64,000 nucleotides of DNA from a bacterium (GTDB lineage: Bacteria; Joyebacterota; Joyebacteria; Joyebacterales; Joyebacteraceae): the NCBI GenBank assembly GCA_025782395.1, contig JALGZD010000191.1, positions 1 through 64,000 on the forward strand, given 5' to 3'. The position numbers and the translations under genes are program-made. Under the pieces are notes generated by a model. The model saw only the letters and a program-made list of their open reading frames with translations. It was not told the origin of the DNA and did no database searches. Below are positions 1 through 64,000 of this stretch, piece after piece. Position 1 is the first letter of the stretch. Every line of letters starts with the position of its first letter.

Positions 1-629
1 AGAAAGTCCTCAATCCGTGCGATGAGGGCGCGTTCCAGCTCGCGTTCGGAATGCTCTTCGCCCATTTCAAGAAAGTCGAAGGTGTATTCATCTTTCACGG
101 CAAGCTTCGCATGTACACGCTGGCTGGGGGTCAGCGCCTTGTCGAAGTTGGTCTGGCCAAGCAGAGACTTCTCGTAACTCTGGTTCTCGATCTGATGGAT
201 AAGCACGTTCTTGGACCAGCCGAATTTCCGGGTCATGCGGATGTAGAACTGGCGTTCCAGAGGGTCTTTGCGGCGCTGGAGGATGATCAGGTTATGGGTC
301 CAGCCGATTTGTGCAACCAGTGGTTGCACTTTTGGCAGGTCGCAGTACGCGAGGTAGAATTCCCGCATGTAGAAGACATTTCTGCGGGAATAGCCGCTGA
401 CGCCGGGGAACTCCTGACGCAGGTCTGCGGCAAGTTGCTCGGCGATGGCGGCCCCATGATCGGCGTTGGTCTGCCGGACGGCAATCAGCTTGCCGATGTC
501 CCAGTAAAGCGCGACCAGTTCCTTGTTGACCGCTTTGAGGGCTTCGTATTGGGCTGACCGAACGCGCTCCTTCACTTCCGCCAGAAGCACAGCGTAATCG
601 TCAGGTAGCCGCTTCGAGAGTTTGGTCAT
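1..629 (-). CDS. DUF1016/YhcG-family PDDEXK nuclease protein, 3' end outside window
   Basis: The frame starts at ATG 629 and stays open to the left edge, so only the first 209 residues are present. They begin MTKLSKRLPDDYAVLLAEVK and contain VNKELVALYWDIGKLI, SGYSRRNVFYMREFYLAY and GWTHNLIILQRRKDPLERQFYIR, typical of the DUF1016 N-terminal helical domain. In this family a PDDEXK nuclease fold follows; here it would lie beyond the window. The start overlaps the hsdM stop in an ATGA, so the two are translationally coupled. Genes of this family often sit among type I restriction genes between hsdM and hsdS, so a role in restriction or defence is likely but not proven. The family assignment comes from recognised sequence patterns only. 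Confidence 0.8.
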   Translation of the reverse strand, partial: MTKLSKRLPDDYAVLLAEVKERVRSAQYEALKAVNKELVALYWDIGKLIAVRQTNADHGAAIAEQLAADLRQEFPGVSGYSRRNVFYMREFYLAYCDLPKVQPLVAQIGWTHNLIILQRRKDPLERQFYIRMTRKFGWSKNVLIHQIENQSYEKSLLGQTNFDKALTPSQRVHAKLAVKDEYTFDFLEMGEEHSERELERALIARIEDF

Positions 630-2740
630 ATTCCCAACTCCTCGAAGTTTGTCTTGATTGTTGCAGCCAGCTTCACCGCCTCGTTGTTGAGGTCTTCCAG
701 CTCCACATGAATATCGCGCAGGGTCTCCTCAAAGTCAAAATCCTCGTCCACTTCCTCAGGGGCGACGCCGACGTAGCGCCCGGGAGTCAGGCTCCAGTCG
801 TTTGCCTCGATCTCGGCGCGGTCCACCAGCCTGACCAGTCCCTCAACGTCACACAGCTCTGCCTCCGGGAAGCGCTCGGTGAGCCAGTGTGCCTGCCGCC
901 AGAAATAGCGCACCTGCTTGAGCTGCTCAACCACCAACTGGCGGGCCCCGTCCGCGGTCTTCCGGACGCGAATGACGTCCCTGCTCACCCAGGCATCGCT
1001 CTGCTTGGCATCGCATTCCTTCTCGCAGGTCTCAATGAGGCGCGAGGCAAGCTTGTAGAGTAGATCCGTCTGTCTGATAAGGTCACGGCTTGATTCAGCC
1101 AGCGAAGCAAGTCGGTCGACCGCCTGTTTGAGATCGCCGTTGGTAGTCTTCTGCTGTTTCCACGCCGCTTCGTGTTCGGCGATGGCATGCCGGAACGCCT
1201 TGACGTCTGCATAGAAAGCAGGCAGCGCCTCGGTTAGTTCCTTCTGCACCTCGGCGTGAAGTGCGTCGTCAGCCAGCGTGTCCAAGAAAGGTTGTATGAT
1301 ATCGCTAAGGGCATCAAGCGCGGCGACGAAGTCCGGCAGAGGCTGGATGCTCTCGCCGCTTTCGTCCTCGCTGCTGAAACAGCCTGCGCCTTCTTCAATG
1401 GTGTGGCGGCAGTAGCCCGAGACGAGGTCGAGATACTTCTCGGTCTGGCCGCGGTAGAGCCACACCATAGCCAGCAGGTTCCGCCGCTGCTCGGGGCTGA
1501 AGTCGCATATCTTGCGGGTGACCTTGCGGTAGACGTTGCGTGCGTCGATCATCAACACCTTGTCGCGGTGCGCCTCAGGCTTGTCGCGGTTCAGGAACCA
1601 CAACTCGCAGGGCACGGTGCGGGTGTAGAAGAAGTTCGAACGGATGGCGATCATCACATCTACGTCACCGGTCCCCACCAGCTTCTGGCGCACCTTGGCT
1701 TCGCCGCCCCCGGCGCTTGAAGCCTGCGATGACATGACGAAGCCGGCACGCCCGCGTTCGTTCAGGTAGCTATAGAAGTAGCTGATCCAGACGTAGTTGC
1801 CGTTTGAGACCTTGTCCTTCTTGTTGACGCCGGGCAGACCGAAGGGCAGGCGCGGGTCGGTCTTGACCTTGTCCGCGTCGATCTCGTCGACGTTGAATGG
1901 GGGATTTGCCATCACGAAGTCGGCCTTGCCGAGCAGTTCGTGAGGGTCTTCATAGTAGGTGATCGCCTTCTGAATGTCACCTTCGAGGCCATGGACTGCC
2001 AGGTTCATCTTGGCAAGGCGGATGGTGGTGGCGTTCTTCTCCAGACCGCGGAAGGTGAGCCGGTCGGTGGGGTTCTGACCGTGCTCCTCCACAATGCGGG
2101 CGCTCTGCACGAACATGCCGCCGGAGCCGCATGCCGGGTCCAGCACCGTGCCGCCCTCCGGGTCGAGCACGTGGGCGATCAGTGAGACCAACGAGACGGG
2201 CGTGAAGAACTCGCCGGCGTCATGGGCCTTCTGGTCGGCGAACTGAGTCAGGAAGTACTCGTAGATGCGGCCGAAGACGTCGCCCGAGACACGCTTGAGT
2301 TCGTCGGGGTTGAGCGTGCGAAGCAGCTGGCCAATGACATCATTGTCCAGCTCTTCGTACTCGCTCTTGGGTAGAACACCCTGAAGGTTCTGATAGTCCC
2401 TTTCGATCGATTCCATCGCCTCAACAAGCGCGTTGGCGTGGTCCTCGCTGTCGGGCAAAGCCACGAGATAGTCGAACTGCGCCCTTGGCTGCAAGAAGAT
2501 GGCACTCTGCTGAGAGAAGTCCTCCTTGGTGAGCGCGCGCGTCTTGCCTCCGCGAGTCGGCAGGTTAGCCTCAATCTTGTCCTTCACCGCCAAGTAGCGA
2601 CTGTAGGCGTGCCGGAGAAACACCAAGCCCATGACCGGGAGAAAGTACTCGTTGCTGGCGTAGTTGGAATTAGCGCGGAGGGTGTCCGCTGCGCTCCAGA
2701 GGCGCTTCTCGATGGCTTCGATGTGTTCTAGTTGGGCCAA
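626..2740 (-). CDS. hsdM: Type I restriction-modification DNA methyltransferase, M subunit
   Basis: This 704-residue protein is the modification subunit of a type I restriction system and should methylate adenine in DNA using S-adenosylmethionine. The order is an N-terminal helical HsdM_N domain (about 1-150), GEFFTP at 176-181, SAM-binding motif I DPACGSGGMF at 201-210, and the catalytic NPPF at 279-282. The C-terminal 250 residues are long, charged and helical, longer than in many HsdM proteins. The start is a TTG with GGAG six bases upstream (CGGAGTGAGCA-TTG). Its stop overlaps the next gene in an ATGA. No specificity (HsdS) or motor (HsdR) subunit is visible, so those genes probably lie further left. 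The family call is firm; whether the system is complete cannot be judged. Confidence 0.95.
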   Translation of the reverse strand: MAQLEHIEAIEKRLWSAADTLRANSNYASNEYFLPVMGLVFLRHAYSRYLAVKDKIEANLPTRGGKTRALTKEDFSQQSAIFLQPRAQFDYLVALPDSEDHANALVEAMESIERDYQNLQGVLPKSEYEELDNDVIGQLLRTLNPDELKRVSGDVFGRIYEYFLTQFADQKAHDAGEFFTPVSLVSLIAHVLDPEGGTVLDPACGSGGMFVQSARIVEEHGQNPTDRLTFRGLEKNATTIRLAKMNLAVHGLEGDIQKAITYYEDPHELLGKADFVMANPPFNVDEIDADKVKTDPRLPFGLPGVNKKDKVSNGNYVWISYFYSYLNERGRAGFVMSSQASSAGGGEAKVRQKLVGTGDVDVMIAIRSNFFYTRTVPCELWFLNRDKPEAHRDKVLMIDARNVYRKVTRKICDFSPEQRRNLLAMVWLYRGQTEKYLDLVSGYCRHTIEEGAGCFSSEDESGESIQPLPDFVAALDALSDIIQPFLDTLADDALHAEVQKELTEALPAFYADVKAFRHAIAEHEAAWKQQKTTNGDLKQAVDRLASLAESSRDLIRQTDLLYKLASRLIETCEKECDAKQSDAWVSRDVIRVRKTADGARQLVVEQLKQVRYFWRQAHWLTERFPEAELCDVEGLVRLVDRAEIEANDWSLTPGRYVGVAPEEVDEDFDFEETLRDIHVELEDLNNEAVKLAATIKTNFEELGI

Positions 2741-2776
2741 TGCTCACTCCGTTTGTGTTTGTCCACAGCGCTTACG

Positions 2777-2838
2777 GCTCGCATACCAGCCGCGAGCGTT
2801 CAGGCTGGCGCGGCGGGTGCCAGCGGCGCAGCCGCGCC
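2777..2838. other. Two adjacent inverted repeats in the hsdM leader
   Basis: The 192-base gap between hsdM and the large upstream gene carries two hairpins. The first pairs GCTCGC (2777-2782) with GCGAGC (2792-2797). The second pairs GGCGCGGC (2807-2814) with GCCGCGCC (2831-2838). Neither is followed by a T-run in either direction, so they are not convincing intrinsic terminators. They could be a REP-like element or a structured leader of hsdM. No gene is visible in the gap. Confidence 0.45.
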
Positions 2839-2932
2839 TGCAACCGGTGTGACAGCCAAGCTCGTCGGCTGCTTGCGCTGGCTGGGCGGCGGGCTCAGCT
2901 ACCAAGTGACATAGCACGCATCACACTGGCCT

Positions 2933-5900
2933 CTAGGGACGCCAAGATATCTCGCCGAATCTGACTTCGGTGCTGGCGGTCAGCTTCTCGATCTCGGTGG
3001 TGAACTCGTGCACTTGGCTATCCCGCCACACGAAGCCGGCAGGCAGCTGTAGTGCGCGCCACAAACCAGAGCCGGCAATTGCCAAGGTCGCGATACCATC
3101 GGGCAGCCCCGACTCCCGATCCTTGATGGCCAGCTTCAAGCGGCTCAAGTGCTCCCAGAAGCGGCTCCCATGGATTTCGGGAGTGAGTCCGAGACGGTAT
3201 ACCAGTGTACCGACGAAGTCACATCGGATGACCAGGATGCGTGCATGGATGTTGGTTCCCCTCTGCGCTGCTAGAAGCTCCGACAAGACGGCTTGAGCAT
3301 TCCTTCGGGCTCCCCGCCCGGAGAGAAAGATGTGCTTCTCGTCGTTGTCCGAATCCAGATCCCCGTTCCAGCAGTGGATCTCCTCTTGGGCAAACGTGAT
3401 GGACCTAGCGACTCGGCGAAGACGGTCATTGATCTGCTTCTTGAAGGCGCGGACACGTTCACGATGCTCGTCCACGGCCTGGTCGGATGGCAATCCGGTG
3501 GCGGTTGAGTTACGGATGTCATACCAAACCAAGTACTTGTACTGGCGCCGGAACGGGAGCCGTCCGAATTCCCCAATTGTCGGAACGACCTCGTCACCAA
3601 GCGAAGCGATACGAGCATCTATATCCCGGATGTACCGTGTGCACCAGCCAAGGACAGCTTCGCCCTTGTGCTTGTGCCCCTCTGCACTGAATAGACTCAA
3701 TTGTCTGGATGGGTCTGGCGAGGCCTGCTCGATCTGGCGCGCGTGGCTCCTAAGTCTCCTGTACAACTTGTAGCCTCGGTCGCTCAATCTGAGTCGGTAG
3801 CGCCGTCTATGATTGTAGTGATCATCGAGCTTCTCAAGGGCCCGTTCCCTCCGGGCACGCACACGTGAGCCCCGGGGACCCAGTTCCATGGCGGCGTCAA
3901 GGATGGAGATCTCTAGTGCGCTCATGACTGCCAACAGCTCCCATACTAGGGCAGCGGATGAATCGATCCAAGGTCCGAAGCGGCGCTCTTCTTCAACAGC
4001 CATCAAGTCCTCTGCGGAACGCCAATAGCCAGCCCAACGTCTTGCCACGAGTTCCATGCCGAGCTCCTCTCGCAGGAATCGTTCACACTGTTTGACGAGC
4101 TTCCCGTGCATGGATGACTTGTGCGCCGCATACTTGAATCGTCCTTGGTTCAGTGCCAAGCTACCGGTGCCTCTCGCAAGACTGTCCGAGAAACCGAGCA
4201 AGCTGCGTTGCGAGTGCCAATCCACCGCCTCGAGTTCCGTTGCCCCGTGTCTGCGCCACCACTTCATGAAGTAGACCAGTTCGGCATGCATGGCGCCTGC
4301 GAGCATCCTAGGGGGCCAGCAAACAGCCAATATCGTGAGTTTGTCGCCATCGAGCGGGGGTATCGCGCGCTTGGGCACGCGGTGCTTCCCCCGAGAGCGA
4401 AGCAGTAGCCCAAGAATGCTGCCAAGCTCGAAGGCGAAATCTGGCGCCTCGGTGCGATGGTGATTGGCGTCTATCCGCTTGCCCGGTGCGTACCGCTCGT
4501 TCACCTTCGTTATGACGCGTCGCTGAAGCATGTAGTCCGTTAGCCACAGGTCGCGGTCAGGATAGGACCGTGGCTCAACCGTGACCTTAGCAATCGGCCC
4601 CATTGGGGCGAATTCGATGCGAGCTGTTCCCTCGGCTCCTGTCGTCCCGAAGAAGGGCTCGATGTATTGCTGGGCCATACCAATTCTGAGCAGCAACACA
4701 AGCGTCTTCTCAAATGCGATCTTCGGAGCACTGGAGACCTTGAGTTCGCCAATGAGTCCCTGCAACGCTTGTTGGCCCAAAGCCAGCTCCGCATCCGCGA
4801 AACGGGCATCTTCTCCGTGCCGGTAGGCCCGAAAGACAACGCCGTTTCGAAAACACGTCGTGGGGACCGCTATGCCGTAATCGTTGAGAACATCGAGAGC
4901 TGAACTGAGGAGATTCGTCTGCTGTGTGCTGGAGGGGATGCCAGCCAGTTCCAGGAAGTGGCGAGATAGGGACTCCCATGGAATTCCCGTCGTGAGTCTG
5001 TCTCTGTGAGGCGCTTCCTTCGGATCGGCATCAAGGACTCGTTGCTTGAGGCGCCTCGCCTCGAGGCGCGCTGGAATCTCCCTCGAGTCGAATAGGTCTG
5101 TGAATGTCTGGGTGAAGAACGCCAGAAGATTGTCGGGAAGCCGATTGGACTTCCCTTGGAGCGATTCGAAGCCGTATTCCGCTATCGACTGCGGCATTGT
5201 AGCTGGATGCGGCGCAGCGGTGCGGCGTTGGAGTTGCGCCTGTCGAAGCGAACGGTACTCCACTCGGTGAAGAGGGTCGTCGAGCGAGCACCGCCACGGT
5301 CCAAACACTCGCTGAGCAACACGGGGGTCAAAGCTCGCGCTTTCGCACACGCCTGCCTGCTGCAACGTAAGGAAGAAACGCTGCCCGACAACCAGGCTGA
5401 CCAGATACTGAAGTGCTCTCTGAGAGGCGGCTGGGGCACTGACGGAGTTGCGCAGTCTCTCTGCTGCAGACTGAGCGTTGTCCGGGAACACTGAGACTAC
5501 CAACCGAAGAGCCTCATCGACGGATTCCGGAGAGAGAGAACTCACAGTGACCAGAGGAACCGTCTGGAGCCAGTACTTGCCGCGCCCGCGCCTGATATAC
5601 GTTCTCACCTTCACGATTTCGAGACACCGCATCAGGTCTTCCCCCAGCAACGCCTCGAGGTCGTGACGGACTGTGCCTCCAGGGAAGAAGGACACCGTAG
5701 TGATGCCGTTTCTGTGCTGCAGCGAACTCGACACGTCATGTGCCGACCAGTCAAGAAGCACGGGTATGCCGCCGACCTCTCCCTTCGATAGGGGAAGGGC
5801 ATAGGACATCGGGAAGTCGACAACATAGGGCCTTGGTGCAAGCGACAGAGCTCGCACCTCAGATGTGCAAAACGACATTACACGAGCATCAGGCATGCGA

Positions 5901-6289
5901 ACTGACACGAAGTCAGGCTGAATCAGCTCAGGCACCCACCAATCGGTGTCAACGCAGAATGTGTGCGTACTAACGTCACATCCTAGCTCGGACACCAAGA
6001 AGCGACGAGCAGTTGCTAGCGTTGTGCCAACGATTAGAGTGTCATCAACAAGAGCGACGCGCGACCCGCGCAACGGCTCGCAGTCGGCGTCCAAGACTCT
6101 GTCAGTGAGCACTGGCCTCTCGATTGGTGGAGCTCCCGCCGCGACAAGGACATCGTACAAACAGAGTGATTTCCTAGCCATGAAGACAACCGCGTCTGCG
6201 TCAATCTGCGCGAGATGGTTGCCGTAGTCGATCAGCAGCGGCACAAGGTCCGGCTCGAACTGACTTAGAACTACATCTCTCCAACTCAT
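2933..6289 (-). CDS. Large protein with N-terminal phosphoribosyltransferase signature and C-terminal nucleotidyl-cyclase-like domain
   Basis: I chose ATG 6289 because AAGGAG lies five bases upstream; an upstream in-frame start adds 11 residues. The 1118-residue product has a type I phosphoribosyltransferase-like region at its N-terminus: VALVDDTLIVGTTL (VDDTLIVGTT about 81-90) matches the PRPP-binding loop, preceded by a Rossmann-like strand (DADAVVFMARKS). The middle 700 residues are mostly helical and unrecognised, with a basic stretch (RYRLRLSDRGYKLYRRLR). Near the C-terminus YKYLVWYDIRNST (Asp924) followed 53 residues later by CWNGDLDSDNDEKHIF (Asp977), then HARILVIRCDFVG, resembles the two metal-binding aspartates and strand pattern of class III nucleotidyl cyclases. 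There is no signal peptide or membrane segment, so it should be cytoplasmic. It sits upstream of hsdM on the same strand. A conflict or defence signalling role is inferred; no function is established. The PRTase call is fairly strong, the cyclase call moderate. Confidence 0.75.
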   Translation of the reverse strand: MSWRDVVLSQFEPDLVPLLIDYGNHLAQIDADAVVFMARKSLCLYDVLVAAGAPPIERPVLTDRVLDADCEPLRGSRVALVDDTLIVGTTLATARRFLVSELGCDVSTHTFCVDTDWWVPELIQPDFVSVRMPDARVMSFCTSEVRALSLAPRPYVVDFPMSYALPLSKGEVGGIPVLLDWSAHDVSSSLQHRNGITTVSFFPGGTVRHDLEALLGEDLMRCLEIVKVRTYIRRGRGKYWLQTVPLVTVSSLSPESVDEALRLVVSVFPDNAQSAAERLRNSVSAPAASQRALQYLVSLVVGQRFFLTLQQAGVCESASFDPRVAQRVFGPWRCSLDDPLHRVEYRSLRQAQLQRRTAAPHPATMPQSIAEYGFESLQGKSNRLPDNLLAFFTQTFTDLFDSREIPARLEARRLKQRVLDADPKEAPHRDRLTTGIPWESLSRHFLELAGIPSSTQQTNLLSSALDVLNDYGIAVPTTCFRNGVVFRAYRHGEDARFADAELALGQQALQGLIGELKVSSAPKIAFEKTLVLLLRIGMAQQYIEPFFGTTGAEGTARIEFAPMGPIAKVTVEPRSYPDRDLWLTDYMLQRRVITKVNERYAPGKRIDANHHRTEAPDFAFELGSILGLLLRSRGKHRVPKRAIPPLDGDKLTILAVCWPPRMLAGAMHAELVYFMKWWRRHGATELEAVDWHSQRSLLGFSDSLARGTGSLALNQGRFKYAAHKSSMHGKLVKQCERFLREELGMELVARRWAGYWRSAEDLMAVEEERRFGPWIDSSAALVWELLAVMSALEISILDAAMELGPRGSRVRARRERALEKLDDHYNHRRRYRLRLSDRGYKLYRRLRSHARQIEQASPDPSRQLSLFSAEGHKHKGEAVLGWCTRYIRDIDARIASLGDEVVPTIGEFGRLPFRRQYKYLVWYDIRNSTATGLPSDQAVDEHRERVRAFKKQINDRLRRVARSITFAQEEIHCWNGDLDSDNDEKHIFLSGRGARRNAQAVLSELLAAQRGTNIHARILVIRCDFVGTLVYRLGLTPEIHGSRFWEHLSRLKLAIKDRESGLPDGIATLAIAGSGLWRALQLPAGFVWRDSQVHEFTTEIEKLTASTEVRFGEISWRP

Positions 6290-6522
6290 GGCAACTCCTT
6301 GCGAACGGCCTCTTCGAGGCACAAATGCAGCTTTCGCCGTGTGCGGCGCATCTCACCAGTCCACATCAGACAATGACGGCGTTTATCGATCCTGGCCCGC
6401 CGTGCTTGAAGATGTGGCTCTAGTCGGACTTGGGGTGTCGCTGGGCTCATTGACATGATCCAGAGTCCCACGATGTCACGAACGCCGTCAACCGCTTCAC
6501 AGCCATTATCGTGAGAATACAT
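6286..6522 (-). CDS. Possible small basic protein coupled to the PRTase-cyclase gene
   Basis: This 78-codon frame ends in a TGA that overlaps the ATG of the large downstream gene (ATGA at 6289-6286), an arrangement repeated at several real gene junctions in this window. The product is cysteine- and arginine-rich: RRARIDKRRHCLMWTGEMRR and TRRKLHLCLEEAVRKELP form a basic helical C-terminus. No clear ribosome-binding site precedes ATG 6522, and an internal ATG further in is no better, so the start is uncertain and the frame may be chance. I recognise no family. If real, it would be the first gene of the PRTase-cyclase unit. The rest of the 6290-6574 gap holds nothing I can name. Confidence 0.35.
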   Translation of the reverse strand: MYSHDNGCEAVDGVRDIVGLWIMSMSPATPQVRLEPHLQARRARIDKRRHCLMWTGEMRRTRRKLHLCLEEAVRKELP

Positions 6523-6574
6523 CAGGCATGAGCAGCAATCAAATCTCTTATGGGAACTTGCGCGGCAGACACGT

Positions 6575-8164
6575 TCAGCCCCCCCGCCCTGAGATCTCCG
6601 CCTCCCCGAGCAGCGCTGCGACGCCCGCCAGCTGCGCGGGCTGGGAGCCATCGTAGCAGCAGAGGATGGCGTCGGCGCCCTCCACCGTGTGCGCCAACTG
6701 CGGCCCGGCGAAGAGCAGGGCGATAGACTGCCACGAAGCAGCAAGGAGCCGCGTGATCACGGCGGCGACGGTTCCGTCGGGGCCGGAGTGCCCCTTCCAC
6801 GCGGATATCTCATCGAAGAGAGCGATGATGCAGAGCTCGGAGGTCAAAGCGTTATCGATGATGCCGCTGGCCTCGGCCTCAGAGCAGTCCACGTCGAGAA
6901 TGATGAGTTCCGCTCCGGGGAACTGCGACTCAAGCCGCTCACGTAGCCAAGTCACGCCATCGGGTTGCTTCGGATCCGTCACCGCTACGAGTGACACCGC
7001 ACCTGAGAGCACTTCGGCCGGAAGAGGTATCAGGCCTGTCTCATCTGAGAGGAGCGTCACGCCACGAGTAGCAATCGCTGCCGCCACTGTTGCGGGCTCC
7101 TCAAATGTGATCCCGAGGCCCTCGGAGAGGCCTCCCGGCGCCGGACCCGGCATCGCACGCGATGCGAGCCATCCGAGAAGCTCCTCCGCCCGGGCAATCG
7201 AAGCATCAAGTCGTTCCTCTGACAGCCGACCACTCTCAGTTGCTTCCACGATGCCGTCTATCGCAGCCTCCACGTCAGGGGGCATCAGGAGCATATCCGC
7301 GCCAGCCTCAAGCGCGAGCACTACGGCCTCGCCCGGCCCGTAGCTCTCGGTGATCCCACCCATGAGGAGCGCGTCGGTCACTACAAGCCCTTCAAAGCCG
7401 AGGTCCCCCCGAAGAAGTGCAGTGGAGATATCAGGCGCGAGTGTTGCGGGCAGGCTGTCCGTGGAACGGCTGTCGCTCGCATTCGACTGGAGCCCCGGAT
7501 ACGCCACGTGCGCCGTCATGATCACCTTGACGCCTTCATCGATCGCTGCTCTGAATGGAACCAGCTCACGGGCATGAATCGTCGCGCTGTCTGCATCCAC
7601 TACCGGAAGCTCTATGTGCGAGTCGCGCTTCGTATCACCGTGACCGGGGAAGTGCTTGGCGGTCGCCGCAACTCCTGCAGCCTGCAGACCCCGCACGAAC
7701 GCACACGTGAAATCTGCGACCATTGAGGGCTCGGTTCCGAACGCGCGCACACCGATGATTGGATTTGTGGGCTCTGAATCGACGTCGGCGACCGGGGCAA
7801 AAACGAGGTTGATACCCACACGTCGAGCTTCCGAGCCAGTCACCCAGCCTTGCGCCTGGGCGAGCCTAGGGTCACCCGTGGCGCCGCACATCGCGAGCGA
7901 AGGGAATGCTGTGGCGCCCCGAACCTGTTGGCCGAGTCCACGCTCTAGGTCGGATGCGACAAGAAGTGGGAAGGCGGAGCACTCCGAGAGTCTGCGGATC
8001 ATCTCCGGCGTGCGGTCAGCCTGGCCGCCGAAGAGGCAGAGGCCGCCAATACCGAGATCGCGGATCTCATGCTCAACGCGCGCGTACTCGACGCTTGGAT
8101 CGTCCCCAGCCCGATCGGAGATGTGGCTCATGATGAGCCGCGCGGCCTTACCTCTGATGTTCAT
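6575..8164 (-). CDS. nagZ: Glycoside hydrolase family 3 beta-N-acetylhexosaminidase (NagZ-like)
   Basis: This family removes N-acetylglucosamine from GlcNAc-anhydroMurNAc (peptides) during murein recycling. I chose ATG 8164, which has GGGGAG seven bases upstream, over a GTG five codons earlier. Counting from that GTG, the hallmark KHFPGHGDT is at 175-183 with DSH at 186-188 (the mobile catalytic loop), and the nucleophile Asp is in GLVVTDAL at about 269. The protein is some 190 residues longer than E. coli NagZ. The extra C-terminal part, from about residue 350, resembles the Rossmann-like second domain of longer GH3 enzymes. No signal peptide is seen, which fits a cytoplasmic enzyme. It follows anmK by 58 bases in the murQ-anmK-nagZ unit, which supports the substrate. 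Confidence 0.92.
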   Translation of the reverse strand: MNIRGKAARLIMSHISDRAGDDPSVEYARVEHEIRDLGIGGLCLFGGQADRTPEMIRRLSECSAFPLLVASDLERGLGQQVRGATAFPSLAMCGATGDPRLAQAQGWVTGSEARRVGINLVFAPVADVDSEPTNPIIGVRAFGTEPSMVADFTCAFVRGLQAAGVAATAKHFPGHGDTKRDSHIELPVVDADSATIHARELVPFRAAIDEGVKVIMTAHVAYPGLQSNASDSRSTDSLPATLAPDISTALLRGDLGFEGLVVTDALLMGGITESYGPGEAVVLALEAGADMLLMPPDVEAAIDGIVEATESGRLSEERLDASIARAEELLGWLASRAMPGPAPGGLSEGLGITFEEPATVAAAIATRGVTLLSDETGLIPLPAEVLSGAVSLVAVTDPKQPDGVTWLRERLESQFPGAELIILDVDCSEAEASGIIDNALTSELCIIALFDEISAWKGHSGPDGTVAAVITRLLAASWQSIALLFAGPQLAHTVEGADAILCCYDGSQPAQLAGVAALLGEAEISGRGG

Positions 8165-8222
8165 CTCCGTGCTCCCCACGTGTGCGCATGCTCGGGCGGG
8201 TTGAGCTCCCCACGGCTACGCG

Positions 8223-9503
8223 TTAGATCCCCACGCTGATCTTGCCCAGAACCGCACCGGTTCGCGCGCCCGTCGCCGCGGGCACATTCCCCGGGCCGCC
8301 ACCCAATGTCTCGTTCGCAAGGATGGCAAAGCCCATGGCCTCCTTGGCGTCGGGGTCGACCCCGAGCGTCGACAGGCTCACGATCGGTGTCGGGGCAAGG
8401 AGCTTCTCTAACATCGTCATCACGGCCCGGTTCTTCACACCTCCCCCGCTCACCACGACGTCTGCGATCTCTGGAGCACGTGGAAGGAAGGCCACCGCCC
8501 CATGAATCGAGCGCGCGGTCACTGCGGCGGCCGTGGCCACAAGGGCATCCACCTCGCTCCCGGCAAGCCGGGCAGCCGTCGCCGAGTGCGCATCGACTTT
8601 GCCCCCGGCGGACCCGGAACTGCTCCAGAGCCCCTCCGGACCACGCCCTCCAAACACCATCTCAGCCAGCTCGGCCGCAGCAGCACGGCCGAAGAGTTTC
8701 TTCCCCGTCGATTTGGGTGGACGCGCTGAGAAGTACGCCTTCTCGAGGAATCGTGCGACAGCCGTCTCATCGACCGTCCCTCGCAGAGCCCGCTCGCCGT
8801 TCTCATCGTACTGCGACCGTCCACCTGTAACCGCCCGGACGATCTCATCCATGAGGGCGTTGCCCGGACCGGTATCGAATGCACGAATGCTCGCGAGGTC
8901 CTCAACCACGTAGGTCACATTGGCAATTCCACCGATGTTCACCATGAGACGCGCACTCTCGGACTTGCGGAAAAGCAGCCAGTCTACGAGTGGAATGAGC
9001 GGGGCGCCTGACCCACCGGCCGCCACGTCGGCCGTGCGGAAGTCCGAGATCGTGACGACTCCGGTTCGACGCGCGATGACGTCGCCTTCCCCCACCTGGA
9101 GCGTGACTCCGGGTCTGTCCCCTACGGGCGGATCATGGAAGATGGTCTGCCCATGGGAGCCGATGAGGTGAACGTCCGTGGGACGCATGCCGGATTTCCT
9201 GAGAAGCCTGAGCGCCGCGTCAGCGAACGCTTCGCCTATGTCGAAGTTGAGCCGCGCGACTTCGGCGACACCCGCCCGAGGGGCGGCTGCGATCCGCTCG
9301 GCTAAGGGTGGATCGAATGGAATGCAGACGTAGTTCTCGAGCTTCGCCTCGAGCCAGTGCCCCCATCCGTGCACCCGGACAAGCGCGGCATCGATTCCGT
9401 CGACCGAGGTCCCGGACATGAGTCCGATGACGATGCGCTCGTCTCGCGAGGCAAGCCGCGAGAGCATTCTGATCAGTCGACCGTCCGAGCTAGGCTTCGC
9501 CAA
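8223..9503 (-). CDS. anmK: Anhydro-N-acetylmuramic acid kinase
   Basis: AnmK opens the 1,6-anhydro ring of anhydroMurNAc and phosphorylates it with ATP to MurNAc-6-phosphate, the substrate of MurQ. The 426-residue protein carries the ATP-binding signature GLMSGTSVDGIDAA near residues 27-40, the SHGQTIFHDPP segment, MVNIGGIANV, and FDTGPGNALMDE, all diagnostic of the family. The start is a TTG (9503) with GAGGAGG just upstream, and the gene overlaps the end of murQ by 14 bases. An insertion rich in Gly and Ser (GGRGPEGLWSSSGSAGGKVD) lengthens the protein beyond the usual 370 or so residues. The product is cytoplasmic and acts between NagZ and MurQ. Confidence 0.96.
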   Translation of the reverse strand: MAKPSSDGRLIRMLSRLASRDERIVIGLMSGTSVDGIDAALVRVHGWGHWLEAKLENYVCIPFDPPLAERIAAAPRAGVAEVARLNFDIGEAFADAALRLLRKSGMRPTDVHLIGSHGQTIFHDPPVGDRPGVTLQVGEGDVIARRTGVVTISDFRTADVAAGGSGAPLIPLVDWLLFRKSESARLMVNIGGIANVTYVVEDLASIRAFDTGPGNALMDEIVRAVTGGRSQYDENGERALRGTVDETAVARFLEKAYFSARPPKSTGKKLFGRAAAAELAEMVFGGRGPEGLWSSSGSAGGKVDAHSATAARLAGSEVDALVATAAAVTARSIHGAVAFLPRAPEIADVVVSGGGVKNRAVMTMLEKLLAPTPIVSLSTLGVDPDAKEAMGFAILANETLGGGPGNVPAATGARTGAVLGKISVGI

Positions 9504-10434
9504 GCGCCCTCCTCACGAACCCGTCGCTCTCCTGAAGCCTGCGCTCCGCCTCCTCACGCCCAACGCCCGCCTTCCCCATGACGAGCGCGACCTTGACGGA
9601 CCCGCCGGCTTCACTCATGAGATCGGCCGCTTCCTCATAGCCGACGCCCAAGGTCTCTACCAGAATCCGGCACGAGCGATCCCTCAGCTTGTCGCACGTA
9701 GCCATGAGATCGACCATCAGGTTCTCGTAGGTCTTTCCAAGAAGGATCATCGAGGCCGTCGTTATCGTGTTGAGGACGAGCTTCGTCGCCGTCCCCGCCT
9801 TCATGCGGGTAGAACCCGTCACGACCTCAGGGCCGACGAGCGGCGTGATGACAACGTCCGCCGCCACTTCACCCGGATCAACGGGGCTGCAGGAGAGGAA
9901 GATCGTCCCCGCACCGATCTCCCGCGCTGCAGCCAGTGCTTCGTGCACATACGGCGTCACGCCACTTGTGGCGATTCCCATGACGATGTCCGCGGCCCTC
10001 GGCCCACGCTCTGCAAGATCGGACGGACCGGCATCGGCCTCATCCTCAGCGTCCTCCTGCGCGCGAATGAGCGCGTCATAGCCTCCGGCGATCAGACCCT
10101 GAACCATCTCGGGATCCGTTCCGAAGGTCGGCGGACACTCGGAGGCATCGAGGACACCCAACCGCCCGCTCGTCCCGGCACCCACGTAGATGAGGCGACC
10201 GCCGCGGCGGAAGCGCTCGACCACAAGCTCGATGGCTTCAGCGATCCGCTCTCGTTCGCGGCCGACCGCGTCGGCAACGGTCTTATCCTCGGAGTTGATG
10301 AGATCGACGATCTCCATCACCGACATCGTGTCGAGTCTGGTGGAGCGTGGATTGCGCTGTTCGGTGAGGACGGCATCCATCCCGGCCATGTCGCGGTCCG
10401 GCGGGCGCCAGTTGTTGCCGTGGTCATCGGCCAT
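9490..10434 (-). CDS. murQ: N-acetylmuramic acid 6-phosphate etherase
   Basis: MurQ cleaves the lactyl ether of MurNAc-6-phosphate to GlcNAc-6-phosphate and D-lactate. The 314-residue protein has the SIS-domain motif VGAGTSGRLGVLDASE at 84-99, which holds the catalytic glutamate, and the second family signature GSTRMKAGTATKLVLN. TEQRNPRSTRLD near residue 24 is the usual N-terminal signature. ATG 10434 is preceded by GGAG at five bases. It is the first of three murein-recycling genes and overlaps anmK. Its upstream neighbour, a membrane protein gene, ends 105 bases away across a 33-base tandem repeat. Confidence 0.97.
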   Translation of the reverse strand: MADDHGNNWRPPDRDMAGMDAVLTEQRNPRSTRLDTMSVMEIVDLINSEDKTVADAVGRERERIAEAIELVVERFRRGGRLIYVGAGTSGRLGVLDASECPPTFGTDPEMVQGLIAGGYDALIRAQEDAEDEADAGPSDLAERGPRAADIVMGIATSGVTPYVHEALAAAREIGAGTIFLSCSPVDPGEVAADVVITPLVGPEVVTGSTRMKAGTATKLVLNTITTASMILLGKTYENLMVDLMATCDKLRDRSCRILVETLGVGYEEAADLMSEAGGSVKVALVMGKAGVGREEAERRLQESDGFVRRALGEA

Positions 10435-10475
10435 GTCGTCTCCGTGGTGCAGGCGGCGCCTGCACGGGTTCTACC

Positions 10476-10541
10476 ACGTGAGCGCTGCCGCAGCTGCCGG
10501 CATATACTACGTGAGCGCTGCCACAGCTACCGGCATATACT
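10476..10541. repeat. Two tandem copies of a 33-base repeat
   Basis: The unit ACGTGAGCGCTGCCGCAGCT... occupies 10476-10508 and is repeated at 10509-10541 with two mismatches (CCGCAGCTGCC against CCACAGCTACC). The copies abut without a spacer, so this is a tandem duplication and not a CRISPR array. They lie between the stop of the membrane-protein gene and murQ, and the second copy enters that stop codon. Confidence 0.85.
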
Positions 10542-11430
10542 AGGTGATCGCCACGGGCTCTTCGCGCGACGCGTCGAAGTCGGCCCTCAGCTCGTTGTAG
10601 AGCAGCGTCCAGAGAGAGTACTCGTAGGTCGCGAACGCTCCGGACAGGACGAAGATGACTGCCAGGACGACCGGTATGCCGAGCGCAAGCCCGAGAACGA
10701 GATTCGCCATTCCGATCAGGACGAACGGTATCGCCAGCACGAGAAGCGCGAGACCGAGGCCCACGGCGAACATCATCGAGGACAGGAGCGATACGAGCCA
10801 CATCATGAGCGACTTCCCGATGTACCGCTTCGTCATCTCCCAGCCGGCGTGGAGGCCGGCGAAAACGTCGACGCCCCTCAGGACGACCTCGCGCTCTGCG
10901 TATGTGATTGTGAATGCCAGCGCGAAGAGAAACGCGATAAAGGGGAAGAACAGGACGGCGCCGATGACGATCGCAATGACTATGCCCACCTTGCCCGCCG
11001 CCAGGGGGATGAGGATCGGAATCGCGAGGACTATCAGCACAACCAGAACCGTCACTACCGAGAGTACTGCGATACCCAGAATCTTGAGGGCATTCCTGAC
11101 ACCGACGTTCCACTGACCACCGAAGGTGATCTGCCGTCCCTGATCGCTCTCGGATATCCCGCCTATGAGAGCCCCTTTCGAGATCAGGCTCATAACGACG
11201 AGCGCGAGCCACAGGATCACGCCGCATACCACCAGTAGCGTCAGGAGTTGCACGTGATTAGCTATCCAGCGGTGGGCTTCCGGACCGAGCTCCTTTCCCC
11301 AATTGCCGACGCCTCCCCCTCCTCCCCCAGCCAGGAAGAACCCGAAAAACCAGAGGAACTTGTGTCTGAAAACAACCCTCAGGGACCTCTGCACGATGTC
11401 CCAGTAGTCGACGGTGAAGGTCGCGTACAT
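10540..11430 (-). CDS. Multi-pass inner-membrane protein of unknown function
   Basis: The start at ATG 11430 is fixed by AAGGAG eight bases upstream; a longer frame to 11640 has no such site. The 296-residue product starts MYATFTVDYWDIVQRSLRVVFRHKFLWFFGFFLAGGGGGG, then shows about six strongly hydrophobic segments (for example LLTLLVVCGVILWLALVVM, VTVLVVLIVLAIPILIPL and IVIAIVIGAVLFFPFIAF). This layout, with an amphipathic start (RSLRVVFRHKFLWFFG) and a conserved GLHAGWEMTKRYIGK loop, resembles the broad DUF975/GlpF-like membrane family often annotated as glycerophosphoryl diester phosphodiesterase membrane domain, but I cannot assign a function. It lies 17 bases after the cation-exchanger gene, probably in one transcript. 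Confidence 0.8.
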   Translation of the reverse strand: MYATFTVDYWDIVQRSLRVVFRHKFLWFFGFFLAGGGGGGVGNWGKELGPEAHRWIANHVQLLTLLVVCGVILWLALVVMSLISKGALIGGISESDQGRQITFGGQWNVGVRNALKILGIAVLSVVTVLVVLIVLAIPILIPLAAGKVGIVIAIVIGAVLFFPFIAFLFALAFTITYAEREVVLRGVDVFAGLHAGWEMTKRYIGKSLMMWLVSLLSSMMFAVGLGLALLVLAIPFVLIGMANLVLGLALGIPVVLAVIFVLSGAFATYEYSLWTLLYNELRADFDASREEPVAIT

Positions 11431-11447
11431 GCAAGCTCTCCTTCCTC

Positions 11448-12539
11448 TCACCACCAAGTGGAGCCTCTGTGTATGAGCCAGAGTGCAAACAGGTAGATAG
11501 GTATCATGCTCAGAAGGAGCGCCCCGTGCCTCCGGGACCCTGACCGGAACCAGCCCACCTTCAGGCCGGCCAGCACGATTGCCGTCAGCACCAATCCCGC
11601 GACCACATTGACCATGTTCAGAGAAGACACATCCGCCCACGCCGAGGTTCCGGTCACTGCAACGTGGATCCCGGCACCGAGCGCGAAGATGAGAATGTTG
11701 AGGCTGTTACTTCCAAGCAGCGTTCCGAGCGCCATGTCGGGAGACCCTGCCCGGCGCACGGCCGCGAATGACACGGTCACTTCCGGAAGCGAGGTCGCGA
11801 TGGCCACAAGTAGAGTTCCAACGAGTGTCTGGCCCAGGACGATTCCTCCCGGGAACTCGTGGAGGGCAATTCTGTTGGCCGAGCGCGCCATGACGAACCC
11901 GGCGGCCACGACGACGATCGCGAGAAGGGCAAACCAAGCGGCGTGCCACGCGGTCGTACGCTCACGCCCGCCGCCTTCCATCCCCGCACCGGGGCCACTT
12001 CGCTGCCCAACCTCCATCCCCGCGCCCTGGCCACTGCACCCTTCACCTTCCGGCTCATCCACCACAGAGAATTCGCCGCACACTGACTCCACGATGAACA
12101 CAAGAGCGATCGGCACGCTGAAGAGGAGAACCGGGAGATAGACCGAGCCGATCTCTTCCCCAAACACCACTCCAGCGCCCACCATGGCCGTAAGAAGCAG
12201 GAGTGAGATGCATGACTTGGTGTAGCGCGCTGAATCTACAGCCTTCAGAAACGCGCCGCCCACGAAGGCCATCTCGAGGAGGGCTACTATCGTCAGGTTG
12301 AAGTTGTTGCTGCCAAGGATGTTGCCGAGCGCCAGGTCGGGCGCCTCTTCGCGGATCATGGCACTCAGGGTGACGCTCAGCTCAGGAAGGGAGGTGATAA
12401 GCGCCAGCACGAACAGGCCGGCGGCGGCGGCCCCGATGCCGAGACGCTCAGCCAGCGTCTTCCCGTGAACGGGAAGACGGCTGCCGCTCCACCAGATGGC
12501 GGCAGCACAGACCACAAAAGTGAGGATGTTCCAATGCAA
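11448..12539 (-). CDS. CaCA-family sodium/calcium-type cation exchanger
   Basis: The 363-residue protein has the two inverted alpha repeats of the Ca2+/cation antiporter family: TSLPELSVTLSA with ALGNILGSNNFN in the first half, and TSLPEVTVSFAA with ALGTLLGSNSLN in the second. The glutamates of the two SLPE motifs and the asparagines of the GSN motifs are the ion-coordinating positions in this family. About ten hydrophobic segments are visible. Between the repeats lies a hydrophilic loop rich in Glu and Gly with a repeated GAGMEVGQRSGPGAGMEG. I prefer TTG 12539, which has AGGAG eight bases upstream, to more distal starts. The protein sits in the inner membrane; the exact ion cannot be told. 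Confidence 0.92.
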   Translation of the reverse strand: MHWNILTFVVCAAAIWWSGSRLPVHGKTLAERLGIGAAAAGLFVLALITSLPELSVTLSAMIREEAPDLALGNILGSNNFNLTIVALLEMAFVGGAFLKAVDSARYTKSCISLLLLTAMVGAGVVFGEEIGSVYLPVLLFSVPIALVFIVESVCGEFSVVDEPEGEGCSGQGAGMEVGQRSGPGAGMEGGGRERTTAWHAAWFALLAIVVVAAGFVMARSANRIALHEFPGGIVLGQTLVGTLLVAIATSLPEVTVSFAAVRRAGSPDMALGTLLGSNSLNILIFALGAGIHVAVTGTSAWADVSSLNMVNVVAGLVLTAIVLAGLKVGWFRSGSRRHGALLLSMIPIYLFALWLIHRGSTWW

Positions 12540-12601
12540 TATATGATCTCCTGAGGTGTATGCAGAAGTATAGGGACGACGGTTCCCGGGTGTCAATGGA
12601 A

Positions 12602-12631
12602 ACGGCCCCCGACCTGAAGGCCGAGGGCCGT
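12602..12631 (-). terminator. Rho-independent terminator after the small lamin-tail gene
   Basis: On the minus strand, ACGGCCCTCGGC pairs with GTCGGGGGCCGT (12 pairs, two of them G-T) around a CTTCAG loop, and is followed by TTTCC. It lies 26 bases after the stop at 12657 and separates that gene from the exchanger gene. Confidence 0.8.
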
Positions 12632-12656
12632 ACACGTAAAGAGGAGCTTCCGCCGG

Positions 12657-13310
12657 CTACATACCTGAATCCGGCGCATCCCTGCCGCCGGCCTCGCGAT
12701 AGAGCGCTTTTATGCTGGTCCATGCCATCGATTCGACCGGAGAGCCTGTGTTCGTGTCTCCGGGCGTGGGCGGCAGGTTGGTAGCCGGCGGGTTCATGGG
12801 ATTGAGCTCATCGAAGAGCCACCAGTCTCCACTCCCGTCCGGCATGCGCCCCCACGAGCAGTCGTCCCGAACCTCGGCGCTCGTGTACACAACGATGTCG
12901 GCCACTGTCCCATCGTCTCTGACCAGCGTGATCGTGTCGCCTCCATTGTTGAGCGAGAGCCCGTTCTTCAGATAGCCGTTCGCATCCTCCCAGTCGTACG
13001 CCTCGTTACCGTAGACAACGGCTATCTCTCCAGGCGCCAGGACTCCGGAGAACTCGTACTTCCAGCTGGAATCCGAGATCGCGTCCCGGAGCCTCCACCC
13101 TGTGATATCGACCGGGCCGGGGCCCGTGTTGTAGATCTCGAGCCACTCGTCGTCGAGCGAGTGATAGACGAGATCGCCATCGGTCGGCGACCAGTCACTC
13201 GCGGGATCCGCCATGAACTCATTGATAACGACCGAGCCGCAAGCCGAACCGGCGACGACCGCCAGGAGAACCAGTGCTGCAACCCACGCAAGTGTGAACT
13301 TCGTTCCCAT
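12657..13310 (-). CDS. Secreted lamin-tail-domain protein
   Basis: The 217-residue protein starts at ATG 13310 (GGAGGG six bases upstream), followed by a Sec signal peptide: MGTKFTLAWVAALVLLAVVAG, ending near SACGS. The cysteine could even be a lipoprotein site, though the residue three before it is Gly. The mature part is a lamin-tail (LTD) beta-sandwich: VVINEFMADP, DEWLEIYNTGPGPVDITGWRLRD, LAPGEIAVVYGN and GDTITLVRDDGTVADIVVY. It has no sorting domain. LTD domains in bacteria are extracellular or cell-surface modules of unclear ligand. A terminator follows the gene. Confidence 0.88.
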   Translation of the reverse strand: MGTKFTLAWVAALVLLAVVAGSACGSVVINEFMADPASDWSPTDGDLVYHSLDDEWLEIYNTGPGPVDITGWRLRDAISDSSWKYEFSGVLAPGEIAVVYGNEAYDWEDANGYLKNGLSLNNGGDTITLVRDDGTVADIVVYTSAEVRDDCSWGRMPDGSGDWWLFDELNPMNPPATNLPPTPGDTNTGSPVESMAWTSIKALYREAGGRDAPDSGM

Positions 13311-13650
13311 CCCTTTCCCTCCATCAGTCATGTGCCCGGCTGAGGGACCGAGCAACGCTCTCAATCGGTTACAGAACATCCGGGGAACGCTATGGGGAAT
13401 CCACTGGGGGTTCGGGCAGCAAGGACGCCGGCGGGATTTGCCTCGCGCCTCTGCGCTTCTGTACACGGGATGGACAATTGAGGGGAATGAACCCGCTCAT
13501 AAGCAGGATGCGTTCCACGCGCGGCCGCGTGCACTGTGGAATCGCTCTCGGGAGGGGAAACTCCGGCGGCGCACAAGCGGCGCACACAAAGAAGAGTCCC
13601 CGCACCGTTGGCACGGGGACCCTCTGACCACAACAATGGCGCCTCTGATT
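13311..13650. other. 340-base intergenic stretch with terminator and palindrome
   Basis: Besides the terminator at 13596-13620, this gap has an inverted repeat TTCCAC (13513-13518) / GTGGAA (13536-13541) enclosing the palindrome GCGGCCGC (13521-13528). I see no clear promoter hexamers for the downstream lamin-tail gene and no coding frame with a ribosome-binding site. Confidence 0.5.
13596..13620 (-). terminator. Rho-independent terminator after the 959-residue lamin-tail/OB protein gene
   Basis: Read on the minus strand, GTCCCCG pairs with CGGGGAC; the stem continues through two G-T pairs and two C-G pairs to an AAC loop, and TCTTCTTTGTG follows. It lies 31 bases after the stop codon at 13651. 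Confidence 0.85.
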
Positions 13651-16530
13651 CTACTTCAGGAGCACCATTTTCTTGCTGATATCTTCGTCACCGGCGAGGA
13701 GTCTGTAGAAGTAGACGCCGCTGGCGACCTTCTCACCGTTGTCACCACGTCCGGACCACTCGACGAAGTGACCACCTGAACCGAGGCGGTCATTCATAAG
13801 TGTGACGATCTTGCGACCGGCCACATCGTAGACCTCGATAGTGACATCGGTCGGCTCGGGCAGTGTGAAGGCGATGGTCGTCTTCGGGTTGAACGGGTTG
13901 GGCATGTTCTGGCCAAGATCCAGCTTCGCCCCGACGATGCCGTCATCTACACCGACCGGGTTGACGGCGATATCCTCATCGCCGCGCGGCTCGATCTTGT
14001 AGTTGCCATACGTGAACATGACCGTACCGAGAACGTAGACATTGTCGCCCTCAACCGGATCGTAGGTGTACTCGGCGTCATCATCCACCCGGCACGTGTC
14101 ACCCGCTGCCCCGTTCGTGATGGCCCACTCCCCGTAGCCACCGCCCAGATCCGCGACCTCGACCGTGGCGTTCTCGGCGTAGACGTACACGCCCTCGTAC
14201 TGCTCGCCGGTCGTCTTGGTCTGGAGTTCCACCGTGTTGATGGAGATCGGATCAGGCATGTCGCCGCGCGACTCAACGAGAACGGCCGCCTCAACGAAGT
14301 GCAGAGAAATCTCCGTCTCGCCCCAGTTCTCCTGAACCTTACCGCAAACGATGACCTCATCGCCGCGCTCAAAGCTCGCCGAACCGGTGCGATCGTAGAC
14401 CTTGATCCCCTGCCACGCACCGCGCGGCAGATCCTCGGTCTGGATTATGAAGTAGTAGTCGCTGTAGACGCCCGGCTCCGCCGTCACGATACCGGTCGTG
14501 TTGACCGCAAGCGTGTCGAGCGGTGACGTGTCGTCCACATCAGGAGCAGCGACAAACTGGATATCGTAGATGTCGACCATGCCGACGTAGAAGCTGTACG
14601 AGCCCTCTGTCGGCTTTCTGGCCGTCATCGATCCGTCGCTGGCCTCGACGAAGTAGTAGACCCTGTCCCCGTCTTCCCACGGACCGATCTGCGCGGAGTA
14701 GATCTCGCGCGCTTCCGTCATCGGCTCCTGGCTCCAGGGACCGCTCGGCGAAAGAGCATAGTTCAGCGTAGCTGAGCTGATGCTCTGGTTGTCGGTGATG
14801 TCGGCAGTAATGGTCACATTGCCGACCACCGGCGGTATCGGCGAGTAGCGAACGTCCGCGATCCTAGGCGGGCCGACGATATCGTCGTCGTAACGCGGCT
14901 CGATCTTGAACTGATCGTAGCTGTACATCAGGATACCGCGAACCTTCTCGAGCACATCGAAGAGATGCGGATCATAGCTGTAGTACCCGTAGTCATCGAC
15001 CATGGCGCCCACTGCCGAGGCGTCTTCGATGTACCACTGGCCGTAGCCATCGGGCTCGGCCGTCACCGTCACATCGCTGACGCTGACAAGCTGGCCCTCG
15101 TACTGCTCGGAGTCGGGGTCGTCGGGATCGACGTCGGCTGTTGTGACTGCGGCGTAACCGTAGTCCGCGTTACCCGTCGAGAGAACCGTGAGTGCGTCTC
15201 CGAACGGAAGATAGATCTCGGTCTCACCGTAGTACTCGGTAACAAAACCGGAGGCCGTGATCTCATCGCCTTCGTTGATCTCGCCGTCGTAGTTGTACGT
15301 GGCGTAGATCTTGATGCCCTCGAAGATCCCGTTGCCTTCATGGATCATGCAGAAGGAATCGGAGAACTGGCCTTTCGCGGCAGTCACGATGCCTGTCACG
15401 TTGACCGTTCTTCCTTCCAGAGGGGACGCATCGCCGCCAGGCGGCACGAACTGCACATCGTAGATAGTTGTGAAGCCGACCGAGTAGGCGTACGGATCGG
15501 CGAAACCCTCGGAGGGGTAGTTGATGCCGGCGCCATGGTTATCGACCGCGCGCACGAAGTACTCGACCTGGGCGCCGTTCGCCTGGGCCGCGATAGTACC
15601 TGTGTAGAGCGTATCCGGCGTTGACGCGGCAACCTTCCCCCACGATCCTTCATCTACGCGATAGTAGACCATCACCGAGTCGATGACGCCATCATCGGTC
15701 ACGACAGCCGTAACGTCGACCGCGTCCGTGTCCATCGGCGGGATCGGCGAGTAGCGGACCGAGCGAATCCACGGCGGCGTGTTCTGAATGTTCTCAGCGC
15801 CGGGCGTGGGAGCCTGCATCTGCCAATCCGTGATGCTGCTGTCGGTATCGTTACTGCTGTCGTCACGACCCAGTGTGTTGCCGAGGTACGGGATCTCGTC
15901 GAATGCGTTGTCTATGAGACCGTCATCTCCGAAACACGGATCCTCGGTGCAGATATCCATGTCGGCGTACTCAACAAGGTCAACCAGAGTTATCAGAGAT
16001 GCCGTTGTGTACAGGTAGACAACGTCCGCCTGGCTCGTCCCACCGCACATGATGCCGTAGCCCTTGCCGCCGACGAGCTGGATCTCGTCGCTGTAGGTCT
16101 CTGCCGGATCGGGATCCAGGAGAACCATATTCGCGACGAACGCACTGTCGTCGTCGTACAGAAATGACGAATCGAACATCTCGAAGTCCGGGTAGATCCC
16201 GAACTCCTCGTAGTATCCGTCGTCACCGTCGGCGCCGTCCTTTGCGACCGTAATGTAGCCACCGGCGGCGATGGTCGTTCCAACCGGGAACTGCCAGCGG
16301 TCTTCGCCTCCGCAGAGCTGGTCGTACTCGACTCCGCAGAGAACCCAACCGCCGATATCGATCGGATCAGGGGTCGGATTGTAGAGCTCGATGTACTCGG
16401 CGCCGTCATAGTAGCTGGTGGGGTCCGGGTAGATCTCATTGATAACAACATTGTCGCCTGAAGGATCAGCCATGGCCACCCCGAATGCCAGAACGAGCAC
16501 GGCCGCGACCAGAACAGACAGCTTCATCAT
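13651..16530 (-). CDS. Secreted lamin-tail/OB-fold protein with C-terminal FlgD-like sorting domain
   Basis: ATG 16530 follows AAGGAGG. The 959-residue product has a signal peptide (MMKLSVLVAAVLVLAFGVAMA), then a lamin-tail domain (about 24-150; VVINEIYPDP, EYIELYNPTPDPIDIGGWVL), a linker, an Ig-like segment (IRSVRYSPIPPMDTDAVDV), an OB-fold domain (YDIQFVPPGGDASPLEGR, VNVTGIVTA), a second Ig-like plus OB-fold pair (IADVRYSPIPPVVGNVTI, YDIQFVAAPDVDDTSPLD), and a C-terminal FlgD-like Ig domain with MPNPFNPKTTIAF and SGVYFYRLL. The paired Ig and OB units are an internal duplication. LTD and OB modules also occur in secreted nucleases, but no nuclease domain is present, so the role is open. A strong promoter lies upstream at 16693-16721. 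Confidence 0.9.
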   Translation of the reverse strand: MMKLSVLVAAVLVLAFGVAMADPSGDNVVINEIYPDPTSYYDGAEYIELYNPTPDPIDIGGWVLCGVEYDQLCGGEDRWQFPVGTTIAAGGYITVAKDGADGDDGYYEEFGIYPDFEMFDSSFLYDDDSAFVANMVLLDPDPAETYSDEIQLVGGKGYGIMCGGTSQADVVYLYTTASLITLVDLVEYADMDICTEDPCFGDDGLIDNAFDEIPYLGNTLGRDDSSNDTDSSITDWQMQAPTPGAENIQNTPPWIRSVRYSPIPPMDTDAVDVTAVVTDDGVIDSVMVYYRVDEGSWGKVAASTPDTLYTGTIAAQANGAQVEYFVRAVDNHGAGINYPSEGFADPYAYSVGFTTIYDVQFVPPGGDASPLEGRTVNVTGIVTAAKGQFSDSFCMIHEGNGIFEGIKIYATYNYDGEINEGDEITASGFVTEYYGETEIYLPFGDALTVLSTGNADYGYAAVTTADVDPDDPDSEQYEGQLVSVSDVTVTAEPDGYGQWYIEDASAVGAMVDDYGYYSYDPHLFDVLEKVRGILMYSYDQFKIEPRYDDDIVGPPRIADVRYSPIPPVVGNVTITADITDNQSISSATLNYALSPSGPWSQEPMTEAREIYSAQIGPWEDGDRVYYFVEASDGSMTARKPTEGSYSFYVGMVDIYDIQFVAAPDVDDTSPLDTLAVNTTGIVTAEPGVYSDYYFIIQTEDLPRGAWQGIKVYDRTGSASFERGDEVIVCGKVQENWGETEISLHFVEAAVLVESRGDMPDPISINTVELQTKTTGEQYEGVYVYAENATVEVADLGGGYGEWAITNGAAGDTCRVDDDAEYTYDPVEGDNVYVLGTVMFTYGNYKIEPRGDEDIAVNPVGVDDGIVGAKLDLGQNMPNPFNPKTTIAFTLPEPTDVTIEVYDVAGRKIVTLMNDRLGSGGHFVEWSGRGDNGEKVASGVYFYRLLAGDEDISKKMVLLK

Positions 16531-16692
16531 TGGATGACCTCCTTGATGTTCTCCCGCCGTTGCCAATGAACCTATCGGGGAAGCGATTCCCAGGTCGCTC
16601 CCTCCGCTTGTCCTCCCTCAGATAAACAAACCCATTCCGTCCCGAAGGCACAATAGCCCGCCCACGGGAAGGGTCATTCTTCCCGACGACAG

Positions 16693-16721
16693 ATTATACC
16701 ACACAGAGCATTACTTGTCCA
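16693..16721 (-). promoter_or_regulatory. Sigma70-type promoter for the 13651-16530 gene
   Basis: On the minus strand the hexamers TGGACA (16721-16716) and TATAAT (16698-16693) are separated by exactly 17 bases. This matches the consensus at 11 of 12 positions and faces the lamin-tail/OB gene. Confidence 0.75.
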
Positions 16722-16781
16722 GTGTCAGCCGCTAGACTCATACGAAGCCGGTCCGCAGCCAGGATGCCATACAACGCGACA

Positions 16782-16807
16782 CCCGCCCGACCTTGCGGCC
16801 AGGCGGG
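16782..16807 (-). terminator. Terminator-like hairpin after the UshA-type gene
   Basis: CCCGCCTGGCC pairs with GGTCGGGCGGG (11 pairs, including two G-T) around a GCAA tetraloop, 46 bases after the stop of the nucleotidase gene. No T-run follows (TGTCGCGTTG), so it may act with Rho or only stabilise the 3' end. Confidence 0.5.
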
Positions 16808-16852
16808 CATTACTCAATCTGCCACTCTGGAAACCTCTTCCATCCCAAAGGA

Positions 16853-18610
16853 CTACTGGTAGGGCCCGCTCGACTTCTCGAGAGGCGAAACGAGCGGTTC
16901 CATCCCCTCCATCGCCGCTGCGAGAGCACTCTCAAGCTCCCCATCGTCATCCCGCACCCACCGCCCGTCGAGCTCCAGCTTTATCGGACTGTGACGCTCG
17001 ATGTAGTGAACAACCGCGTCCATGCACGTCGTCGAGGTTCTCCGCTTGTTCTCCTCAGGCACGTCGGGAAGCATGTAGAGACCCGCATTGCCCGCCGCAA
17101 GGAAGTCGGTGGTGACGACGCGATAGATGCGGTCCGCCTCCCACGGCTCCCCGCCGATCGTGAAGGAGGTCAGTCGATCGTAGTCCGGCCTCGTCTTGCT
17201 GTAGACGATCCTGCCACCGGACATGTAGACACCGTGGTGATCGGCACTGACACGGTACTCGATTATCTTCTTGAGCAGCCTCCCGTCGATCTCGAACACC
17301 GTGAGGCTGTTGCCGAACGGCAGAACCTTGAAGATCTGGCGCGGCGTGACGGATCCAGCCGGAATCTCATCCCGGATACCGCCAAGATTCGTGAACGCGA
17401 AATCAGCATCGACTTCCTCACACATGGCGTTGCAGACCAGGTTCCCCATTCTGGTCTCGCCTTCGCCACCCCTCGTAAGATCAACATCGGAGTAGCCGAT
17501 GACGCCATCCATCCCGATCTCCGCCTCATCCACCAGAGCGGTGATCATTTCGGCGGTTTCCGGATCCGGCCACCACTGATCTTCGAAGAGCGTAATGAGG
17601 TCACCCCGGTACGACGGAAGCTCGTATCCGACGAGCGTTTTCGTCACAGGATCTATCAGAAAATCGATATTGCCCAGTCCTGAACCCCGCCCGTACGTCT
17701 GGAAGATGAGGGTGTGTGTGGACGGCTCTTCCCACGGCTCGTTGAATCCCTTGTGGATATGGCCTGCAAAGAACACGTCGATGCCGGGGACGCTGTGGGC
17801 TATCTCCATCGCGTTCGCGCCCCACTTGTTCTCCTCAAGCGGCTCGCGCACGTCCTCCTCATTCCGTTCCTGCTCCTCCTCCATGATCTTCGCATAGCCG
17901 GAGATCGGATCGTACGGAAGCCCCATATGCCCGGAGATGATCACGATGTCCGCGCCGGCTTCCCTGACTTCCTTAACGTAGCGCTCCGCCGTCTCGATGG
18001 CAGGCAGGAACTCGACGCCCGCCACGTGGGCGGGGAAGGCCATCTTGGGAGTGTCCGTCGTCGTCAGACCCACGATGGCTACCTTGACGCCGTCGTAGTC
18101 CTTGATGATGTAAGGCACGACGTAGTCGACCAGCTCTCCGGTCTCCTCCCACACAATGTTTGCTGAGAGCACGGGCATCTCCGATAACTCGATCAGATGC
18201 CAGAGGTTATCAGTCCCCTCATCGAAATCGTGGTTGCCGACCGTCCATAGATCGATTCCGACGTGATTGAAGTACTCGATGACCGACTCGCCCTTTCGGA
18301 AGTTGCCGACCGGAGTACCCTGGAAAATGTCGCCCTGGTCGATCAGCAGGACGTGGCTCCCGTCTTCCCTCGCCCTCTCCCGCAACATCTCAATGTAGGT
18401 GACAGCCGAGGCGGCTCCACCCAGAGGCGGCGGGAACTCCCTGTTCATAAAGGTAGCTCCCGACGGATCGATCCCGCCGTGAATGTCGTTGGTGAACACG
18501 ACGGACACGTGAATCAACTCATCAGTGTCTGAAGCGCCCCACGCCGGCACCACAGCCAGGATGGCTACGGCGACCGTAAGTACCAGCGTGAGCCTTCGTC
18601 GAATTATCAT
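16853..18610 (-). CDS. Secreted 5'-nucleotidase / UDP-sugar hydrolase family enzyme (UshA-like)
   Basis: The 585-residue protein has a signal peptide (MIIRRRLTLVLTVAVAILAVVPAWGA), so it acts outside the cytoplasm. The metallophosphoesterase domain shows TNDIHG (40-45), GDIFQG near 93, GNHDFD (125-130), SGHMG (226-230) and GHIH (283-286), which bind two metal ions. The C-terminal 5'-nucleotidase domain follows (TRMGNLVCNAMCEEVDADFA, LPFGNSLTVFEIDG, RVVTTDFLAAGNAG). Such enzymes strip phosphate from nucleoside monophosphates or UDP-sugars. Given the nucleoside importer and purine genes in the same window, supplying nucleosides is a plausible role. ATG 18610 has AGGAG nine bases upstream. Confidence 0.92.
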   Translation of the reverse strand: MIIRRRLTLVLTVAVAILAVVPAWGASDTDELIHVSVVFTNDIHGGIDPSGATFMNREFPPPLGGAASAVTYIEMLRERAREDGSHVLLIDQGDIFQGTPVGNFRKGESVIEYFNHVGIDLWTVGNHDFDEGTDNLWHLIELSEMPVLSANIVWEETGELVDYVVPYIIKDYDGVKVAIVGLTTTDTPKMAFPAHVAGVEFLPAIETAERYVKEVREAGADIVIISGHMGLPYDPISGYAKIMEEEQERNEEDVREPLEENKWGANAMEIAHSVPGIDVFFAGHIHKGFNEPWEEPSTHTLIFQTYGRGSGLGNIDFLIDPVTKTLVGYELPSYRGDLITLFEDQWWPDPETAEMITALVDEAEIGMDGVIGYSDVDLTRGGEGETRMGNLVCNAMCEEVDADFAFTNLGGIRDEIPAGSVTPRQIFKVLPFGNSLTVFEIDGRLLKKIIEYRVSADHHGVYMSGGRIVYSKTRPDYDRLTSFTIGGEPWEADRIYRVVTTDFLAAGNAGLYMLPDVPEENKRRTSTTCMDAVVHYIERHSPIKLELDGRWVRDDDGELESALAAAMEGMEPLVSPLEKSSGPYQ

Positions 18611-18642
18611 TGTCTACTTCTCCTCGCCCGGCAGCCGGGCGG

Positions 18643-19869
18643 CTAGAACCGGTGCGTAAGGGTCGCCATCGCCGTGGTCGTCGTCTCGCGGATGCGACCG
18701 TCTTCGACGTCGTACTCTCTCACCCCCAGCTGTCCCCCCACATCCAGTCTCACACCAACGATGTCCAGCCCAAGACCGACGCAGAATGCAGCTCTCGTGG
18801 TCTCCTCGTCCATGTAGGAAGGTTGGTAGAGGAAGCCGAATCGGGCATGCGAGGAGTTGAAGAACTCGTGCTCCACGCCGACGCGGTATTCGATGGTGTC
18901 ATCCAGATCCAGATCATCGATCAGGCTGTCTTCAAACTCCGACCACTGCGTGTACTCAATATCCAGACTGACCGTGGTCTTTATCTCGTTGCGCGGGTGG
19001 TACTCGAACCCCACAGCGATCGCTGAAGGGTAGGTGTACGTCAGATTGCCGTCGGTAGTCTCATCTTCCGTGCTCTCTTCGCTGTAGTCGGCAGCGAGCT
19101 CAAAACCGGCGCGATAGACGACGGCCATATCCACGCGGTGCAGTTTCTCAACGAGAAGCCCGACCGTGAACTGCGTCCCGGAGAAATCATCCGATGAGAA
19201 CCAGCTGTCTACGTCCTCCTCCTCGGAGTACTCCGGATAGACCCATCGTTCCTCTGCGTCGGCCTGTCCCCTGAGGAAGTCGACGCCGAGCCCCAGGTAG
19301 ACTTCCGGCACAACCTCGTGAGCCAGTGTCACCGTGAAGGCGTTCACGCCTCCGTCGCTCTCCACCCAGTAGTCGTAGAGAATTCTGTCCATCGGCTCCG
19401 CCTGCGTGTCGGAGTCCCGATACTGGACGTGGTAGTTGTAGCTCATATCCAGCCGCGGGTGATACCCGATCGCCACGGCCGGCGCCCAGTCGTATTCGCC
19501 GGCCGCTTTCCACGCGATGGTTCCGACGTAGCGATCGTAGAGCGTCGAATTGAAGGCGTACGTGTTGTAACCGATGACGCCCTCGAAACTGTCGTAAAGA
19601 GGTGCCTCTCTTGATTCCTCCGCCGTTACCGCCATGGCGGATGCAGCAATCTCCAGTCCTACCGTCTTCGCAACCAGCGCGGGGTTCAGACCTGCCCCGC
19701 GCGCGCCGTCTGCGGACGCCAATCCGGCTCCACCGAGCGCCAGTGACCTCGCGTCGCCGGCGGATAGGAGTTCCCCGTAGTGCCACTCGGCGTACGAGAA
19801 CGCTGCGGCGCTCCCGCACAGACTCGCGACAGCGAGGAGAGCCATCACGACCGTGAGTCCTCGTCGCAT
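18643..19869 (-). CDS. Outer-membrane beta-barrel protein, OmpP1/PorV-like
   Basis: ATG 19869 is preceded by GGAGG, and a signal peptide follows directly (MRRGLTVVMALLAVASLCGSAAAF); longer in-frame starts lack this. The 408-residue mature protein opens with DARSLALGGAGLASADGARGAGLNPA, the Gly- and Asn-Pro-rich plug segment of the PorV/FadL-like family, then alternates polar and hydrophobic residues with aromatic girdles and ends in TMATLTHRF-like sequence (AMATLTHRF), with a terminal Phe as in outer-membrane proteins. The ligand is unknown. It follows the UshA-type gene on the coding strand's upstream side by 32 bases and precedes it in transcription, so the two may share a transcript. Confidence 0.82.
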   Translation of the reverse strand: MRRGLTVVMALLAVASLCGSAAAFSYAEWHYGELLSAGDARSLALGGAGLASADGARGAGLNPALVAKTVGLEIAASAMAVTAEESREAPLYDSFEGVIGYNTYAFNSTLYDRYVGTIAWKAAGEYDWAPAVAIGYHPRLDMSYNYHVQYRDSDTQAEPMDRILYDYWVESDGGVNAFTVTLAHEVVPEVYLGLGVDFLRGQADAEERWVYPEYSEEEDVDSWFSSDDFSGTQFTVGLLVEKLHRVDMAVVYRAGFELAADYSEESTEDETTDGNLTYTYPSAIAVGFEYHPRNEIKTTVSLDIEYTQWSEFEDSLIDDLDLDDTIEYRVGVEHEFFNSSHARFGFLYQPSYMDEETTRAAFCVGLGLDIVGVRLDVGGQLGVREYDVEDGRIRETTTTAMATLTHRF

Positions 19870-19936
19870 ATCCTGCCTCCCCAATCTGTGGATTCCCTGA
19901 GTTAGTTCTCGATTCACATCCATTACCTCCGCCCGA

Positions 19937-22414
19937 CTACCACGAGTAGTCGAGCTGGACTCGGAACCCGGCATTGTCGTCCCTGACATACCATCCGTTC
20001 GGCTCCGGGTCCCCCGGTGGGTTCTCCCCGTACTCTCTCGCATCGACATAGCTCAGGGGGAACGCGTGGTTGTTGGTCCACCTGAACCTGAGTGACAGGT
20101 GATCTGAGATCCGGTCTGAGATCGATATCCAGTACCTGAACGCGTGATCGTCGATGATCGTGAACGTCCCATCCTCGAAGAGCCAGATGAAACCGTCGTA
20201 GTAAAGAACCGATCCCGTCACCTTCAGCCAATCGCTGAAGTTGTGGGTGACCGCGGCGCCCAATGCGTAGGATGGAACTGCCGCCGATCCGATGTCCGGA
20301 TACTCACCGTCGGCCTCCGGATTGCCTGAAAGGCGCGGCCTCGGCGGCCATTCGATCCACGATCTTGACAGCAGGAACTCGACTTCATCGTACTTCGAGA
20401 GCCTGTATTCCAGTCTGAATCTCGTCTCGACCTGCTCGTACTGCTGCGCAGTCATCCAGTTCTCGCCCAGACGACCCTGCCACTTCTGTCTCAGGTTCAT
20501 CACGATGTTGTAGATAGGCTGGAACCTGAGCTTGAGGACCAGGCGAGAGTAGTCTGCGCCATCGGACTTGCGCTCCCAGACATCGTACTCGATCGATGGA
20601 GTCAGACGATCGGAGAACCTGTACCGCGAATTGACGTACAGTCCCCGCTCCGCCTGTGGCGCGACGGAGTTCACATAGAGAAGACCATAGATCGGATCCG
20701 ACAGATAGTACTGATCCTCGAGTATCGTTCCCTTGTACCGCTTGTACTCAGAGAAACCACGACTGTAAGGATTGTCGAAGTCCAGATCGTAGTCACGGTA
20801 GAGGGCAAGGAAACTCAGGTTGCTGTAGGACGCGTAGGCATTGACGACGAACGCGCGCGCGTCCTCCTCCAGCTCAAAGAGGTCCCCGTCCTTGTCCAGC
20901 GCGGCGTACTCGCCGGCGAAGGCGACGTTGTCCAGGACGTACTGGAACTCCGCGCCGTAGACGCGCCTGAACTTGCCGCGACTTGTGTAGCTTGAGAAGT
21001 ACTCGCCGTCGGCGGCAACCAGCTTGTCCTCGTTGTCCTCCGGAACGATCCAGGCCACATCCATTGTGCCGTTCGGATCGTAGCCCGACTTCCAGTACTT
21101 GTTGTAGCGACTCTCGTAGGCGCTCACGCCCACCCATGAACCCGGCGCGAAGCCGTACTTCACGTTCGCGCCCATCGTCTGCTCGTGAACGACGTCCTTC
21201 ATGTCGCGCATGCCGGCCGCAGCCAGGTCATCGTTGGTGATACGTGGCGACATGATGATGTACTGGTTGATGGTGCCGTCCGGATTGAGAACGGCGTCCT
21301 TCCAGTCATCGGAGTAGAAGAGCACGCTCTTCACGTTGCCGAGCGTCATCTCCGTAGCAACACCGTTAAGTTGATACTCCTGTGTCGGAGAGATGTCGCC
21401 CAGAATGCCCATGTACCTCTTGTCCCACCCGTACCCGGAGTTCCTCGGCTTGAAGTAGTCGGTGTTCTGCATCACGAGGCCCTGGCCGAAAGCGAGAGCA
21501 TAGTTTCCGAGAACTATCTTGTCGATTGCCACCGGACCGAGCGACTTGCCCTTTATCGTCGTGTGGAACTTGAAGGCAGTGAATTCGTCATCACCGAATC
21601 CCTTATGCGCCAGAACTCCGGCGTTGATGTCCTGCCCCCATCTTCCGCGGAACTTGTGCTGGTAGATGGGATCGGCGCTGCCCAGCTCGAGACGATCCCA
21701 CCAGGAATCGTACCCCCCATCGGCGAAGTTCCGGTCCTCCTTGAGGAGTTCCTCCGCGTCGAAGATCGCAGGCATGTTGTGAACGCGGAACTGATAGCTT
21801 CCACGGAACCGGACATCGTCGACGGGGTCGTCGTAACGCACGAAGTTCCGCACGTTGTAGTAGCCCCAGTACGTGAGCCCGGGAATGTTCCGCAGCTGCG
21901 ATCTCCGCTCCACACGGTTGCGCCGCATGTGCTTGAAAATAGCCGCCGCATCCGGAGGCGACACGCTCTGGAGATTCGCGATCTCGTTGTAGCTCGCCGT
22001 GTTGACGTTCACCGGATCCTTCGCAAGATCGATCCAGTGATCCACTAGAGCTTCGCCGCCACCCTCCTCCGACTCCCACTGTCTGATCCTGTAGTAGATC
22101 TCGTTGATCCGCTGAAGCTCCTCATCCTCGATCACCACAGAAGTGATTTCCACAAGCGGTTTGATTCGCTGGAAGTCTTCGATCGTCACGCCTGGGAGAG
22201 TTCTCAGTTCGTAGACGCTCCCGTAGTAGGAGACGTACTCCCTGTGCCGCCAGATCGTCTCGGCAACCTCCTCGGAGATGGGCAACGCCCGTATCTCCTC
22301 GAGTGTCGCTCGATTCAGATCGAGCTGCTCCTCGGCGTGAACACATGGGGCATTAGCGGCCAGAATGAGACCGACCAGCACCGCCATAATCCCCATGGCT
22401 CTGAGTCGTTTCAT
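19937..22414 (-). CDS. Helix-hairpin-helix protein with large C-terminal beta-barrel-like region
   Basis: The 825-residue protein has a signal peptide (MKRLRAMGIMAVLVGLILAANAPCVHA) and then two ComEA-like helix-hairpin-helix units: LDLNRATLEEIRALPISEEV with LRTLPGVTIEDF (about 32-85), and VNVNTASYNEIANLQ with LRNIPGLTYWGYY (about 137-190). From about 205 to the end it is aromatic-rich with alternating strands (YALAFGQGLVMQNTDYF, AGEYAALDKDGDLFELEED), consistent with an outer-membrane barrel, and ends RVQLDYSW. HhH motifs usually bind DNA backbone; here they would be exported to the periplasm, so DNA handling at the surface is possible but unproven. Neighbours are two other outer-membrane proteins. 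Confidence 0.8.
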   Translation of the reverse strand: MKRLRAMGIMAVLVGLILAANAPCVHAEEQLDLNRATLEEIRALPISEEVAETIWRHREYVSYYGSVYELRTLPGVTIEDFQRIKPLVEITSVVIEDEELQRINEIYYRIRQWESEEGGGEALVDHWIDLAKDPVNVNTASYNEIANLQSVSPPDAAAIFKHMRRNRVERRSQLRNIPGLTYWGYYNVRNFVRYDDPVDDVRFRGSYQFRVHNMPAIFDAEELLKEDRNFADGGYDSWWDRLELGSADPIYQHKFRGRWGQDINAGVLAHKGFGDDEFTAFKFHTTIKGKSLGPVAIDKIVLGNYALAFGQGLVMQNTDYFKPRNSGYGWDKRYMGILGDISPTQEYQLNGVATEMTLGNVKSVLFYSDDWKDAVLNPDGTINQYIIMSPRITNDDLAAAGMRDMKDVVHEQTMGANVKYGFAPGSWVGVSAYESRYNKYWKSGYDPNGTMDVAWIVPEDNEDKLVAADGEYFSSYTSRGKFRRVYGAEFQYVLDNVAFAGEYAALDKDGDLFELEEDARAFVVNAYASYSNLSFLALYRDYDLDFDNPYSRGFSEYKRYKGTILEDQYYLSDPIYGLLYVNSVAPQAERGLYVNSRYRFSDRLTPSIEYDVWERKSDGADYSRLVLKLRFQPIYNIVMNLRQKWQGRLGENWMTAQQYEQVETRFRLEYRLSKYDEVEFLLSRSWIEWPPRPRLSGNPEADGEYPDIGSAAVPSYALGAAVTHNFSDWLKVTGSVLYYDGFIWLFEDGTFTIIDDHAFRYWISISDRISDHLSLRFRWTNNHAFPLSYVDAREYGENPPGDPEPNGWYVRDDNAGFRVQLDYSW

Positions 22415-22447
22415 CGTACCTCCCTCAGTCCCTGAACCGGTCGCAAG

Positions 22448-23329
22448 CTAGAATTTGATGCCGAGGCCATAGACGTGGCTTCCCGGCAAGGTCTCATGTG
22501 ACGTGTAGCTGTAGTCGAGCTTGATCATCTTCCACCCGGTTCCGAACCCGAACGAGATCCTGTTCGGCTGGTTCTGGATGCCTCCGCGGAGCGTCAGATA
22601 GTCGTTGATCTCAAACTCGAGACCGAAACACGCCCGCAGATCCTCTGTGGTCTGTTTCTGTATCTCCAGGCAGGTCTGAACACCCCCGTACGGGCTGTAG
22701 CAGACGCCGGCTGTGAACCACTGCGGGAGATCCTTGGCATCCGGGTCGCCGAGCTTCGGGTTGTTGACGTTCTTCGCGAAGAACCCGAACCTTGTGCGTC
22801 CTCTCAGCGTGCCCATGACACCGATGTCGACGCCGAAGGTGTTGGCCGATCCCAGATCCACGCCTCCCACGGACTCGGTCGGAAAACTCAGTCCGTAGAG
22901 ATTCAGTCCGTAGCCGACCGCGAGAGAGGAGTGCACGTCCTCCATCAGCATCACGCCTTGACCGACCACGAACGAGTACTCGCTTTCCAGCTCGCTTCCG
23001 CCGTACTCGGTCGAGAAATAGCGCGCCCCGACACCGAACGTCCCCACGTCCGTGGGTATCGTTGCGGCTCCGGACCCGAGCTTGAAGAAATCGTAGCCAT
23101 ACAGGTCTACGTACGACGAGTAGATTCCGATCTCGTCCTGCATCGCGAGAGCCGCGGGGTTCGTGAAGATCGCGGTCTCATCATCTGAGAGCGCCACGAA
23201 CGCCCCACCCATCGCCCGCGCCCTCGGCGAGAGAACCAGGTTGTCAAAGACGCCGGCGGCCCCGGCCACGCCGGGAAGCACGAGGCAGACCACAATGACC
23301 GCGGCGGTTGCAATTCGTATCCCTTTCAC
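22448..23329 (-). CDS. PorV/PorQ-family outer-membrane protein
   Basis: The start is GTG 23329 with AAGGAGG five bases upstream. After a signal peptide (about 1-25, ending VAGAAG) comes the family signature LSPRARAMGGAFVALSDDETAIFTNPAALA, then repeated amphipathic strands to the terminal YGLGIKF. PorV-type proteins act as outer-membrane shuttles for substrates carrying a C-terminal sorting domain in type IX secretion, and several secreted proteins in this window carry FlgD-like C-terminal domains. The link is inferred, as no core type IX components are visible here. The gene lies 33 bases upstream of the HhH-barrel gene, probably in one transcript with it. Confidence 0.88.
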   Translation of the reverse strand: MKGIRIATAAVIVVCLVLPGVAGAAGVFDNLVLSPRARAMGGAFVALSDDETAIFTNPAALAMQDEIGIYSSYVDLYGYDFFKLGSGAATIPTDVGTFGVGARYFSTEYGGSELESEYSFVVGQGVMLMEDVHSSLAVGYGLNLYGLSFPTESVGGVDLGSANTFGVDIGVMGTLRGRTRFGFFAKNVNNPKLGDPDAKDLPQWFTAGVCYSPYGGVQTCLEIQKQTTEDLRACFGLEFEINDYLTLRGGIQNQPNRISFGFGTGWKMIKLDYSYTSHETLPGSHVYGLGIKF

Positions 23330-23399
23330 CCTTGCCTCCTTTTGGGTCGCTTTCGATCGTGCGATCGGTTTCGACCAGAGGGGTTCCAGACAGTATCCC

Positions 23400-26300
23400 C
23401 TATTGGAGCTTCATCCCGATAACTATCGGCACAGCCGCATCCCCCGCGGCCTCGCCGGTTCTTGCTCTCGCCTGGACCTGACAGATGTAGACGCCGGGAG
23501 GCACGTCCTTGCCTCTGTCATCCTTGCCGTCCCACGTCGCCCTCTGCGGTCCCAGGCACCAGCCATCGTAGAGCGTCGTCACCGATCGGCCCTGAAGATC
23601 GAAGATCCTGACCGCGATGTGGCTCGCCTGCGGTCCGTTGTATGAGATCTCGATACAATCATCCTCATCGATATCGAGCACTCGCGCCGTCGCCGTAACT
23701 GTCGCGTCCGCAACGAAGTGCGCCTCCAGTATCTCCATGTCGCTCTCATACCGCGGAGCAAGTTCGTACCCGCTGAAGTACGGAGACGAGTAATCGTACT
23801 GGAGAAGAACACCCGTCACGCTGATGCTGTCGCCGAACGCGTATTTGGAGAAATCAAGGTCGGTGAAGTTCTGATAGGCCTGGATGGAACCGGAGCCATC
23901 ATCGATATAGATGGCGAATCCTTCCAGGCTCATGATGACACCCGACGTCGTGATGAGCGTTCCCTCGAGCGCCTCGTCTGTTATGTCTCCGGTGCGCATG
24001 ACGGCGGGTTGAACAGCGTCGAATCCCCGCGCATGCACCGTCAGGGTGAATGGAACATCGTCGCTTCCAGTTATCTCCGTCGTGGCGCCGTTTCCACTGC
24101 CCGAGATGTATTCCACCACCTCTCCGACGACTTCGATAAGATCACCCTCAAAAGGCGGATCCGGAAGAAGATCATACTCAAAGACGTTGATGCCGTACCC
24201 GTCCAGATCCTGCATGTATATGCTGGTCTTATCGGACTGGAAGACGCCCGGAGGAACGGTGACGAATCCAAGAGTAATGGCTCTCTCTCCCTCAAGAGGA
24301 GACAGACCCTCTTCATCGTACGCCTGGATCTCGGACAGCAGCGTCGAGTGCTGGTAGTGCCCGAGGAACGACGCCGAGTCGTCCGGCATCTGATTCCCCG
24401 CGACGTCGGCAACGCCGCTGACCTCGAGCTGGTACGAAAAATCGCTGCTGTCGACGGTCGTGTAGAGAAGCACCGTCCGCTCGTCCCTGGAGAGCCACGC
24501 GCTCAGGATCTCACGATCACCGTCGAGCGCGTAGTTCGAGATGTTCGTTGCGTCGTCCTCGTCCACCGGCTCGGAGAACTCGACCTTGACGAAGCGATCG
24601 CCCGCTGCGGACGCCATGACCAGACTCGGCGCCTCACCGTCCGTGGGATCGTTCACTTCACCCGGTGTTGGTGTCGATGAAAGGATGAGGTCGGCGGCGC
24701 TGACGTTTGTGTCTGTCGAGACCGCGTCTCTTCCGAGCGTGTAGTCCAGGGGAACTTCCCCTGGAACGTACGCATCGTTATCACCGCCGAGTTCCGGCTC
24801 ACCGGTGCAGAAATCCTCCTCCAGATAGACGGGGTTACGATACTCGACGGCATCGATGAACTCCGTCTTGAGCCTGTCTGTGTAAAGATAGACGGCTTCG
24901 TAGACGCGCTTGCCCTGCAGCATTGCGCCGTTCTCATCATCGCCGCCCATCAGGATGATCTCCTGACTCGTCTGACTGTCGCCATCCACCGGCGAGACGA
25001 GCGTGAGATTCGGAACCTGCGTGTTGTCCGGGTCGGTCGCGTAGTCATCGTCGACGAGCTCGTAGTCGGGGTTGTCGCCGAAGCGCATGTAGTAGCCGAT
25101 CGCGTGCCGCGCAACGACGATGTAGCCGCCGGCAGGGATCTCCGAGCCGACGGGGAACTCCCACAGATTGGAGCCGCCGCAGGTCCCCGAATCATCCATG
25201 TCCGTCAGGACCCATCCTGAGATGTCGATCGTCCCGCCGGATACGTTGTGAAGCTCGGTGAACTCGGCGATATCGGATGTAGCGTCACTGTTGGGATAGA
25301 GCTCGTTGATGACGACATCGCCGGGATCACCCGTCGCCGCAACGTGCACCCACGCCCCGTCACCGGTAACGACAGGGTCCTCGCCCGGAACGCCCGTGGC
25401 TATCACGAACTCGTAGTCTCCAACCGTCGAAGCGACAGTCACATTCTCCAGCGTGATCGTGCCGGGGGAACCGTGGATGAGATTCGCACCCCCGATGGTG
25501 ACGAGCGTAGCGTTCGTGCTGTCCTGATGCGCCACGACATCCGCCGTGGCGAACGCGGCGCCGTCGAGATCGACGTCGGCAGTATCACCCGAGAAGCTCC
25601 ATCCGCCCGGGATCGCCACGCTTATGCGGGTCAGCACGTCGGCCTCTCCGATAAGCGAGATCTCGATGTCGGGCTCGTCACCCGTGAATACCCACTCCGG
25701 GGTCGCGGTGGCAAAACCCGCACCGGAACCTGCGGAACGGATGTCCACCCTCGCCGGGGGAATGATCCCGTAGCCACCATTGTTCGGCTGTTGCGGATCC
25801 GGAGAAACAGCGCCGTACACGTCGAAGTACTCGAGCGGAGGCGATGAGCCGTCAACGTCGGTGTACGGGTGCACCCAGAGCCAGCACGACGTGTCGGCAT
25901 CCGCGATGTCGAGCTCGCGGAAGTCCGTGTATTCCGTGCTGGGCCAGTTCGCCGGGTGGAGAAGCGATACGTCGCGGACGACCGCGTATGAACCTTCGTA
26001 ATCCTCACCCGATAGAGCGAGGTCACGAGCAGTGAGTTCGAGCGGCGCAGGCACTGGGTTCCCGGTGCTCAGGATATCGATGCGCGACCCCGCGACACCT
26101 CCCCCCACTTTCAGGAATGTCCGCTTGAAGTAGGCAACGTACACCTTGCCCGTCACACGGACGCTGTCACCGGGAGCGACCGACGGGACGGCCGTGAGAA
26201 CCTGCTTCACGAGGACTCCGCCCGTGGCGTCCTGGACGTAGATCTCGTTCGTGTCTGCGAACGCCCCCGTCCCCACCGTCACAACTCCCTCGATGGTCAC

Positions 26301-26435
26301 GATATCGTTCATAAGAATAGGGTGTCCGCTCTCATCGTCGGCGTTGACGTCGGATATGTCTATCACATCCGCCATCGCCGTAGCCGCCATGAGCAGCGAA
26401 AGAACCCCCAGTGAAATCACCCTCTTCAATTTCAT
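23400..26435 (-). CDS. Secreted multidomain OB-fold/lamin-tail protein with FlgD-like C-terminus
   Basis: ATG 26435 (AAAGGA upstream) begins a signal peptide MKLKRVISLGVLSLLMAATAMA. The 1011-residue protein then has an OB-fold domain (about 23-180; MNDIVTIEGVVTVGTGAF, IYVQDATGGVLV), a sandwich region (GDEPDIEISLIG), a lamin-tail domain (VVINELYPNSDATSDIAEF, IDISGWVLTDMD), an Ig-like domain of the SbsA type (VKVEFSEPVDEDDATNISNY), two further OB-fold segments (ERAITLGFVTVPPGVFQSD, GTLITTSGVIMS) and a short FlgD-like end (VRIFDLQGRSVTTLY, VPPGVYICQVQ). The C-terminus lacks the NPFNP motif of its relatives. It shares its modules with the next gene and with the 13651-16530 gene. The function is unknown; a surface role is likely. 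Confidence 0.87.
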   Translation of the reverse strand: MKLKRVISLGVLSLLMAATAMADVIDISDVNADDESGHPILMNDIVTIEGVVTVGTGAFADTNEIYVQDATGGVLVKQVLTAVPSVAPGDSVRVTGKVYVAYFKRTFLKVGGGVAGSRIDILSTGNPVPAPLELTARDLALSGEDYEGSYAVVRDVSLLHPANWPSTEYTDFRELDIADADTSCWLWVHPYTDVDGSSPPLEYFDVYGAVSPDPQQPNNGGYGIIPPARVDIRSAGSGAGFATATPEWVFTGDEPDIEISLIGEADVLTRISVAIPGGWSFSGDTADVDLDGAAFATADVVAHQDSTNATLVTIGGANLIHGSPGTITLENVTVASTVGDYEFVIATGVPGEDPVVTGDGAWVHVAATGDPGDVVINELYPNSDATSDIAEFTELHNVSGGTIDISGWVLTDMDDSGTCGGSNLWEFPVGSEIPAGGYIVVARHAIGYYMRFGDNPDYELVDDDYATDPDNTQVPNLTLVSPVDGDSQTSQEIILMGGDDENGAMLQGKRVYEAVYLYTDRLKTEFIDAVEYRNPVYLEEDFCTGEPELGGDNDAYVPGEVPLDYTLGRDAVSTDTNVSAADLILSSTPTPGEVNDPTDGEAPSLVMASAAGDRFVKVEFSEPVDEDDATNISNYALDGDREILSAWLSRDERTVLLYTTVDSSDFSYQLEVSGVADVAGNQMPDDSASFLGHYQHSTLLSEIQAYDEEGLSPLEGERAITLGFVTVPPGVFQSDKTSIYMQDLDGYGINVFEYDLLPDPPFEGDLIEVVGEVVEYISGSGNGATTEITGSDDVPFTLTVHARGFDAVQPAVMRTGDITDEALEGTLITTSGVIMSLEGFAIYIDDGSGSIQAYQNFTDLDFSKYAFGDSISVTGVLLQYDYSSPYFSGYELAPRYESDMEILEAHFVADATVTATARVLDIDEDDCIEISYNGPQASHIAVRIFDLQGRSVTTLYDGWCLGPQRATWDGKDDRGKDVPPGVYICQVQARARTGEAAGDAAVPIVIGMKLQ

Positions 26436-26473
26436 ACGCTCAGTCCTTTCGGCTTCGCCTCTCGGCGGGTGAA

Positions 26474-27619
26474 TCACTTGAGTCTGGCTCCGACGACCAG
26501 CGGCGCCGTAGCTACCGCCGTCGCTCCGTCCGGCTCCGTCGCCTCAAAGCGACAGATGTAAGTCCCCGCTGGAGCCAACCGCCTGAGGTCATCCCGACCG
26601 TCCCAACCCCGCACCCCCATCCTGTACGGGAACAGCCGCTCGTAGTGATTCGGAAGGCCGGAGTAACCGTCGTAATCCTCGTCGAGAAGCGTACGGACGA
26701 GCCGGCCCTGCAGATCGTAGAGCTTCATGATCGTCCGGCTCTCGCCCGGCGCTTTGTAGTAGATCGGCAGGATCTCCCCGATGTCGGGATAGAAAACGGG
26801 TGCCTTCTCGTCTCCGGTCACGGCCACGCCTGCCGTATCGACGGCCGTGATCTCCCGGAACGATATCTCCACACCGGAGGAGAACCCGACGTACGGAGGA
26901 GGAATCGCCGTGTAGTGGGCCATGTCGCTCTGGAACCGGGGCACGATCTCGTAGTCCTCCAGGTACGGAGAGTTTCTGTCGTACTGAAGAACGACGCCTG
27001 TCACATCGAGCGTGTCCCCGGCCTCGAATACGCTGAAATCCGTGCTGTCGTTGTAGCCCTGATAGATTACGGGGTCGTCCAGTCCGTCGAGCTCGATCTT
27101 GAAGCCCTGGTGGAGCGTGATGACTCCCACCGTTCTGACAAGCACGCCCTCGAGATCCTCACCGATCATCGCATTCGACAGCGCAAGCTCAAGAGGCTCG
27201 ACCAGTCTGGCCCCTTCCACGAGGCGCACGATGTCTGCCGCGCTGTCACACGATATCTCGGTGGTGGCTCCAGCGCTCGAACCGACATACTCCTCCACCT
27301 GGCCGGTCACTCTGATACTGTCGCCGAGCGCCACGTTGACGGACGCCGGTTCGTCGTAGCAGAAGATGTTGATCCCGCAGCCGCCCGACTGAATGTACAT
27401 CGAGGTGTGTCCCGGCGGGTCACCGGGAACCACGTACCCCGGTGGGAATGTCACAATCCCGCGGACGGTCACCGTTTCCCCGTTGTAGGGTGAGTAGCCG
27501 CTCGCGTCATACTCCTGCACCTCGCAGATCGTCAACTCCTGAGCCGCGAGTACGCCGGCAACAAGCAGCGCAGCCAGCGTCAGAATGGCTACCGCCCCGT
27601 GCCTCCCGCGTCGCATCAT
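26474..27619 (-). CDS. Secreted OB-fold protein with FlgD-like C-terminus
   Basis: The 381-residue protein starts at ATG 27619 (AAGGGGG upstream) with a signal peptide MMRRGRHGAVAILTLAALLVAGVLAA. Two OB-fold segments follow (ETVTVRGIVTFPPGYVVPG with SMYIQSGGCGINIF; and GVLVRTVGVITLHQGFKIEL), then a C-terminal Ig-like segment (TIMKLYDLQGRLVRTLLD, APAGTYICRFEA). The OB half is closely similar in layout to the last third of the 1011-residue product next door (TSIYMQDLDGYGINVF, YDYSSPYFSGYELAPRYESDM against YDRNSPYLEDYEIVPRFQSDM), so the two are tandem paralogs. No catalytic motif is visible. Confidence 0.85.
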   Translation of the reverse strand: MMRRGRHGAVAILTLAALLVAGVLAAQELTICEVQEYDASGYSPYNGETVTVRGIVTFPPGYVVPGDPPGHTSMYIQSGGCGINIFCYDEPASVNVALGDSIRVTGQVEEYVGSSAGATTEISCDSAADIVRLVEGARLVEPLELALSNAMIGEDLEGVLVRTVGVITLHQGFKIELDGLDDPVIYQGYNDSTDFSVFEAGDTLDVTGVVLQYDRNSPYLEDYEIVPRFQSDMAHYTAIPPPYVGFSSGVEISFREITAVDTAGVAVTGDEKAPVFYPDIGEILPIYYKAPGESRTIMKLYDLQGRLVRTLLDEDYDGYSGLPNHYERLFPYRMGVRGWDGRDDLRRLAPAGTYICRFEATEPDGATAVATAPLVVGARLK

Positions 27620-27667
27620 CTATTCCCCCTTGAGTGGATTGCCATGAGTGCCTGAGTCGATTCGGCT

Positions 27668-28963
27668 CTATCGCGCAAGCTCGGCATTGACGGCCCGGGC
27701 TGCAGCAGCCAACGCTTCACCTGGTTTCATCTGCTTTCTGAGGGCGGCCTCAACGCCGGTCTCCTCGAGGTACTTCCGTCCCGCATACCAGGCGGCGGAT
27801 CTGGGCTCGTACGAGGCGTACTCCAGCTGCGTGAACACGCTCTCGAGCCCTTCGACCTCCGTGAACCGCTCCTGCATAACGGGCAGATTCATGGCGCTCC
27901 GCCTCACCGGGGCGTAGCCGGTCATCGCGGCCCAGCGCGCCGTAATCTCGGGGCTCGTGAACCATTTCACGAACTCCCACGCCGCCCTCTTGTTGGGATC
28001 GCAGGAGTCAGCAAAGATGACGACGTTCGTGCCTGCGAAAAAGGATGCCTTCTCCTTGTTCTCCGGAAGCGGAGCGAGCGCCATGTCGAACGTGTACTTC
28101 CCTTCCATGAACGAGAGCGAAACGGTGGAGCCTTCTACCATGCCGATCTTGCCCGCCTGGAAATCGTTCTGGTACTCATAGCCGGACGTGACCTTCCCGT
28201 ACTCCGTCAGAAGCTCCACCATGAACTCGAGAGCCTCAACTCCTTCCGGGCTGTCGAACGCGGCGCGCGTGCCGTCGTCGGTGAGAATCTCTCCACCGTT
28301 CTGAACCAGCAGATTCTCGAACATCCACGCGCTTATCTGCCCCGCCGTCCCCCACTGATCGATCTCGCCGTCCCCATCAGTGTCACGTGTGAGCTTCTTC
28401 GCGTACTCGAGGTACTCGTCCCAGTTCGTGGGAGCCTGCGTCAGTCCCACCTCCGCGAACGCGCCCTTGTTCCAATAGAGAGCTCGGACGCTCTTGTTGA
28501 ACGGGAACGAGTAGATCTCGCCGTCCCACGTGCTGTTCTCGATCATGCCCGGAATGAAATCGTCGAGTTCCTCCTGCGAGAGCCCGTTCGGCCCGTTGAT
28601 ATACGCGGTCATCGATTCAGCACTGCCGTTCTCTATCAGATTCTCGGTCCACGCCTCGTAGACCTGCGCCAGATCCGGCGGCTGGTCGGCTGCGACGGCC
28701 GCCATGATCTTCTGCGAGAGGGCCTGGTAGCGGCCCATGCTTATCGACTGGATCTCAATATCGCTGTGATTCCCGTTGAACTCCGCCACGAGCGCGTCAA
28801 GCGCGTCACCGAGCGGCCCCCCCATGGCGTGCCAGAATTCCAACCGGACCACGCCGTCGCCGGTACCCTCTTTTCCTCCACCACACCCTGCGAGCGAGAT
28901 CGCGAGGACGGACGTCGTAAGGAGAACCCACAGTAACCAGTGCTTCTTGAGCCTGTGCTTCAT
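27668..28963 (-). CDS. ABC transporter solute-binding lipoprotein, carbohydrate (family 1) type
   Basis: The 431-residue protein is a lipoprotein: the signal ends in LAGC with the lipidated Cys at 27. It has the family 1 binding-protein layout: LEFWHAMGGPLGDALDALVAEF, NGSAESMTAYINGPNGLS, YSFPFNKSVRALYWNKGAF, and PNKRAAWEFVKWFTSPE near the end. Family members bind sugars or glycerol-phosphate derivatives in the periplasm. It is the last of three genes (two permeases, then this one). No ATPase gene is next to them, so a shared MsmX/UgpC-type ATPase encoded elsewhere is expected. The exact ligand cannot be told. Confidence 0.93.
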   Translation of the reverse strand: MKHRLKKHWLLWVLLTTSVLAISLAGCGGGKEGTGDGVVRLEFWHAMGGPLGDALDALVAEFNGNHSDIEIQSISMGRYQALSQKIMAAVAADQPPDLAQVYEAWTENLIENGSAESMTAYINGPNGLSQEELDDFIPGMIENSTWDGEIYSFPFNKSVRALYWNKGAFAEVGLTQAPTNWDEYLEYAKKLTRDTDGDGEIDQWGTAGQISAWMFENLLVQNGGEILTDDGTRAAFDSPEGVEALEFMVELLTEYGKVTSGYEYQNDFQAGKIGMVEGSTVSLSFMEGKYTFDMALAPLPENKEKASFFAGTNVVIFADSCDPNKRAAWEFVKWFTSPEITARWAAMTGYAPVRRSAMNLPVMQERFTEVEGLESVFTQLEYASYEPRSAAWYAGRKYLEETGVEAALRKQMKPGEALAAAARAVNAELAR

Positions 28964-29014
28964 CTCGATCCCTCCATCGGCTAATCCCCAGGGTCCGACA
29001 TGGCCATGCGTCCA

Positions 29015-30031
29015 CTAGCCCTTGAGGCCCGACGTGGCCATGCTCTGGATTATCTGCTTCTGCGCAAAGAAGTAGGCGATGATGAGCGGCGCCACCGAGA
29101 ACGCGGCCGCCGCCATCATCAGTTCGTGGCTGGTCCCCTGCTCCTGCGAGAACCGGGCGAGACCGACCTGGAGCGGTCGCACTTCCGGCGTGTTCGTCAT
29201 CACCAGAGGCCAGAGGAACGAGTTCCACGTTCCTACAATCGTGAAAACAACAACCGCGACGAACACCGCCTTGGACAGAGGAACAATGACCCGCCAGAGA
29301 AACGCGAACCTGCTGCAGCCGTCGATGATCGCAGCGTCGTAGAGATCGTCGGGTATCGTCTTGAAATGCTGCCTCAACAGAAAAATGCTGAAGATGTGGG
29401 CAAGCCACGGGACGATCAGAGCCTGGTAGCTGTCTATCCATCCGAGTTTCACAAGGATGATATAGGACGGAACCAGGTAGACGGGCTGCGGCACCATCAT
29501 CATCGACAGAAAGATGAGGAAGATGTTATCCCTTCCCCAGAACTTCATGCGCGCGAAGGCGTAGGCCGCCAGCGAGGATGTCACGAGAACGCCCATCACC
29601 ACGAAGACGGTGATCAGGATGGTGTTGAAGTAGTACCTGGCGAACGGCGCCTGACTCCAGGCCTCCCCATAGTTCCGGAAGCGAAAGCGAATCCTGTTCG
29701 CAACCGCGCTCGCGGCAACCGTGCGCTCCTGATCTCCGTCCACCGATCTCACGTCTATGGTTCCCGCTTCTTCATCCCGCGAGACAATGTAGACTTCTTC
29801 CCACGTCCCGTCCGCCCGTTCAGCAAAGTGCCCCGAGGGAATCCACGTAGGAGGAAACTCCAAGATCTCGAGAGGAGACTTGAGGGAGGTCGAGAGCATC
29901 CACCAGAACGGCACCATCATGAACACAACACCCACAACAAGTCCCGCGTAGACGCCGGCCCTGCCCACGCCGCGTCTCGTGCGGTAGCCCGCGTTGAGCT
30001 CTCTGTCGTGTAGTGTCGCTGTCTGTTCCAT
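29015..30031 (-). CDS. ABC transporter permease, carbohydrate uptake (MalG/UgpE-like)
   Basis: ATG 30031 with AGGA upstream gives 338 residues; a distal GTG at 30073 would run up to the preceding stop. Six membrane segments are visible (VYAGLVVGVVFMMVPFWWML, FNTILITVFVVMGVLVTSSL, IFLIFLSMMMVPQPVYLVPS and others). The EAA loop YDAAIIDGCSRFAFLWRVIVPLSK, which docks on the ATPase, is clear. Between the first and second segments lies an unusual hydrophilic insertion of about 70 residues (ADGTWEEVYIVSRDEEAGTIDVRSV) that is known from some UgpE/MalG relatives. It pairs with the permease immediately upstream. Confidence 0.93.
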   Translation of the reverse strand: MEQTATLHDRELNAGYRTRRGVGRAGVYAGLVVGVVFMMVPFWWMLSTSLKSPLEILEFPPTWIPSGHFAERADGTWEEVYIVSRDEEAGTIDVRSVDGDQERTVAASAVANRIRFRFRNYGEAWSQAPFARYYFNTILITVFVVMGVLVTSSLAAYAFARMKFWGRDNIFLIFLSMMMVPQPVYLVPSYIILVKLGWIDSYQALIVPWLAHIFSIFLLRQHFKTIPDDLYDAAIIDGCSRFAFLWRVIVPLSKAVFVAVVVFTIVGTWNSFLWPLVMTNTPEVRPLQVGLARFSQEQGTSHELMMAAAAFSVAPLIIAYFFAQKQIIQSMATSGLKG

Positions 30032-30072
30032 GTGTCCTGTTCGATCTCTGCCGACGGAGCCGCCGAGCCTCA

Positions 30073-31047
30073 CTAGTAATAGACCCTGCTCTCAACGAGT
30101 CGTCGCTGCACAAGAGTCAGCGACAGAATAATGACAAAGAGAATGAGCGCCACCGCGCTCGCGTAACCCATGTTCCCACCCGCGTCGAACCCCTTCTCGA
30201 AGAGGTAGTAGACGATGACTTTCGTTGTGCCCATCGGGCCGCCGACCGGCGGACCCGTCATAAGGTAGATCTGTGTGAAGACCTGGAACGAAGTGATGGT
30301 TGTAGAAAGGAGCACGTAGAACGTCGTCGGGGACAGAAGCGGCCACGTGACCTTCCAGAACACCCCGCGAGAGTTCGCGCCATCTATCCTGGCTGCCTCG
30401 TAGTACTGGTTCGGTATGTTCTGAAGCCCGGCGAGGAAGATGACTATGTTGTAGCCGATACCTCGCCATATCGCGACGATGATCACGGCGATGAGAGCGA
30501 GACTCGGCCCGGAAAGACCGGCCGGCCACCAACCCCACCCAAGACCGGACGCCACCATCTCGAAGATGCCCCGTGGTTCCTCGAGCCACACCATTGCGTT
30601 GCCGCCCAGAACCTCGAAGATGTAGTTCAGGAGCCCCAGTCGTGGGTGAAATATCCACTTCCACACCATGGATACGGCAACGAGCGATGTCACCACGGGC
30701 AGGAAGAAGACCGTTCTGTATAAGCCGAGCGCCCGGATTTTCTGGTTCAACAACACTGCCGCCAGAAGCGAGAGAAAGAGGCTGACGGGGACTACGCCGG
30801 CGACGTAATAGACGGTCGTTCCGAGGGAGCTGAAAAACGTCGGATCCTGGAAGAGCCTGACGTACTGCGCCAGCCCGACGAATCCGCGAATCCGGCCCAT
30901 CTTGACGTCGAAGAAGCTCAGTATGAACGCCGATACGATCGGGATCATCCGGAAGACGATCACAACGATCCCGGCGGGCACCAGATAGAGCGCCGCCGTG
31001 AGCGGGTCCATGAACTTCTTGCGTCTGAGATTTTCGAGCCAGGTCAT
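30073..31047 (-). CDS. ABC transporter permease, carbohydrate uptake (MalF/UgpA-like)
   Basis: The 324-residue permease has six membrane segments (AALYLVPAGIVVIVFRMIPI at the start) and the EAA loop YYEAARIDGANSRGVFWKVTWPL. It is the standard partner of the MalG-like permease that follows 41 bases downstream, and of the lipoprotein after that. ATG 31047 has GAGGA upstream. Together the three genes make the membrane and binding parts of an importer without its own ATPase. Confidence 0.94.
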   Translation of the reverse strand: MTWLENLRRKKFMDPLTAALYLVPAGIVVIVFRMIPIVSAFILSFFDVKMGRIRGFVGLAQYVRLFQDPTFFSSLGTTVYYVAGVVPVSLFLSLLAAVLLNQKIRALGLYRTVFFLPVVTSLVAVSMVWKWIFHPRLGLLNYIFEVLGGNAMVWLEEPRGIFEMVASGLGWGWWPAGLSGPSLALIAVIIVAIWRGIGYNIVIFLAGLQNIPNQYYEAARIDGANSRGVFWKVTWPLLSPTTFYVLLSTTITSFQVFTQIYLMTGPPVGGPMGTTKVIVYYLFEKGFDAGGNMGYASAVALILFVIILSLTLVQRRLVESRVYY

Positions 31048-31108
31048 CGCCCGTCCTCATATCCCGGTCGGCCTCGCAGCTCCTGATCACGCGAAGCGAT
31101 GGCTTTCG

Positions 31109-32383
31109 CTACCAGTCGTGCTGTTCCATCAGGACTTCGATCGATTCCCCGTCGGTCATCGTGATCAGATTGCCGTAGTCCGGATCCGCCCCGCGGGACG
31201 TATTGGGGAACACCCTGTCCGTGACGAAGTAGTCGGCGTCGACGGCGCGACAACCCTGGAGCACTTCCTCCTTCACAAGAGCAACCTCGACCATGGCGCA
31301 CGAGATGAGCGCGACCCGCGGCGACACGTTCTCGAGCCACAGCTCGGAGCTGGAGTCGTCGCTGCCGTGGTGCCCGATCTGAAGGACCTGGGCCCTCGCC
31401 CCCAGCCGTCCAAACCTGTCAATCATGTTGAACTCCGCGAAGTGCTCGGCATCTCCTGTCGTAACGAAGGAGACATCCCCGAACGTCATCCGGAGGACCA
31501 CCGAGTCGTTGTTGGTGTTCATGCCCTCGGTACCCGAGTCGTCGTCCTCGAAGATGGTCCCGCCAAGGCCGGCTGCGAGAACCTGGACTCGGAAGCCCGG
31601 GGTGTCGTCCCAGTCCAGGCCGGGCACGCTGTCCGATGTATCACCCTGCTTGACGTACGTGATCGGGATGCCATACTGCTCAACCCCATCCATAACGCTC
31701 AATGGAATGGAGTTGTAGAGGGTGGTCGTGTCAGGCAGGATCATCCCGCCTACCCAGAACGACTCGAAAATGCCGCCGTCCGCGGGGAATCCACCGTAGT
31801 GATCACAATGGCTGTGCGTCATTACGGCGGCCGTGAGCGAACCGACGCCGTGATCGGCCAGGAACCCCATCACGTCGTCCAGATGGTCGGTGTGCCCGGC
31901 GTCTATGAGGATGTACTCACCGCCCGGCGTCGTGAGAAGCTCCGCCAGTCCCCAGCCCACATCGATCATTGAGAGAGACATCATCTCTCCGCCGAACGCA
32001 GCCCCGACAATCGTATCCGGAAGCGCTGCCGCCGCGAGGTGCCCCTCATTCCCTGCCCTGTCCATGCTCCTGACACGCACGACGTACTCCACACCTTCGT
32101 CCATGCCCAGGAGCGTCACGCTGTGGAATGTCGAGTAGTATTTGCCGGACCCGTAGACGTAGTGCTCGTAGTCACCCCCGACCGGACCGTACTCCAACAC
32201 GCACAGCGCGTCCTCATCCGTCGACCAACTGGCCTCGCCTCCAGAGTAGACGAAGCTCGTCACCACGGGTGGATCCGGATCCTGTAGTGCATCGTACGGG
32301 TTCACTTCGCTCTCGCTGCACCCCGCCAGAACGACCGGAAGCGCGAGGAGAACAAGCAGCGCCCGTGTTGCGCGTCGTCTCAT
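31109..32383 (-). CDS. Metallo-beta-lactamase-fold lipoprotein (ComEC/Rec2 hydrolase-like)
   Basis: The 424-residue product is a lipoprotein (LAGC, lipidated Cys 22). A fibronectin type III-like domain (about 40-125; PPVVTSFVYSGGEASWSTDE, VRVRSMDRAGNEG) leads to a metallo-beta-lactamase domain with LIDAGHTDHLDD and the metal-binding HSHCDH at 190-195, then TTGDAEHFAE and QIGHHGSDDSS. The spacing resembles the ComEC C-terminal hydrolase and related extracytoplasmic enzymes that may cut phosphodiesters. The last step would act at the cell surface or periplasm. A hairpin (32405-32421) lies in its leader. Confidence 0.88.
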   Translation of the reverse strand: MRRRATRALLVLLALPVVLAGCSESEVNPYDALQDPDPPVVTSFVYSGGEASWSTDEDALCVLEYGPVGGDYEHYVYGSGKYYSTFHSVTLLGMDEGVEYVVRVRSMDRAGNEGHLAAAALPDTIVGAAFGGEMMSLSMIDVGWGLAELLTTPGGEYILIDAGHTDHLDDVMGFLADHGVGSLTAAVMTHSHCDHYGGFPADGGIFESFWVGGMILPDTTTLYNSIPLSVMDGVEQYGIPITYVKQGDTSDSVPGLDWDDTPGFRVQVLAAGLGGTIFEDDDSGTEGMNTNNDSVVLRMTFGDVSFVTTGDAEHFAEFNMIDRFGRLGARAQVLQIGHHGSDDSSSELWLENVSPRVALISCAMVEVALVKEEVLQGCRAVDADYFVTDRVFPNTSRGADPDYGNLITMTDGESIEVLMEQHDW

Positions 32384-32404
32384 CGTGGCATACCCCCTCG
32401 TTGC

Positions 32405-32421
32405 CCGCCCCGAAGGGGCGG
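32405..32421 (-). other. Hairpin just before the metallo-beta-lactamase gene
   Basis: CCGCCCC (32405-32411) and GGGGCGG (32415-32421) pair around a 3-base loop. The structure lies between the phosphatase stop and the lipoprotein start. It has no T-run on the minus strand and is 22 bases before the start codon, so it may be a weak attenuator or Rho-linked site. Confidence 0.45.
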
Positions 32422-32464
32422 CGTGTGGTTTCGATTGTGGGATGACGTATGTGGCACAAAGATT

Positions 32465-34474
32465 TTAGGGGGTCTGGGGGGCAGAGTCAATGCTCCTTCC
32501 AGCCGCAGCAGCGAGGTCTTTCACCTCGTCAATGAGAACACCGCTCGTCGCGTAGACACTGAGCCCGACTCGCTTTGCATCAATGTGAAAGATGCAGTAG
32601 TGGTTGACCGGAGAAAAGGCTTTCACATGATCGCTCCATGGAACCGTAGTGTCCTGCACGTAGAACGGTGCTCCGGCGCCGCCGCTGACGAACTGCCAGA
32701 CCGGAGCTGTGTAGGTCGGATGGATGTCGGAGTCTATGAGCGTCCGGCTGTAGTTATGCTCGTCCCCACACATGAAAGCCAGGACCTTGTCGTGACTCGA
32801 GAGGATGCTCCAGAACCTGTTCCGCATGTCGATCACGTCACCTCGTGGAACATCCGCATCGTTGAGTCCACCGTTGCCGGTTCGCCCCTCGTCTCTCCAG
32901 AACATCGCATCGTACGCGTGTCCTCCGGTCGGAAAGGCAGGCTCGTGGGTGAAGACAAATATCCAGTCTATGTCGGGATCGGACTGGGCAATGTCGAGAT
33001 CGACCTTGAGCCACTTGAGCTGTTCGGGCAGAAGGTAGCCCTCCCTGTTGCCCCCGAAGACACCGAGCGCGTACGCGACACCGTCGTGATCACTCGGCCA
33101 GCGCACGGTGTTGTAGGAAGGATAGAGTCCGGTCACCCAGTAGTTGGAGTTGACCGACACGAAGTGGCAGTTGTCGTAGTTGAAGGAGTAGACGGTCTCT
33201 CCGTAGCCTGGGCCTCTCTGCTCCACGCCTCCGAGGTAGGAACGCTCCGGGCCGGGTATGGCGTTGCCGTAGCAGCTCCCTGGGGGATTTACGAATCGCG
33301 CCGAGAAGAGCGCCTCTACGCTGTCGTCGCCCGACCGATCGCGGTACATGAGAATCCTCTTCCCGTCATGCTCAGGATCCGTCACCTGGAAGTAGTCTCC
33401 AACCTGCTCGTGATTGCCCATACCCTCATAGATCGGCATCGAGAACGCCACCTGATCGCTTGCCCTTCGCCAGGAGTCAAGCTGGGTCAGGAAGCGCTCT
33501 TCCGAACTCGTGTATCCATCGACGAGATCTCCACCGAAGAGGAAAAGATCCGCGCCGTGCGCCTTCGCCCCCGCCAGGACCGCCTTCAGCCCGGCGCAGT
33601 TGACGCCTTCGATGTTCTCCTCTCCCCCGCCCACTCCGGATCGCGAGTCGGAGGCAAACCCGAAGGTGAAGGGTCTCCTGCTGCCCGGGTCCGGGGCAGT
33701 CCGCACATCGTGCCAACGCGTGAGCGTCTTGGTATTGCCGTACTGAACCCGGTATGCGTAGGCAGCGTCCTCCCGGAGGCCGGCCACAAGCACTTCATGA
33801 CGCACATCAACACGGCTCTCGGAGACCATCCGCTCACTCTCGCCGTCCATGATGATCACTCCGCCCGGTGACGGAGTGTCCGTCTCCCACGACACGAAGA
33901 AATACCCGGGGCCGACGCGGTCCAGGCACGGGCCTAACACGATGGTCTCTGCCGGCGCGTACTCCCCATCCCTGCGCGGGCCCGACCGCGAATAGCGGAA
34001 GCGGCGATCGAACGTTCTTACAACATTGAACGTGGGATCGAACACCTCGAGCCGGTACGCGACGATGCCGCCACCGTTGTCCATGTAGCTGGAATCGTAC
34101 GCCGACGATTCAAGCCTCGATACATCTACCAGGATCGTGTGCTCCCGCGTCCACTCCTCGCTCTTCTCTGATGCGATCTTGCGATATGCCGCTCGCTCGA
34201 CACCACCGACCTCGTGAAGTGGACCGAACCGGATGAGACCCGGTGGTGTCTCCTCAACGGTTGCGAACTCGACAATCGCGCTTGAGCCGGAGAAGCCCGT
34301 AATGATGGGCACTCGCTCGAAAAACGGCGCCGCGCCGTGTTCGACAGGCGCAGGTTCATCGCTGATCAGCGGTGCAAGATCTGTGGCGGTAGCAGTCGCG
34401 AAAGGCATCGCGACTCCCACCAGGAACAGAATGGCGATGACCGCCGCAGAGACTCTGATGGAAACTGTGTTCAT
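32465..34474 (-). CDS. Secreted purple-acid-phosphatase-like metallophosphoesterase
   Basis: The 669-residue protein has a signal peptide (MNTVSIRVSAAVIAILFLVGVAMPFATA), then fibronectin-like domains of the purple acid phosphatase N-terminal type (about 50-260; FFVSWETDTPSPGGVIIMD, AAYAYRVQYGN). The phosphoesterase domain shows FGFASDSRSG, LFLFGGDLVDG, YEGMGNHEQV, FVFTHEPAF and AFMCGDEHNYSRT, which supply the dinuclear metal site. The first motif reads ASDSRSG where D-x-H or D-x-R is usual. It should release phosphate from organic phosphates outside the cytoplasm. It lies only nine bases downstream of the last nucleoside-permease gene, which suggests joint expression with purine uptake. Confidence 0.9.
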   Translation of the reverse strand: MNTVSIRVSAAVIAILFLVGVAMPFATATATDLAPLISDEPAPVEHGAAPFFERVPIITGFSGSSAIVEFATVEETPPGLIRFGPLHEVGGVERAAYRKIASEKSEEWTREHTILVDVSRLESSAYDSSYMDNGGGIVAYRLEVFDPTFNVVRTFDRRFRYSRSGPRRDGEYAPAETIVLGPCLDRVGPGYFFVSWETDTPSPGGVIIMDGESERMVSESRVDVRHEVLVAGLREDAAYAYRVQYGNTKTLTRWHDVRTAPDPGSRRPFTFGFASDSRSGVGGGEENIEGVNCAGLKAVLAGAKAHGADLFLFGGDLVDGYTSSEERFLTQLDSWRRASDQVAFSMPIYEGMGNHEQVGDYFQVTDPEHDGKRILMYRDRSGDDSVEALFSARFVNPPGSCYGNAIPGPERSYLGGVEQRGPGYGETVYSFNYDNCHFVSVNSNYWVTGLYPSYNTVRWPSDHDGVAYALGVFGGNREGYLLPEQLKWLKVDLDIAQSDPDIDWIFVFTHEPAFPTGGHAYDAMFWRDEGRTGNGGLNDADVPRGDVIDMRNRFWSILSSHDKVLAFMCGDEHNYSRTLIDSDIHPTYTAPVWQFVSGGAGAPFYVQDTTVPWSDHVKAFSPVNHYCIFHIDAKRVGLSVYATSGVLIDEVKDLAAAAGRSIDSAPQTP

Positions 34475-34483
34475 GATTCGCTC

Positions 34484-35386
34484 CTAGTATGGCTTCCCGA
34501 GCGCCGCAGGCGGTCGAGCTCTTCCAATGACACCCACAAGCGCGATCATCGTCAGTATGTATGGAATCATCTGCACGAATTGGCTCGGCACCTGCTGTCC
34601 CTGAAGACCCATCTGGACCGCCTCCGCGTATCCGAAGAGCAGACACGCCGCCGCGGCGCCAACGGGATTCCACTTGCCGAAGATCATCGCGGCCAGAGCA
34701 ATGTACCCGCGTCCGGCAGACATGTTCTTCACGAACTGATGCGTATTGAGTGCGAGGAAGGCGCCGCCGAGCCCTGCGAGCGCTCCGCTCAAGAGCACGC
34801 CCGCGAAGCGCATCTTCTTTACACTCACTCCGAGCGCGTCGACGGCCGCCGGGTGTTCACCTGTGGCCCTCAGTCTCAGGCCGAACGGCGTGTGCCAGAG
34901 TACCACGTGGGCCACGGCCACGGCGACGAGCGCGACATAGACGAGAGGCGGGTAATGCCCGATGATCACGTTGATGCCGCGCGCGACCGGACCCCAGGCT
35001 TCCGGAAGTGACCAGTGCGCCATCCCCTCGACGGTCGGCGAATTCGATGAGCTTCCCCACGTGATCCACGTGAGGAACTGGGTCGCGCCCGCCGCAAGGA
35101 GGTTGATGGCCACACCGCTCACTATCTGGTCGGCCTTGAAGATCACTGCTACAGCGGCGTGTATGAGCGAGACCAGAATCCCGGCGAAAACGCCGGCTAC
35201 GACGCCGACCCATGGATCGCCGGTGTAGTAAGTAGCCAGGATGCTCGCAAAGGCCCCGGTGAGAAGGATGCCCTCGAGCGCGATGTTCACGACTCCGGAG
35301 CGTTCGGAGAAGAGTCCTCCGAGCGAAGCCAGTATGAGCGGAGTCGCCATCCTGAGAGCTGAGTCGAACACTGCAAGCTCAAACAA
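34484..35386 (-). CDS. Nucleoside ABC transporter permease (NupQ/BmpD-like)
   Basis: The 300-residue permease belongs to the BPD_transp_2 family and shows PLILASLGGLFSERSGVVNIALEG near the N-terminus and the conserved GVINLLAAGAT-type segment (SGVAINLLAAGATQFL). About eight hydrophobic segments are visible. It starts with TTG (35386), with an AGGGGG ten bases upstream. It is the second permease of the BmpA/Nup importer, separated from its partner permease by the murJ gene. Family members import purine and pyrimidine nucleosides. Confidence 0.92.
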   Translation of the reverse strand: MFELAVFDSALRMATPLILASLGGLFSERSGVVNIALEGILLTGAFASILATYYTGDPWVGVVAGVFAGILVSLIHAAVAVIFKADQIVSGVAINLLAAGATQFLTWITWGSSSNSPTVEGMAHWSLPEAWGPVARGINVIIGHYPPLVYVALVAVAVAHVVLWHTPFGLRLRATGEHPAAVDALGVSVKKMRFAGVLLSGALAGLGGAFLALNTHQFVKNMSAGRGYIALAAMIFGKWNPVGAAAACLLFGYAEAVQMGLQGQQVPSQFVQMIPYILTMIALVGVIGRARPPAALGKPY

Positions 35387-35398
35387 GTTCCATGCCCC

Positions 35399-37033
35399 CT
35401 AGTTCTTCCCTTGCATCCGTGTGACAAAGCTACGGATGCCGCTGGAGCTCACCTTCAGCATCTCCCTGAGTTCATTGGGCGCCAAGACGCGCGCCGCGGC
35501 CCAGTAGACGCCTGTTCCCACAACTGCCATCCCTCCCAGTGCCGTTATCTGCCACGTGATCGACCCGCGCAGCCCGATGGTGACGGCAACAGGAGACAGC
35601 AACCGAAGAACCACAGCCATTACCGCGGTCGCGAGGGCAGTTGCAAGGAACGACCGGAAGAGAGCTGGGTAGCGCCCGCTTCGCAGCTGTTTCGGCAGCA
35701 GGAAGAAGAAGAGCACCAGCTTGAAGACATGCGAAACGGAGGTGGAGAGTGCCACTCCCGCGCTCTCGAACATCCGCACGAAAACGAGAACCAGTCCCAC
35801 CTTGACTCCAAGCCGCACGAATCCGGCGATCACGGGCCGCTTCGTGTCCTTCATGGCGATGAAGGCCGAAGTCATGATGCTCGATATGCCGAGCGCCCAT
35901 ATTGTGGGTGTGTAGAGCAGAAGCGCGGACACCGTGAATCTCATCGACTCGTCGTCGAAGGCCCCTCGCTGAAAAATGAGTCGCACAAGAGGCTCGCCCA
36001 GCACTGCCATACCAATGGATGCAGGGAGAAGTATGAAGAACGCAATCCTCATCGCGGCCATCAGCTTGTCCGCAAGTTCGTCGATCCGGCCACGTGCGGC
36101 CATGGTTGAGAAGAACGGGAAGAGCACCGTCGAGAACCCGACGATGAGGATCTCCTTCGGAAGCTCGATGAGGCGGAGCGCATACGACAACCCGGAGATG
36201 CTTCCCTCCGCGAGCATCGACGCGAAGACGCGATCGACGACATCGTCCAGCTTCGCTCCGGCCATACCTATGAAGAGAGGAAGCGCGAGCCGCATGACTC
36301 CGAGGAACATCGGGTGCCTGAAGTCAATGCGGAGTGTGAGCCCCCGGGCTCGGCGCCGAATGGACGGCAGCTGCACGGCGGCGTGCGCGATACTGCCAAG
36401 AAGGATGCCGTAGGCAAGGCCATGGATACCGTGGGTCCTCGTGAGGAAGACGGCGGCCAGAATCATGATGACGTTGTTCAAGGGGCGCCCGAGGCCTGGA
36501 ATAGCGAAGTTCCGGTAGCAGTGGAGGATGTTCGCAAACAGACCAGCCATCGTCGAGAAGAGTACGGACAAGGCCATCACGCGTGTCAGGGATGTTGCGA
36601 GCGCGTGGCTGGACTCACCAAAGCCGGGCGCCACGAGCGACACCATGAGGGGCGCCAGAACCAGAACAACGACGGTGGCTACAAGAATGAGAAGCAGGAA
36701 GTCGGTCATGAAGATGCCTGCGTCGCTCCATGCCCTACGCTCCCCGTCCCGCTCTAATCGCTCCGTGAATAGAGGAACAAAGCCTGAGCGAATCGGTGAA
36801 CGGCACCACGCAATCACCAGCGCCGGGATCGTGAGAGCTACGAGATAGCTGTCCATCTCGGCACTCGTCCCGAAACGTGCCGCGACGACGATATCCTTGA
36901 TGAGAGCGAGAGCCTTGGCCACTATGGAAAGACCGATGACCCACACCGTCGAGATCACGATGCCGGTCGTCTGGGATGCCTCATAGCGGCTTACGGCCTT
37001 CCGCTCTCCTCCTGGTCTCCCACAGTCACTCAT
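35399..37033 (-). CDS. murJ: MurJ/MviN-family lipid II flippase-like protein
   Basis: The 544-residue protein is a MOP-superfamily membrane protein with about 14 hydrophobic segments. The MurJ pattern is visible in ALALIKDIVVAARFGTSAEMDSYLVALTIP, then RSPIRSGFVPLFTE, and GEPLVRLIFQRGAFDD. In the family these proteins flip lipid II across the inner membrane; some relatives move other polyprenyl-linked sugars. The start overlaps the stop of the upstream nucleoside permease (ATGA), and the next nucleoside permease starts 12 bases after the stop, so it is embedded in the transporter operon. I cannot tell whether it is the cell's housekeeping MurJ or a paralog. Confidence 0.85.
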   Translation of the reverse strand: MSDCGRPGGERKAVSRYEASQTTGIVISTVWVIGLSIVAKALALIKDIVVAARFGTSAEMDSYLVALTIPALVIAWCRSPIRSGFVPLFTERLERDGERRAWSDAGIFMTDFLLLILVATVVVLVLAPLMVSLVAPGFGESSHALATSLTRVMALSVLFSTMAGLFANILHCYRNFAIPGLGRPLNNVIMILAAVFLTRTHGIHGLAYGILLGSIAHAAVQLPSIRRRARGLTLRIDFRHPMFLGVMRLALPLFIGMAGAKLDDVVDRVFASMLAEGSISGLSYALRLIELPKEILIVGFSTVLFPFFSTMAARGRIDELADKLMAAMRIAFFILLPASIGMAVLGEPLVRLIFQRGAFDDESMRFTVSALLLYTPTIWALGISSIMTSAFIAMKDTKRPVIAGFVRLGVKVGLVLVFVRMFESAGVALSTSVSHVFKLVLFFFLLPKQLRSGRYPALFRSFLATALATAVMAVVLRLLSPVAVTIGLRGSITWQITALGGMAVVGTGVYWAAARVLAPNELREMLKVSSSGIRSFVTRMQGKN

Positions 37034-38202
37034 GAAGCCTCCGCACTTCCGTCTTGACCGATGGCTGTGGCCTCCGAACGACGTCTCGACGTTGCACCGC
37101 CCTCGCGCCTGCGCCGCACGATCTCGTTTCCGACCACGACGAGAATGATGGTCACAGCCTGAACAACCAGTATGAGCTCCCTCGGCACATCGGTGAAAAG
37201 ATCAACCTCGAGCGCGCCGGTGTTGAGAACCCCGAAGAGGAGTGCGGCAAACAGAACCCCAAAGGGAGAGTTTCTGCCCAGGAGCGCAACGGCGATTCCC
37301 ATGAATCCGATACCGCTCGAGAAGTTGTCGAGAAACCTGTGACGGAACCCCATCACCTCGTTCGTTGCCACAAGCCCTGCGAAGGCCCCGCTCAGGAGCA
37401 TCGCCAGCACGAGCGTGCGGCGCACATTGATGCCGGCGCACTCCGCAGCAGAGGCGTTATGACCGACGGCCCGGATTTCGTATCCGAGTGTGGTCCTGTG
37501 CAGGATGAACCACGCGAGCCAGACCGCAGCCAGAGCTATCAGGAATGAAACATTCAGCGGATTTGCAGCCGGGAGGGGAACGCCCAGCGACTGGAAGAAA
37601 TAGGCAAGCCGCGGCAGTTCTCCCGCAATCGGGATCGTTGCCGTCTGCGGCGTCATCTGTCCGGCCTCTTTGAAGATGTTGATGACAAGGTAGCTTGTAA
37701 GCCCGACCGCGATGAAGTTCATCATGATCGTGTTGATGACTTCGTGGACTCCCAACCGCGCCTTGAGATATCCCGGGATCGCCGCCCACAGGCCTCCGCC
37801 CGCGGCGGAGGCGAGAATGAGCACCGGAATCAGCAACACCCTTGGCGCGCCCGGCAGCTGGAGGGCCACCCACGTGCAAACGAACGAGCCGATGTAGAGC
37901 TGACCCTCGCCTCCGATATTGAAGAGACCGGCCCGAAACGCGAAGGCCACTGCCAGACCGGCGAAGATCAGAGGGGTAGCATTGAAAAGCACAAGCCCGA
38001 CACTATCGGCATTTGCGAAAGCTCCACGGAAGAGCGTTGAATAGAATCTGAGAGGGCTCTCGCCGATAGCGGCAACCACGAGCCCACCCACGAGGAACGC
38101 CGCCAGCACAGCGACCAGCGGCGCCAGCACATCCACGATTCTCTCTGTCCCGGCGATCCTGCTAACGCGTGTGGCCGTGCCTGATGCCCCTGGCGAGCTC
38201 AT
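37030..38202 (-). CDS. Nucleoside ABC transporter permease (NupP/BmpC-like)
   Basis: ATG 38202 overlaps the ATPase stop in an ATGA, which is stronger support than the distal in-frame start at 38262. The 390-residue protein has the family signature FNATPLIFAGLAVAFAFRAGLFNIGGEGQ and VINTIMMNFIAVGLTSYLV, with about nine membrane segments, and an N-terminal extension of about 30 polar residues. It forms the channel of the nucleoside importer with the NupQ-like permease. Its stop overlaps the murJ start. Confidence 0.94.
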   Translation of the reverse strand: MSSPGASGTATRVSRIAGTERIVDVLAPLVAVLAAFLVGGLVVAAIGESPLRFYSTLFRGAFANADSVGLVLFNATPLIFAGLAVAFAFRAGLFNIGGEGQLYIGSFVCTWVALQLPGAPRVLLIPVLILASAAGGGLWAAIPGYLKARLGVHEVINTIMMNFIAVGLTSYLVINIFKEAGQMTPQTATIPIAGELPRLAYFFQSLGVPLPAANPLNVSFLIALAAVWLAWFILHRTTLGYEIRAVGHNASAAECAGINVRRTLVLAMLLSGAFAGLVATNEVMGFRHRFLDNFSSGIGFMGIAVALLGRNSPFGVLFAALLFGVLNTGALEVDLFTDVPRELILVVQAVTIILVVVGNEIVRRRREGGATSRRRSEATAIGQDGSAEAS

Positions 38203-39752
38203 GCTGCCCCTTCCGCCGTGGCCTGCCCTCTGGAATCGTTCGCTGCCCCGGTCATGTAGCAACCCAGATCTTCCTCTGTCACCGTCCCGCCCTCGAACTC
38301 CGCAACTATCCGTCCCCCGTACATGACCGCTATCCGATCCGAGAGCGTCATTATCTCAGACAGCTCCGCCGACACAAGCAGCACCGCGGCCCCGGCGTCC
38401 CGCATCTTGAGGATGCTCGTGTGGACGAATTCGATTGCTCCGATATCGACTCCACGCGTCGGCTGAGACGCCACCAGGAGCGCCGGATCACTGTCGAACT
38501 CCCGGGCCACTATGAGCTTCTGCTGGTTGCCTCCAGAGAGATGGGAAGCGCGGACTGATGGATCTGCGGGCCTGAGATCGTGTTCGGCTATGAGTTCACG
38601 CGCATGTTCTTCTATCTTGACGACATCTATGAGGCCGTGATGACAGTACTCGGCATGGTGCTGGTTTCCCAGCACGAGGTTCTCGGCCACCGTGAATTCC
38701 GGCACGAGTCCCCGCGCCAGTCTGTCCTCCGGGACGTGCGCCACACCCATGTCGCGGATGACCCGTGGTCTCCGATTCGTGATGTCTGTCCCGCTCAACA
38801 TTACGTTCCCCGATGATGCTGCGTGAAGCCCCGTGATGACATCAACGAGTTCAGTCTGCCCGTTCCCCTGAACGCCGGCTATTCCCAGGATCTCGCCCGA
38901 TCGAATCTCCAGGTTTACTTGGTCGAGGACATGCGCCCCTTTTCTGCCGACGGCCGACAGCTTGCTGACCGCAAGGACCGGTTCACCTTGGGTTGCCTCT
39001 CCACGCTCGACCCTCAGGAGGACATCCCGGCCGACCATCATCCTGGCCAGCTCCCCGGGAGTCGTCTCTGAGGCCGATACCACGCCGGTTACGCGCCCGT
39101 CCCGCATCACAGTGACGCGGTCGGCGAGTTCTATGACCTCGTTCAGTTTGTGTGTGATGAAGATGATCGTGCGACCGCTCTGACGGAGTGACCTGAGAAC
39201 AAGAAAGAGCTCAGCGACCTCCTGTGGCGTCAGGACCCCGGTCGGTTCGTCGAGGATCAGGATGTCAGCGCCCCGATAGAGCACCTTCACTATCTCAGCG
39301 CGCTGCTCCAGCCCCACGGAGAGGTTCTCGATTCTCTCATCCGGATCCAGTGCGAGACCGTATTCGGATGACAGACGCTCGACTCTCTCCCTGGCCGCCT
39401 GGCCATCGACCAGGAGACCAGCGCGGACCGGTTCGATTCCCAGAACAACGTTCTCGGCCACCGTGAACGGGTCTATCAGCATGAAATGCTGGTGGACCAT
39501 GCCGAGTCCGAGCTTGATCGAGTCGCTTGGAGCGTGCCCAATGAGTGAAGTACCGTTGAGTCGAATGGAACCCTCATCGGGCCGGACCATGCCGTAGAGG
39601 ATCTTCATGAGCGTCGACTTGCCGGCTCCGTTCTCACCGATGATGGCGTGGATCTCACCCCGGCGAACGTCAAGGTCGACGCAGTCGCACGCGACCACAC
39701 GCGGGTAGCGCTTGGTTACGCCTCGCATCTCGACGGCGTTCTGCTCGGGCAT
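38199..39752 (-). CDS. Nucleoside ABC transporter ATPase, two-domain (NupO-like)
   Basis: The 517-residue protein carries two ABC domains. The first has Walker [10 protein letters not shown] at 39-47, signature [11 protein letters not shown] and Walker [11 protein letters not shown]. The second has a degenerate Walker A ([10 protein letters not shown]), signature LSGGNQQKL and [13 protein letters not shown]. This asymmetry is normal for the nucleoside/sugar (RbsA-like) class. It drives import with the two BPD_transp_2 permeases and the BmpA lipoprotein. ATG 39752 follows AGGGGG. The stop overlaps the downstream permease start. Confidence 0.96.
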
Positions 39753-39825
39753 GGAGCGTCGCCCCCTTGTACTGCGAACGATCAGAGTGTGCCGGAGACC
39801 CCTGCAGCTATTACTGCGGAACCGG

Positions 39826-40839
39826 CTACTCCCGCGGGACGTCGATCTCCCCAGCGATGATCTTCATCCTCGCGGCCTCGACCATCTCAACCATATCTTC
39901 GGATATGAGCCCGGCATTGTAATCGTCCATGGCGTAGCCGACGCCGTCCTCGGCGAGTCCCAACTCCTCAACCCCCCCCTCGAACCTGTTCTCGAGCGCC
40001 TCGAGAACGACCGCGTATACGGCATTGTCCACGCGCTTGACCATGCTCGTAAGTACGTAGCCGGGCGCCATATAGTTCTGATTCGAGTCGACGCCGATCG
40101 CGAAGTTCCCGGTCTCCCTCGCCGCCTCTATGACACCGATACCCGTGTTGCCGGAAGCGTGGTAGATGACGTCCACACCACGACCGTACTGGAGCATCGC
40201 CAGTTCTTTACCCTTCGCGGGATCGGCAAACGCCTGTGGAGTCGATCCTGCGTACCCAACGGTGACAGACACGGCCGGGTTGGCGTACCTGGCTCCTGCA
40301 ATGTAGCCCGCCTCAAACCGGTGGATGAGTGGCACGTCCATGCCACCGATGAAGCCGACACGGCCTGTCTTGCTCTTGAGACCCGCGACAACACCGACCA
40401 GGAATGACCCTTCCTCTTCCCGGAAGACGAGACCGACGAGGTTGTCCGGCAGCTGCTCATTCGGTCTCGTGTCGAAGTCGACACATGCAAACCGGACATC
40501 CGGATAGTCGGCCGCCACACTCCTTATCGAATCGCTGAAGAGGAACCCGACACCGATGATGACGTCGAAACCGGCCTGCGCGAGCTTCCTCAGTCCGGTC
40601 TCCCTGTCGGCGTCCTGCCCGGGCTCGAACTCCCTGTGCTCGATCTCAAAATCGTCGGCCACTCTCAGAAGACCCCGGTAGGCGGAATCATTGAAAGACT
40701 TGTCCCCTTTGCCGCCGACGTCGAAGACCATTCCGACCTTAAAAACGTCTGCGTCCTGCGACGGAGTGCTCTGCCGGCATCCCGTCACGACGAGAGACAG
40801 TAGAACGAGCGGAAGAACAAGAAACGTGAGCTTCCTCAT
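39826..40839 (-). CDS. bmpA: BMP-family nucleoside-binding lipoprotein
   Basis: The 337-residue lipoprotein (lipobox VVTGC, Cys 21) matches the basic membrane protein family: VGMVFDVGGKGDKSFNDSAYRGL, IIGVGFLFSDSI, NLVGLVFREEEGSFLVGVVAG, VGFIGGMDVPLIHRFEAGY, and VDVIYHASGNTGIGVIEAA. Family members bind purine nucleosides in the periplasm for the NupOPQ importer, whose genes follow at once. Its ATG overlaps the stop of a 42-codon frame (ATGA), so the two are coupled. Confidence 0.95.
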   Translation of the reverse strand: MRKLTFLVLPLVLLSLVVTGCRQSTPSQDADVFKVGMVFDVGGKGDKSFNDSAYRGLLRVADDFEIEHREFEPGQDADRETGLRKLAQAGFDVIIGVGFLFSDSIRSVAADYPDVRFACVDFDTRPNEQLPDNLVGLVFREEEGSFLVGVVAGLKSKTGRVGFIGGMDVPLIHRFEAGYIAGARYANPAVSVTVGYAGSTPQAFADPAKGKELAMLQYGRGVDVIYHASGNTGIGVIEAARETGNFAIGVDSNQNYMAPGYVLTSMVKRVDNAVYAVVLEALENRFEGGVEELGLAEDGVGYAMDDYNAGLISEDMVEMVEAARMKIIAGEIDVPRE

Positions 40840-40964
40840 GGCGTGCTCCTTCCTGTAACCGGCGCCCCCTCAACGTAGAACGGCAACAGGGGGCCGATGA
40901 ATCCGACCCCCATGGTAGAAGCGGAGATTGCGATGAAGAGAGCTATGTAGACCTGTCGCTTCAT
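40836..40964 (-). CDS. 42-residue membrane peptide resembling the first helix of an MFS transporter
   Basis: This short frame starts at ATG 40964 with AGGGG four bases upstream and ends in a TGA overlapping the bmpA start. The product begins MKRQVYIALFIAISAST and continues with MGVGFIGPLLPFYV, the typical first membrane helix of a major-facilitator transporter, then a short polar tail. No further MFS sequence follows. It is either a remnant of a lost transporter gene whose translation start has been kept, or a real small membrane protein or leader peptide coupled to bmpA. A good ribosome-binding site and the exact overlap argue that it is translated. Confidence 0.6.
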   Translation of the reverse strand: MKRQVYIALFIAISASTMGVGFIGPLLPFYVEGAPVTGRSTP

Positions 40965-41012
40965 GAGCCCCTCTGACGGTCGAACGGGCTGCCGGTGGTG
41001 ACAACTCACGGG

Positions 41013-42725
41013 TCAGACGAACAGGTCGGTGAACTGGAAGCTCCCGACGTCGAAAAGCCCCTTGTCCGTCAGCTTGAGCTCAGGGATGACCGGCAGAGCC
41101 AGGAACGACATGGCCATGAACGGATCGGCGACCTTGGAGCCGATTTTGTTCGCCGCCCGGACAACTTTCTCAAGCCCCTTCACTACGTTCTCGAGTGTCT
41201 CTTCCGACATGAGTCCTGCAATGGGAAGCGGCAGGCCGGCCAACAGCTCTCCGTCACACACGACGGACAGGCCGCCGCGCATCTTCGAGATCTCGACAAC
41301 AGCCGCCATCATGTCCTTGCTGCTCGTTCCGACGACGACGATGTTGTGCGAGTCGTGCGCGACGGAACTCGCAATGGCGCCCCTCTTCAGACCGAACCCC
41401 TTAACCAGACACAGCCCGATGTTGTCGCTGGCGTGGTGCCGCTCGACGACTGCCATCTTAAGGATGTCTCTCTTCGTGTCTGCGACTACGAGACCATCCT
41501 TCGCCTTCACCTTCTCGATCGTTCCACGTGTGGCGATCTGGTCGGGGACAAGATTGATGACGCGCGCCTTCGTGCCCTTCGCGGAGATGTCGAAATCCTC
41601 CGGCGCCAACCACTTGATGTTGATCGAGCTCCGAAGCTGCGGAAGAGGCACTCTCGGAGGAGGCGCTATCATCTTGCCGTTCTCCGCCACCAACTTGCCG
41701 TTCTTGAAGACCATCTTGATGTTGAGTCGCTTGAGGCCGTCGACGACAACAAGGTCCGCCCTGTACCCGGGAGCGATTGCTCCAAGGTCTTTCAGACCGA
41801 AGTACTGGGCCGTGTTGATGGTGGCCATCCTGATGGCCGTGAGGGGATCGATACCTTCCTTCACGGCCATCTTGACCATGTGATCCATGTGGCCCTTCTC
41901 GAGCAGATCCTTCGGATGTCTGTCGTCGGTAACAAAGAAACAACGAGAGTTGTTCTCACACGTCACGGCCGGGAGGAGGTCCTTGAGGTTCTTCGTTACA
42001 GATCCTTCCCGGATCATGGCGTACATCCCGAGTCTGAGCTTCTCCGTCATCTCCTTGACGGTCGTGCTCTCGTGGTCGGAGGCGACTCCCGTCGCGATGT
42101 AGGCATTGAGATCCTTGCCGGAGAGACCCGGAGCGTGCCCGTCGATCCGCTTGCGGTCGTGGGTCATTGTTATCTTGTCCAGAAGTCCCTCATCCTCCCT
42201 CAAAACGCCGGGGAAGTTCATCACTTCACCGAGTCCCAAGACCCACTTCTCCCTGAGGAGCGGGTAGAGATCGAATCCGCGCAGAACGGCTCCGCTGGTC
42301 TCGAACTCCGTGGCCGGGACGCAGGACGGGAGCATCATGAAGATGTTCACGGGACTGTATTTGCTGGAGTTCAGCATGTAGTAGATGCCCTCAATCCCGT
42401 GGACGTTGGCTATCTCGTGGGGATCTGCAACGACCGACGTGGTACCCCGCGGCACGACGGACCGCGCGAATTCCTGCACTGTGACCATCGTGCTCTCGAT
42501 GTGCATGTGCCCATCTATAAGCCCGGGCAGCACGAACGCCTTCTTGAGATCGATTTCCTTCTTGCCCTCGTACTCACCGATCCCGACGATGCGCTCGCCC
42601 CAGATGGCGATGTCGCCGGCATAGACTTCCGACGAGAACACGTTGACGATCCTCGCGTTCTTGAGAACGAGATCCGCCGGCATCTTGCCGCGCGCTACCC
42701 TGATGATCTTCGCTAGATCCTTCAT
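41013..42725 (-). CDS. ade: Adenine deaminase
   Basis: This enzyme hydrolyses adenine to hypoxanthine and ammonia. The 570-residue product has the family's features: the metal site GHMHIESTM (His 73 and 75), SVVADPHEIANVHGIEG, PSCVPATEFETSGA, LGLGEVMNFPGVL, DGHAPGLSGKDLNAY and SDHESTTVKE. The C-terminal adenine-deaminase domain contains GAIASSVAHDSHNIVVVG and LPIAGLMS. The length is normal for the family. It lies 48 bases upstream of the small MFS-like frame and 45 downstream of arcC. It feeds hypoxanthine to the hydroxylase encoded in the same cluster. Confidence 0.97.
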   Translation of the reverse strand: MKDLAKIIRVARGKMPADLVLKNARIVNVFSSEVYAGDIAIWGERIVGIGEYEGKKEIDLKKAFVLPGLIDGHMHIESTMVTVQEFARSVVPRGTTSVVADPHEIANVHGIEGIYYMLNSSKYSPVNIFMMLPSCVPATEFETSGAVLRGFDLYPLLREKWVLGLGEVMNFPGVLREDEGLLDKITMTHDRKRIDGHAPGLSGKDLNAYIATGVASDHESTTVKEMTEKLRLGMYAMIREGSVTKNLKDLLPAVTCENNSRCFFVTDDRHPKDLLEKGHMDHMVKMAVKEGIDPLTAIRMATINTAQYFGLKDLGAIAPGYRADLVVVDGLKRLNIKMVFKNGKLVAENGKMIAPPPRVPLPQLRSSINIKWLAPEDFDISAKGTKARVINLVPDQIATRGTIEKVKAKDGLVVADTKRDILKMAVVERHHASDNIGLCLVKGFGLKRGAIASSVAHDSHNIVVVGTSSKDMMAAVVEISKMRGGLSVVCDGELLAGLPLPIAGLMSEETLENVVKGLEKVVRAANKIGSKVADPFMAMSFLALPVIPELKLTDKGLFDVGSFQFTDLFV

Positions 42726-42770
42726 GCGTCACCCCGACGTGTTGGCCCGTTCCCTCCGTGCGCCCTCGAT

Positions 42771-43709
42771 CTACGCCACTATGCGTGTGCCGGTCTTCTT
42801 TTCGAGCGCGCTCTCGATGGACTCCGGGTTGGTGATTATGACCTCTTTCCCTCCCCCTTCGATGAAGGCGATACCGGCTCTTACCTTCGGCCCCATGCTG
42901 CCGGCCGGGAAGTGACCTTCATCGAGGTACTTCTTCGCTTCAGCAACGGTCATCATTTTCAGCGGGATCTCTTCCGTCGTACCGAAGTTGAGTACGACCC
43001 GCTCGACGTCGGTTGAGACAACAAGAAGCTCCGCACCGATGTCGTTCGCCAGAAGCCGAGAAGCGTGATCCTTGTCGATGACGGCTTCGACACCGCTGAG
43101 GCCGGTCTTACCCTCGACGACCGGAATCCCCCCACCCCCCACGGCGATGACAACGGACCCGGCCTTGAGCAGTGCCTTGATCGAGCGCGCCTCTACGACG
43201 CGCTGAGGAATCGGCGATGCCACAACTCGTCGCCATCCACGGTTCGCGTCCTCCACGATATCCCACCCGTCATCATCCCTGCGCCTCTCAGCTTCCTCCA
43301 GGGTGTAGAACGGTCCGATCGGTTTGGACGGATTCTGAAATGCGGGATCGTTCCAGTCGACCACCACCTGTGTCACGACTGAGACGACCTCCTTGTCGAT
43401 TCCCCTCTTGCCAAGCTCCGTGCCGAGGACCTGCTGGAGCATGTATCCCATGGAGCCCTGTGAGTCCGCGCCGCAAGTATCCAGAGGGAGATTCGGGAGG
43501 ACCGATGAAGCCATTTCAGCTCTCAGGAGGATGTTCCCCACCTGAGGGCCGTTGCCGTGGGTAATGACAACGTCCCACCCCTTCTCTATCATGCCGGCGA
43601 TGTGACGACTCGTCTCCGTAGCGTTCTCGAACTGCTCCGGAATCGTGCCGCGCTGACCGGCTTTTGTAATGGAGTTGCCACCGATGGCGACAACCGCGAG
43701 TCTGCTCAT
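42771..43709 (-). CDS. arcC: Carbamate kinase
   Basis: Carbamate kinase makes ATP from carbamoyl phosphate and ADP. The 312-residue protein shows VVAIGGNSI near the start, WDVVITHGNGPQVGNILLR, QGSMGYMLQQVLG, and VVASPIPQRVVEA, with the AVGGGGIPVV loop. In the urate-type clusters the equivalent gene (yqeA) captures carbamoyl phosphate from the YgeW reaction. That context fits here, with two carbamoyltransferase genes directly upstream (9 and 10 bases apart). ATG 43709 follows AGGAGG. Confidence 0.96.
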   Translation of the reverse strand: MSRLAVVAIGGNSITKAGQRGTIPEQFENATETSRHIAGMIEKGWDVVITHGNGPQVGNILLRAEMASSVLPNLPLDTCGADSQGSMGYMLQQVLGTELGKRGIDKEVVSVVTQVVVDWNDPAFQNPSKPIGPFYTLEEAERRRDDDGWDIVEDANRGWRRVVASPIPQRVVEARSIKALLKAGSVVIAVGGGGIPVVEGKTGLSGVEAVIDKDHASRLLANDIGAELLVVSTDVERVVLNFGTTEEIPLKMMTVAEAKKYLDEGHFPAGSMGPKVRAGIAFIEGGGKEVIITNPESIESALEKKTGTRIVA

Positions 43710-43718
43710 GTACTCCTC

Positions 43719-44723
43719 CTACCCCATCGTCAAAGCCATGATGGCCTTCTGGACGTGCAATCTGTTCTCGGCCACGTCGTAGATGATCGAACGCTCTGCA
43801 TCACAGACAGCGTCGTCCGCCTCGTTTCCGCGGTCGATCGGCATCGGATGAATGTACACGGCGTTGTTCGTCCGAACCATACGTTCGGTGGTCGCACACC
43901 AGTCCTTGTGCTTCGCAGAAAGTTCCTGCTCGCCCTCGGGGCCAAGCTCGTAGCGCTTCGGGTGCATCCAGTGGCGCGAGTAGACAACATCGGCGCCGTC
44001 GTACGCCGCGTCCTGATCGTGCGTGATCTCGAACGTCGTACCGGCGGCCTCGCAGTTGGCTCTTGTCATTTGGATGACCTCGGGATCGATCTCGAAACCC
44101 TCCGGGTGCGCCATCCGCACGTTCATTCCGAGCCGCGAATTGATGACGATGCTCTCCTGCACAGAACTCCACGACCTGACCATCGGCGAGTAGCCCCAGA
44201 TCTGAAGCAGTGTCTTCCCTCTGGTGTCTCCGATGCTCTCCCGCATCCCCATGACGTCCGCCAGCCCTTGGCATGGGTGGAACTTGTCGTGCGCCATGCT
44301 GATGATGGGTACGGTCGCGACGTCGGCGAAGTCCCGAAGGAACTTGTCGCCGTCGCCGTACTTCTCGACCGAATCCTCGAGAATCCGAATGCCTATGCCG
44401 ACGCCGTAGCGACTCATCACGCCGGCCGTGTCCTTCATGACCTCACCTCTTTGCGCCTTGCTCTTGAGTCTGAGATTCTTCGTCTCGAGGAACTGAGCAT
44501 GTCCGCCGAGCTCCGTCGCCGCCGCCTCAAACGACTGGCGCGTCCTCAGCGACGAGTTGTAGAACATGAGCATGAACGTCTTGTGCCGGAGGATTGCGGC
44601 GTGCTCTTCACTGTATCGATCGGCCTTCATCTTCGCGCCGAGTTCCAGCGTGGCCTCCAGCTCCTCAACGCTCCAGTCCTGCGTACATATGAGATCGCGT
44701 CCCTTGAGATTCACTGCCATCAT
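43719..44723 (-). CDS. Aspartate/ornithine carbamoyltransferase-family protein, YgeW-like (copy 2)
   Basis: The protein of about 334 residues has the carbamoyl-phosphate loop SSLRTR, HPCQGLAD (the HPxQ site) and the C-terminal AENRLHVQKAIMALTM shared with the gene upstream. In the OTC family the loop is STRTR and the second-substrate loop HCLPxxR; here the latter reads HPMPIDRGNEA, like the YgeW subfamily of unassigned carbamoyltransferases. These work in the phosphorolytic direction on ureido compounds in purine breakdown. Two adjacent ATGs (44723, 44720) follow GAGGG; a TTG one codon earlier is less likely. It has diverged from copy 1 in the substrate loops. Confidence 0.88.
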   Translation of the reverse strand: MMAVNLKGRDLICTQDWSVEELEATLELGAKMKADRYSEEHAAILRHKTFMLMFYNSSLRTRQSFEAAATELGGHAQFLETKNLRLKSKAQRGEVMKDTAGVMSRYGVGIGIRILEDSVEKYGDGDKFLRDFADVATVPIISMAHDKFHPCQGLADVMGMRESIGDTRGKTLLQIWGYSPMVRSWSSVQESIVINSRLGMNVRMAHPEGFEIDPEVIQMTRANCEAAGTTFEITHDQDAAYDGADVVYSRHWMHPKRYELGPEGEQELSAKHKDWCATTERMVRTNNAVYIHPMPIDRGNEADDAVCDAERSIIYDVAENRLHVQKAIMALTMG

Positions 44724-44736
44724 CAAATCCCTCTGT

Positions 44737-45789
44737 CTAGACGTCCATCGTCAGGGCCATGATGGCCTTCTGCACGTGAAGTCTGTTCTCGGCCTCGTCG
44801 AACACGACCGAATTCGGACCGTCGATGACCTCGTCGGTCACCTCGAACCCGCGGTCGCACGGCAGACAGTGCATGTACCTGGCGTCAGGCTTTGCGAGCT
44901 TCATCTTCGCAGCGTCGCAGATCCAGTCCTTGTTGGCGTCGAAGAGCTCCTGCGTCTTCTCCATCATCGGCGCGTCCGCGATCGGTGGGATGAAGTGCTT
45001 GGATGTCCATGCCTTCGGATAAACGACGTCGGCATCTTTGAACGCGGCTTCCATGCTGTTCGTTATCTCGAACGAGCCACCGGACTCCTCGGCGCGCTTG
45101 CGAGCCGCCGCTACCACGTCATCGTCGAGTTCGAGCCCCTTGGGGTGCGCGAGAACCACGTCACAACCGACGGTGGCGGCAGCGATCACCGCGCTGTGGG
45201 GAACCGACAGCGGCTTGTGGACGCTCGGGCTGTAGGCCCAGCTCATCACGAACTTTTTCCCCTTGAAACCGCCGCAGTGCTCCTTGACGGTGAGGATGTC
45301 GGCCATGCCCTGGCAAGGATGGTAGATGTCGCACTCCATGTTGATGATGGGAACGCGCTCGGCCCAGTGCGCGAACTCACGCACAATGCGGTTGGCCTTG
45401 CCGTTGATCCAACCGACGGGGTCCCCGTATATCCGAATGGCGATGCCGTGACCCATGCGGTCGAGCACACGCGCCACATCCGAGATGCGCTCGGTCGAGT
45501 AGGCAATCTCTTCGCCCTCGAGCACGGGCATGTAGATCTTGTTCGGATCGAGGAAATGCGCGTGGCCGCCCATCTGCGTCATCCCAGCCTCAAAACTGTT
45601 TCTCGTCCTCAGAGATGAGTTGTAGAAGATCATGAAGAGCGTCTTGTCCTCAAGGTACTTGTGCGGACGTCCCGACCCGAACTTGTCCTTGAGCTCCGCG
45701 GCGAAATCGAGAATGAACTCGATCTCTTCCCTCGTGTAGTCCAGAAGCGTGATGAAATCCCTGCCTCTGAAATCTTTCGTGCTGAACAC
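44737..45789 (-). CDS. Carbamoyltransferase-family protein, YgeW-like (copy 1)
   Basis: GTG 45789 is chosen because GGAGG lies five bases before it (CGGAGGAAACG-GTG); this aligns its length (350) with the paralog downstream. The carbamoyl-phosphate loop SSLRTR is identical in both copies, as is HPCQGMAD, but the substrate loop is HCLPCDRGFEVTDE, closer to OTC. Both copies end LHVQKAIMALTM and share DNA identity over the last codons, so they arose by tandem duplication. One may act on each of two ureido groups of a purine-derived intermediate, an inference from the pathway. Confidence 0.88.
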   Translation of the reverse strand: MFSTKDFRGRDFITLLDYTREEIEFILDFAAELKDKFGSGRPHKYLEDKTLFMIFYNSSLRTRNSFEAGMTQMGGHAHFLDPNKIYMPVLEGEEIAYSTERISDVARVLDRMGHGIAIRIYGDPVGWINGKANRIVREFAHWAERVPIINMECDIYHPCQGMADILTVKEHCGGFKGKKFVMSWAYSPSVHKPLSVPHSAVIAAATVGCDVVLAHPKGLELDDDVVAAARKRAEESGGSFEITNSMEAAFKDADVVYPKAWTSKHFIPPIADAPMMEKTQELFDANKDWICDAAKMKLAKPDARYMHCLPCDRGFEVTDEVIDGPNSVVFDEAENRLHVQKAIMALTMDV

Positions 45790-45861
45790 CGTTTCCTCCG
45801 TTCTCAAGTATCTCTCGTCACGCACAGCAAACTCGTCAATCCCTCAGGCACATTTCCCTGG

Positions 45862-46722
45862 TCAGTCTCTCAGGCACATCTCCCTGAGCGACGATGCGGT
45901 CAGTGATTCTACGAGCATCGTTCTGTACTCCGCCGTCGCTCTCACGTCATCTATCGGACTCGCGGCCTCGACCGCGAGTCGCGCCACGGCCTTCACAAGC
46001 TCTGGTCGGTCATTTGAAGTTCCCCACTCTGATTCGAAGAGCTCCTCGGCCGCTCTCGCGCGCACCACCGTTGGAGCAACCGAACCGAAGGACACTCGTA
46101 CTGTTCCAGCCTTGGGATCGAATGTAGCTCCGATCGATACAATCGCGATGGCAAGCGCGTTCCGCTGCCCCACCTTACGGTAGTAGCTGCGGGCATCGGC
46201 ACCAGGCAGATTGAACGAGATTCCGGCAATGAGCTCGTCTCCCGCCAGTGTCGTCACTCCGGGGCCCCTGAAGAAGTCCGCAAGCGGAACGATACGCTCC
46301 CCACGCATCGACAGAATACGCACATCTGCGTCCAGAGCGGCGAGCGCCGTCACGCTGTCAGCCGCAGGCGACGCGTTCGCGATATTCCCTCCGAGAGTTC
46401 CGCGAGATCGGGTCTGCGGGGAACCGACTGCGGCACACGCCGCAGCAAGCAGTCCCACCCTCTCCCGCACCAGAGGGTGCGCCGCGATCCCGGCGTGTGT
46501 GGCAAGCGCGCCGAGTTCGAAGCGTCCGTCGGCTACGGTGATCTGCGCCTGTCCGGGCACGCCGGAGAGATCTACAAGCACATCCGGTCTCAACACGCGC
46601 CTCCGGATGAGTACGGCGAGATCCGTCCCTCCGGCTATCGCCCTTCCCGACTCACCGGCGTCGCTGATGGCGGTCACGGCCTCATCCAGGCTCTTCGGAT
46701 GTCTCCAGACCGGCTCGTACAC
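45862..46722 (-). CDS. Xanthine dehydrogenase-type FAD-binding subunit
   Basis: The 286-residue protein starts at GTG 46722, four bases after the yqeB stop, with GGGAG eight bases upstream. The two FAD motifs are AIAGGTDL (28-35) and TLGGNIANASPAAD (109-122). The C-terminal CO-dehydrogenase-flavoprotein domain (about 170-280; YYRKVGQRNALAIAIVSIG) is complete. This subunit passes electrons from the 2Fe-2S subunit to its acceptor in a molybdenum hydroxylase such as xanthine dehydrogenase. Its 2Fe-2S partner is encoded 6 kb upstream (52980-53444), and no large molybdenum subunit is visible in between. Confidence 0.95.
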   Translation of the reverse strand: MYEPVWRHPKSLDEAVTAISDAGESGRAIAGGTDLAVLIRRRVLRPDVLVDLSGVPGQAQITVADGRFELGALATHAGIAAHPLVRERVGLLAAACAAVGSPQTRSRGTLGGNIANASPAADSVTALAALDADVRILSMRGERIVPLADFFRGPGVTTLAGDELIAGISFNLPGADARSYYRKVGQRNALAIAIVSIGATFDPKAGTVRVSFGSVAPTVVRARAAEELFESEWGTSNDRPELVKAVARLAVEAASPIDDVRATAEYRTMLVESLTASSLREMCLRD

Positions 46723-46726
46723 TACG

Positions 46727-47557
46727 TCATCTCCCAGGCAGAAAGCCTCGTGACAGGAGAGCCTCCAGCACGCCTCCACCGACGGCGAGAGCCTTGTCGG
46801 AAACGGTCGCGGGATCTATCCTGTCCCCGCGCGGGTCGATGTCTCCGCTCTTCTGGCCCTCACTGAGTTCCACACCGTCCGAGACAAGCCCGCGGATCAC
46901 TCCTCCGGTCCGCGCGACCACCGCCTTCCCACCGACCTCGCCGAGTTCGTCACCGGTCTCAACCACGTCTCCGATTCGTCGCATGGACCGGAAGGGACCG
47001 TTTGCCGGAGAGCGCACTATCCGTTGCTCGGTCACGCCCAGCACCGCGCCGGGAATACCGGTGTCGGGTTCAGCCCGTCCGGATCGGATGACCCGGCCCA
47101 ATCTGTGTCCCCGGTTGGTCTCGATCACAAGATCCACATCACGGCCGGCTTCGAATCCCGGCCCCAATCCAACCGTGAGAGGAGCGTCGTCGATGGCGGC
47201 GCCGAGGTTTCGCTTCGCCATTCTGGCATCCACCACCACGTCGGGACTCAGAATGCCAAGCGAACACCCTTCTGGATCGACGACAACCGGCACTGGTTGA
47301 CCCATCGCGCCGTCCGGATTCCAGAAGCCGACGGACGCGGTCTCAAGCTCATCCAGCGCAGTCAATATCGAGGGCATTTCCTCAACGGACGCACGCCCGT
47401 CGAACACAGCCTGAGCGAAGGAGACCTTCCTTCTGACGACCGTGGGGCACTCTGCTTCGAGGACCACTACCCTGTAACCTGCGCTCACGAGTCTGAAGAC
47501 GACCCCGCTTCCGAGATCTCCTCCACCCCTCACGACAATCAGGCTATCCTCTTTCAT
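46727..47557 (-). CDS. yqeB: Selenium-dependent molybdenum hydroxylase accessory protein YqeB (EF2563 family)
   Basis: The 276-residue product begins SLIVVRGGGDLGSGVVFRLVSAGYRVVVLE, the Rossmann-like signature of this family, and contains VDARMAKRNLGAAIDDAPLTVGLGPGFEAG and VRSPANGPFRSMRRIGD. The gene travels with selenium-dependent molybdenum hydroxylases and is thought to help install the selenium-containing cofactor. Its presence suggests a labile-selenium xanthine dehydrogenase or purine hydroxylase. ATG 47557 follows AGGGAAG. It ends just before the FAD subunit. Confidence 0.93.
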   Translation of the reverse strand: MKEDSLIVVRGGGDLGSGVVFRLVSAGYRVVVLEAECPTVVRRKVSFAQAVFDGRASVEEMPSILTALDELETASVGFWNPDGAMGQPVPVVVDPEGCSLGILSPDVVVDARMAKRNLGAAIDDAPLTVGLGPGFEAGRDVDLVIETNRGHRLGRVIRSGRAEPDTGIPGAVLGVTEQRIVRSPANGPFRSMRRIGDVVETGDELGEVGGKAVVARTGGVIRGLVSDGVELSEGQKSGDIDPRGDRIDPATVSDKALAVGGGVLEALLSRGFLPGR

Positions 47558-47630
47558 CCGACACCCACTTCCCTCAGTGCGGCCCAACCTTGATCACTGT
47601 AGTCAACTCACTTGACAGGGCTTGAACGGC

Positions 47631-48458
47631 TCAATCTCTGTTGCGCCCCTTGAAACCGATCTTATCCATCAGCCTCGCCGTATCTCTGATGCCGTTCTTT
47701 GCTGCTATTATCTCGGCCACGACGCTGACCGCGATCTCATCGGGAGTCTCTGCCCCAATGTCGAGCCCAATGGGGGCATGCACAGTGTCAAGGTCGGCGC
47801 GTGGCGTTCCCTCGGCTTCGAGCTCGGCGAATGCCGCCGCGACCTTCGTCTCGCTTCCGAGCATTCCAAGGTAGGCGGGCTTTCTGACGAGTAGTTTACT
47901 GACCCATTCCTTGTCGAACCGGTGTCCCCTCGTTACGACAACCACGAAAGTCTCGCCATCCACCTTGAGGTCACTCTCAAGAAGGTCCTCATTCCCCACG
48001 AGTCGCAAGTCCGCGAAGGGAAACCGTTTCGCAGAGACCATGTCCGCGCGGTCGTCAGCCACCGCTACGCTGAATCCGGACTGCTTGGCCGCCCGCGCCA
48101 CTGCCAGACCGACGTGTCCGCCACCTATGACGACGAGCATCGGACCGGAGGCGATGGGTTCGAGGAAGACCTCCATACCGCCGCCGCAGGTCATGTCTTG
48201 ACCGTCGGCGAGATCGTATGAGAAAAGCTTGCTCTCCTTCGAACCGACCATTCCTCTCGCCGCGTCGATGACCGTGCTTTCGATCGTGCCACCACCAACA
48301 GAACCGAGTATGCGGCCATCTGCGTAGACGATCATCTTGGCGCCTGCGTTTCTGGGCGTTGAGCCGTCCGCGCGCACAACTGTCGCCACGACACCGGAGA
48401 TCCCCTCCCGGTGCATTCGCGCCAGCTCTTCATAGATGTCCGCAAGCCTGAGCGCCAT
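47631..48458 (-). CDS. XdhC/CoxI-family molybdenum-hydroxylase maturation protein
   Basis: XdhC-type chaperones bind and deliver the sulfurated (or selenated) molybdenum cofactor to xanthine dehydrogenase. The 275-residue protein has the N-terminal XdhC signature SVGGGTIES and MTCGGGMEVFLEP, and the C-terminal Rossmann domain with VVIGGGHVGLAVARAAKQSG and APIGLDIGAETPDEIAVSVVAEI. ATG 48458 follows GAGGAAG. It is encoded between mocA and yqeB, as expected in such clusters. Confidence 0.95.
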   Translation of the reverse strand: MALRLADIYEELARMHREGISGVVATVVRADGSTPRNAGAKMIVYADGRILGSVGGGTIESTVIDAARGMVGSKESKLFSYDLADGQDMTCGGGMEVFLEPIASGPMLVVIGGGHVGLAVARAAKQSGFSVAVADDRADMVSAKRFPFADLRLVGNEDLLESDLKVDGETFVVVVTRGHRFDKEWVSKLLVRKPAYLGMLGSETKVAAAFAELEAEGTPRADLDTVHAPIGLDIGAETPDEIAVSVVAEIIAAKNGIRDTARLMDKIGFKGRNRD

Positions 48459-48574
48459 AGTTTCAACTTCCTCTTGCCGCCGCCCTCGGCGGCGCATTGC
48501 CTACGGACTCCAGACGGCACTGAATGAAGACCGACCCCGCGCCCGACCGAATCGCTCAGCCCGTGCGAGGTCGC

Positions 48575-49177
48575 CTATTCCCCACCCATCCCGTTTTTCA
48601 CGGCCTCGTAGTCATCCGCTTCGTCAATGTCGACCAGAAAACCGTCGGCGTCGATCGCGACCTCGACGATGCGGTCGGCGTCGCGCTCGAGAATATGTCT
48701 CGCTCCTGCATCCCCGTCCAGATCCTCGAGTTCCTCTCTGTAGGACCCGTCGATAAGGATGGGATGTCCGCGGCGTCCCGCCCTCACAGGCACGACGATT
48801 GCCCCACCGTGCGAGTGGGAATCGACCAGTCTGTCCACATCCTCAACACGGAAGAACGGAGCGTCACCCAACACAACGAAGATGCCGTCCGTCCCCCACG
48901 AGCAGGCGCTGACGCCCCGCGCCAGAGATGTTCCCATCCCGTCGCTGAACCGCCTGTTTCCCACCAGCTCAAGCCGCTCGTCTATGATCCCGGAAAGCGC
49001 CAAGCCTACCTCGTCAGCATGAGCGCCGAGCACTACGATAACCTCGTCAATCTTGATCGAGGCGAGGAGCTTGTCCACAACAAGCCGAATCATCGGCGTT
49101 CCCTTGATCGGGAGCAGCTCCTTCTTCTTCCCCATCCTTCGGGATTCGCCCGCAGCCAGTACGACCGCTGAAATCAT
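48575..49177 (-). CDS. mocA: Molybdenum cofactor cytidylyltransferase-like NTP transferase (MocA/YgfJ)
   Basis: The 200-residue protein has the nucleotidyltransferase signature LAAGESRRMGKKK (7-19), with NRRFSDGMGTSLARGV and VVLGDAPFF, and RRGHPILIDGSY near the C-terminus. In xanthine dehydrogenase operons this protein attaches CMP to molybdopterin to make the cytosine dinucleotide cofactor. Its place next to xdhC and yqeB supports that role. Confidence 0.93.
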   Translation of the reverse strand: MISAVVLAAGESRRMGKKKELLPIKGTPMIRLVVDKLLASIKIDEVIVVLGAHADEVGLALSGIIDERLELVGNRRFSDGMGTSLARGVSACSWGTDGIFVVLGDAPFFRVEDVDRLVDSHSHGGAIVVPVRAGRRGHPILIDGSYREELEDLDGDAGARHILERDADRIVEVAIDADGFLVDIDEADDYEAVKNGMGGE

Positions 49178-49288
49178 GGGTACCTTCCACTCTGAGCGAG
49201 TGCACGATTCGCACTCTCGCCGCGTGTACGTCCGCGCTGCCCATGGGAGCAGCCGGCGTGGTCGCCCCCATGGTGCAGAGGGCTACAT

Positions 49289-50443
49289 CTAGGCCATATT
49301 CTTGCGGATATTCTCGACCGCTTTCTCAATATTCTCAAGGGAGTTGGCGTAGCTGAATCTGAGGTAGCCCTCTCCGTTACTGCCGAAGCAGGTGCCCGAC
49401 AGACAGGCCACACCCGCATCATTGAGCATTCTGTCAGCGAGTTCTTGGGACGGCATGCCGGTCTCCGTGATGTTCGGGAACACGTAGAACGCGCCCTTCG
49501 GCTTGAGACACGAGAAGCCCTTGACGTCGTTGAGACCGTCCACAATCGCGTCTCTTCTCTTCTTGAAGATGGCCAGCATCTCTCTGACCTTGTCCTGGGG
49601 ACCCTTGAGCGCCTCAACGCCGGCGATCTGGACGAAGGTGGTCGCATGGGAGTAGACGTTCGTGTTGAGCTTCGTGAACTTCTCAGCGATCGGCTTCGGC
49701 ATAGCGGCGTAGCCAAGACGCCACCCTGTCATTGCGTATGTCTTGGAGTGCGCATCCATGAGGATGGTCCGCTCTTTCATGCCCGGATATGCAGCGACGG
49801 TATGATGCTCTCCATCGTAGATCATCTTGCTGTAGACCTCGTCGGACAGGACGATGACGTCGTTCTCGACCGCCAGCTCGGCGATGCGCTTGAGATCGCT
49901 CTCCTCGAGCACGCCTCCCGTAGGATTCTCAGGCGAGTTGATGATGAGCATCTTCGTCTGCGGGCCTATCTTCTCCTCGAGCTCAGCGATGTCGAAGCGG
50001 AAGTCCCGCTCCTCGTTGTACATGAGCGGGACGGCTTTCCCGCCGGCGAAATTGATGGCCGACTCGTAGATCGGATAGCCGGGATTCGGGTAGATGACTT
50101 CGTCACCGTGGTCGACAAGCGCCAGAATCGGGAGAAAAATGATCGGCTTGCCGCCCGGAGTCAGCACGATCTCGTCCGGTGAGTATTGAATGCCCCGGTC
50201 CTTTGCGAAGTGCTCGCAGATAGCCTCGCGCACTTCCATGAGTCCCGCGGAGGGACCGTAGTGGGTACGACCCGCCCATATGGCGTCGACCGCCGACTGG
50301 CGGATGTTGTCCGGCGTGTCGAAGTCCGGCTCGCCGATCTCCAGGTGGACGATATCGCGTCCCTGTGCCTCAAGCGCCCTCGCCTTCGCCAGCACCTCGA
50401 AGGCGGTCTCCGTCCCCAGCCTGTTCATTCTTTCTGCGAACAT
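49289..50443 (-). CDS. PLP-dependent class I/II aminotransferase
   Basis: ATG 50443 with AAGGAG seven bases upstream gives 384 residues. The fold-type I aminotransferase features are VHLEIGEPDFDTP, THYGPSAGLMEVREAI, PNPGYPIYES, NSPENPTGG, and the PLP lysine in AHSKTYAMTGWRLGYA, with FLRFSYA-type ending (YLRFSYANS). It belongs to the aspartate/alanine aminotransferase group. The substrate is not apparent. In this cluster it may pass amino groups freed from purine breakdown to a keto acid; that role is inferred. Confidence 0.93.
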   Translation of the reverse strand: MFAERMNRLGTETAFEVLAKARALEAQGRDIVHLEIGEPDFDTPDNIRQSAVDAIWAGRTHYGPSAGLMEVREAICEHFAKDRGIQYSPDEIVLTPGGKPIIFLPILALVDHGDEVIYPNPGYPIYESAINFAGGKAVPLMYNEERDFRFDIAELEEKIGPQTKMLIINSPENPTGGVLEESDLKRIAELAVENDVIVLSDEVYSKMIYDGEHHTVAAYPGMKERTILMDAHSKTYAMTGWRLGYAAMPKPIAEKFTKLNTNVYSHATTFVQIAGVEALKGPQDKVREMLAIFKKRRDAIVDGLNDVKGFSCLKPKGAFYVFPNITETGMPSQELADRMLNDAGVACLSGTCFGSNGEGYLRFSYANSLENIEKAVENIRKNMA

Positions 50444-50549
50444 CGATTCTCTCCTTCTCTCGATGGACTCCTGCCCGTCCATGCCGATCCCCACCCACAA
50501 CCGATTCCAGACCACGATTCTGCGGCACTCCGGTGTGAGCAACAGTTAT

Positions 50550-51572
50550 TTACCTGCTCCTTGTTTCCTCTTCACGTGCGCCGCGGGCGCCGTTTGCTTT
50601 CATAATCAGTACCTCGCGGATCGCCGACGCGATCCCGCGGGACGTCAGGCCGAAATGCAGAAGGAGTTCCTCGTGCTCGCCCGATTCGCCGAAGCGGTCT
50701 TCTATGCCGACTATCTTCATGGGGATCGGGCGCCCCACCTGCGCAAGGGCCTCCGCACACGCGCCCCCGAGTCCCCCAATGGAGGCACCCTCTTCCACCG
50801 TGACGATTGCGCCGGTCTCGACAGCCATCCTGCTTACCATCGCCCGGTCGAATGGCTTGACCGTGTGACAGTTGATGACCCTCACGCTGATTCCCTCATC
50901 CTCGAGCTTTCGCGCCGCCCTCATCGCCTCGTAGACGACGACCCCACATGCCAGCACGGACACGTCATCACCCTGCCTGTAGACCTCGGCCTGTCCCATC
51001 GTGAACGGGGTCAGATCCGTCGTCACGATGGGCACACGCGCCGACGCAAAGCGCAGGTAGACCGGACCGGGCGTTCGCGAGGCGGCAATCGTGGCCTTCT
51101 TCGCCTCTACGGAATCAGCCGGGACGACAACCGTCATACCTGTGAGCGTCCGCATCACAGCGACATCCTCAAGTGACTGCCTCGAACCACCCGCCGCGCC
51201 CGCCGAGAGCCCGGCGTCCGCACCGCAGATGTTCACATTCAGCGTGCCGTAGCAGATCGTCGAACGAATGATGTCCCATGCCTTGCCTGCCGCAAGCATG
51301 CCGTGGGTCGTCACAAAGACGCATTTGCCGGCAAGCGCCAGCCCGGCCGCAGTTCCAATCATGTCCTGTTCGCACAGACCTATGTCCATGAATCTGTCGG
51401 GGAAGCGCTTCCTGAACTCACCTGTTCCGCTTGACCCTGCGAGATCGGCATCCATGACTATGATGTCGAAACCCCGCTCGGCGAGCTCGATCAGTCCGCG
51501 CTCGTACCCTCGGCTCGTCGCCTCCAGCTTCGCCGCGTTGTGGTGTATGTCGGCAAGCCCCATCTCGGCCAT
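50550..51572 (-). CDS. Transketolase, C-terminal half
   Basis: The 340-residue protein holds the pyrimidine-binding and C-terminal domains of transketolase (GLCEQDMIGTAAGLALAG with the cofactor glutamate, THGMLAAGKAWD, AGLSAGAAGGSRQSLEDVAVMR, and VITVEEG-type TVEEGASIGGLGG). ATG 51572 follows AGGGG; the distal frame has no such signal. It forms the enzyme with the N-terminal half encoded 94 bases upstream. Split transketolases occur in archaea and several bacteria. Together they move a two-carbon ketol unit, here perhaps to handle the pentose freed from nucleosides. Confidence 0.92.
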   Translation of the reverse strand: MAEMGLADIHHNAAKLEATSRGYERGLIELAERGFDIIVMDADLAGSSGTGEFRKRFPDRFMDIGLCEQDMIGTAAGLALAGKCVFVTTHGMLAAGKAWDIIRSTICYGTLNVNICGADAGLSAGAAGGSRQSLEDVAVMRTLTGMTVVVPADSVEAKKATIAASRTPGPVYLRFASARVPIVTTDLTPFTMGQAEVYRQGDDVSVLACGVVVYEAMRAARKLEDEGISVRVINCHTVKPFDRAMVSRMAVETGAIVTVEEGASIGGLGGACAEALAQVGRPIPMKIVGIEDRFGESGEHEELLLHFGLTSRGIASAIREVLIMKANGARGAREEETRSR

Positions 51573-51666
51573 AAGTGTCACCCCTGATAGACGTCCAGTA
51601 CCACGCTGCTGCGCTCGCCGGTTCAAACCCCAATCCGGCGTCGTGACCAACCAGGCGCGTGGGCTC

Positions 51667-52482
51667 CTACGAGAGCGCCCGCACGGCCTCCTCGTACAGA
51701 TCTTCCGTGACCTTCTTGTCGTGCCACTCCGGGTTGTTCTCCATGAAAGGAACGCCCTTTCCCTTCACGGTGCGTGCGAGAATCAGCGACGGTTTGCCCT
51801 TTACCGACGCGGCCTCACTGAATGCTCCTAGCAATTGCTCCACATCGTGCCCGTCGGTCTCGATGACGTGCCAGTTGAAGGTCCGCCACTTGTCTCCCAG
51901 CGGCGCGAGCGCCGCGATCTTCTCGGTGTCCCCGTCGCCCATCATCCGGTTCCTGTCTATGATGGCACAGACGTTGTCGAGACCGTGGTGCGCCGACGTC
52001 ATTGCGGCCTCCCAGACTTGTCCCTCCTGCGTCTCCCCATCACCGATCAGGCAGTAGACGCGGAAGCTCTTCCCGTCCCGCTTGGCGGCGATTGCAAGGC
52101 CGTTGGCTATCGAGAGCCCTTGACCCGGCGACCCTACCGACGCATCTATGCCCAGCGTCTTATGCATGTCCGGGAACCCCTGGAGCTTCGACTTCAGCTT
52201 CCGGAAGGTCAGGAGTTCTCTCACATCGAAGTAGCCGCGACGCGCGAGAGCGGCGTAGAGCGCCGGGGCGGCGTGCGCCTTGGAAAGGACGAAGCGGTCG
52301 CGCTCTTCCCACACCGGTCTGTCCGGTCTGATATTCATTACTTCCCAGTACAGAACGGCGATGATGTCGGCGGCTGAAAGCGATCCTCCAGGGTGACCGG
52401 AGCCGGCCTCCAGCAACATCGTGAGAATGTCACGCCGAATGACTTTGGCTACGCCCCTCAGTTCTGTCGGAGTAGGACTCAT
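51667..52482 (-). CDS. Transketolase, N-terminal half
   Basis: The 271-residue protein is the thiamine-diphosphate-binding domain: GHPGGSLSAADIIAVLYWEVM, SKAHAAPALYAALARRG, SPGQGLSIANGLAIAAK, and the diphosphate motif GDGETQEGQVWEAAM. It has no C-terminal domains of its own, so it must pair with the downstream half. It lies nine bases after the PPC-domain gene. Confidence 0.93.
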   Translation of the reverse strand: MSPTPTELRGVAKVIRRDILTMLLEAGSGHPGGSLSAADIIAVLYWEVMNIRPDRPVWEERDRFVLSKAHAAPALYAALARRGYFDVRELLTFRKLKSKLQGFPDMHKTLGIDASVGSPGQGLSIANGLAIAAKRDGKSFRVYCLIGDGETQEGQVWEAAMTSAHHGLDNVCAIIDRNRMMGDGDTEKIAALAPLGDKWRTFNWHVIETDGHDVEQLLGAFSEAASVKGKPSLILARTVKGKGVPFMENNPEWHDKKVTEDLYEEAVRALS

Positions 52483-52491
52483 CGTGCTCTC

Positions 52492-52914
52492 CTATTTGAG
52501 ACGCAGGGATTTGAGACCTGTTCCAGGGTCAAGCTCGCGCCTCAAGGGTGCGTCCGATTTCAGGATGACGATCTCGTTCGTTACGTTCGCCTTTGCCTTC
52601 GAGAGGTGTCCGGCAATCGCTTCTTTGTTCGGCCGCGCCAGGACAGCGTGAAGATGGAACATGTGCTCTCCGTCCTGGAAGACGATGTTCCCCGAAAGCG
52701 ATACGAGTTCGAGTGGTTGAGGGAAAAGCACCCGCGAGTACTCGCCCTGCTTCTGGAAGAAGTTGAGCTCCGCCTGCTTCAGCATCCCGATTCCCGACAG
52801 CACCACCCCCACCTTGACATCACAGGCGACACACACTTCCTTCAGACAATCGAATAGCTCCTCATCCTGATGAAGCCTGATGAAGATCAGATCCTTGCTT
52901 TCGAGATACTCCAT
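52492..52914 (-). CDS. PPC/DUF296-domain protein
   Basis: The 140-residue product matches the PPC (DUF296) domain: LHQDEELFDCLKEVCVACDVKVGVVLSGIGMLK, PLELVSLSGNIV, and HMFHLHAVLARPNKEAIAGHL, whose histidines may bind a metal. In plants this fold is joined to AT-hook proteins, while the stand-alone bacterial members have no settled role. It sits between the transketolase N-half and the 2Fe-2S subunit. It could regulate or support the cluster, which is a guess. Confidence 0.88.
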   Translation of the reverse strand: MEYLESKDLIFIRLHQDEELFDCLKEVCVACDVKVGVVLSGIGMLKQAELNFFQKQGEYSRVLFPQPLELVSLSGNIVFQDGEHMFHLHAVLARPNKEAIAGHLSKAKANVTNEIVILKSDAPLRRELDPGTGLKSLRLK

Positions 52915-52979
52915 CCGTCAGTCCTCTCTGTTCCTGCATGCTGTTGCGTCGGCTGCGTGTTCGTCTGTCGCAGCTTCGC

Positions 52980-53444
52980 CTACTCACTCGTGCGCGAAGC
53001 GGCCTCGACTGCATCCACGATCTTCACGTAGCCGGTGCATCTGCAGAGGTTTCCCGACAATGCCTCCGCGATCTCCTCGCGCGAGGGATGCGGCTTCTTC
53101 GAAAGAAGCGCTGCGGCCGACATTATCATGCCCGGCGTGCAGAACCCGCACTGCACGGCCCCTGTGTCGATGAACGCCTGCTGAATGCGGTCGAGCTTTC
53201 CGCTCTCTCCGCTCAATCCCTCTATCGTTACGACTTCTCGCCCATCGCACTGCGCGGCAAAGACAAGACACGAACTCACCGGGTCGCCATCGAGGATAAC
53301 GGTGCAGGCGCCGCACTCCCCATTCCCGCATCCACACTTGGTTCCTCTGAGACCGAGGTGCTCGCGCAGAAGCTCAAGGAGCGTTGTCGCAGGCGGGACT
53401 TCGGCCGTCCGCGTTCTGCCGTTCACTGTGAGAACAACGCGCAT
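52980..53444 (-). CDS. Xanthine dehydrogenase-type 2Fe-2S subunit
   Basis: The 154-residue protein has both clusters of the family: the plant-type cluster with C39, C44, C47 and C59 (KCGCGNGECGACTV) and the second with C99, C102, C134 and C136 (VQCGFCTPGM, NLCRCTGY). ATG 53444 with GGAGGG upstream gives the usual length, whereas a 50-residue extension has no such support. It carries electrons from the molybdenum centre to the FAD subunit (45862-46722). The molybdenum subunit itself is not in the window. Confidence 0.96.
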   Translation of the reverse strand: MRVVLTVNGRTRTAEVPPATTLLELLREHLGLRGTKCGCGNGECGACTVILDGDPVSSCLVFAAQCDGREVVTIEGLSGESGKLDRIQQAFIDTGAVQCGFCTPGMIMSAAALLSKKPHPSREEIAEALSGNLCRCTGYVKIVDAVEAASRTSE

Positions 53445-53535
53445 ACGTTCGCCCTCCCCGCGACCGCCGGCGCTGCGGTTCCCCGAAGCGCCGCTACCCT
53501 GCCGGAGCCTGCTCCGAAGCCGCCCCGAAACCCCG

Positions 53536-54765
53536 TTACCCTGCCAGAGCTCGCTCAACATCGCCCAGCGACTGTCCAATAGCCACCGGTTCACCTGCCG
53601 ACTTCATTGCCGCATCGGTGTCCTTGAGACCGCTTCCGGTCATCAGGACCGCGATCCGCTCATCCGGCGCGACCATTCCTTCCCGAACGGCTTTGGTGAG
53701 ACCCGCGAAGGCCGTCACACCCGCCGGCTCACCAAAGATGCCGGTCGCCTGCGCCAACTCCCGAATGGCGGCGACGATTTCGTCATCGGTCACGGTCATA
53801 ATCGTTCCACCGCTCGCCGTGATTCCCTGTACGGCCTTCCGCCAGTTCCTGGGGTGGCCCACGGCGATGCTGTCCGCGATTGTGCACGGGGTACACGGGA
53901 CGAGTTCCCCGCCGCTCTCGAATACCTGCTTCACCGGACTCGCGCCTTCGGCCTGAACGCCGATGAGCTCGGGCATTCTGTCGATGAACCCGAGCTTCAG
54001 GAACTCAGCAAATCCCTTGTACGTGCCGCTCATGATGCAACCGTCCCCGACGGGAACAAAGACCCTGTCCGGCGCGCGAAAACAGAGCTGTTCGCATATC
54101 TCGAACGCCACCGTCTTCTTGCCCTCGACGAGGTACGGATTCACGGCGCAACAGCGGTTGTACCAGTCGTAGCGCTCAATAGCTTTGTTTGCGAGATCGA
54201 AGGCGTCGTCGTAGCTTCCGTCGACGGTGAAGACGGTCGCGCCGTAGACCAGAAGCTGCGCTACCTTCGGGCGCGGGGCCGTTCCTGGAACAAAGATGCA
54301 GCACGGCACCCGACTTGCCGCAGCGAAGCCCGCAAGCGAGCAACCTGCGTTGCCGGTCGAGGCGGCGGCTACGACTTTCACGCCCTCCTGAGCTGCTCTC
54401 GCCATGGCGACCGAGGTCGCGCGGTCCTTGAGAGACGCCGTCGGATTGAGGCTGTCATCCTTGATGTAGAGCTCGGACAGTCCGAGCACGCCCTCCACGT
54501 GATAGAGGGGTGTCCAACCGACGCGAAGCGGCGGCGTGTGCTCAAGGGACTCGACCGGCATCAGCGGCAGATAGCGCCAGTGGGAGGGCTCGGTCGAACG
54601 CGAGAGGTCCTCTCTGGTGAAACGCGACGCGATCTCCTCGTAGTCGTAGAGGACATCGAGGATGCCTTCCACGCCACACTCCGGACACGTGAACCGAACC
54701 TCGTCGGGCGCGTACTCGCGTCCACACTTCGCGCACTCGAGCGCTGTGACCCTTGCTCCCCTCAC
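53536..54765 (-). CDS. Threonine synthase-like PLP-dependent enzyme (fold type II)
   Basis: The 409-residue protein starts at GTG 54765 (GGGAG five bases before). An N-terminal zinc ribbon is seen (CAKCGREYAPDEVRFTCPEC), followed by the fold-type II PLP domain: SLNPTASLKDRATSVAMA with the PLP lysine, AASTGNAGCSLAGFAAASRV, VPVGDGCIMSGTYKGFAEF and a C-terminal VLMTGSGLKD. It resembles archaeal-type threonine synthase. In its place in the classic urate cluster is YgeX, a diaminopropionate ammonia-lyase of the same fold, so it may act as an ammonia-lyase here. The threonine-synthase name should be read as a family label. Confidence 0.9.
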   Translation of the reverse strand: MRGARVTALECAKCGREYAPDEVRFTCPECGVEGILDVLYDYEEIASRFTREDLSRSTEPSHWRYLPLMPVESLEHTPPLRVGWTPLYHVEGVLGLSELYIKDDSLNPTASLKDRATSVAMARAAQEGVKVVAAASTGNAGCSLAGFAAASRVPCCIFVPGTAPRPKVAQLLVYGATVFTVDGSYDDAFDLANKAIERYDWYNRCCAVNPYLVEGKKTVAFEICEQLCFRAPDRVFVPVGDGCIMSGTYKGFAEFLKLGFIDRMPELIGVQAEGASPVKQVFESGGELVPCTPCTIADSIAVGHPRNWRKAVQGITASGGTIMTVTDDEIVAAIRELAQATGIFGEPAGVTAFAGLTKAVREGMVAPDERIAVLMTGSGLKDTDAAMKSAGEPVAIGQSLGDVERALAG

Positions 54766-54780
54766 ACGTTCTCCCGTCTG

Positions 54781-56169
54781 CTACATCCGGCCCCAGAGAT
54801 CGCGCGCGAGCTCTCTCGCCCGCGCTGCCGTACCTGCTGCGTCAACCGTTGTGAACTCCCGATCCCGCATGATCTCCCGGCCACCGATGATCACCGTCTC
54901 GACCATCCATCCGGTCAATCCAAAGATCACGTGTCCTGTGAAGTTCGCCGCCTCCAGTGGCGTAGGTGGATCGTAGTCGAGGACGATGATGTCCGCGAGT
55001 GAGCCGGCTGAGAGCTCGCCGACAGTACCGTTCACAAGACGAGACCCAATCACCGCGTTGTTCCTGAGACAGAGCCGCTCGGCCACATCGTGCCCCACTC
55101 GAGGGTCGCCTGCGTGGTGCCGGTGGATCAGGTTCGCAACCTTCATCTCGTCGAACATGCTCCCTGTGAATCCGTCCGTCCCCAGCCCGACGAGGACTCC
55201 CGCCTCGAGCATCCCCGGCACGTCGGTGCATCCGACGGCGTTGTTCATGTTCGACTGCGGGTTGTGAACGACCATTGTTCCCGTGTCTATCAGGATGTCC
55301 CGCTCGTGCTCACTGATATGGATGCAATGTGCGGCGATCGTCTTCTGCCCCAGGATGCCGTGCCCTTGTAGTCGCTCGACAACACGCTTCCCGCATCGCC
55401 TCAGGCTGTCATCGACATCCGCCCTATCTTCCGCCACGTGGATATGACAGCCGACTCCAGCGTCCCGGGCGATATCCCCGGCCCGGTCCAACGTTTCGTC
55501 ATCGACGGTGAAGCTCGCGTGGAGTCCCACGCTTGCCGTCAGGAGCCCCCCGCCGTCGCCACCGCCATCGTCCTCAGCAGCACCCCTCGTGGAGTCCGAC
55601 GCTGACACCGCGAGCTCCTGAATGAAAGCCGCGTTCTCGGCGAGCCCCTCTTCCCGCTTCGTCTCTCCGTTCCTGTCGGAGATCTCGAAGCAGAGATTCG
55701 CGCGAATCCCGATCTCCTCAAGGGCATCCGCCACGTTGGCGAGGCTGTCGGTAACGCTTACCTGGCTGGCATGATGATCGATGATGGTCGTCGTGCCGCT
55801 CCGCACGAGATCGAGGGCGCCTATGGCTGCCGAGTACCAGGTGTGCTCGTGCGTCAGGGCGCGGTCGAGCCTCCACCAAAGGTGTTCAAGTATCTCGGTG
55901 AAGTTGCCAGACGGTGCAATCTCGGCCATGAGGCCACGCGCCAATGCGCTGTAGAGGTGCGTGTGAGCGTTGATGAACCCCGGCATGATCAGCTTGCCAC
56001 TCGTGTCGATCACTTCAGCGCCGCGGTGCCCGGGGGCAATCTCCGAGGCAGGACCGACGGCCACGATCCGATCGCCCTCAAAGGTGACCGCTCCGCCTTT
56101 AATGACCTGCGGTTCAGATCCGCCCGTGAAGACGGTTCCTCCCTTGAGGATCTTCGTGACGTCAGGCAA
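54781..56169 (-). CDS. ssnA: SsnA-family putative aminohydrolase
   Basis: The start is a TTG (56169) with AGGAG seven bases upstream, giving 462 residues. The amidohydrolase metal sites are NAHTHLY (His 69 and 71), then HAS-type and IHVAEDRADVDD, AHCIHISEHE, and GTDGFTG. The fold and LWWRLDRALTHEHTWYSA segment match SsnA, found with urate and xanthine catabolic genes. It should hydrolyse an amino-purine or an imidazole intermediate. An insertion after residue about 195 (DSTRGAAEDDGGGDGGG) is low-complexity. It is the first gene of the long operon and has a promoter at 56284-56312. Confidence 0.9.
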   Translation of the reverse strand: MPDVTKILKGGTVFTGGSEPQVIKGGAVTFEGDRIVAVGPASEIAPGHRGAEVIDTSGKLIMPGFINAHTHLYSALARGLMAEIAPSGNFTEILEHLWWRLDRALTHEHTWYSAAIGALDLVRSGTTTIIDHHASQVSVTDSLANVADALEEIGIRANLCFEISDRNGETKREEGLAENAAFIQELAVSASDSTRGAAEDDGGGDGGGLLTASVGLHASFTVDDETLDRAGDIARDAGVGCHIHVAEDRADVDDSLRRCGKRVVERLQGHGILGQKTIAAHCIHISEHERDILIDTGTMVVHNPQSNMNNAVGCTDVPGMLEAGVLVGLGTDGFTGSMFDEMKVANLIHRHHAGDPRVGHDVAERLCLRNNAVIGSRLVNGTVGELSAGSLADIIVLDYDPPTPLEAANFTGHVIFGLTGWMVETVIIGGREIMRDREFTTVDAAGTAARARELARDLWGRM

Positions 56170-56242
56170 TCCCGCGCTCCTGGACAAGCCAAGACGACGG
56201 CTCGACGCGCTCCGCGCCGACACCCCGCACCACACCCCAATC

Positions 56243-56277
56243 CTCGGAATGTTCCCTAGCGAAGGGCACTTTCCGAG
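56243..56277 (-). other. Stem-loop at the predicted 5' end of the ssnA operon mRNA
   Basis: CTCGGAA (56277-56271 on the minus strand) pairs with TTCCGAG (56249-56243), and inside it CCCT pairs with AGGG. With the predicted transcription start about seven bases after the -10 (near 56277), the transcript would begin within this stem. A 5'-terminal hairpin of this kind can slow 5'-dependent decay. Confidence 0.55.
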
Positions 56278-56283
56278 CTTCCG

Positions 56284-56312
56284 AGTTTAGATGCAGCTCT
56301 CGCCAATGTCAA
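56284..56312 (-). promoter_or_regulatory. Sigma70-type promoter of the purine-catabolism operon
   Basis: Read on the minus strand, the hexamers are TTGACA (56312-56307) and TAAACT (56289-56284), with 17 bases between. The -35 is perfect; the -10 matches TATAAT at four of six positions. It lies 115 bases upstream of the ssnA start and faces it. Confidence 0.7.
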
Positions 56313-56364
56313 CGGGATTCGGGTCGCAAGGCATCCCTTAGGGGTCGCATGAACCGGTTCTGCC

Positions 56365-56373
56365 TGATATAAT
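56365..56373 (+). promoter_or_regulatory. Extended -10 promoter of the plus-strand gene
   Basis: TGATATAAT is an extended -10 element (TGn plus TATAAT), with no good -35. It lies about 93 bases upstream of ATG 56467 and is the divergent counterpart of the operon promoter. Confidence 0.65.
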
Positions 56374-56466
56374 AAGCATGTTGCAGTTTCGACCCCGTGG
56401 GGCCGCTGCCTCCCCTCCTTTCCCGACGCCCCACCGAACCCACCCACAGAGACCGGAGGTGCTGAA

Positions 56467-57786
56467 ATGAGATCGTTGTGTCTTCTCGCTTTGGCTGTTG
56501 TGGCTCTCTCCGTCCCGATCGTCGCATTCTCCGGAGCCAACGACGGCTATGTGGCCTGCACGACGTCCAAGACGTGCGTACCGTTCGACGTCAACACCTA
56601 CTTGCAGGACACGCCAATCGATCTCCTTCCCGACGGTGATTACCCCTATGACTGCACCATGAAGCCGGACGGGTCGGAGGTCTGGATCGCCGGCGCCACC
56701 GGCGACGCCGTCGTGGTCATAGACACGGCCACGAACCTCATCACACACAGTCTCGCCGTCGGGGAATACCTCAACTCCATTGTCTTCTCGGATGACAGCT
56801 CGTTCGCCATGGCATCAAGTCGCAACGACGACGTCATCTACATCATCGACACCGAGACCTACACCGTCATCGACACGCTACCCTGTGTCTCGGGCACCGG
56901 TGGAACCTACGACAGCCCCGGCCAGCTCGCTCTGGATCCGGTCAGCAAGCGCATATACGCGGTCGACTGGTATGGGGACTTTCTCTACGAGATCGCAGAG
57001 GACGGCTCGCACGTCGTGAACAACGTCGACATCGGCAGCAGTCTCTGGCAACTGGTCGTCGACCCGGATGGTCAGTACATCTACGTCACGGACAGGGGGA
57101 CCAACCAGGTCCGTGTCATAGACCAGACCACACTTACGGAGGTCACAACGATCGACGTCGGCGACGACCCGTGGGGCATAGACGTAACGCTCGACGGTTC
57201 CAGAATCGTCGTCGCGTGCGAGGACGACTCCAACGTGTACGTCATCGACACGAGCGACTGGTCGACAACGCAGGTGTTCCTGGAGCAGTACGCCGACCCC
57301 CGCGATGTCGACATCCTGGACTCGCAAGGGTACGCGTTCATCGCAGGCGGAACTCTTCTCTCCGCTGTGACGAAGGTCTACATCATCCAGCTCTCCGACA
57401 ATACGCTCAAGGACTCATTCGTGGTCTCGGGTGGTACGAACGCGAACTGCCTGGCCGTGCAGCCGCAGATCACCTCCGAGGCCACCGGCGTGCCGGAGAC
57501 GCCCTTTGAGTCACGGGTCCGTCTCGATTGCTATCCTAACCCGTTCAATCCGAAGACAACGATCGTTTACAATCTGCCGTCGCCGTCGGACGTCAGACTG
57601 TCGGTCTACGATGTGACTGGAAGACTGGTCACGGTCCTGGAAGATGGCGAGCATGGCGCCGGCGACCACGAGATCATCTGGCTTGGGACCGACGCTTCGG
57701 GGGACAATATCGCGACCGGCGTCTACTTCTTCAGACTGACGACGGCTGACGGGAGTACGACCACGAAGGCCGTTCTTCTGAAGTAG
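56467..57786 (+). CDS. Secreted YncE-like beta-propeller with FlgD-like sorting domain
   Basis: This is the only plus-strand gene. ATG 56467 follows GGAGG with good spacing. The 439-residue protein has a signal peptide (MRSLCLLALAVVALSVPIVAFSGA) and then a seven-bladed-type propeller of about 300 residues, with repeated NNVDIG, DPDGQYIYVTDRG, VTLDGSRIVVA and VIDT motifs of the YncE/surface-layer propeller family. The C-terminal FlgD-like Ig domain (YPNPFNPKTTIVY, YDVTGRLVTVL, IATGVYFFRLT) probably guides secretion or anchoring. Its binding partner is unknown. Confidence 0.92.
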   Translation: MRSLCLLALAVVALSVPIVAFSGANDGYVACTTSKTCVPFDVNTYLQDTPIDLLPDGDYPYDCTMKPDGSEVWIAGATGDAVVVIDTATNLITHSLAVGEYLNSIVFSDDSSFAMASSRNDDVIYIIDTETYTVIDTLPCVSGTGGTYDSPGQLALDPVSKRIYAVDWYGDFLYEIAEDGSHVVNNVDIGSSLWQLVVDPDGQYIYVTDRGTNQVRVIDQTTLTEVTTIDVGDDPWGIDVTLDGSRIVVACEDDSNVYVIDTSDWSTTQVFLEQYADPRDVDILDSQGYAFIAGGTLLSAVTKVYIIQLSDNTLKDSFVVSGGTNANCLAVQPQITSEATGVPETPFESRVRLDCYPNPFNPKTTIVYNLPSPSDVRLSVYDVTGRLVTVLEDGEHGAGDHEIIWLGTDASGDNIATGVYFFRLTTADGSTTTKAVLLK

Positions 57787-57852
57787 TGTCGTTGCAACCA
57801 CCAACGTGGATGCCATCAAGGCCGCCGTCGAGAATGCCGCATGCGGATGACC

Positions 57853-59247
57853 CTACTTCGCCCGATGCCCCGGCCGCTGACAGACCTTGCCGCGTTTGAT
57901 GAACGATCCGAGCTCGTGGCTTCCCACGAGCTCGCGGTCTTTCACGACCCAGTTGCCGCGAACCATCGTACCGACCGGCCAGCCTGTCACCTTCAGGCCC
58001 TCGTAGGGTGAGTAGTCGGTGTATCCGTGGAGAATGTCCGGAGTGATCGTCACATCGAGAGCCGGGTCGAAGATAATGATGTCCGCGTCCGTTTCGGGCG
58101 ACAGCGTTCCCTTCTCCGGACAGAGCCCGAAGATCTCGGCGGGATGCGTGCTCAAAAGGTCAACGAGTCCGTTCTCCGTGAGCCTCCCCTCCCGGACGCC
58201 GAACTGCCACATGAGCGGCAGAAGCGTACCGATACCAGGGACGCCCATCGGTATCTTCCTGAAGTCTGCTGCTCCCTCATCCTTGGCTTCGCTCATGAAC
58301 TCGGCGTGGTCCGTGGCCACTACCTGGATAAGTTCCTCTTCGAGGGCATTCCAGAGCTCCTCGCGGTGAACGTCGGAGCGTATGGGCGGGCAGGTTGCGA
58401 AACGCTGGCCGTCCGCGCCCGCGAGCTTCTCCTCGTCCAGAAGCAGAAAATGCGGACAGGTCTCCGCGAAAACGTCGATCCCGAGATCCTTGGCCTCGGC
58501 TATCGTCTTAACAGCCTCGCCCGAGGAGACGTGCACGATGTAGACCGGAGCACCGGCATCGTACGCCACCCGGACGACGGCGGCGACCGCCTCCCCCTCA
58601 GCGTAACCCGGCCTGCTTTCCGCGTGATCGGCTGCCGACAACCTCCCCTGATTCGTCAGCCGAGTGATGCGACTCTCGATCATCCATTCGTTCTCGCAGT
58701 GTACTTCGATCAATCCGCCGTGCCGACCGGCAAGAAGAAACGCCTGGTAGAGCTCGTTCTCTTCGCTGGCCAATCCCGCGTCCGAGTAGACGGTGTACAT
58801 CTTGAATGACGGGATGCCGGCCTCGATCATCCGGGGAATCTCATCGTCCTCCCGGTCATCCCACCGGATGAGCGATGCATGGAGGCCGTAGTCTACATAG
58901 CACTGCCCGTCCGCCTGCGCCCGACGGGCGTTGACGGCTTCCATGAGCCCCTCACCCTTGCGTGGTGTGACGTACGTGAGAAACGACGTCACGCCGCCGA
59001 ACGCGGCCTCACGCGTCGTTGCGAGAAAACCCGAGGACGCGTGTCCTCTGAGTTCCAGATCAACGTGAACGTGCGCGTCGATGACACCGGGGAGAACAAG
59101 CTTGCCCGCAGCGTCGTAGACGTCTGCGCCCGCAGGCTCCGCCAGATCGATCCCGATCTCAGCGATTTTCCCATCCTCCACCAGCAGGTCGGCGGTGTAG
59201 GAATCGATCGCCGTGACGAGCTTTCCTCCCTTGATGATGACTGCCAT
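57853..59247 (-). CDS. Dihydropyrimidinase/hydantoinase-family amidohydrolase (HyuA-like)
   Basis: The 464-residue product has the cyclic amidohydrolase metal sites DAHVHVDL (His 59 and 61), the carbamylated lysine in FKMYT (Lys 149), VHCENEWM, YIVHVSSGEAV and ATDHAEF. In urate-type clusters HyuA opens a hydantoin-like ring of a purine-derived intermediate, so it should act just before the carbamoyltransferase steps. It lies convergent to the plus-strand propeller gene, apart from the rest of the operon. ATG 59247 follows GAGGA. Confidence 0.93.
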   Translation of the reverse strand: MAVIIKGGKLVTAIDSYTADLLVEDGKIAEIGIDLAEPAGADVYDAAGKLVLPGVIDAHVHVDLELRGHASSGFLATTREAAFGGVTSFLTYVTPRKGEGLMEAVNARRAQADGQCYVDYGLHASLIRWDDREDDEIPRMIEAGIPSFKMYTVYSDAGLASEENELYQAFLLAGRHGGLIEVHCENEWMIESRITRLTNQGRLSAADHAESRPGYAEGEAVAAVVRVAYDAGAPVYIVHVSSGEAVKTIAEAKDLGIDVFAETCPHFLLLDEEKLAGADGQRFATCPPIRSDVHREELWNALEEELIQVVATDHAEFMSEAKDEGAADFRKIPMGVPGIGTLLPLMWQFGVREGRLTENGLVDLLSTHPAEIFGLCPEKGTLSPETDADIIIFDPALDVTITPDILHGYTDYSPYEGLKVTGWPVGTMVRGNWVVKDRELVGSHELGSFIKRGKVCQRPGHRAK

Positions 59248-59330
59248 CGTCTTCCTCTTTCGCTGTTCATGTGTGTGAGTGGGACCGGGGTTCAGCGAGC
59301 CCCGCGGCGACGCGGGCGCCGACGGCTCAC

Positions 59331-60212
59331 TTACGGTTCGACGAACTCAGCGATGACACGAGCCAGCTCAGTTTCCTTCCCCCAGTAGCTATGATTCGCG
59401 CCCTCAATGACAACAGCCTCCACTCGGGGCGCTTGAGTCGCCTTGTCACGCAGCAGGCTGACGGCCTTCTCGACCGGCACCGTCACAGCCTCCTCGATCG
59501 TGCCGTAGGTCGCAAGCACCGGGACCGGAAGTGATGCCAGCCTTCGGTAGTCGCCTTCAGCGCCCCGCGCAAACGGGAATACATCGCCGCTTGAACGGTG
59601 ACCATAGACGCTCAGGAACGCCCGCGCCGCCACCGGAACAGCGCGGCCGACCTCCATCAGTGTGTCATCCGCGCCTGCATCGACGTGCGCACGCGCTTCT
59701 GCCACAAGCGCTTCCAGACCGCCGCCCGTCCGCTCATCCTCGAGCGCGAACATATCCGGAGGTGAGATGAGCACCGTTCCCACAGCGCGCTTATCGGGAC
59801 GCTCACTCAGGTAGTAGACGACCTTGCAGGCTCCCAGACTGTGTCCCTGGAAGTAGATCTCGCTGTGTCCGCGCGAAGCGAGGAAGTCAGCGCAGCCTAC
59901 GATGTCGTGGATGCAGTCTCCGTAGATGTCCCACACCATACCGCCCGGAGAGTAGGATGTTTCAACACCGACTCCCCGCAGATTGTCAGAACGGTGATCG
60001 TGTCCACGGTTATTGAAGGTCAGGAACGCAAGCCCTTCCCTCACAACCGCATTGTAGATCGAATCTACGAAGTGATTCTCGTAGAAGTTACCCGCCAGAC
60101 CGTGCGTGTGGAGAACCGCACGTCTCGCGCCACCCTCGGGTGATGCGTAGAAGCCGACGAGTTCAAGACCGTCACGGGCCCGCACGCGGACGAGTTCACC
60201 TTTGATGCTCAT
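59331..60212 (-). CDS. Alpha/beta hydrolase
   Basis: The 293-residue protein shows the hydrolase fold with HTHGLAGNFYENHF (oxyanion region), the nucleophile elbow GHSLGACKVVYYL, and the catalytic acid and histidine in VEAVVIEGANHSYW. The start is taken at MSIKGELV (60212); there is no good ribosome-binding site and a start 12 codons further up is possible. No signal peptide is present. The substrate is unknown. Confidence 0.85.
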   Translation of the reverse strand: MSIKGELVRVRARDGLELVGFYASPEGGARRAVLHTHGLAGNFYENHFVDSIYNAVVREGLAFLTFNNRGHDHRSDNLRGVGVETSYSPGGMVWDIYGDCIHDIVGCADFLASRGHSEIYFQGHSLGACKVVYYLSERPDKRAVGTVLISPPDMFALEDERTGGGLEALVAEARAHVDAGADDTLMEVGRAVPVAARAFLSVYGHRSSGDVFPFARGAEGDYRRLASLPVPVLATYGTIEEAVTVPVEKAVSLLRDKATQAPRVEAVVIEGANHSYWGKETELARVIAEFVEP

Positions 60213-60272
60213 GGGATTGATTCTAGCGGATGCAGGCGTGAGGCTCAAGCGTATGCGGGAGAATCGCGGAAC

Positions 60273-61232
60273 CTATCTATACATCAGCTTTATGTCTGTC
60301 CAGCTCCGCTCTTCAACGGGGACGATTTCATTGATTACCACGATGCCGTCGATCGCCGTAGCTGGTATAGGGTTGTTCTCCAGATCTCTGAGCTCGAAGT
60401 CGTGGAAGTCCACCGGTGAAATTCCCTCAACGAGCGCTTCAAATCTGAGGACTGCGAGTTGCCCGGAGCCGTCCACGCTTCCGCCAAGTATGGCGCCGTT
60501 GATCAGCACCATCTCAGACGGCGTGCCGGTATCCGTCCAGTAGAAGAACGTCTCGTAGCCGCAGCCTGCAGGGAGTGTTCCTTCGGAGACGTCATCCAGA
60601 TCCATGAGGGTCTCGTCGTAGTCGATCCAGAGATCGTAGCCCGTGAGTTCTGTCAGCCCATCGTTGATGGAGACGGACACATCGAAGAAGTTACCAACAT
60701 TGACATTGGTCTCATGCGGGTCGATGTAGATGGTCGGCGGAGCGGTAATGACCTCCCCCCCTATGTGCGCCGCTGATATCGAATTGTTGTCGATGTCTCT
60801 CAGATCGACGTCGTGGAAGGTGATCGGCGAGGTGCCTCCCGCCAGCGCCACGAATGAGAGGACGAGAAATTCGCCGGGGCCATCCACCCATCCCCCGAGT
60901 ATGGCGCCGTTGATCAGCACCATCTCAGACGGTGTGCTATCATCCGTCCAGTAGAGGAAGGTCTCGCAGCTGCTCCCCGCGGGAAGAGCCCCTTCTGAGA
61001 CGCCCGTAAGGTCTATCAGAGTCTCATCATAGTCGATCCACAGGTCGTAGCCCGTCAGCCCTGTGAGCTCATCATTGATCAAGATGCATATCTCAAATGG
61101 ATCGCCGATCTCGACGTGCGTCTCCGGCGGATCGACGTAGATGGTCGGCGCGGCCGCTGCCCGTTCACCAACCAGCAGGGCCACGCACGCGATCCCCACA
61201 ATGAAGAGGGCTGTCTTTGCAGTGCTCGCCAT
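60273..61232 (-). CDS. Secreted protein with two tandem cohesin-like domains
   Basis: The 319-residue protein has a signal peptide (ending VGERAAAA), then two cohesin-type repeats (about 30-165 and 166-300) that each read TIYVDPPETHVEIG/TIYIDPHETNVNVG, GYDLWIDYDETL, and PSEMVLINGAILGG. The repeat unit is 411 bases (137 codons) in the DNA, so it is a recent duplication. A short tail follows. Cohesin domains bind dockerin modules or serve as adhesion modules; the partner is unknown. It starts at ATG 61232 with a GGAG three bases upstream. Confidence 0.85.
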   Translation of the reverse strand: MASTAKTALFIVGIACVALLVGERAAAAPTIYVDPPETHVEIGDPFEICILINDELTGLTGYDLWIDYDETLIDLTGVSEGALPAGSSCETFLYWTDDSTPSEMVLINGAILGGWVDGPGEFLVLSFVALAGGTSPITFHDVDLRDIDNNSISAAHIGGEVITAPPTIYIDPHETNVNVGNFFDVSVSINDGLTELTGYDLWIDYDETLMDLDDVSEGTLPAGCGYETFFYWTDTGTPSEMVLINGAILGGSVDGSGQLAVLRFEALVEGISPVDFHDFELRDLENNPIPATAIDGIVVINEIVPVEERSWTDIKLMYR

Positions 61233-61275
61233 TGCCTCCGCTCGTCTCAATCAACGTGCTGTCTTCTGCTTTCCT

Positions 61276-62079
61276 CTATCGCGATATCACGATCTTACTT
61301 CTGTCCACGATCTCTCTGCCGCAAAGGAGGTCTACGCGAAGCTCTACAAGATACACTCCGGATGGAACCGGCGCGCCGCAGGCATCGCAACCTCGCCACA
61401 TGATGCTCCTCACACGCGCGGCTTCGATGGGACCGGATTTCCAGACCGTTTTCCCGGCGACGTCGTAGATGCTCAGAGAAGCGGCTCGCGCGGAGCCGGG
61501 CAGTCGGAAATGGAGCTCTGTTTCACCGACGCTGGGGTTGGGCACGACGGAGAGGCTCACATTTCCTCCGGCATCGTTCTCGGGAACGCCGGTGCCGGGT
61601 ACGACAGCCACGAGCGCGGATTCGGTGAAGAGCGGAAGAATGGGGTCGCGGCGGAGATCCCTGAGATCTGCAGAGAGGATCTCTATCCATGTCACACCTT
61701 CACCCACCGACATGAACTCCAGATTGACGAGCTCGCCTGGACAGAGCACGAAGGCATCGTGCCCGAGCGTGACATCATTGCAGGAGTGGTGACCGGAATC
61801 AAAGACGTCCCAGTGATACATTGTCCCGTACCCACATTCCGTGAACAGGCTACCTTCCTCTGCTGAGATGAGTTCCAGCACAGAAGGATCGAACTGAAAC
61901 TCCACGAGAAAGCAGGTCACCGTGTCGGCGCCGGCGTCAACCCTGACGCTCATTGAGAACTCCACTCCCGGTTCAACAAGGAGCTCAGCGGGATGCACAA
62001 AGACCGTCGGGGCGGCATACGCATACACGGCCGTCAAGAGAATCAGTGCGACAGTTAATCGTGTAGTTCGCATCGTCAT
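61276..62079 (-). CDS. Secreted cohesin-like protein with FlgD-like C-terminus
   Basis: The 267-residue protein has a signal peptide (MTMRTTRLTVALILLTAVYAYA), one cohesin-like domain (about 22-155; VFVHPAELLVEPGVEFSMSV, VEFQFDPSVLELISA, LGHDAFVLCPG) and a C-terminal Ig-like domain (VPNPSVGETELHF, IYDVAGKTVWKS, VPSGVYLVEL). The NPFNP motif is changed to VPNPSVG. It lies between two other cohesin-type genes and is a likely paralog of both. Confidence 0.85.
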   Translation of the reverse strand: MTMRTTRLTVALILLTAVYAYAAPTVFVHPAELLVEPGVEFSMSVRVDAGADTVTCFLVEFQFDPSVLELISAEEGSLFTECGYGTMYHWDVFDSGHHSCNDVTLGHDAFVLCPGELVNLEFMSVGEGVTWIEILSADLRDLRRDPILPLFTESALVAVVPGTGVPENDAGGNVSLSVVPNPSVGETELHFRLPGSARAASLSIYDVAGKTVWKSGPIEAARVRSIMWRGCDACGAPVPSGVYLVELRVDLLCGREIVDRSKIVISR

Positions 62080-62193
62080 GGCATGCCATCCTTGTGGTGT
62101 TCAGGGTTGGTCCGGACGAAACCGCGAGCCCAGAATTGAGGTTACCGCCCGGACCTTCCCGTCAGCCATCCCTGAGAGCGGTCAGGAATAGCC

Positions 62194-64000
62194 CTATCGC
62201 GTCAGAACCATTTTCCTCTCGAGTCTCACTTCACCAGTCTCCAGCACATAGAAATAGACGCCGCTGCTCGCCTCTGCCCCATTGTCGTCCTTGCCGTTCC
62301 AGATGACCGTGTGCCGGCCGGCGCCGCAGATACCGTCCGTGAGTCGTGCCAGACGCCGCCCCGACACTGAGTAGACCGAGAGCGACACGCTCGCCTCTTC
62401 GGGCACGTCAAATGCGATCATCGTCACAGGATTGAACGGGTTAGGAACGTTCTGAGCGAGGGCCACTATGTCTCCTGTCACTTCTTCCGAACCTGAGCCG
62501 GTGTCCAACAGACAACACTCGAGCTGCCCATTGTCCGTTCCGCGGACCTTTGCTCCGGCGAAGCCGACCTTGATCCGGCCCTCCGCCACAGCACGGAACC
62601 GTAGCTCCGCCAGCGGTCCTGAGCCTTCTATCGCTGCGTCAGTACCGAGAGACGCTATGTCGATCCGGAGCCCGCCGCCCGGCTTCTCTACGGAGTAGAA
62701 GAAGATCTCGTCGTCCCTGCCCGATAGCGCATCGGACGGTACAACACTGATGAGCTCGAGCGTTCCTGCATCGTATGTGAGTTCGGCAGAGAGCCCCTTC
62801 ACCTCGGCGCAGTTACCCTCCAGTGTCAGGACGACGACCACGTCAGCTCCCGGCTCCGTGTCCGAATTGATCGCAGTGAGAACCAACGACAACGGGCCGG
62901 GCGGATCACCCCCGACAAGGCCGTGGGCCACCACCTTGCCCGAGGGATCCACCCGTCCGTAGTTCATCGCGACGATCATGAGATCTTCGAAGTCGATCGC
63001 GTCGTCCGTCAACGGTATGCCGAAGCGGGTCCAGTCGTCGGTCGGCCCAACGTCCATCTCGGGCTCGTAGTATGTGTCCCCGTCCTGAGTGTCGTAGGAA
63101 TCCGACAGGATGATCTTGTCGTAGAAGTCGACGTTACCGTCGTACACGCCCGGTGTCCCGGTCAGCTCGTCCACGTCGGCCAGCCAGTACGACGTCGAGC
63201 GGTCCTGCGCGCTCGCCGCGGCAGCCGAGTAGTTCCCTCCAGCGTCTCGGGCAAATGCTGTGTAGTAGTAGACGTTTCTGGTCGAGTCGGTGAAGGTCTC
63301 ATCGTCGTACGTCTGTGCACCGGTGCCGGGAACAAATGCCACAACGGTCCCGTCGGCTGGGTTGCCGGGATAGCCGGCAGGAGCCCCCCAATCGTCGTAC
63401 TCGGGATAGGCGCCTGTGCCCCACGCCTTCTTCACGATGAGGGTTCCCTCGATCGGCGCATCGCGCATTGTCGGAACGGTCCAGGAGAGATGAATCCGGT
63501 TGTGCCCCGGCAACGTCTCCATGTCGACCACGGCAGCGGGAGGCGTGAGGTCCACCTCGGTAGTGCAGTCAGGCAGCGTTGGGGCCGTCTCAACGTTCTC
63601 GACGTTGTCGGTCGCCCGCGTATAGAAATCGTAGACGCCCTCCCCCGCCGCAACGAAATCTATTGGGCTTGCTGTGTACGTGCCGCCATGCTGAGTCCAC
63701 GTCCCGCCGTCCATGCGATAGAAGAGCCTGACGAAATCAACACCGCTCGTGGCATCGCCGCTGGTGTACGGAATGCTCAGAACCACAGTGTTGTAGTACG
63801 GATTCAGGGGACCGGCCTCGCTGTACGGAGCGGAGTCATCCTGAGTAGAGTGCTCGATGTCGGACCAGTCGGAGATGTTCCAGAGAGCGTCCCTGCACCT
63901 CACGCGGAAGTAGTAGATCTGGCCGTCATCGAGCCCCAGGAGATTGTGCCACGTGAAGGGCGTACAACCACTCGTACTCACGATGACTGCAAAATCGGAT
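62194..64000 (-). CDS. Secreted fibronectin-III, dockerin-like and cohesin-like protein, start beyond window
   Basis: The frame is open at the right edge, so the N-terminus lies outside. The visible part of about 600 residues begins with fibronectin type III repeats (IYYFRVRCRDALWNISDWS, IHLSWTVPTMRD). A dockerin-like segment follows: LADVDELTGTPGVYDGNVD with FYDKIILSDSY and a second DDAIDFEDLMIVAMNYG. Then comes a cohesin-like domain (LVLTAINSDTEPGADVVVVL, GLSAELTYDAGTLELISVV) and the FlgD-like C-terminus (VPNPFNPVTMIAF, SSGVYFYVLE). Cohesin- and dockerin-like parts in one protein could let it self-assemble or join its neighbours, which is inferred. Confidence 0.85.
   Translation of the reverse strand, partial: SDFAVIVSTSGCTPFTWHNLLGLDDGQIYYFRVRCRDALWNISDWSDIEHSTQDDSAPYSEAGPLNPYYNTVVLSIPYTSGDATSGVDFVRLFYRMDGGTWTQHGGTYTASPIDFVAAGEGVYDFYTRATDNVENVETAPTLPDCTTEVDLTPPAAVVDMETLPGHNRIHLSWTVPTMRDAPIEGTLIVKKAWGTGAYPEYDDWGAPAGYPGNPADGTVVAFVPGTGAQTYDDETFTDSTRNVYYYTAFARDAGGNYSAAAASAQDRSTSYWLADVDELTGTPGVYDGNVDFYDKIILSDSYDTQDGDTYYEPEMDVGPTDDWTRFGIPLTDDAIDFEDLMIVAMNYGRVDPSGKVVAHGLVGGDPPGPLSLVLTAINSDTEPGADVVVVLTLEGNCAEVKGLSAELTYDAGTLELISVVPSDALSGRDDEIFFYSVEKPGGGLRIDIASLGTDAAIEGSGPLAELRFRAVAEGRIKVGFAGAKVRGTDNGQLECCLLDTGSGSEEVTGDIVALAQNVPNPFNPVTMIAFDVPEEASVSLSVYSVSGRRLARLTDGICGAGRHTVIWNGKDDNGAEASSGVYFYVLETGEVRLERKMVLTR

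Follow-up and report, generated by a model that had tools for sequence, protein, structure and literature searches.

The window, a stretch of 64,000 nucleotides that starts with the first base of a 97-kb contig, encodes an 1118-aa protein (P0001; 2933..6289, minus strand) that joins an N-terminal PRTase domain to a C-terminal domain which, judging by its structural model, is likely but not proven to be a nucleotide cyclase/polymerase domain of the palm fold. The gene is very rare and lies in a chromosomal hotspot that exchanges alternative defence genes. PRTases and palm cyclases with links to defence are each known already. The new element is their fusion, whose cyclase half is likely in the light of the model. 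The initial annotation knew of no described system with this exact fusion, and we found none in the collections of genomes, phages, plasmids and viral sequences or in the papers that were searched, so that the combination is apparently undescribed. Our tentative reading, which we hold at somewhat less than even chances, is that of a single-gene, hotspot-borne anti-phage protein in which a PRTase effector is combined with a palm-type sensor or signal domain.

The gene and its product

The gene is real. It consists of one open frame running from an ATG at 6289 to a stop at 2933, with a good ribosome-binding site (AAGGAG, 6295-6300) 5' of the ATG, and all the parts of the protein described below are accordingly on the minus strand. 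Its codon usage is unlike that of the neighbouring genes, as would be the case for a gene that is variable or acquired. This atypical usage, together with the failure to find a full-length homolog, could also be expected of a decayed or mis-assembled frame without function. Yet 1118 open codons behind a good ribosome-binding site, and PRTase motifs retained at 24% identity to a homolog, make such an origin extremely improbable. The motifs on which the initial annotation was built are present in the translation at the residues it gave, namely VDDTLIVGTT at 81-90, Asp924 in YDIRNST and Asp977 in NGD.

The N-terminal PRTase domain

Homology and motifs show that the N-terminal 310 residues comprise a PRTase domain and its own C-terminal extension, the PPi-loop and PRPP-loop motifs being intact. 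Searched alone, the protein gave weak PRTase matches in NCBIfam (E 0.007-0.1) and among PDB sequences (E 0.13), and its N-terminal piece matched Pfam Pribosyltran at E 0.042. A stand-alone protein of 339 aa from another genome (G1124, contig L039) aligns to residues 30-306 with 24% identity (BLASTP E 9e-10). The PRTase alignment between the two reaches a z of ~20 against block shuffles, and the 339-aa protein itself matches Pribosyltran at E 2.9e-6. A profile made of these two proteins revealed a second homolog in G1124, 11 kb from the first, which makes up the C-terminal portion of a 626-aa protein. A profile built from all three sequences retrieved PRTases of known structure (PRPP synthetases, APRT, OPRT and HGPRT; best E 1.5e-5) and, weakly, the structure of ShosT (E 0.064).

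The PRTase domain itself spans residues 1-165 (5795..6289). Invariant in the three homologs are D32; R39 and K40 of the putative PPi loop (ARK, residues 38-40; 6170..6178); and D82, D83 and G88 of the PRPP loop (VDDTLIVGTT; 6020..6049), which aligns to that of PRTase structures. The extension (residues 166-310; 5360..5794) is shared with both G1124 homologs and has K227, R229, Y231, V244 and P245 invariant. The PRTase assignment of the initial annotation is thus strongly supported, with homology along both the domain and the extension, and we regard it as settled as far as homology and motifs go. We infer that the protein catalyses a PRTase reaction. Structure prediction, which the initial annotation had proposed for both ends of the protein, was informative at one of them: the single-sequence AlphaFold model of the N-terminus (pLDDT 38.8) matched no structure, whereas the C-terminal model matched palm folds, if weakly.

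The C-terminal cyclase-like domain

The C-terminal domain (residues 905-1118; 2936..3577) probably adopts a palm fold. The single-sequence AlphaFold model of residues 881-1118 has a mean pLDDT of 48.8 and a pTM of 0.54, with pLDDT values of 62-82 over the first strand and helix. When this model was compared with the PDB by Foldseek, Cmr2/Cas10 came first (E 4.5e-3, probability 0.87-0.90), followed by class III cyclases, soluble guanylate cyclase, GGDEF domains and the Anabaena uridylate cyclase 8jsz. Around 34 of the first 50 matches were Cas10, class III cyclases or GGDEF domains, all of one superfamily; these palm-type matches are mutually related and hence not independent, their TM-scores are low (0.2-0.4), and no E-value falls below 1e-3. 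The matches further include ferredoxin-like folds of other kinds (MoaC, amidase dimerisation domains and the IS608 transposase). Nothing clear emerged in addition from a search of viral structures. The elements of the model follow each other in palm order: strand 917-925, helix, hairpin, strand 984-991, helix and strand. In this weak model, Asp924 (3518..3520), at the end of the first strand, and Asp977 (3359..3361), in the hairpin preceding strand 984-991, fall at the positions of the metal-binding acids of the palm fold, making both candidate metal ligands.

The two aspartates had been described as spaced like those of class III cyclases, and this did not hold. They are 53 residues apart, against 43-45 in nearly all the class III cyclases that we extracted from genomes and 44 in EaPycC (D102/D146; PMC11224242). 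The spacing in the mCpol protein KpOptS is 51 residues (D6/D57; PMC12657218). A profile of 27 genomic class III sequences scored the domain no better than shuffled copies of it, and neither the family libraries, including the Pfam cyclase families, nor a search of PDB sequences recognised the domain. As regards the cyclase identity proposed initially, the fold therefore suggests it, in a weak model, while the sequence profile does not. The domain is unlikely to be an ordinary class III enzyme, and its likely place is within the superfamily of Cas10, mCpol, GGDEF and class III proteins. Given this model, we put catalytic activity of the domain at even chances.

A defence hotspot beside nagZ

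The gene lies downstream of a nagZ-like gene (glycoside hydrolase family 3; 6575..8179, minus strand) which, from Pfam and the comparison of sister genomes, is the conserved border of a hotspot. In this genome (G000) it is followed by hsdM, a type I restriction-modification methylase (626..2740, minus strand; Pfam N6_Mtase E 8e-74), and by a gene of the DUF1016/YhcG nuclease family (3..629, minus strand; Pfam DUF1016_N E 9e-45) that is truncated by the contig end. Both adjoin it downstream on the same strand, as noted initially. The comparison with sister species delimits a variable segment (2815..6484, minus strand), which in one of them (G002) is occupied by two genes, one for a small basic protein and one of the DUF4238 family (E 7e-34), followed by hsdM and DUF1016 genes with 95% DNA identity to those of G000. 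In a second (G003), the slot holds a DNA methylase, an insertion sequence, another type I system, a DUF1016 gene and a specificity subunit, and in a third (G001) it holds a TIR/SEFIR protein (L081:516-1466, minus strand; TIR_2 E 1e-21). The slot thus has a different content in every one of the three sister species readable at nagZ, and the fusion protein had no match in four congeners. This locus is hence a hotspot, with the fusion gene at a site of exchange between alternative defence genes.

The restriction genes are neighbours of the fusion gene, not its partners. Since the gene is on the same strand and 192 bp upstream of hsdM, one might take its product for an auxiliary subunit of the type I system next to it. 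This is very unlikely, because G002 keeps its 95% identical hsdM and DUF1016 genes with the DUF4238 gene in place of the fusion gene. No Rfam family matched near the gene, and so there is no sign of a retron RNA.

Just 3' of the fusion gene lies an imperfect inverted repeat (2780..2879, minus strand) that is also present after both slot genes of G002 (L079, 788-887 and 1916-1991). The copies measure ~80-120 bp, with conserved ends that form the inverted repeat and a variable centre, and one of them begins with GCCTAAC. They resemble integron attC sites, in which case the slot genes would be cassettes. The repeat folds no better than its shuffles, and its right-hand box does not fit what we take to be the attC consensus. 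The contigs of G000 and G002 both break off within the DUF1016 gene, pointing to a repeat or a variable region just beyond.

Rarity of the protein and the defence island of its homologs

Searches with the whole protein (in its own phylum, in diverse genomes, in viral contigs, plasmids and phages, and by pattern scans of 84,980 genomes) returned nothing except G1124, the sole convincing match among 291 genomes of another phylum. The pattern scans reach close relatives only, and the sensitive searches covered ~1000 distinct genomes. Some of the scans of viral contigs and genomes were steered by alignments with artificially varied rows around the three motifs; these rows have no evolutionary meaning, and no relative was found. 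The G1124 homologs had no relatives among plasmids and phages either. Weak matches in G405 (a TPR protein), G1101 and G220 (ComF-like) were attributed to chance or to ordinary PRTases. None of the homologs found in these collections carries both a PRTase and a cyclase-like domain.

Both G1124 homologs belong to one island of ~22 kb, encoded on one strand. It starts with genes for a HerA-like ATPase and a 571-aa protein, followed by the 339-aa PRTase, by a nitrilase-like protein akin to PADLOC's DRT nitrilases and by two genes of the pyrimidine pathway (of the OPRT and OMP decarboxylase families). LmuB, LmuA and the 626-aa protein (L060:4727-6607, minus strand) come last. The 626-aa protein consists of a domain resembling restriction endonucleases (OloB-like), then a helix-turn-helix and then the PRTase. 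The 339-aa homolog matches ShosT in PADLOC (E 2.4e-4); the fusion protein itself has no PADLOC match. Because two copies of such a rare module share one defence island, the PRTase module appears to be a part of conflict systems. The link to defence genes expected from the initial annotation was therefore recovered in two independent contexts, the nagZ hotspot and the island of the homologs, where the only two found accompany LmuA, LmuB, the HerA-like helicase and the nitrilase.

The middle region of the fusion protein (residues 311-880; 3650..5359) has no assigned domain: searches of Pfam and of solved structures gave no match. A similarity of residues ~445-485 to part of the 571-aa neighbour in L039 is below significance, with shuffles reaching similar scores.

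Possible role of the fusion protein

PRTases are recurrent probable effectors in anti-phage systems, among them the DprA-linked PRTases and retrons, and in E. coli protection from phages is conferred by a DUF4238 system of one gene as well as by a DprA-PRTase system (PMC9122126). If the fusion protein acts as a single-gene system, the sensing of infection would fall to the middle region or the palm domain, and the palm domain would then bind or cyclise NTPs and so switch on the PRTase of the same protein, which would attack PRPP or transfer phosphoribosyl to a nucleotide or another target. This chemistry would starve the infected cell, making the protein a self-contained abortive-infection protein. 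We favour an effector within the same chain because no recognisable gene for a cyclic-nucleotide-binding effector adjoins the fusion gene; among the adjacent genes, on a contig that ends 2.9 kb downstream, there was neither such a gene nor one for a transmembrane effector. Immune signalling by one protein, in which a mCpol/Cas10-like or divergent class III cyclase at the C-terminus would make or bind a nucleotide that gates the PRTase chemistry at the N-terminus, is possible, if on the unlikely side.

Other explanations of the architecture concern mostly the C-terminal half. The protein could be a PRTase defence effector whose ferredoxin-like C-terminus is non-catalytic, binding a nucleotide or a partner or being structural, so that the two aspartates would be coincidental. 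The negative class III profile, the atypical spacing, the weakness of the model and the matches to MoaC, amidase dimerisation domains and the IS608 transposase all agree with this. Yet nucleotide cyclases or polymerases account for the majority of the best matches, and both acids are placed at active-site positions of the palm fold, which leaves a non-catalytic C-terminus unlikely, if a serious candidate. Alternatively, in the manner of Pycsar or Panoptes, the palm domain might make a diffusible cyclic nucleotide that acts on an effector whose gene lies elsewhere, perhaps past the contig end, with the PRTase sensing or supplying nucleotides. The fold matches to 8jsz and Cas10, and an aspartate spacing close to that of mCpol, would fit. 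We nonetheless find this distinctly unlikely, given that no gene for a cyclic-nucleotide-binding or transmembrane effector adjoins on the contig and that the PRTase homologs occur without a recognised cyclase.

The resemblance to known systems is partial in each case. With ShosT/ShosTA and DprA-PRTase the protein shares a PRTase domain in a probable defence gene, but it has its own C-terminal extension, a middle region and a palm-like domain in one chain. It also differs from ShosTA in having no adjacent DprA-like partner, its immediate neighbours being the nagZ-like gene and hsdM, with the contig ending downstream. Panoptes OptS (mCpol) and Cas10 are approached by the best model matches (Cas10/Cmr2) and by the spacing of the aspartates (53 against 51 in KpOptS; PMC12657218), whereas no sequence similarity to them was detected and no S-2TMbeta, CARF or SAVED effector is adjacent. 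As in Pycsar PycC and class III cyclases, motifs of the DIxNST type and GD occur in the right order, and the 8jsz and Ma1120 cyclases are among the structural matches. In contrast to them, the protein is negative in the class III profile, has a spacing of 53 rather than 43-45 residues and is fused to a PRTase; no PycTM or PycTIR gene was seen beside it before the contig end. If a PRTase is indeed joined here to a signal-nucleotide domain, the protein would link cyclic-nucleotide signalling directly to phosphoribosyl chemistry, and the fusion would bear on the question of how defence PRTases are switched on.

Recurrence of the PRTase module

The rare module of PRTase plus extension recurs with different partners: a restriction endonuclease, a nitrilase operon and a cyclase-like domain. 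This is what is expected of an interchangeable part of conflict systems. The restriction endonuclease fusion of L060 and the nitrilase-PRTase operon of L039 share with the fusion protein the homologous PRTase and extension, in a defence island, but their PRTases have other partners and no cyclase-like domain was seen in them. The L060 fusion (4727-6607, minus strand) is directly upstream of LmuA and is possibly an undescribed Lamassu partner. The nitrilase-like protein, the stand-alone PRTase and the 571-aa protein form a three-gene operon with overlaps of a few bases (L039:8735-13184, minus strand), which is a candidate defence system.
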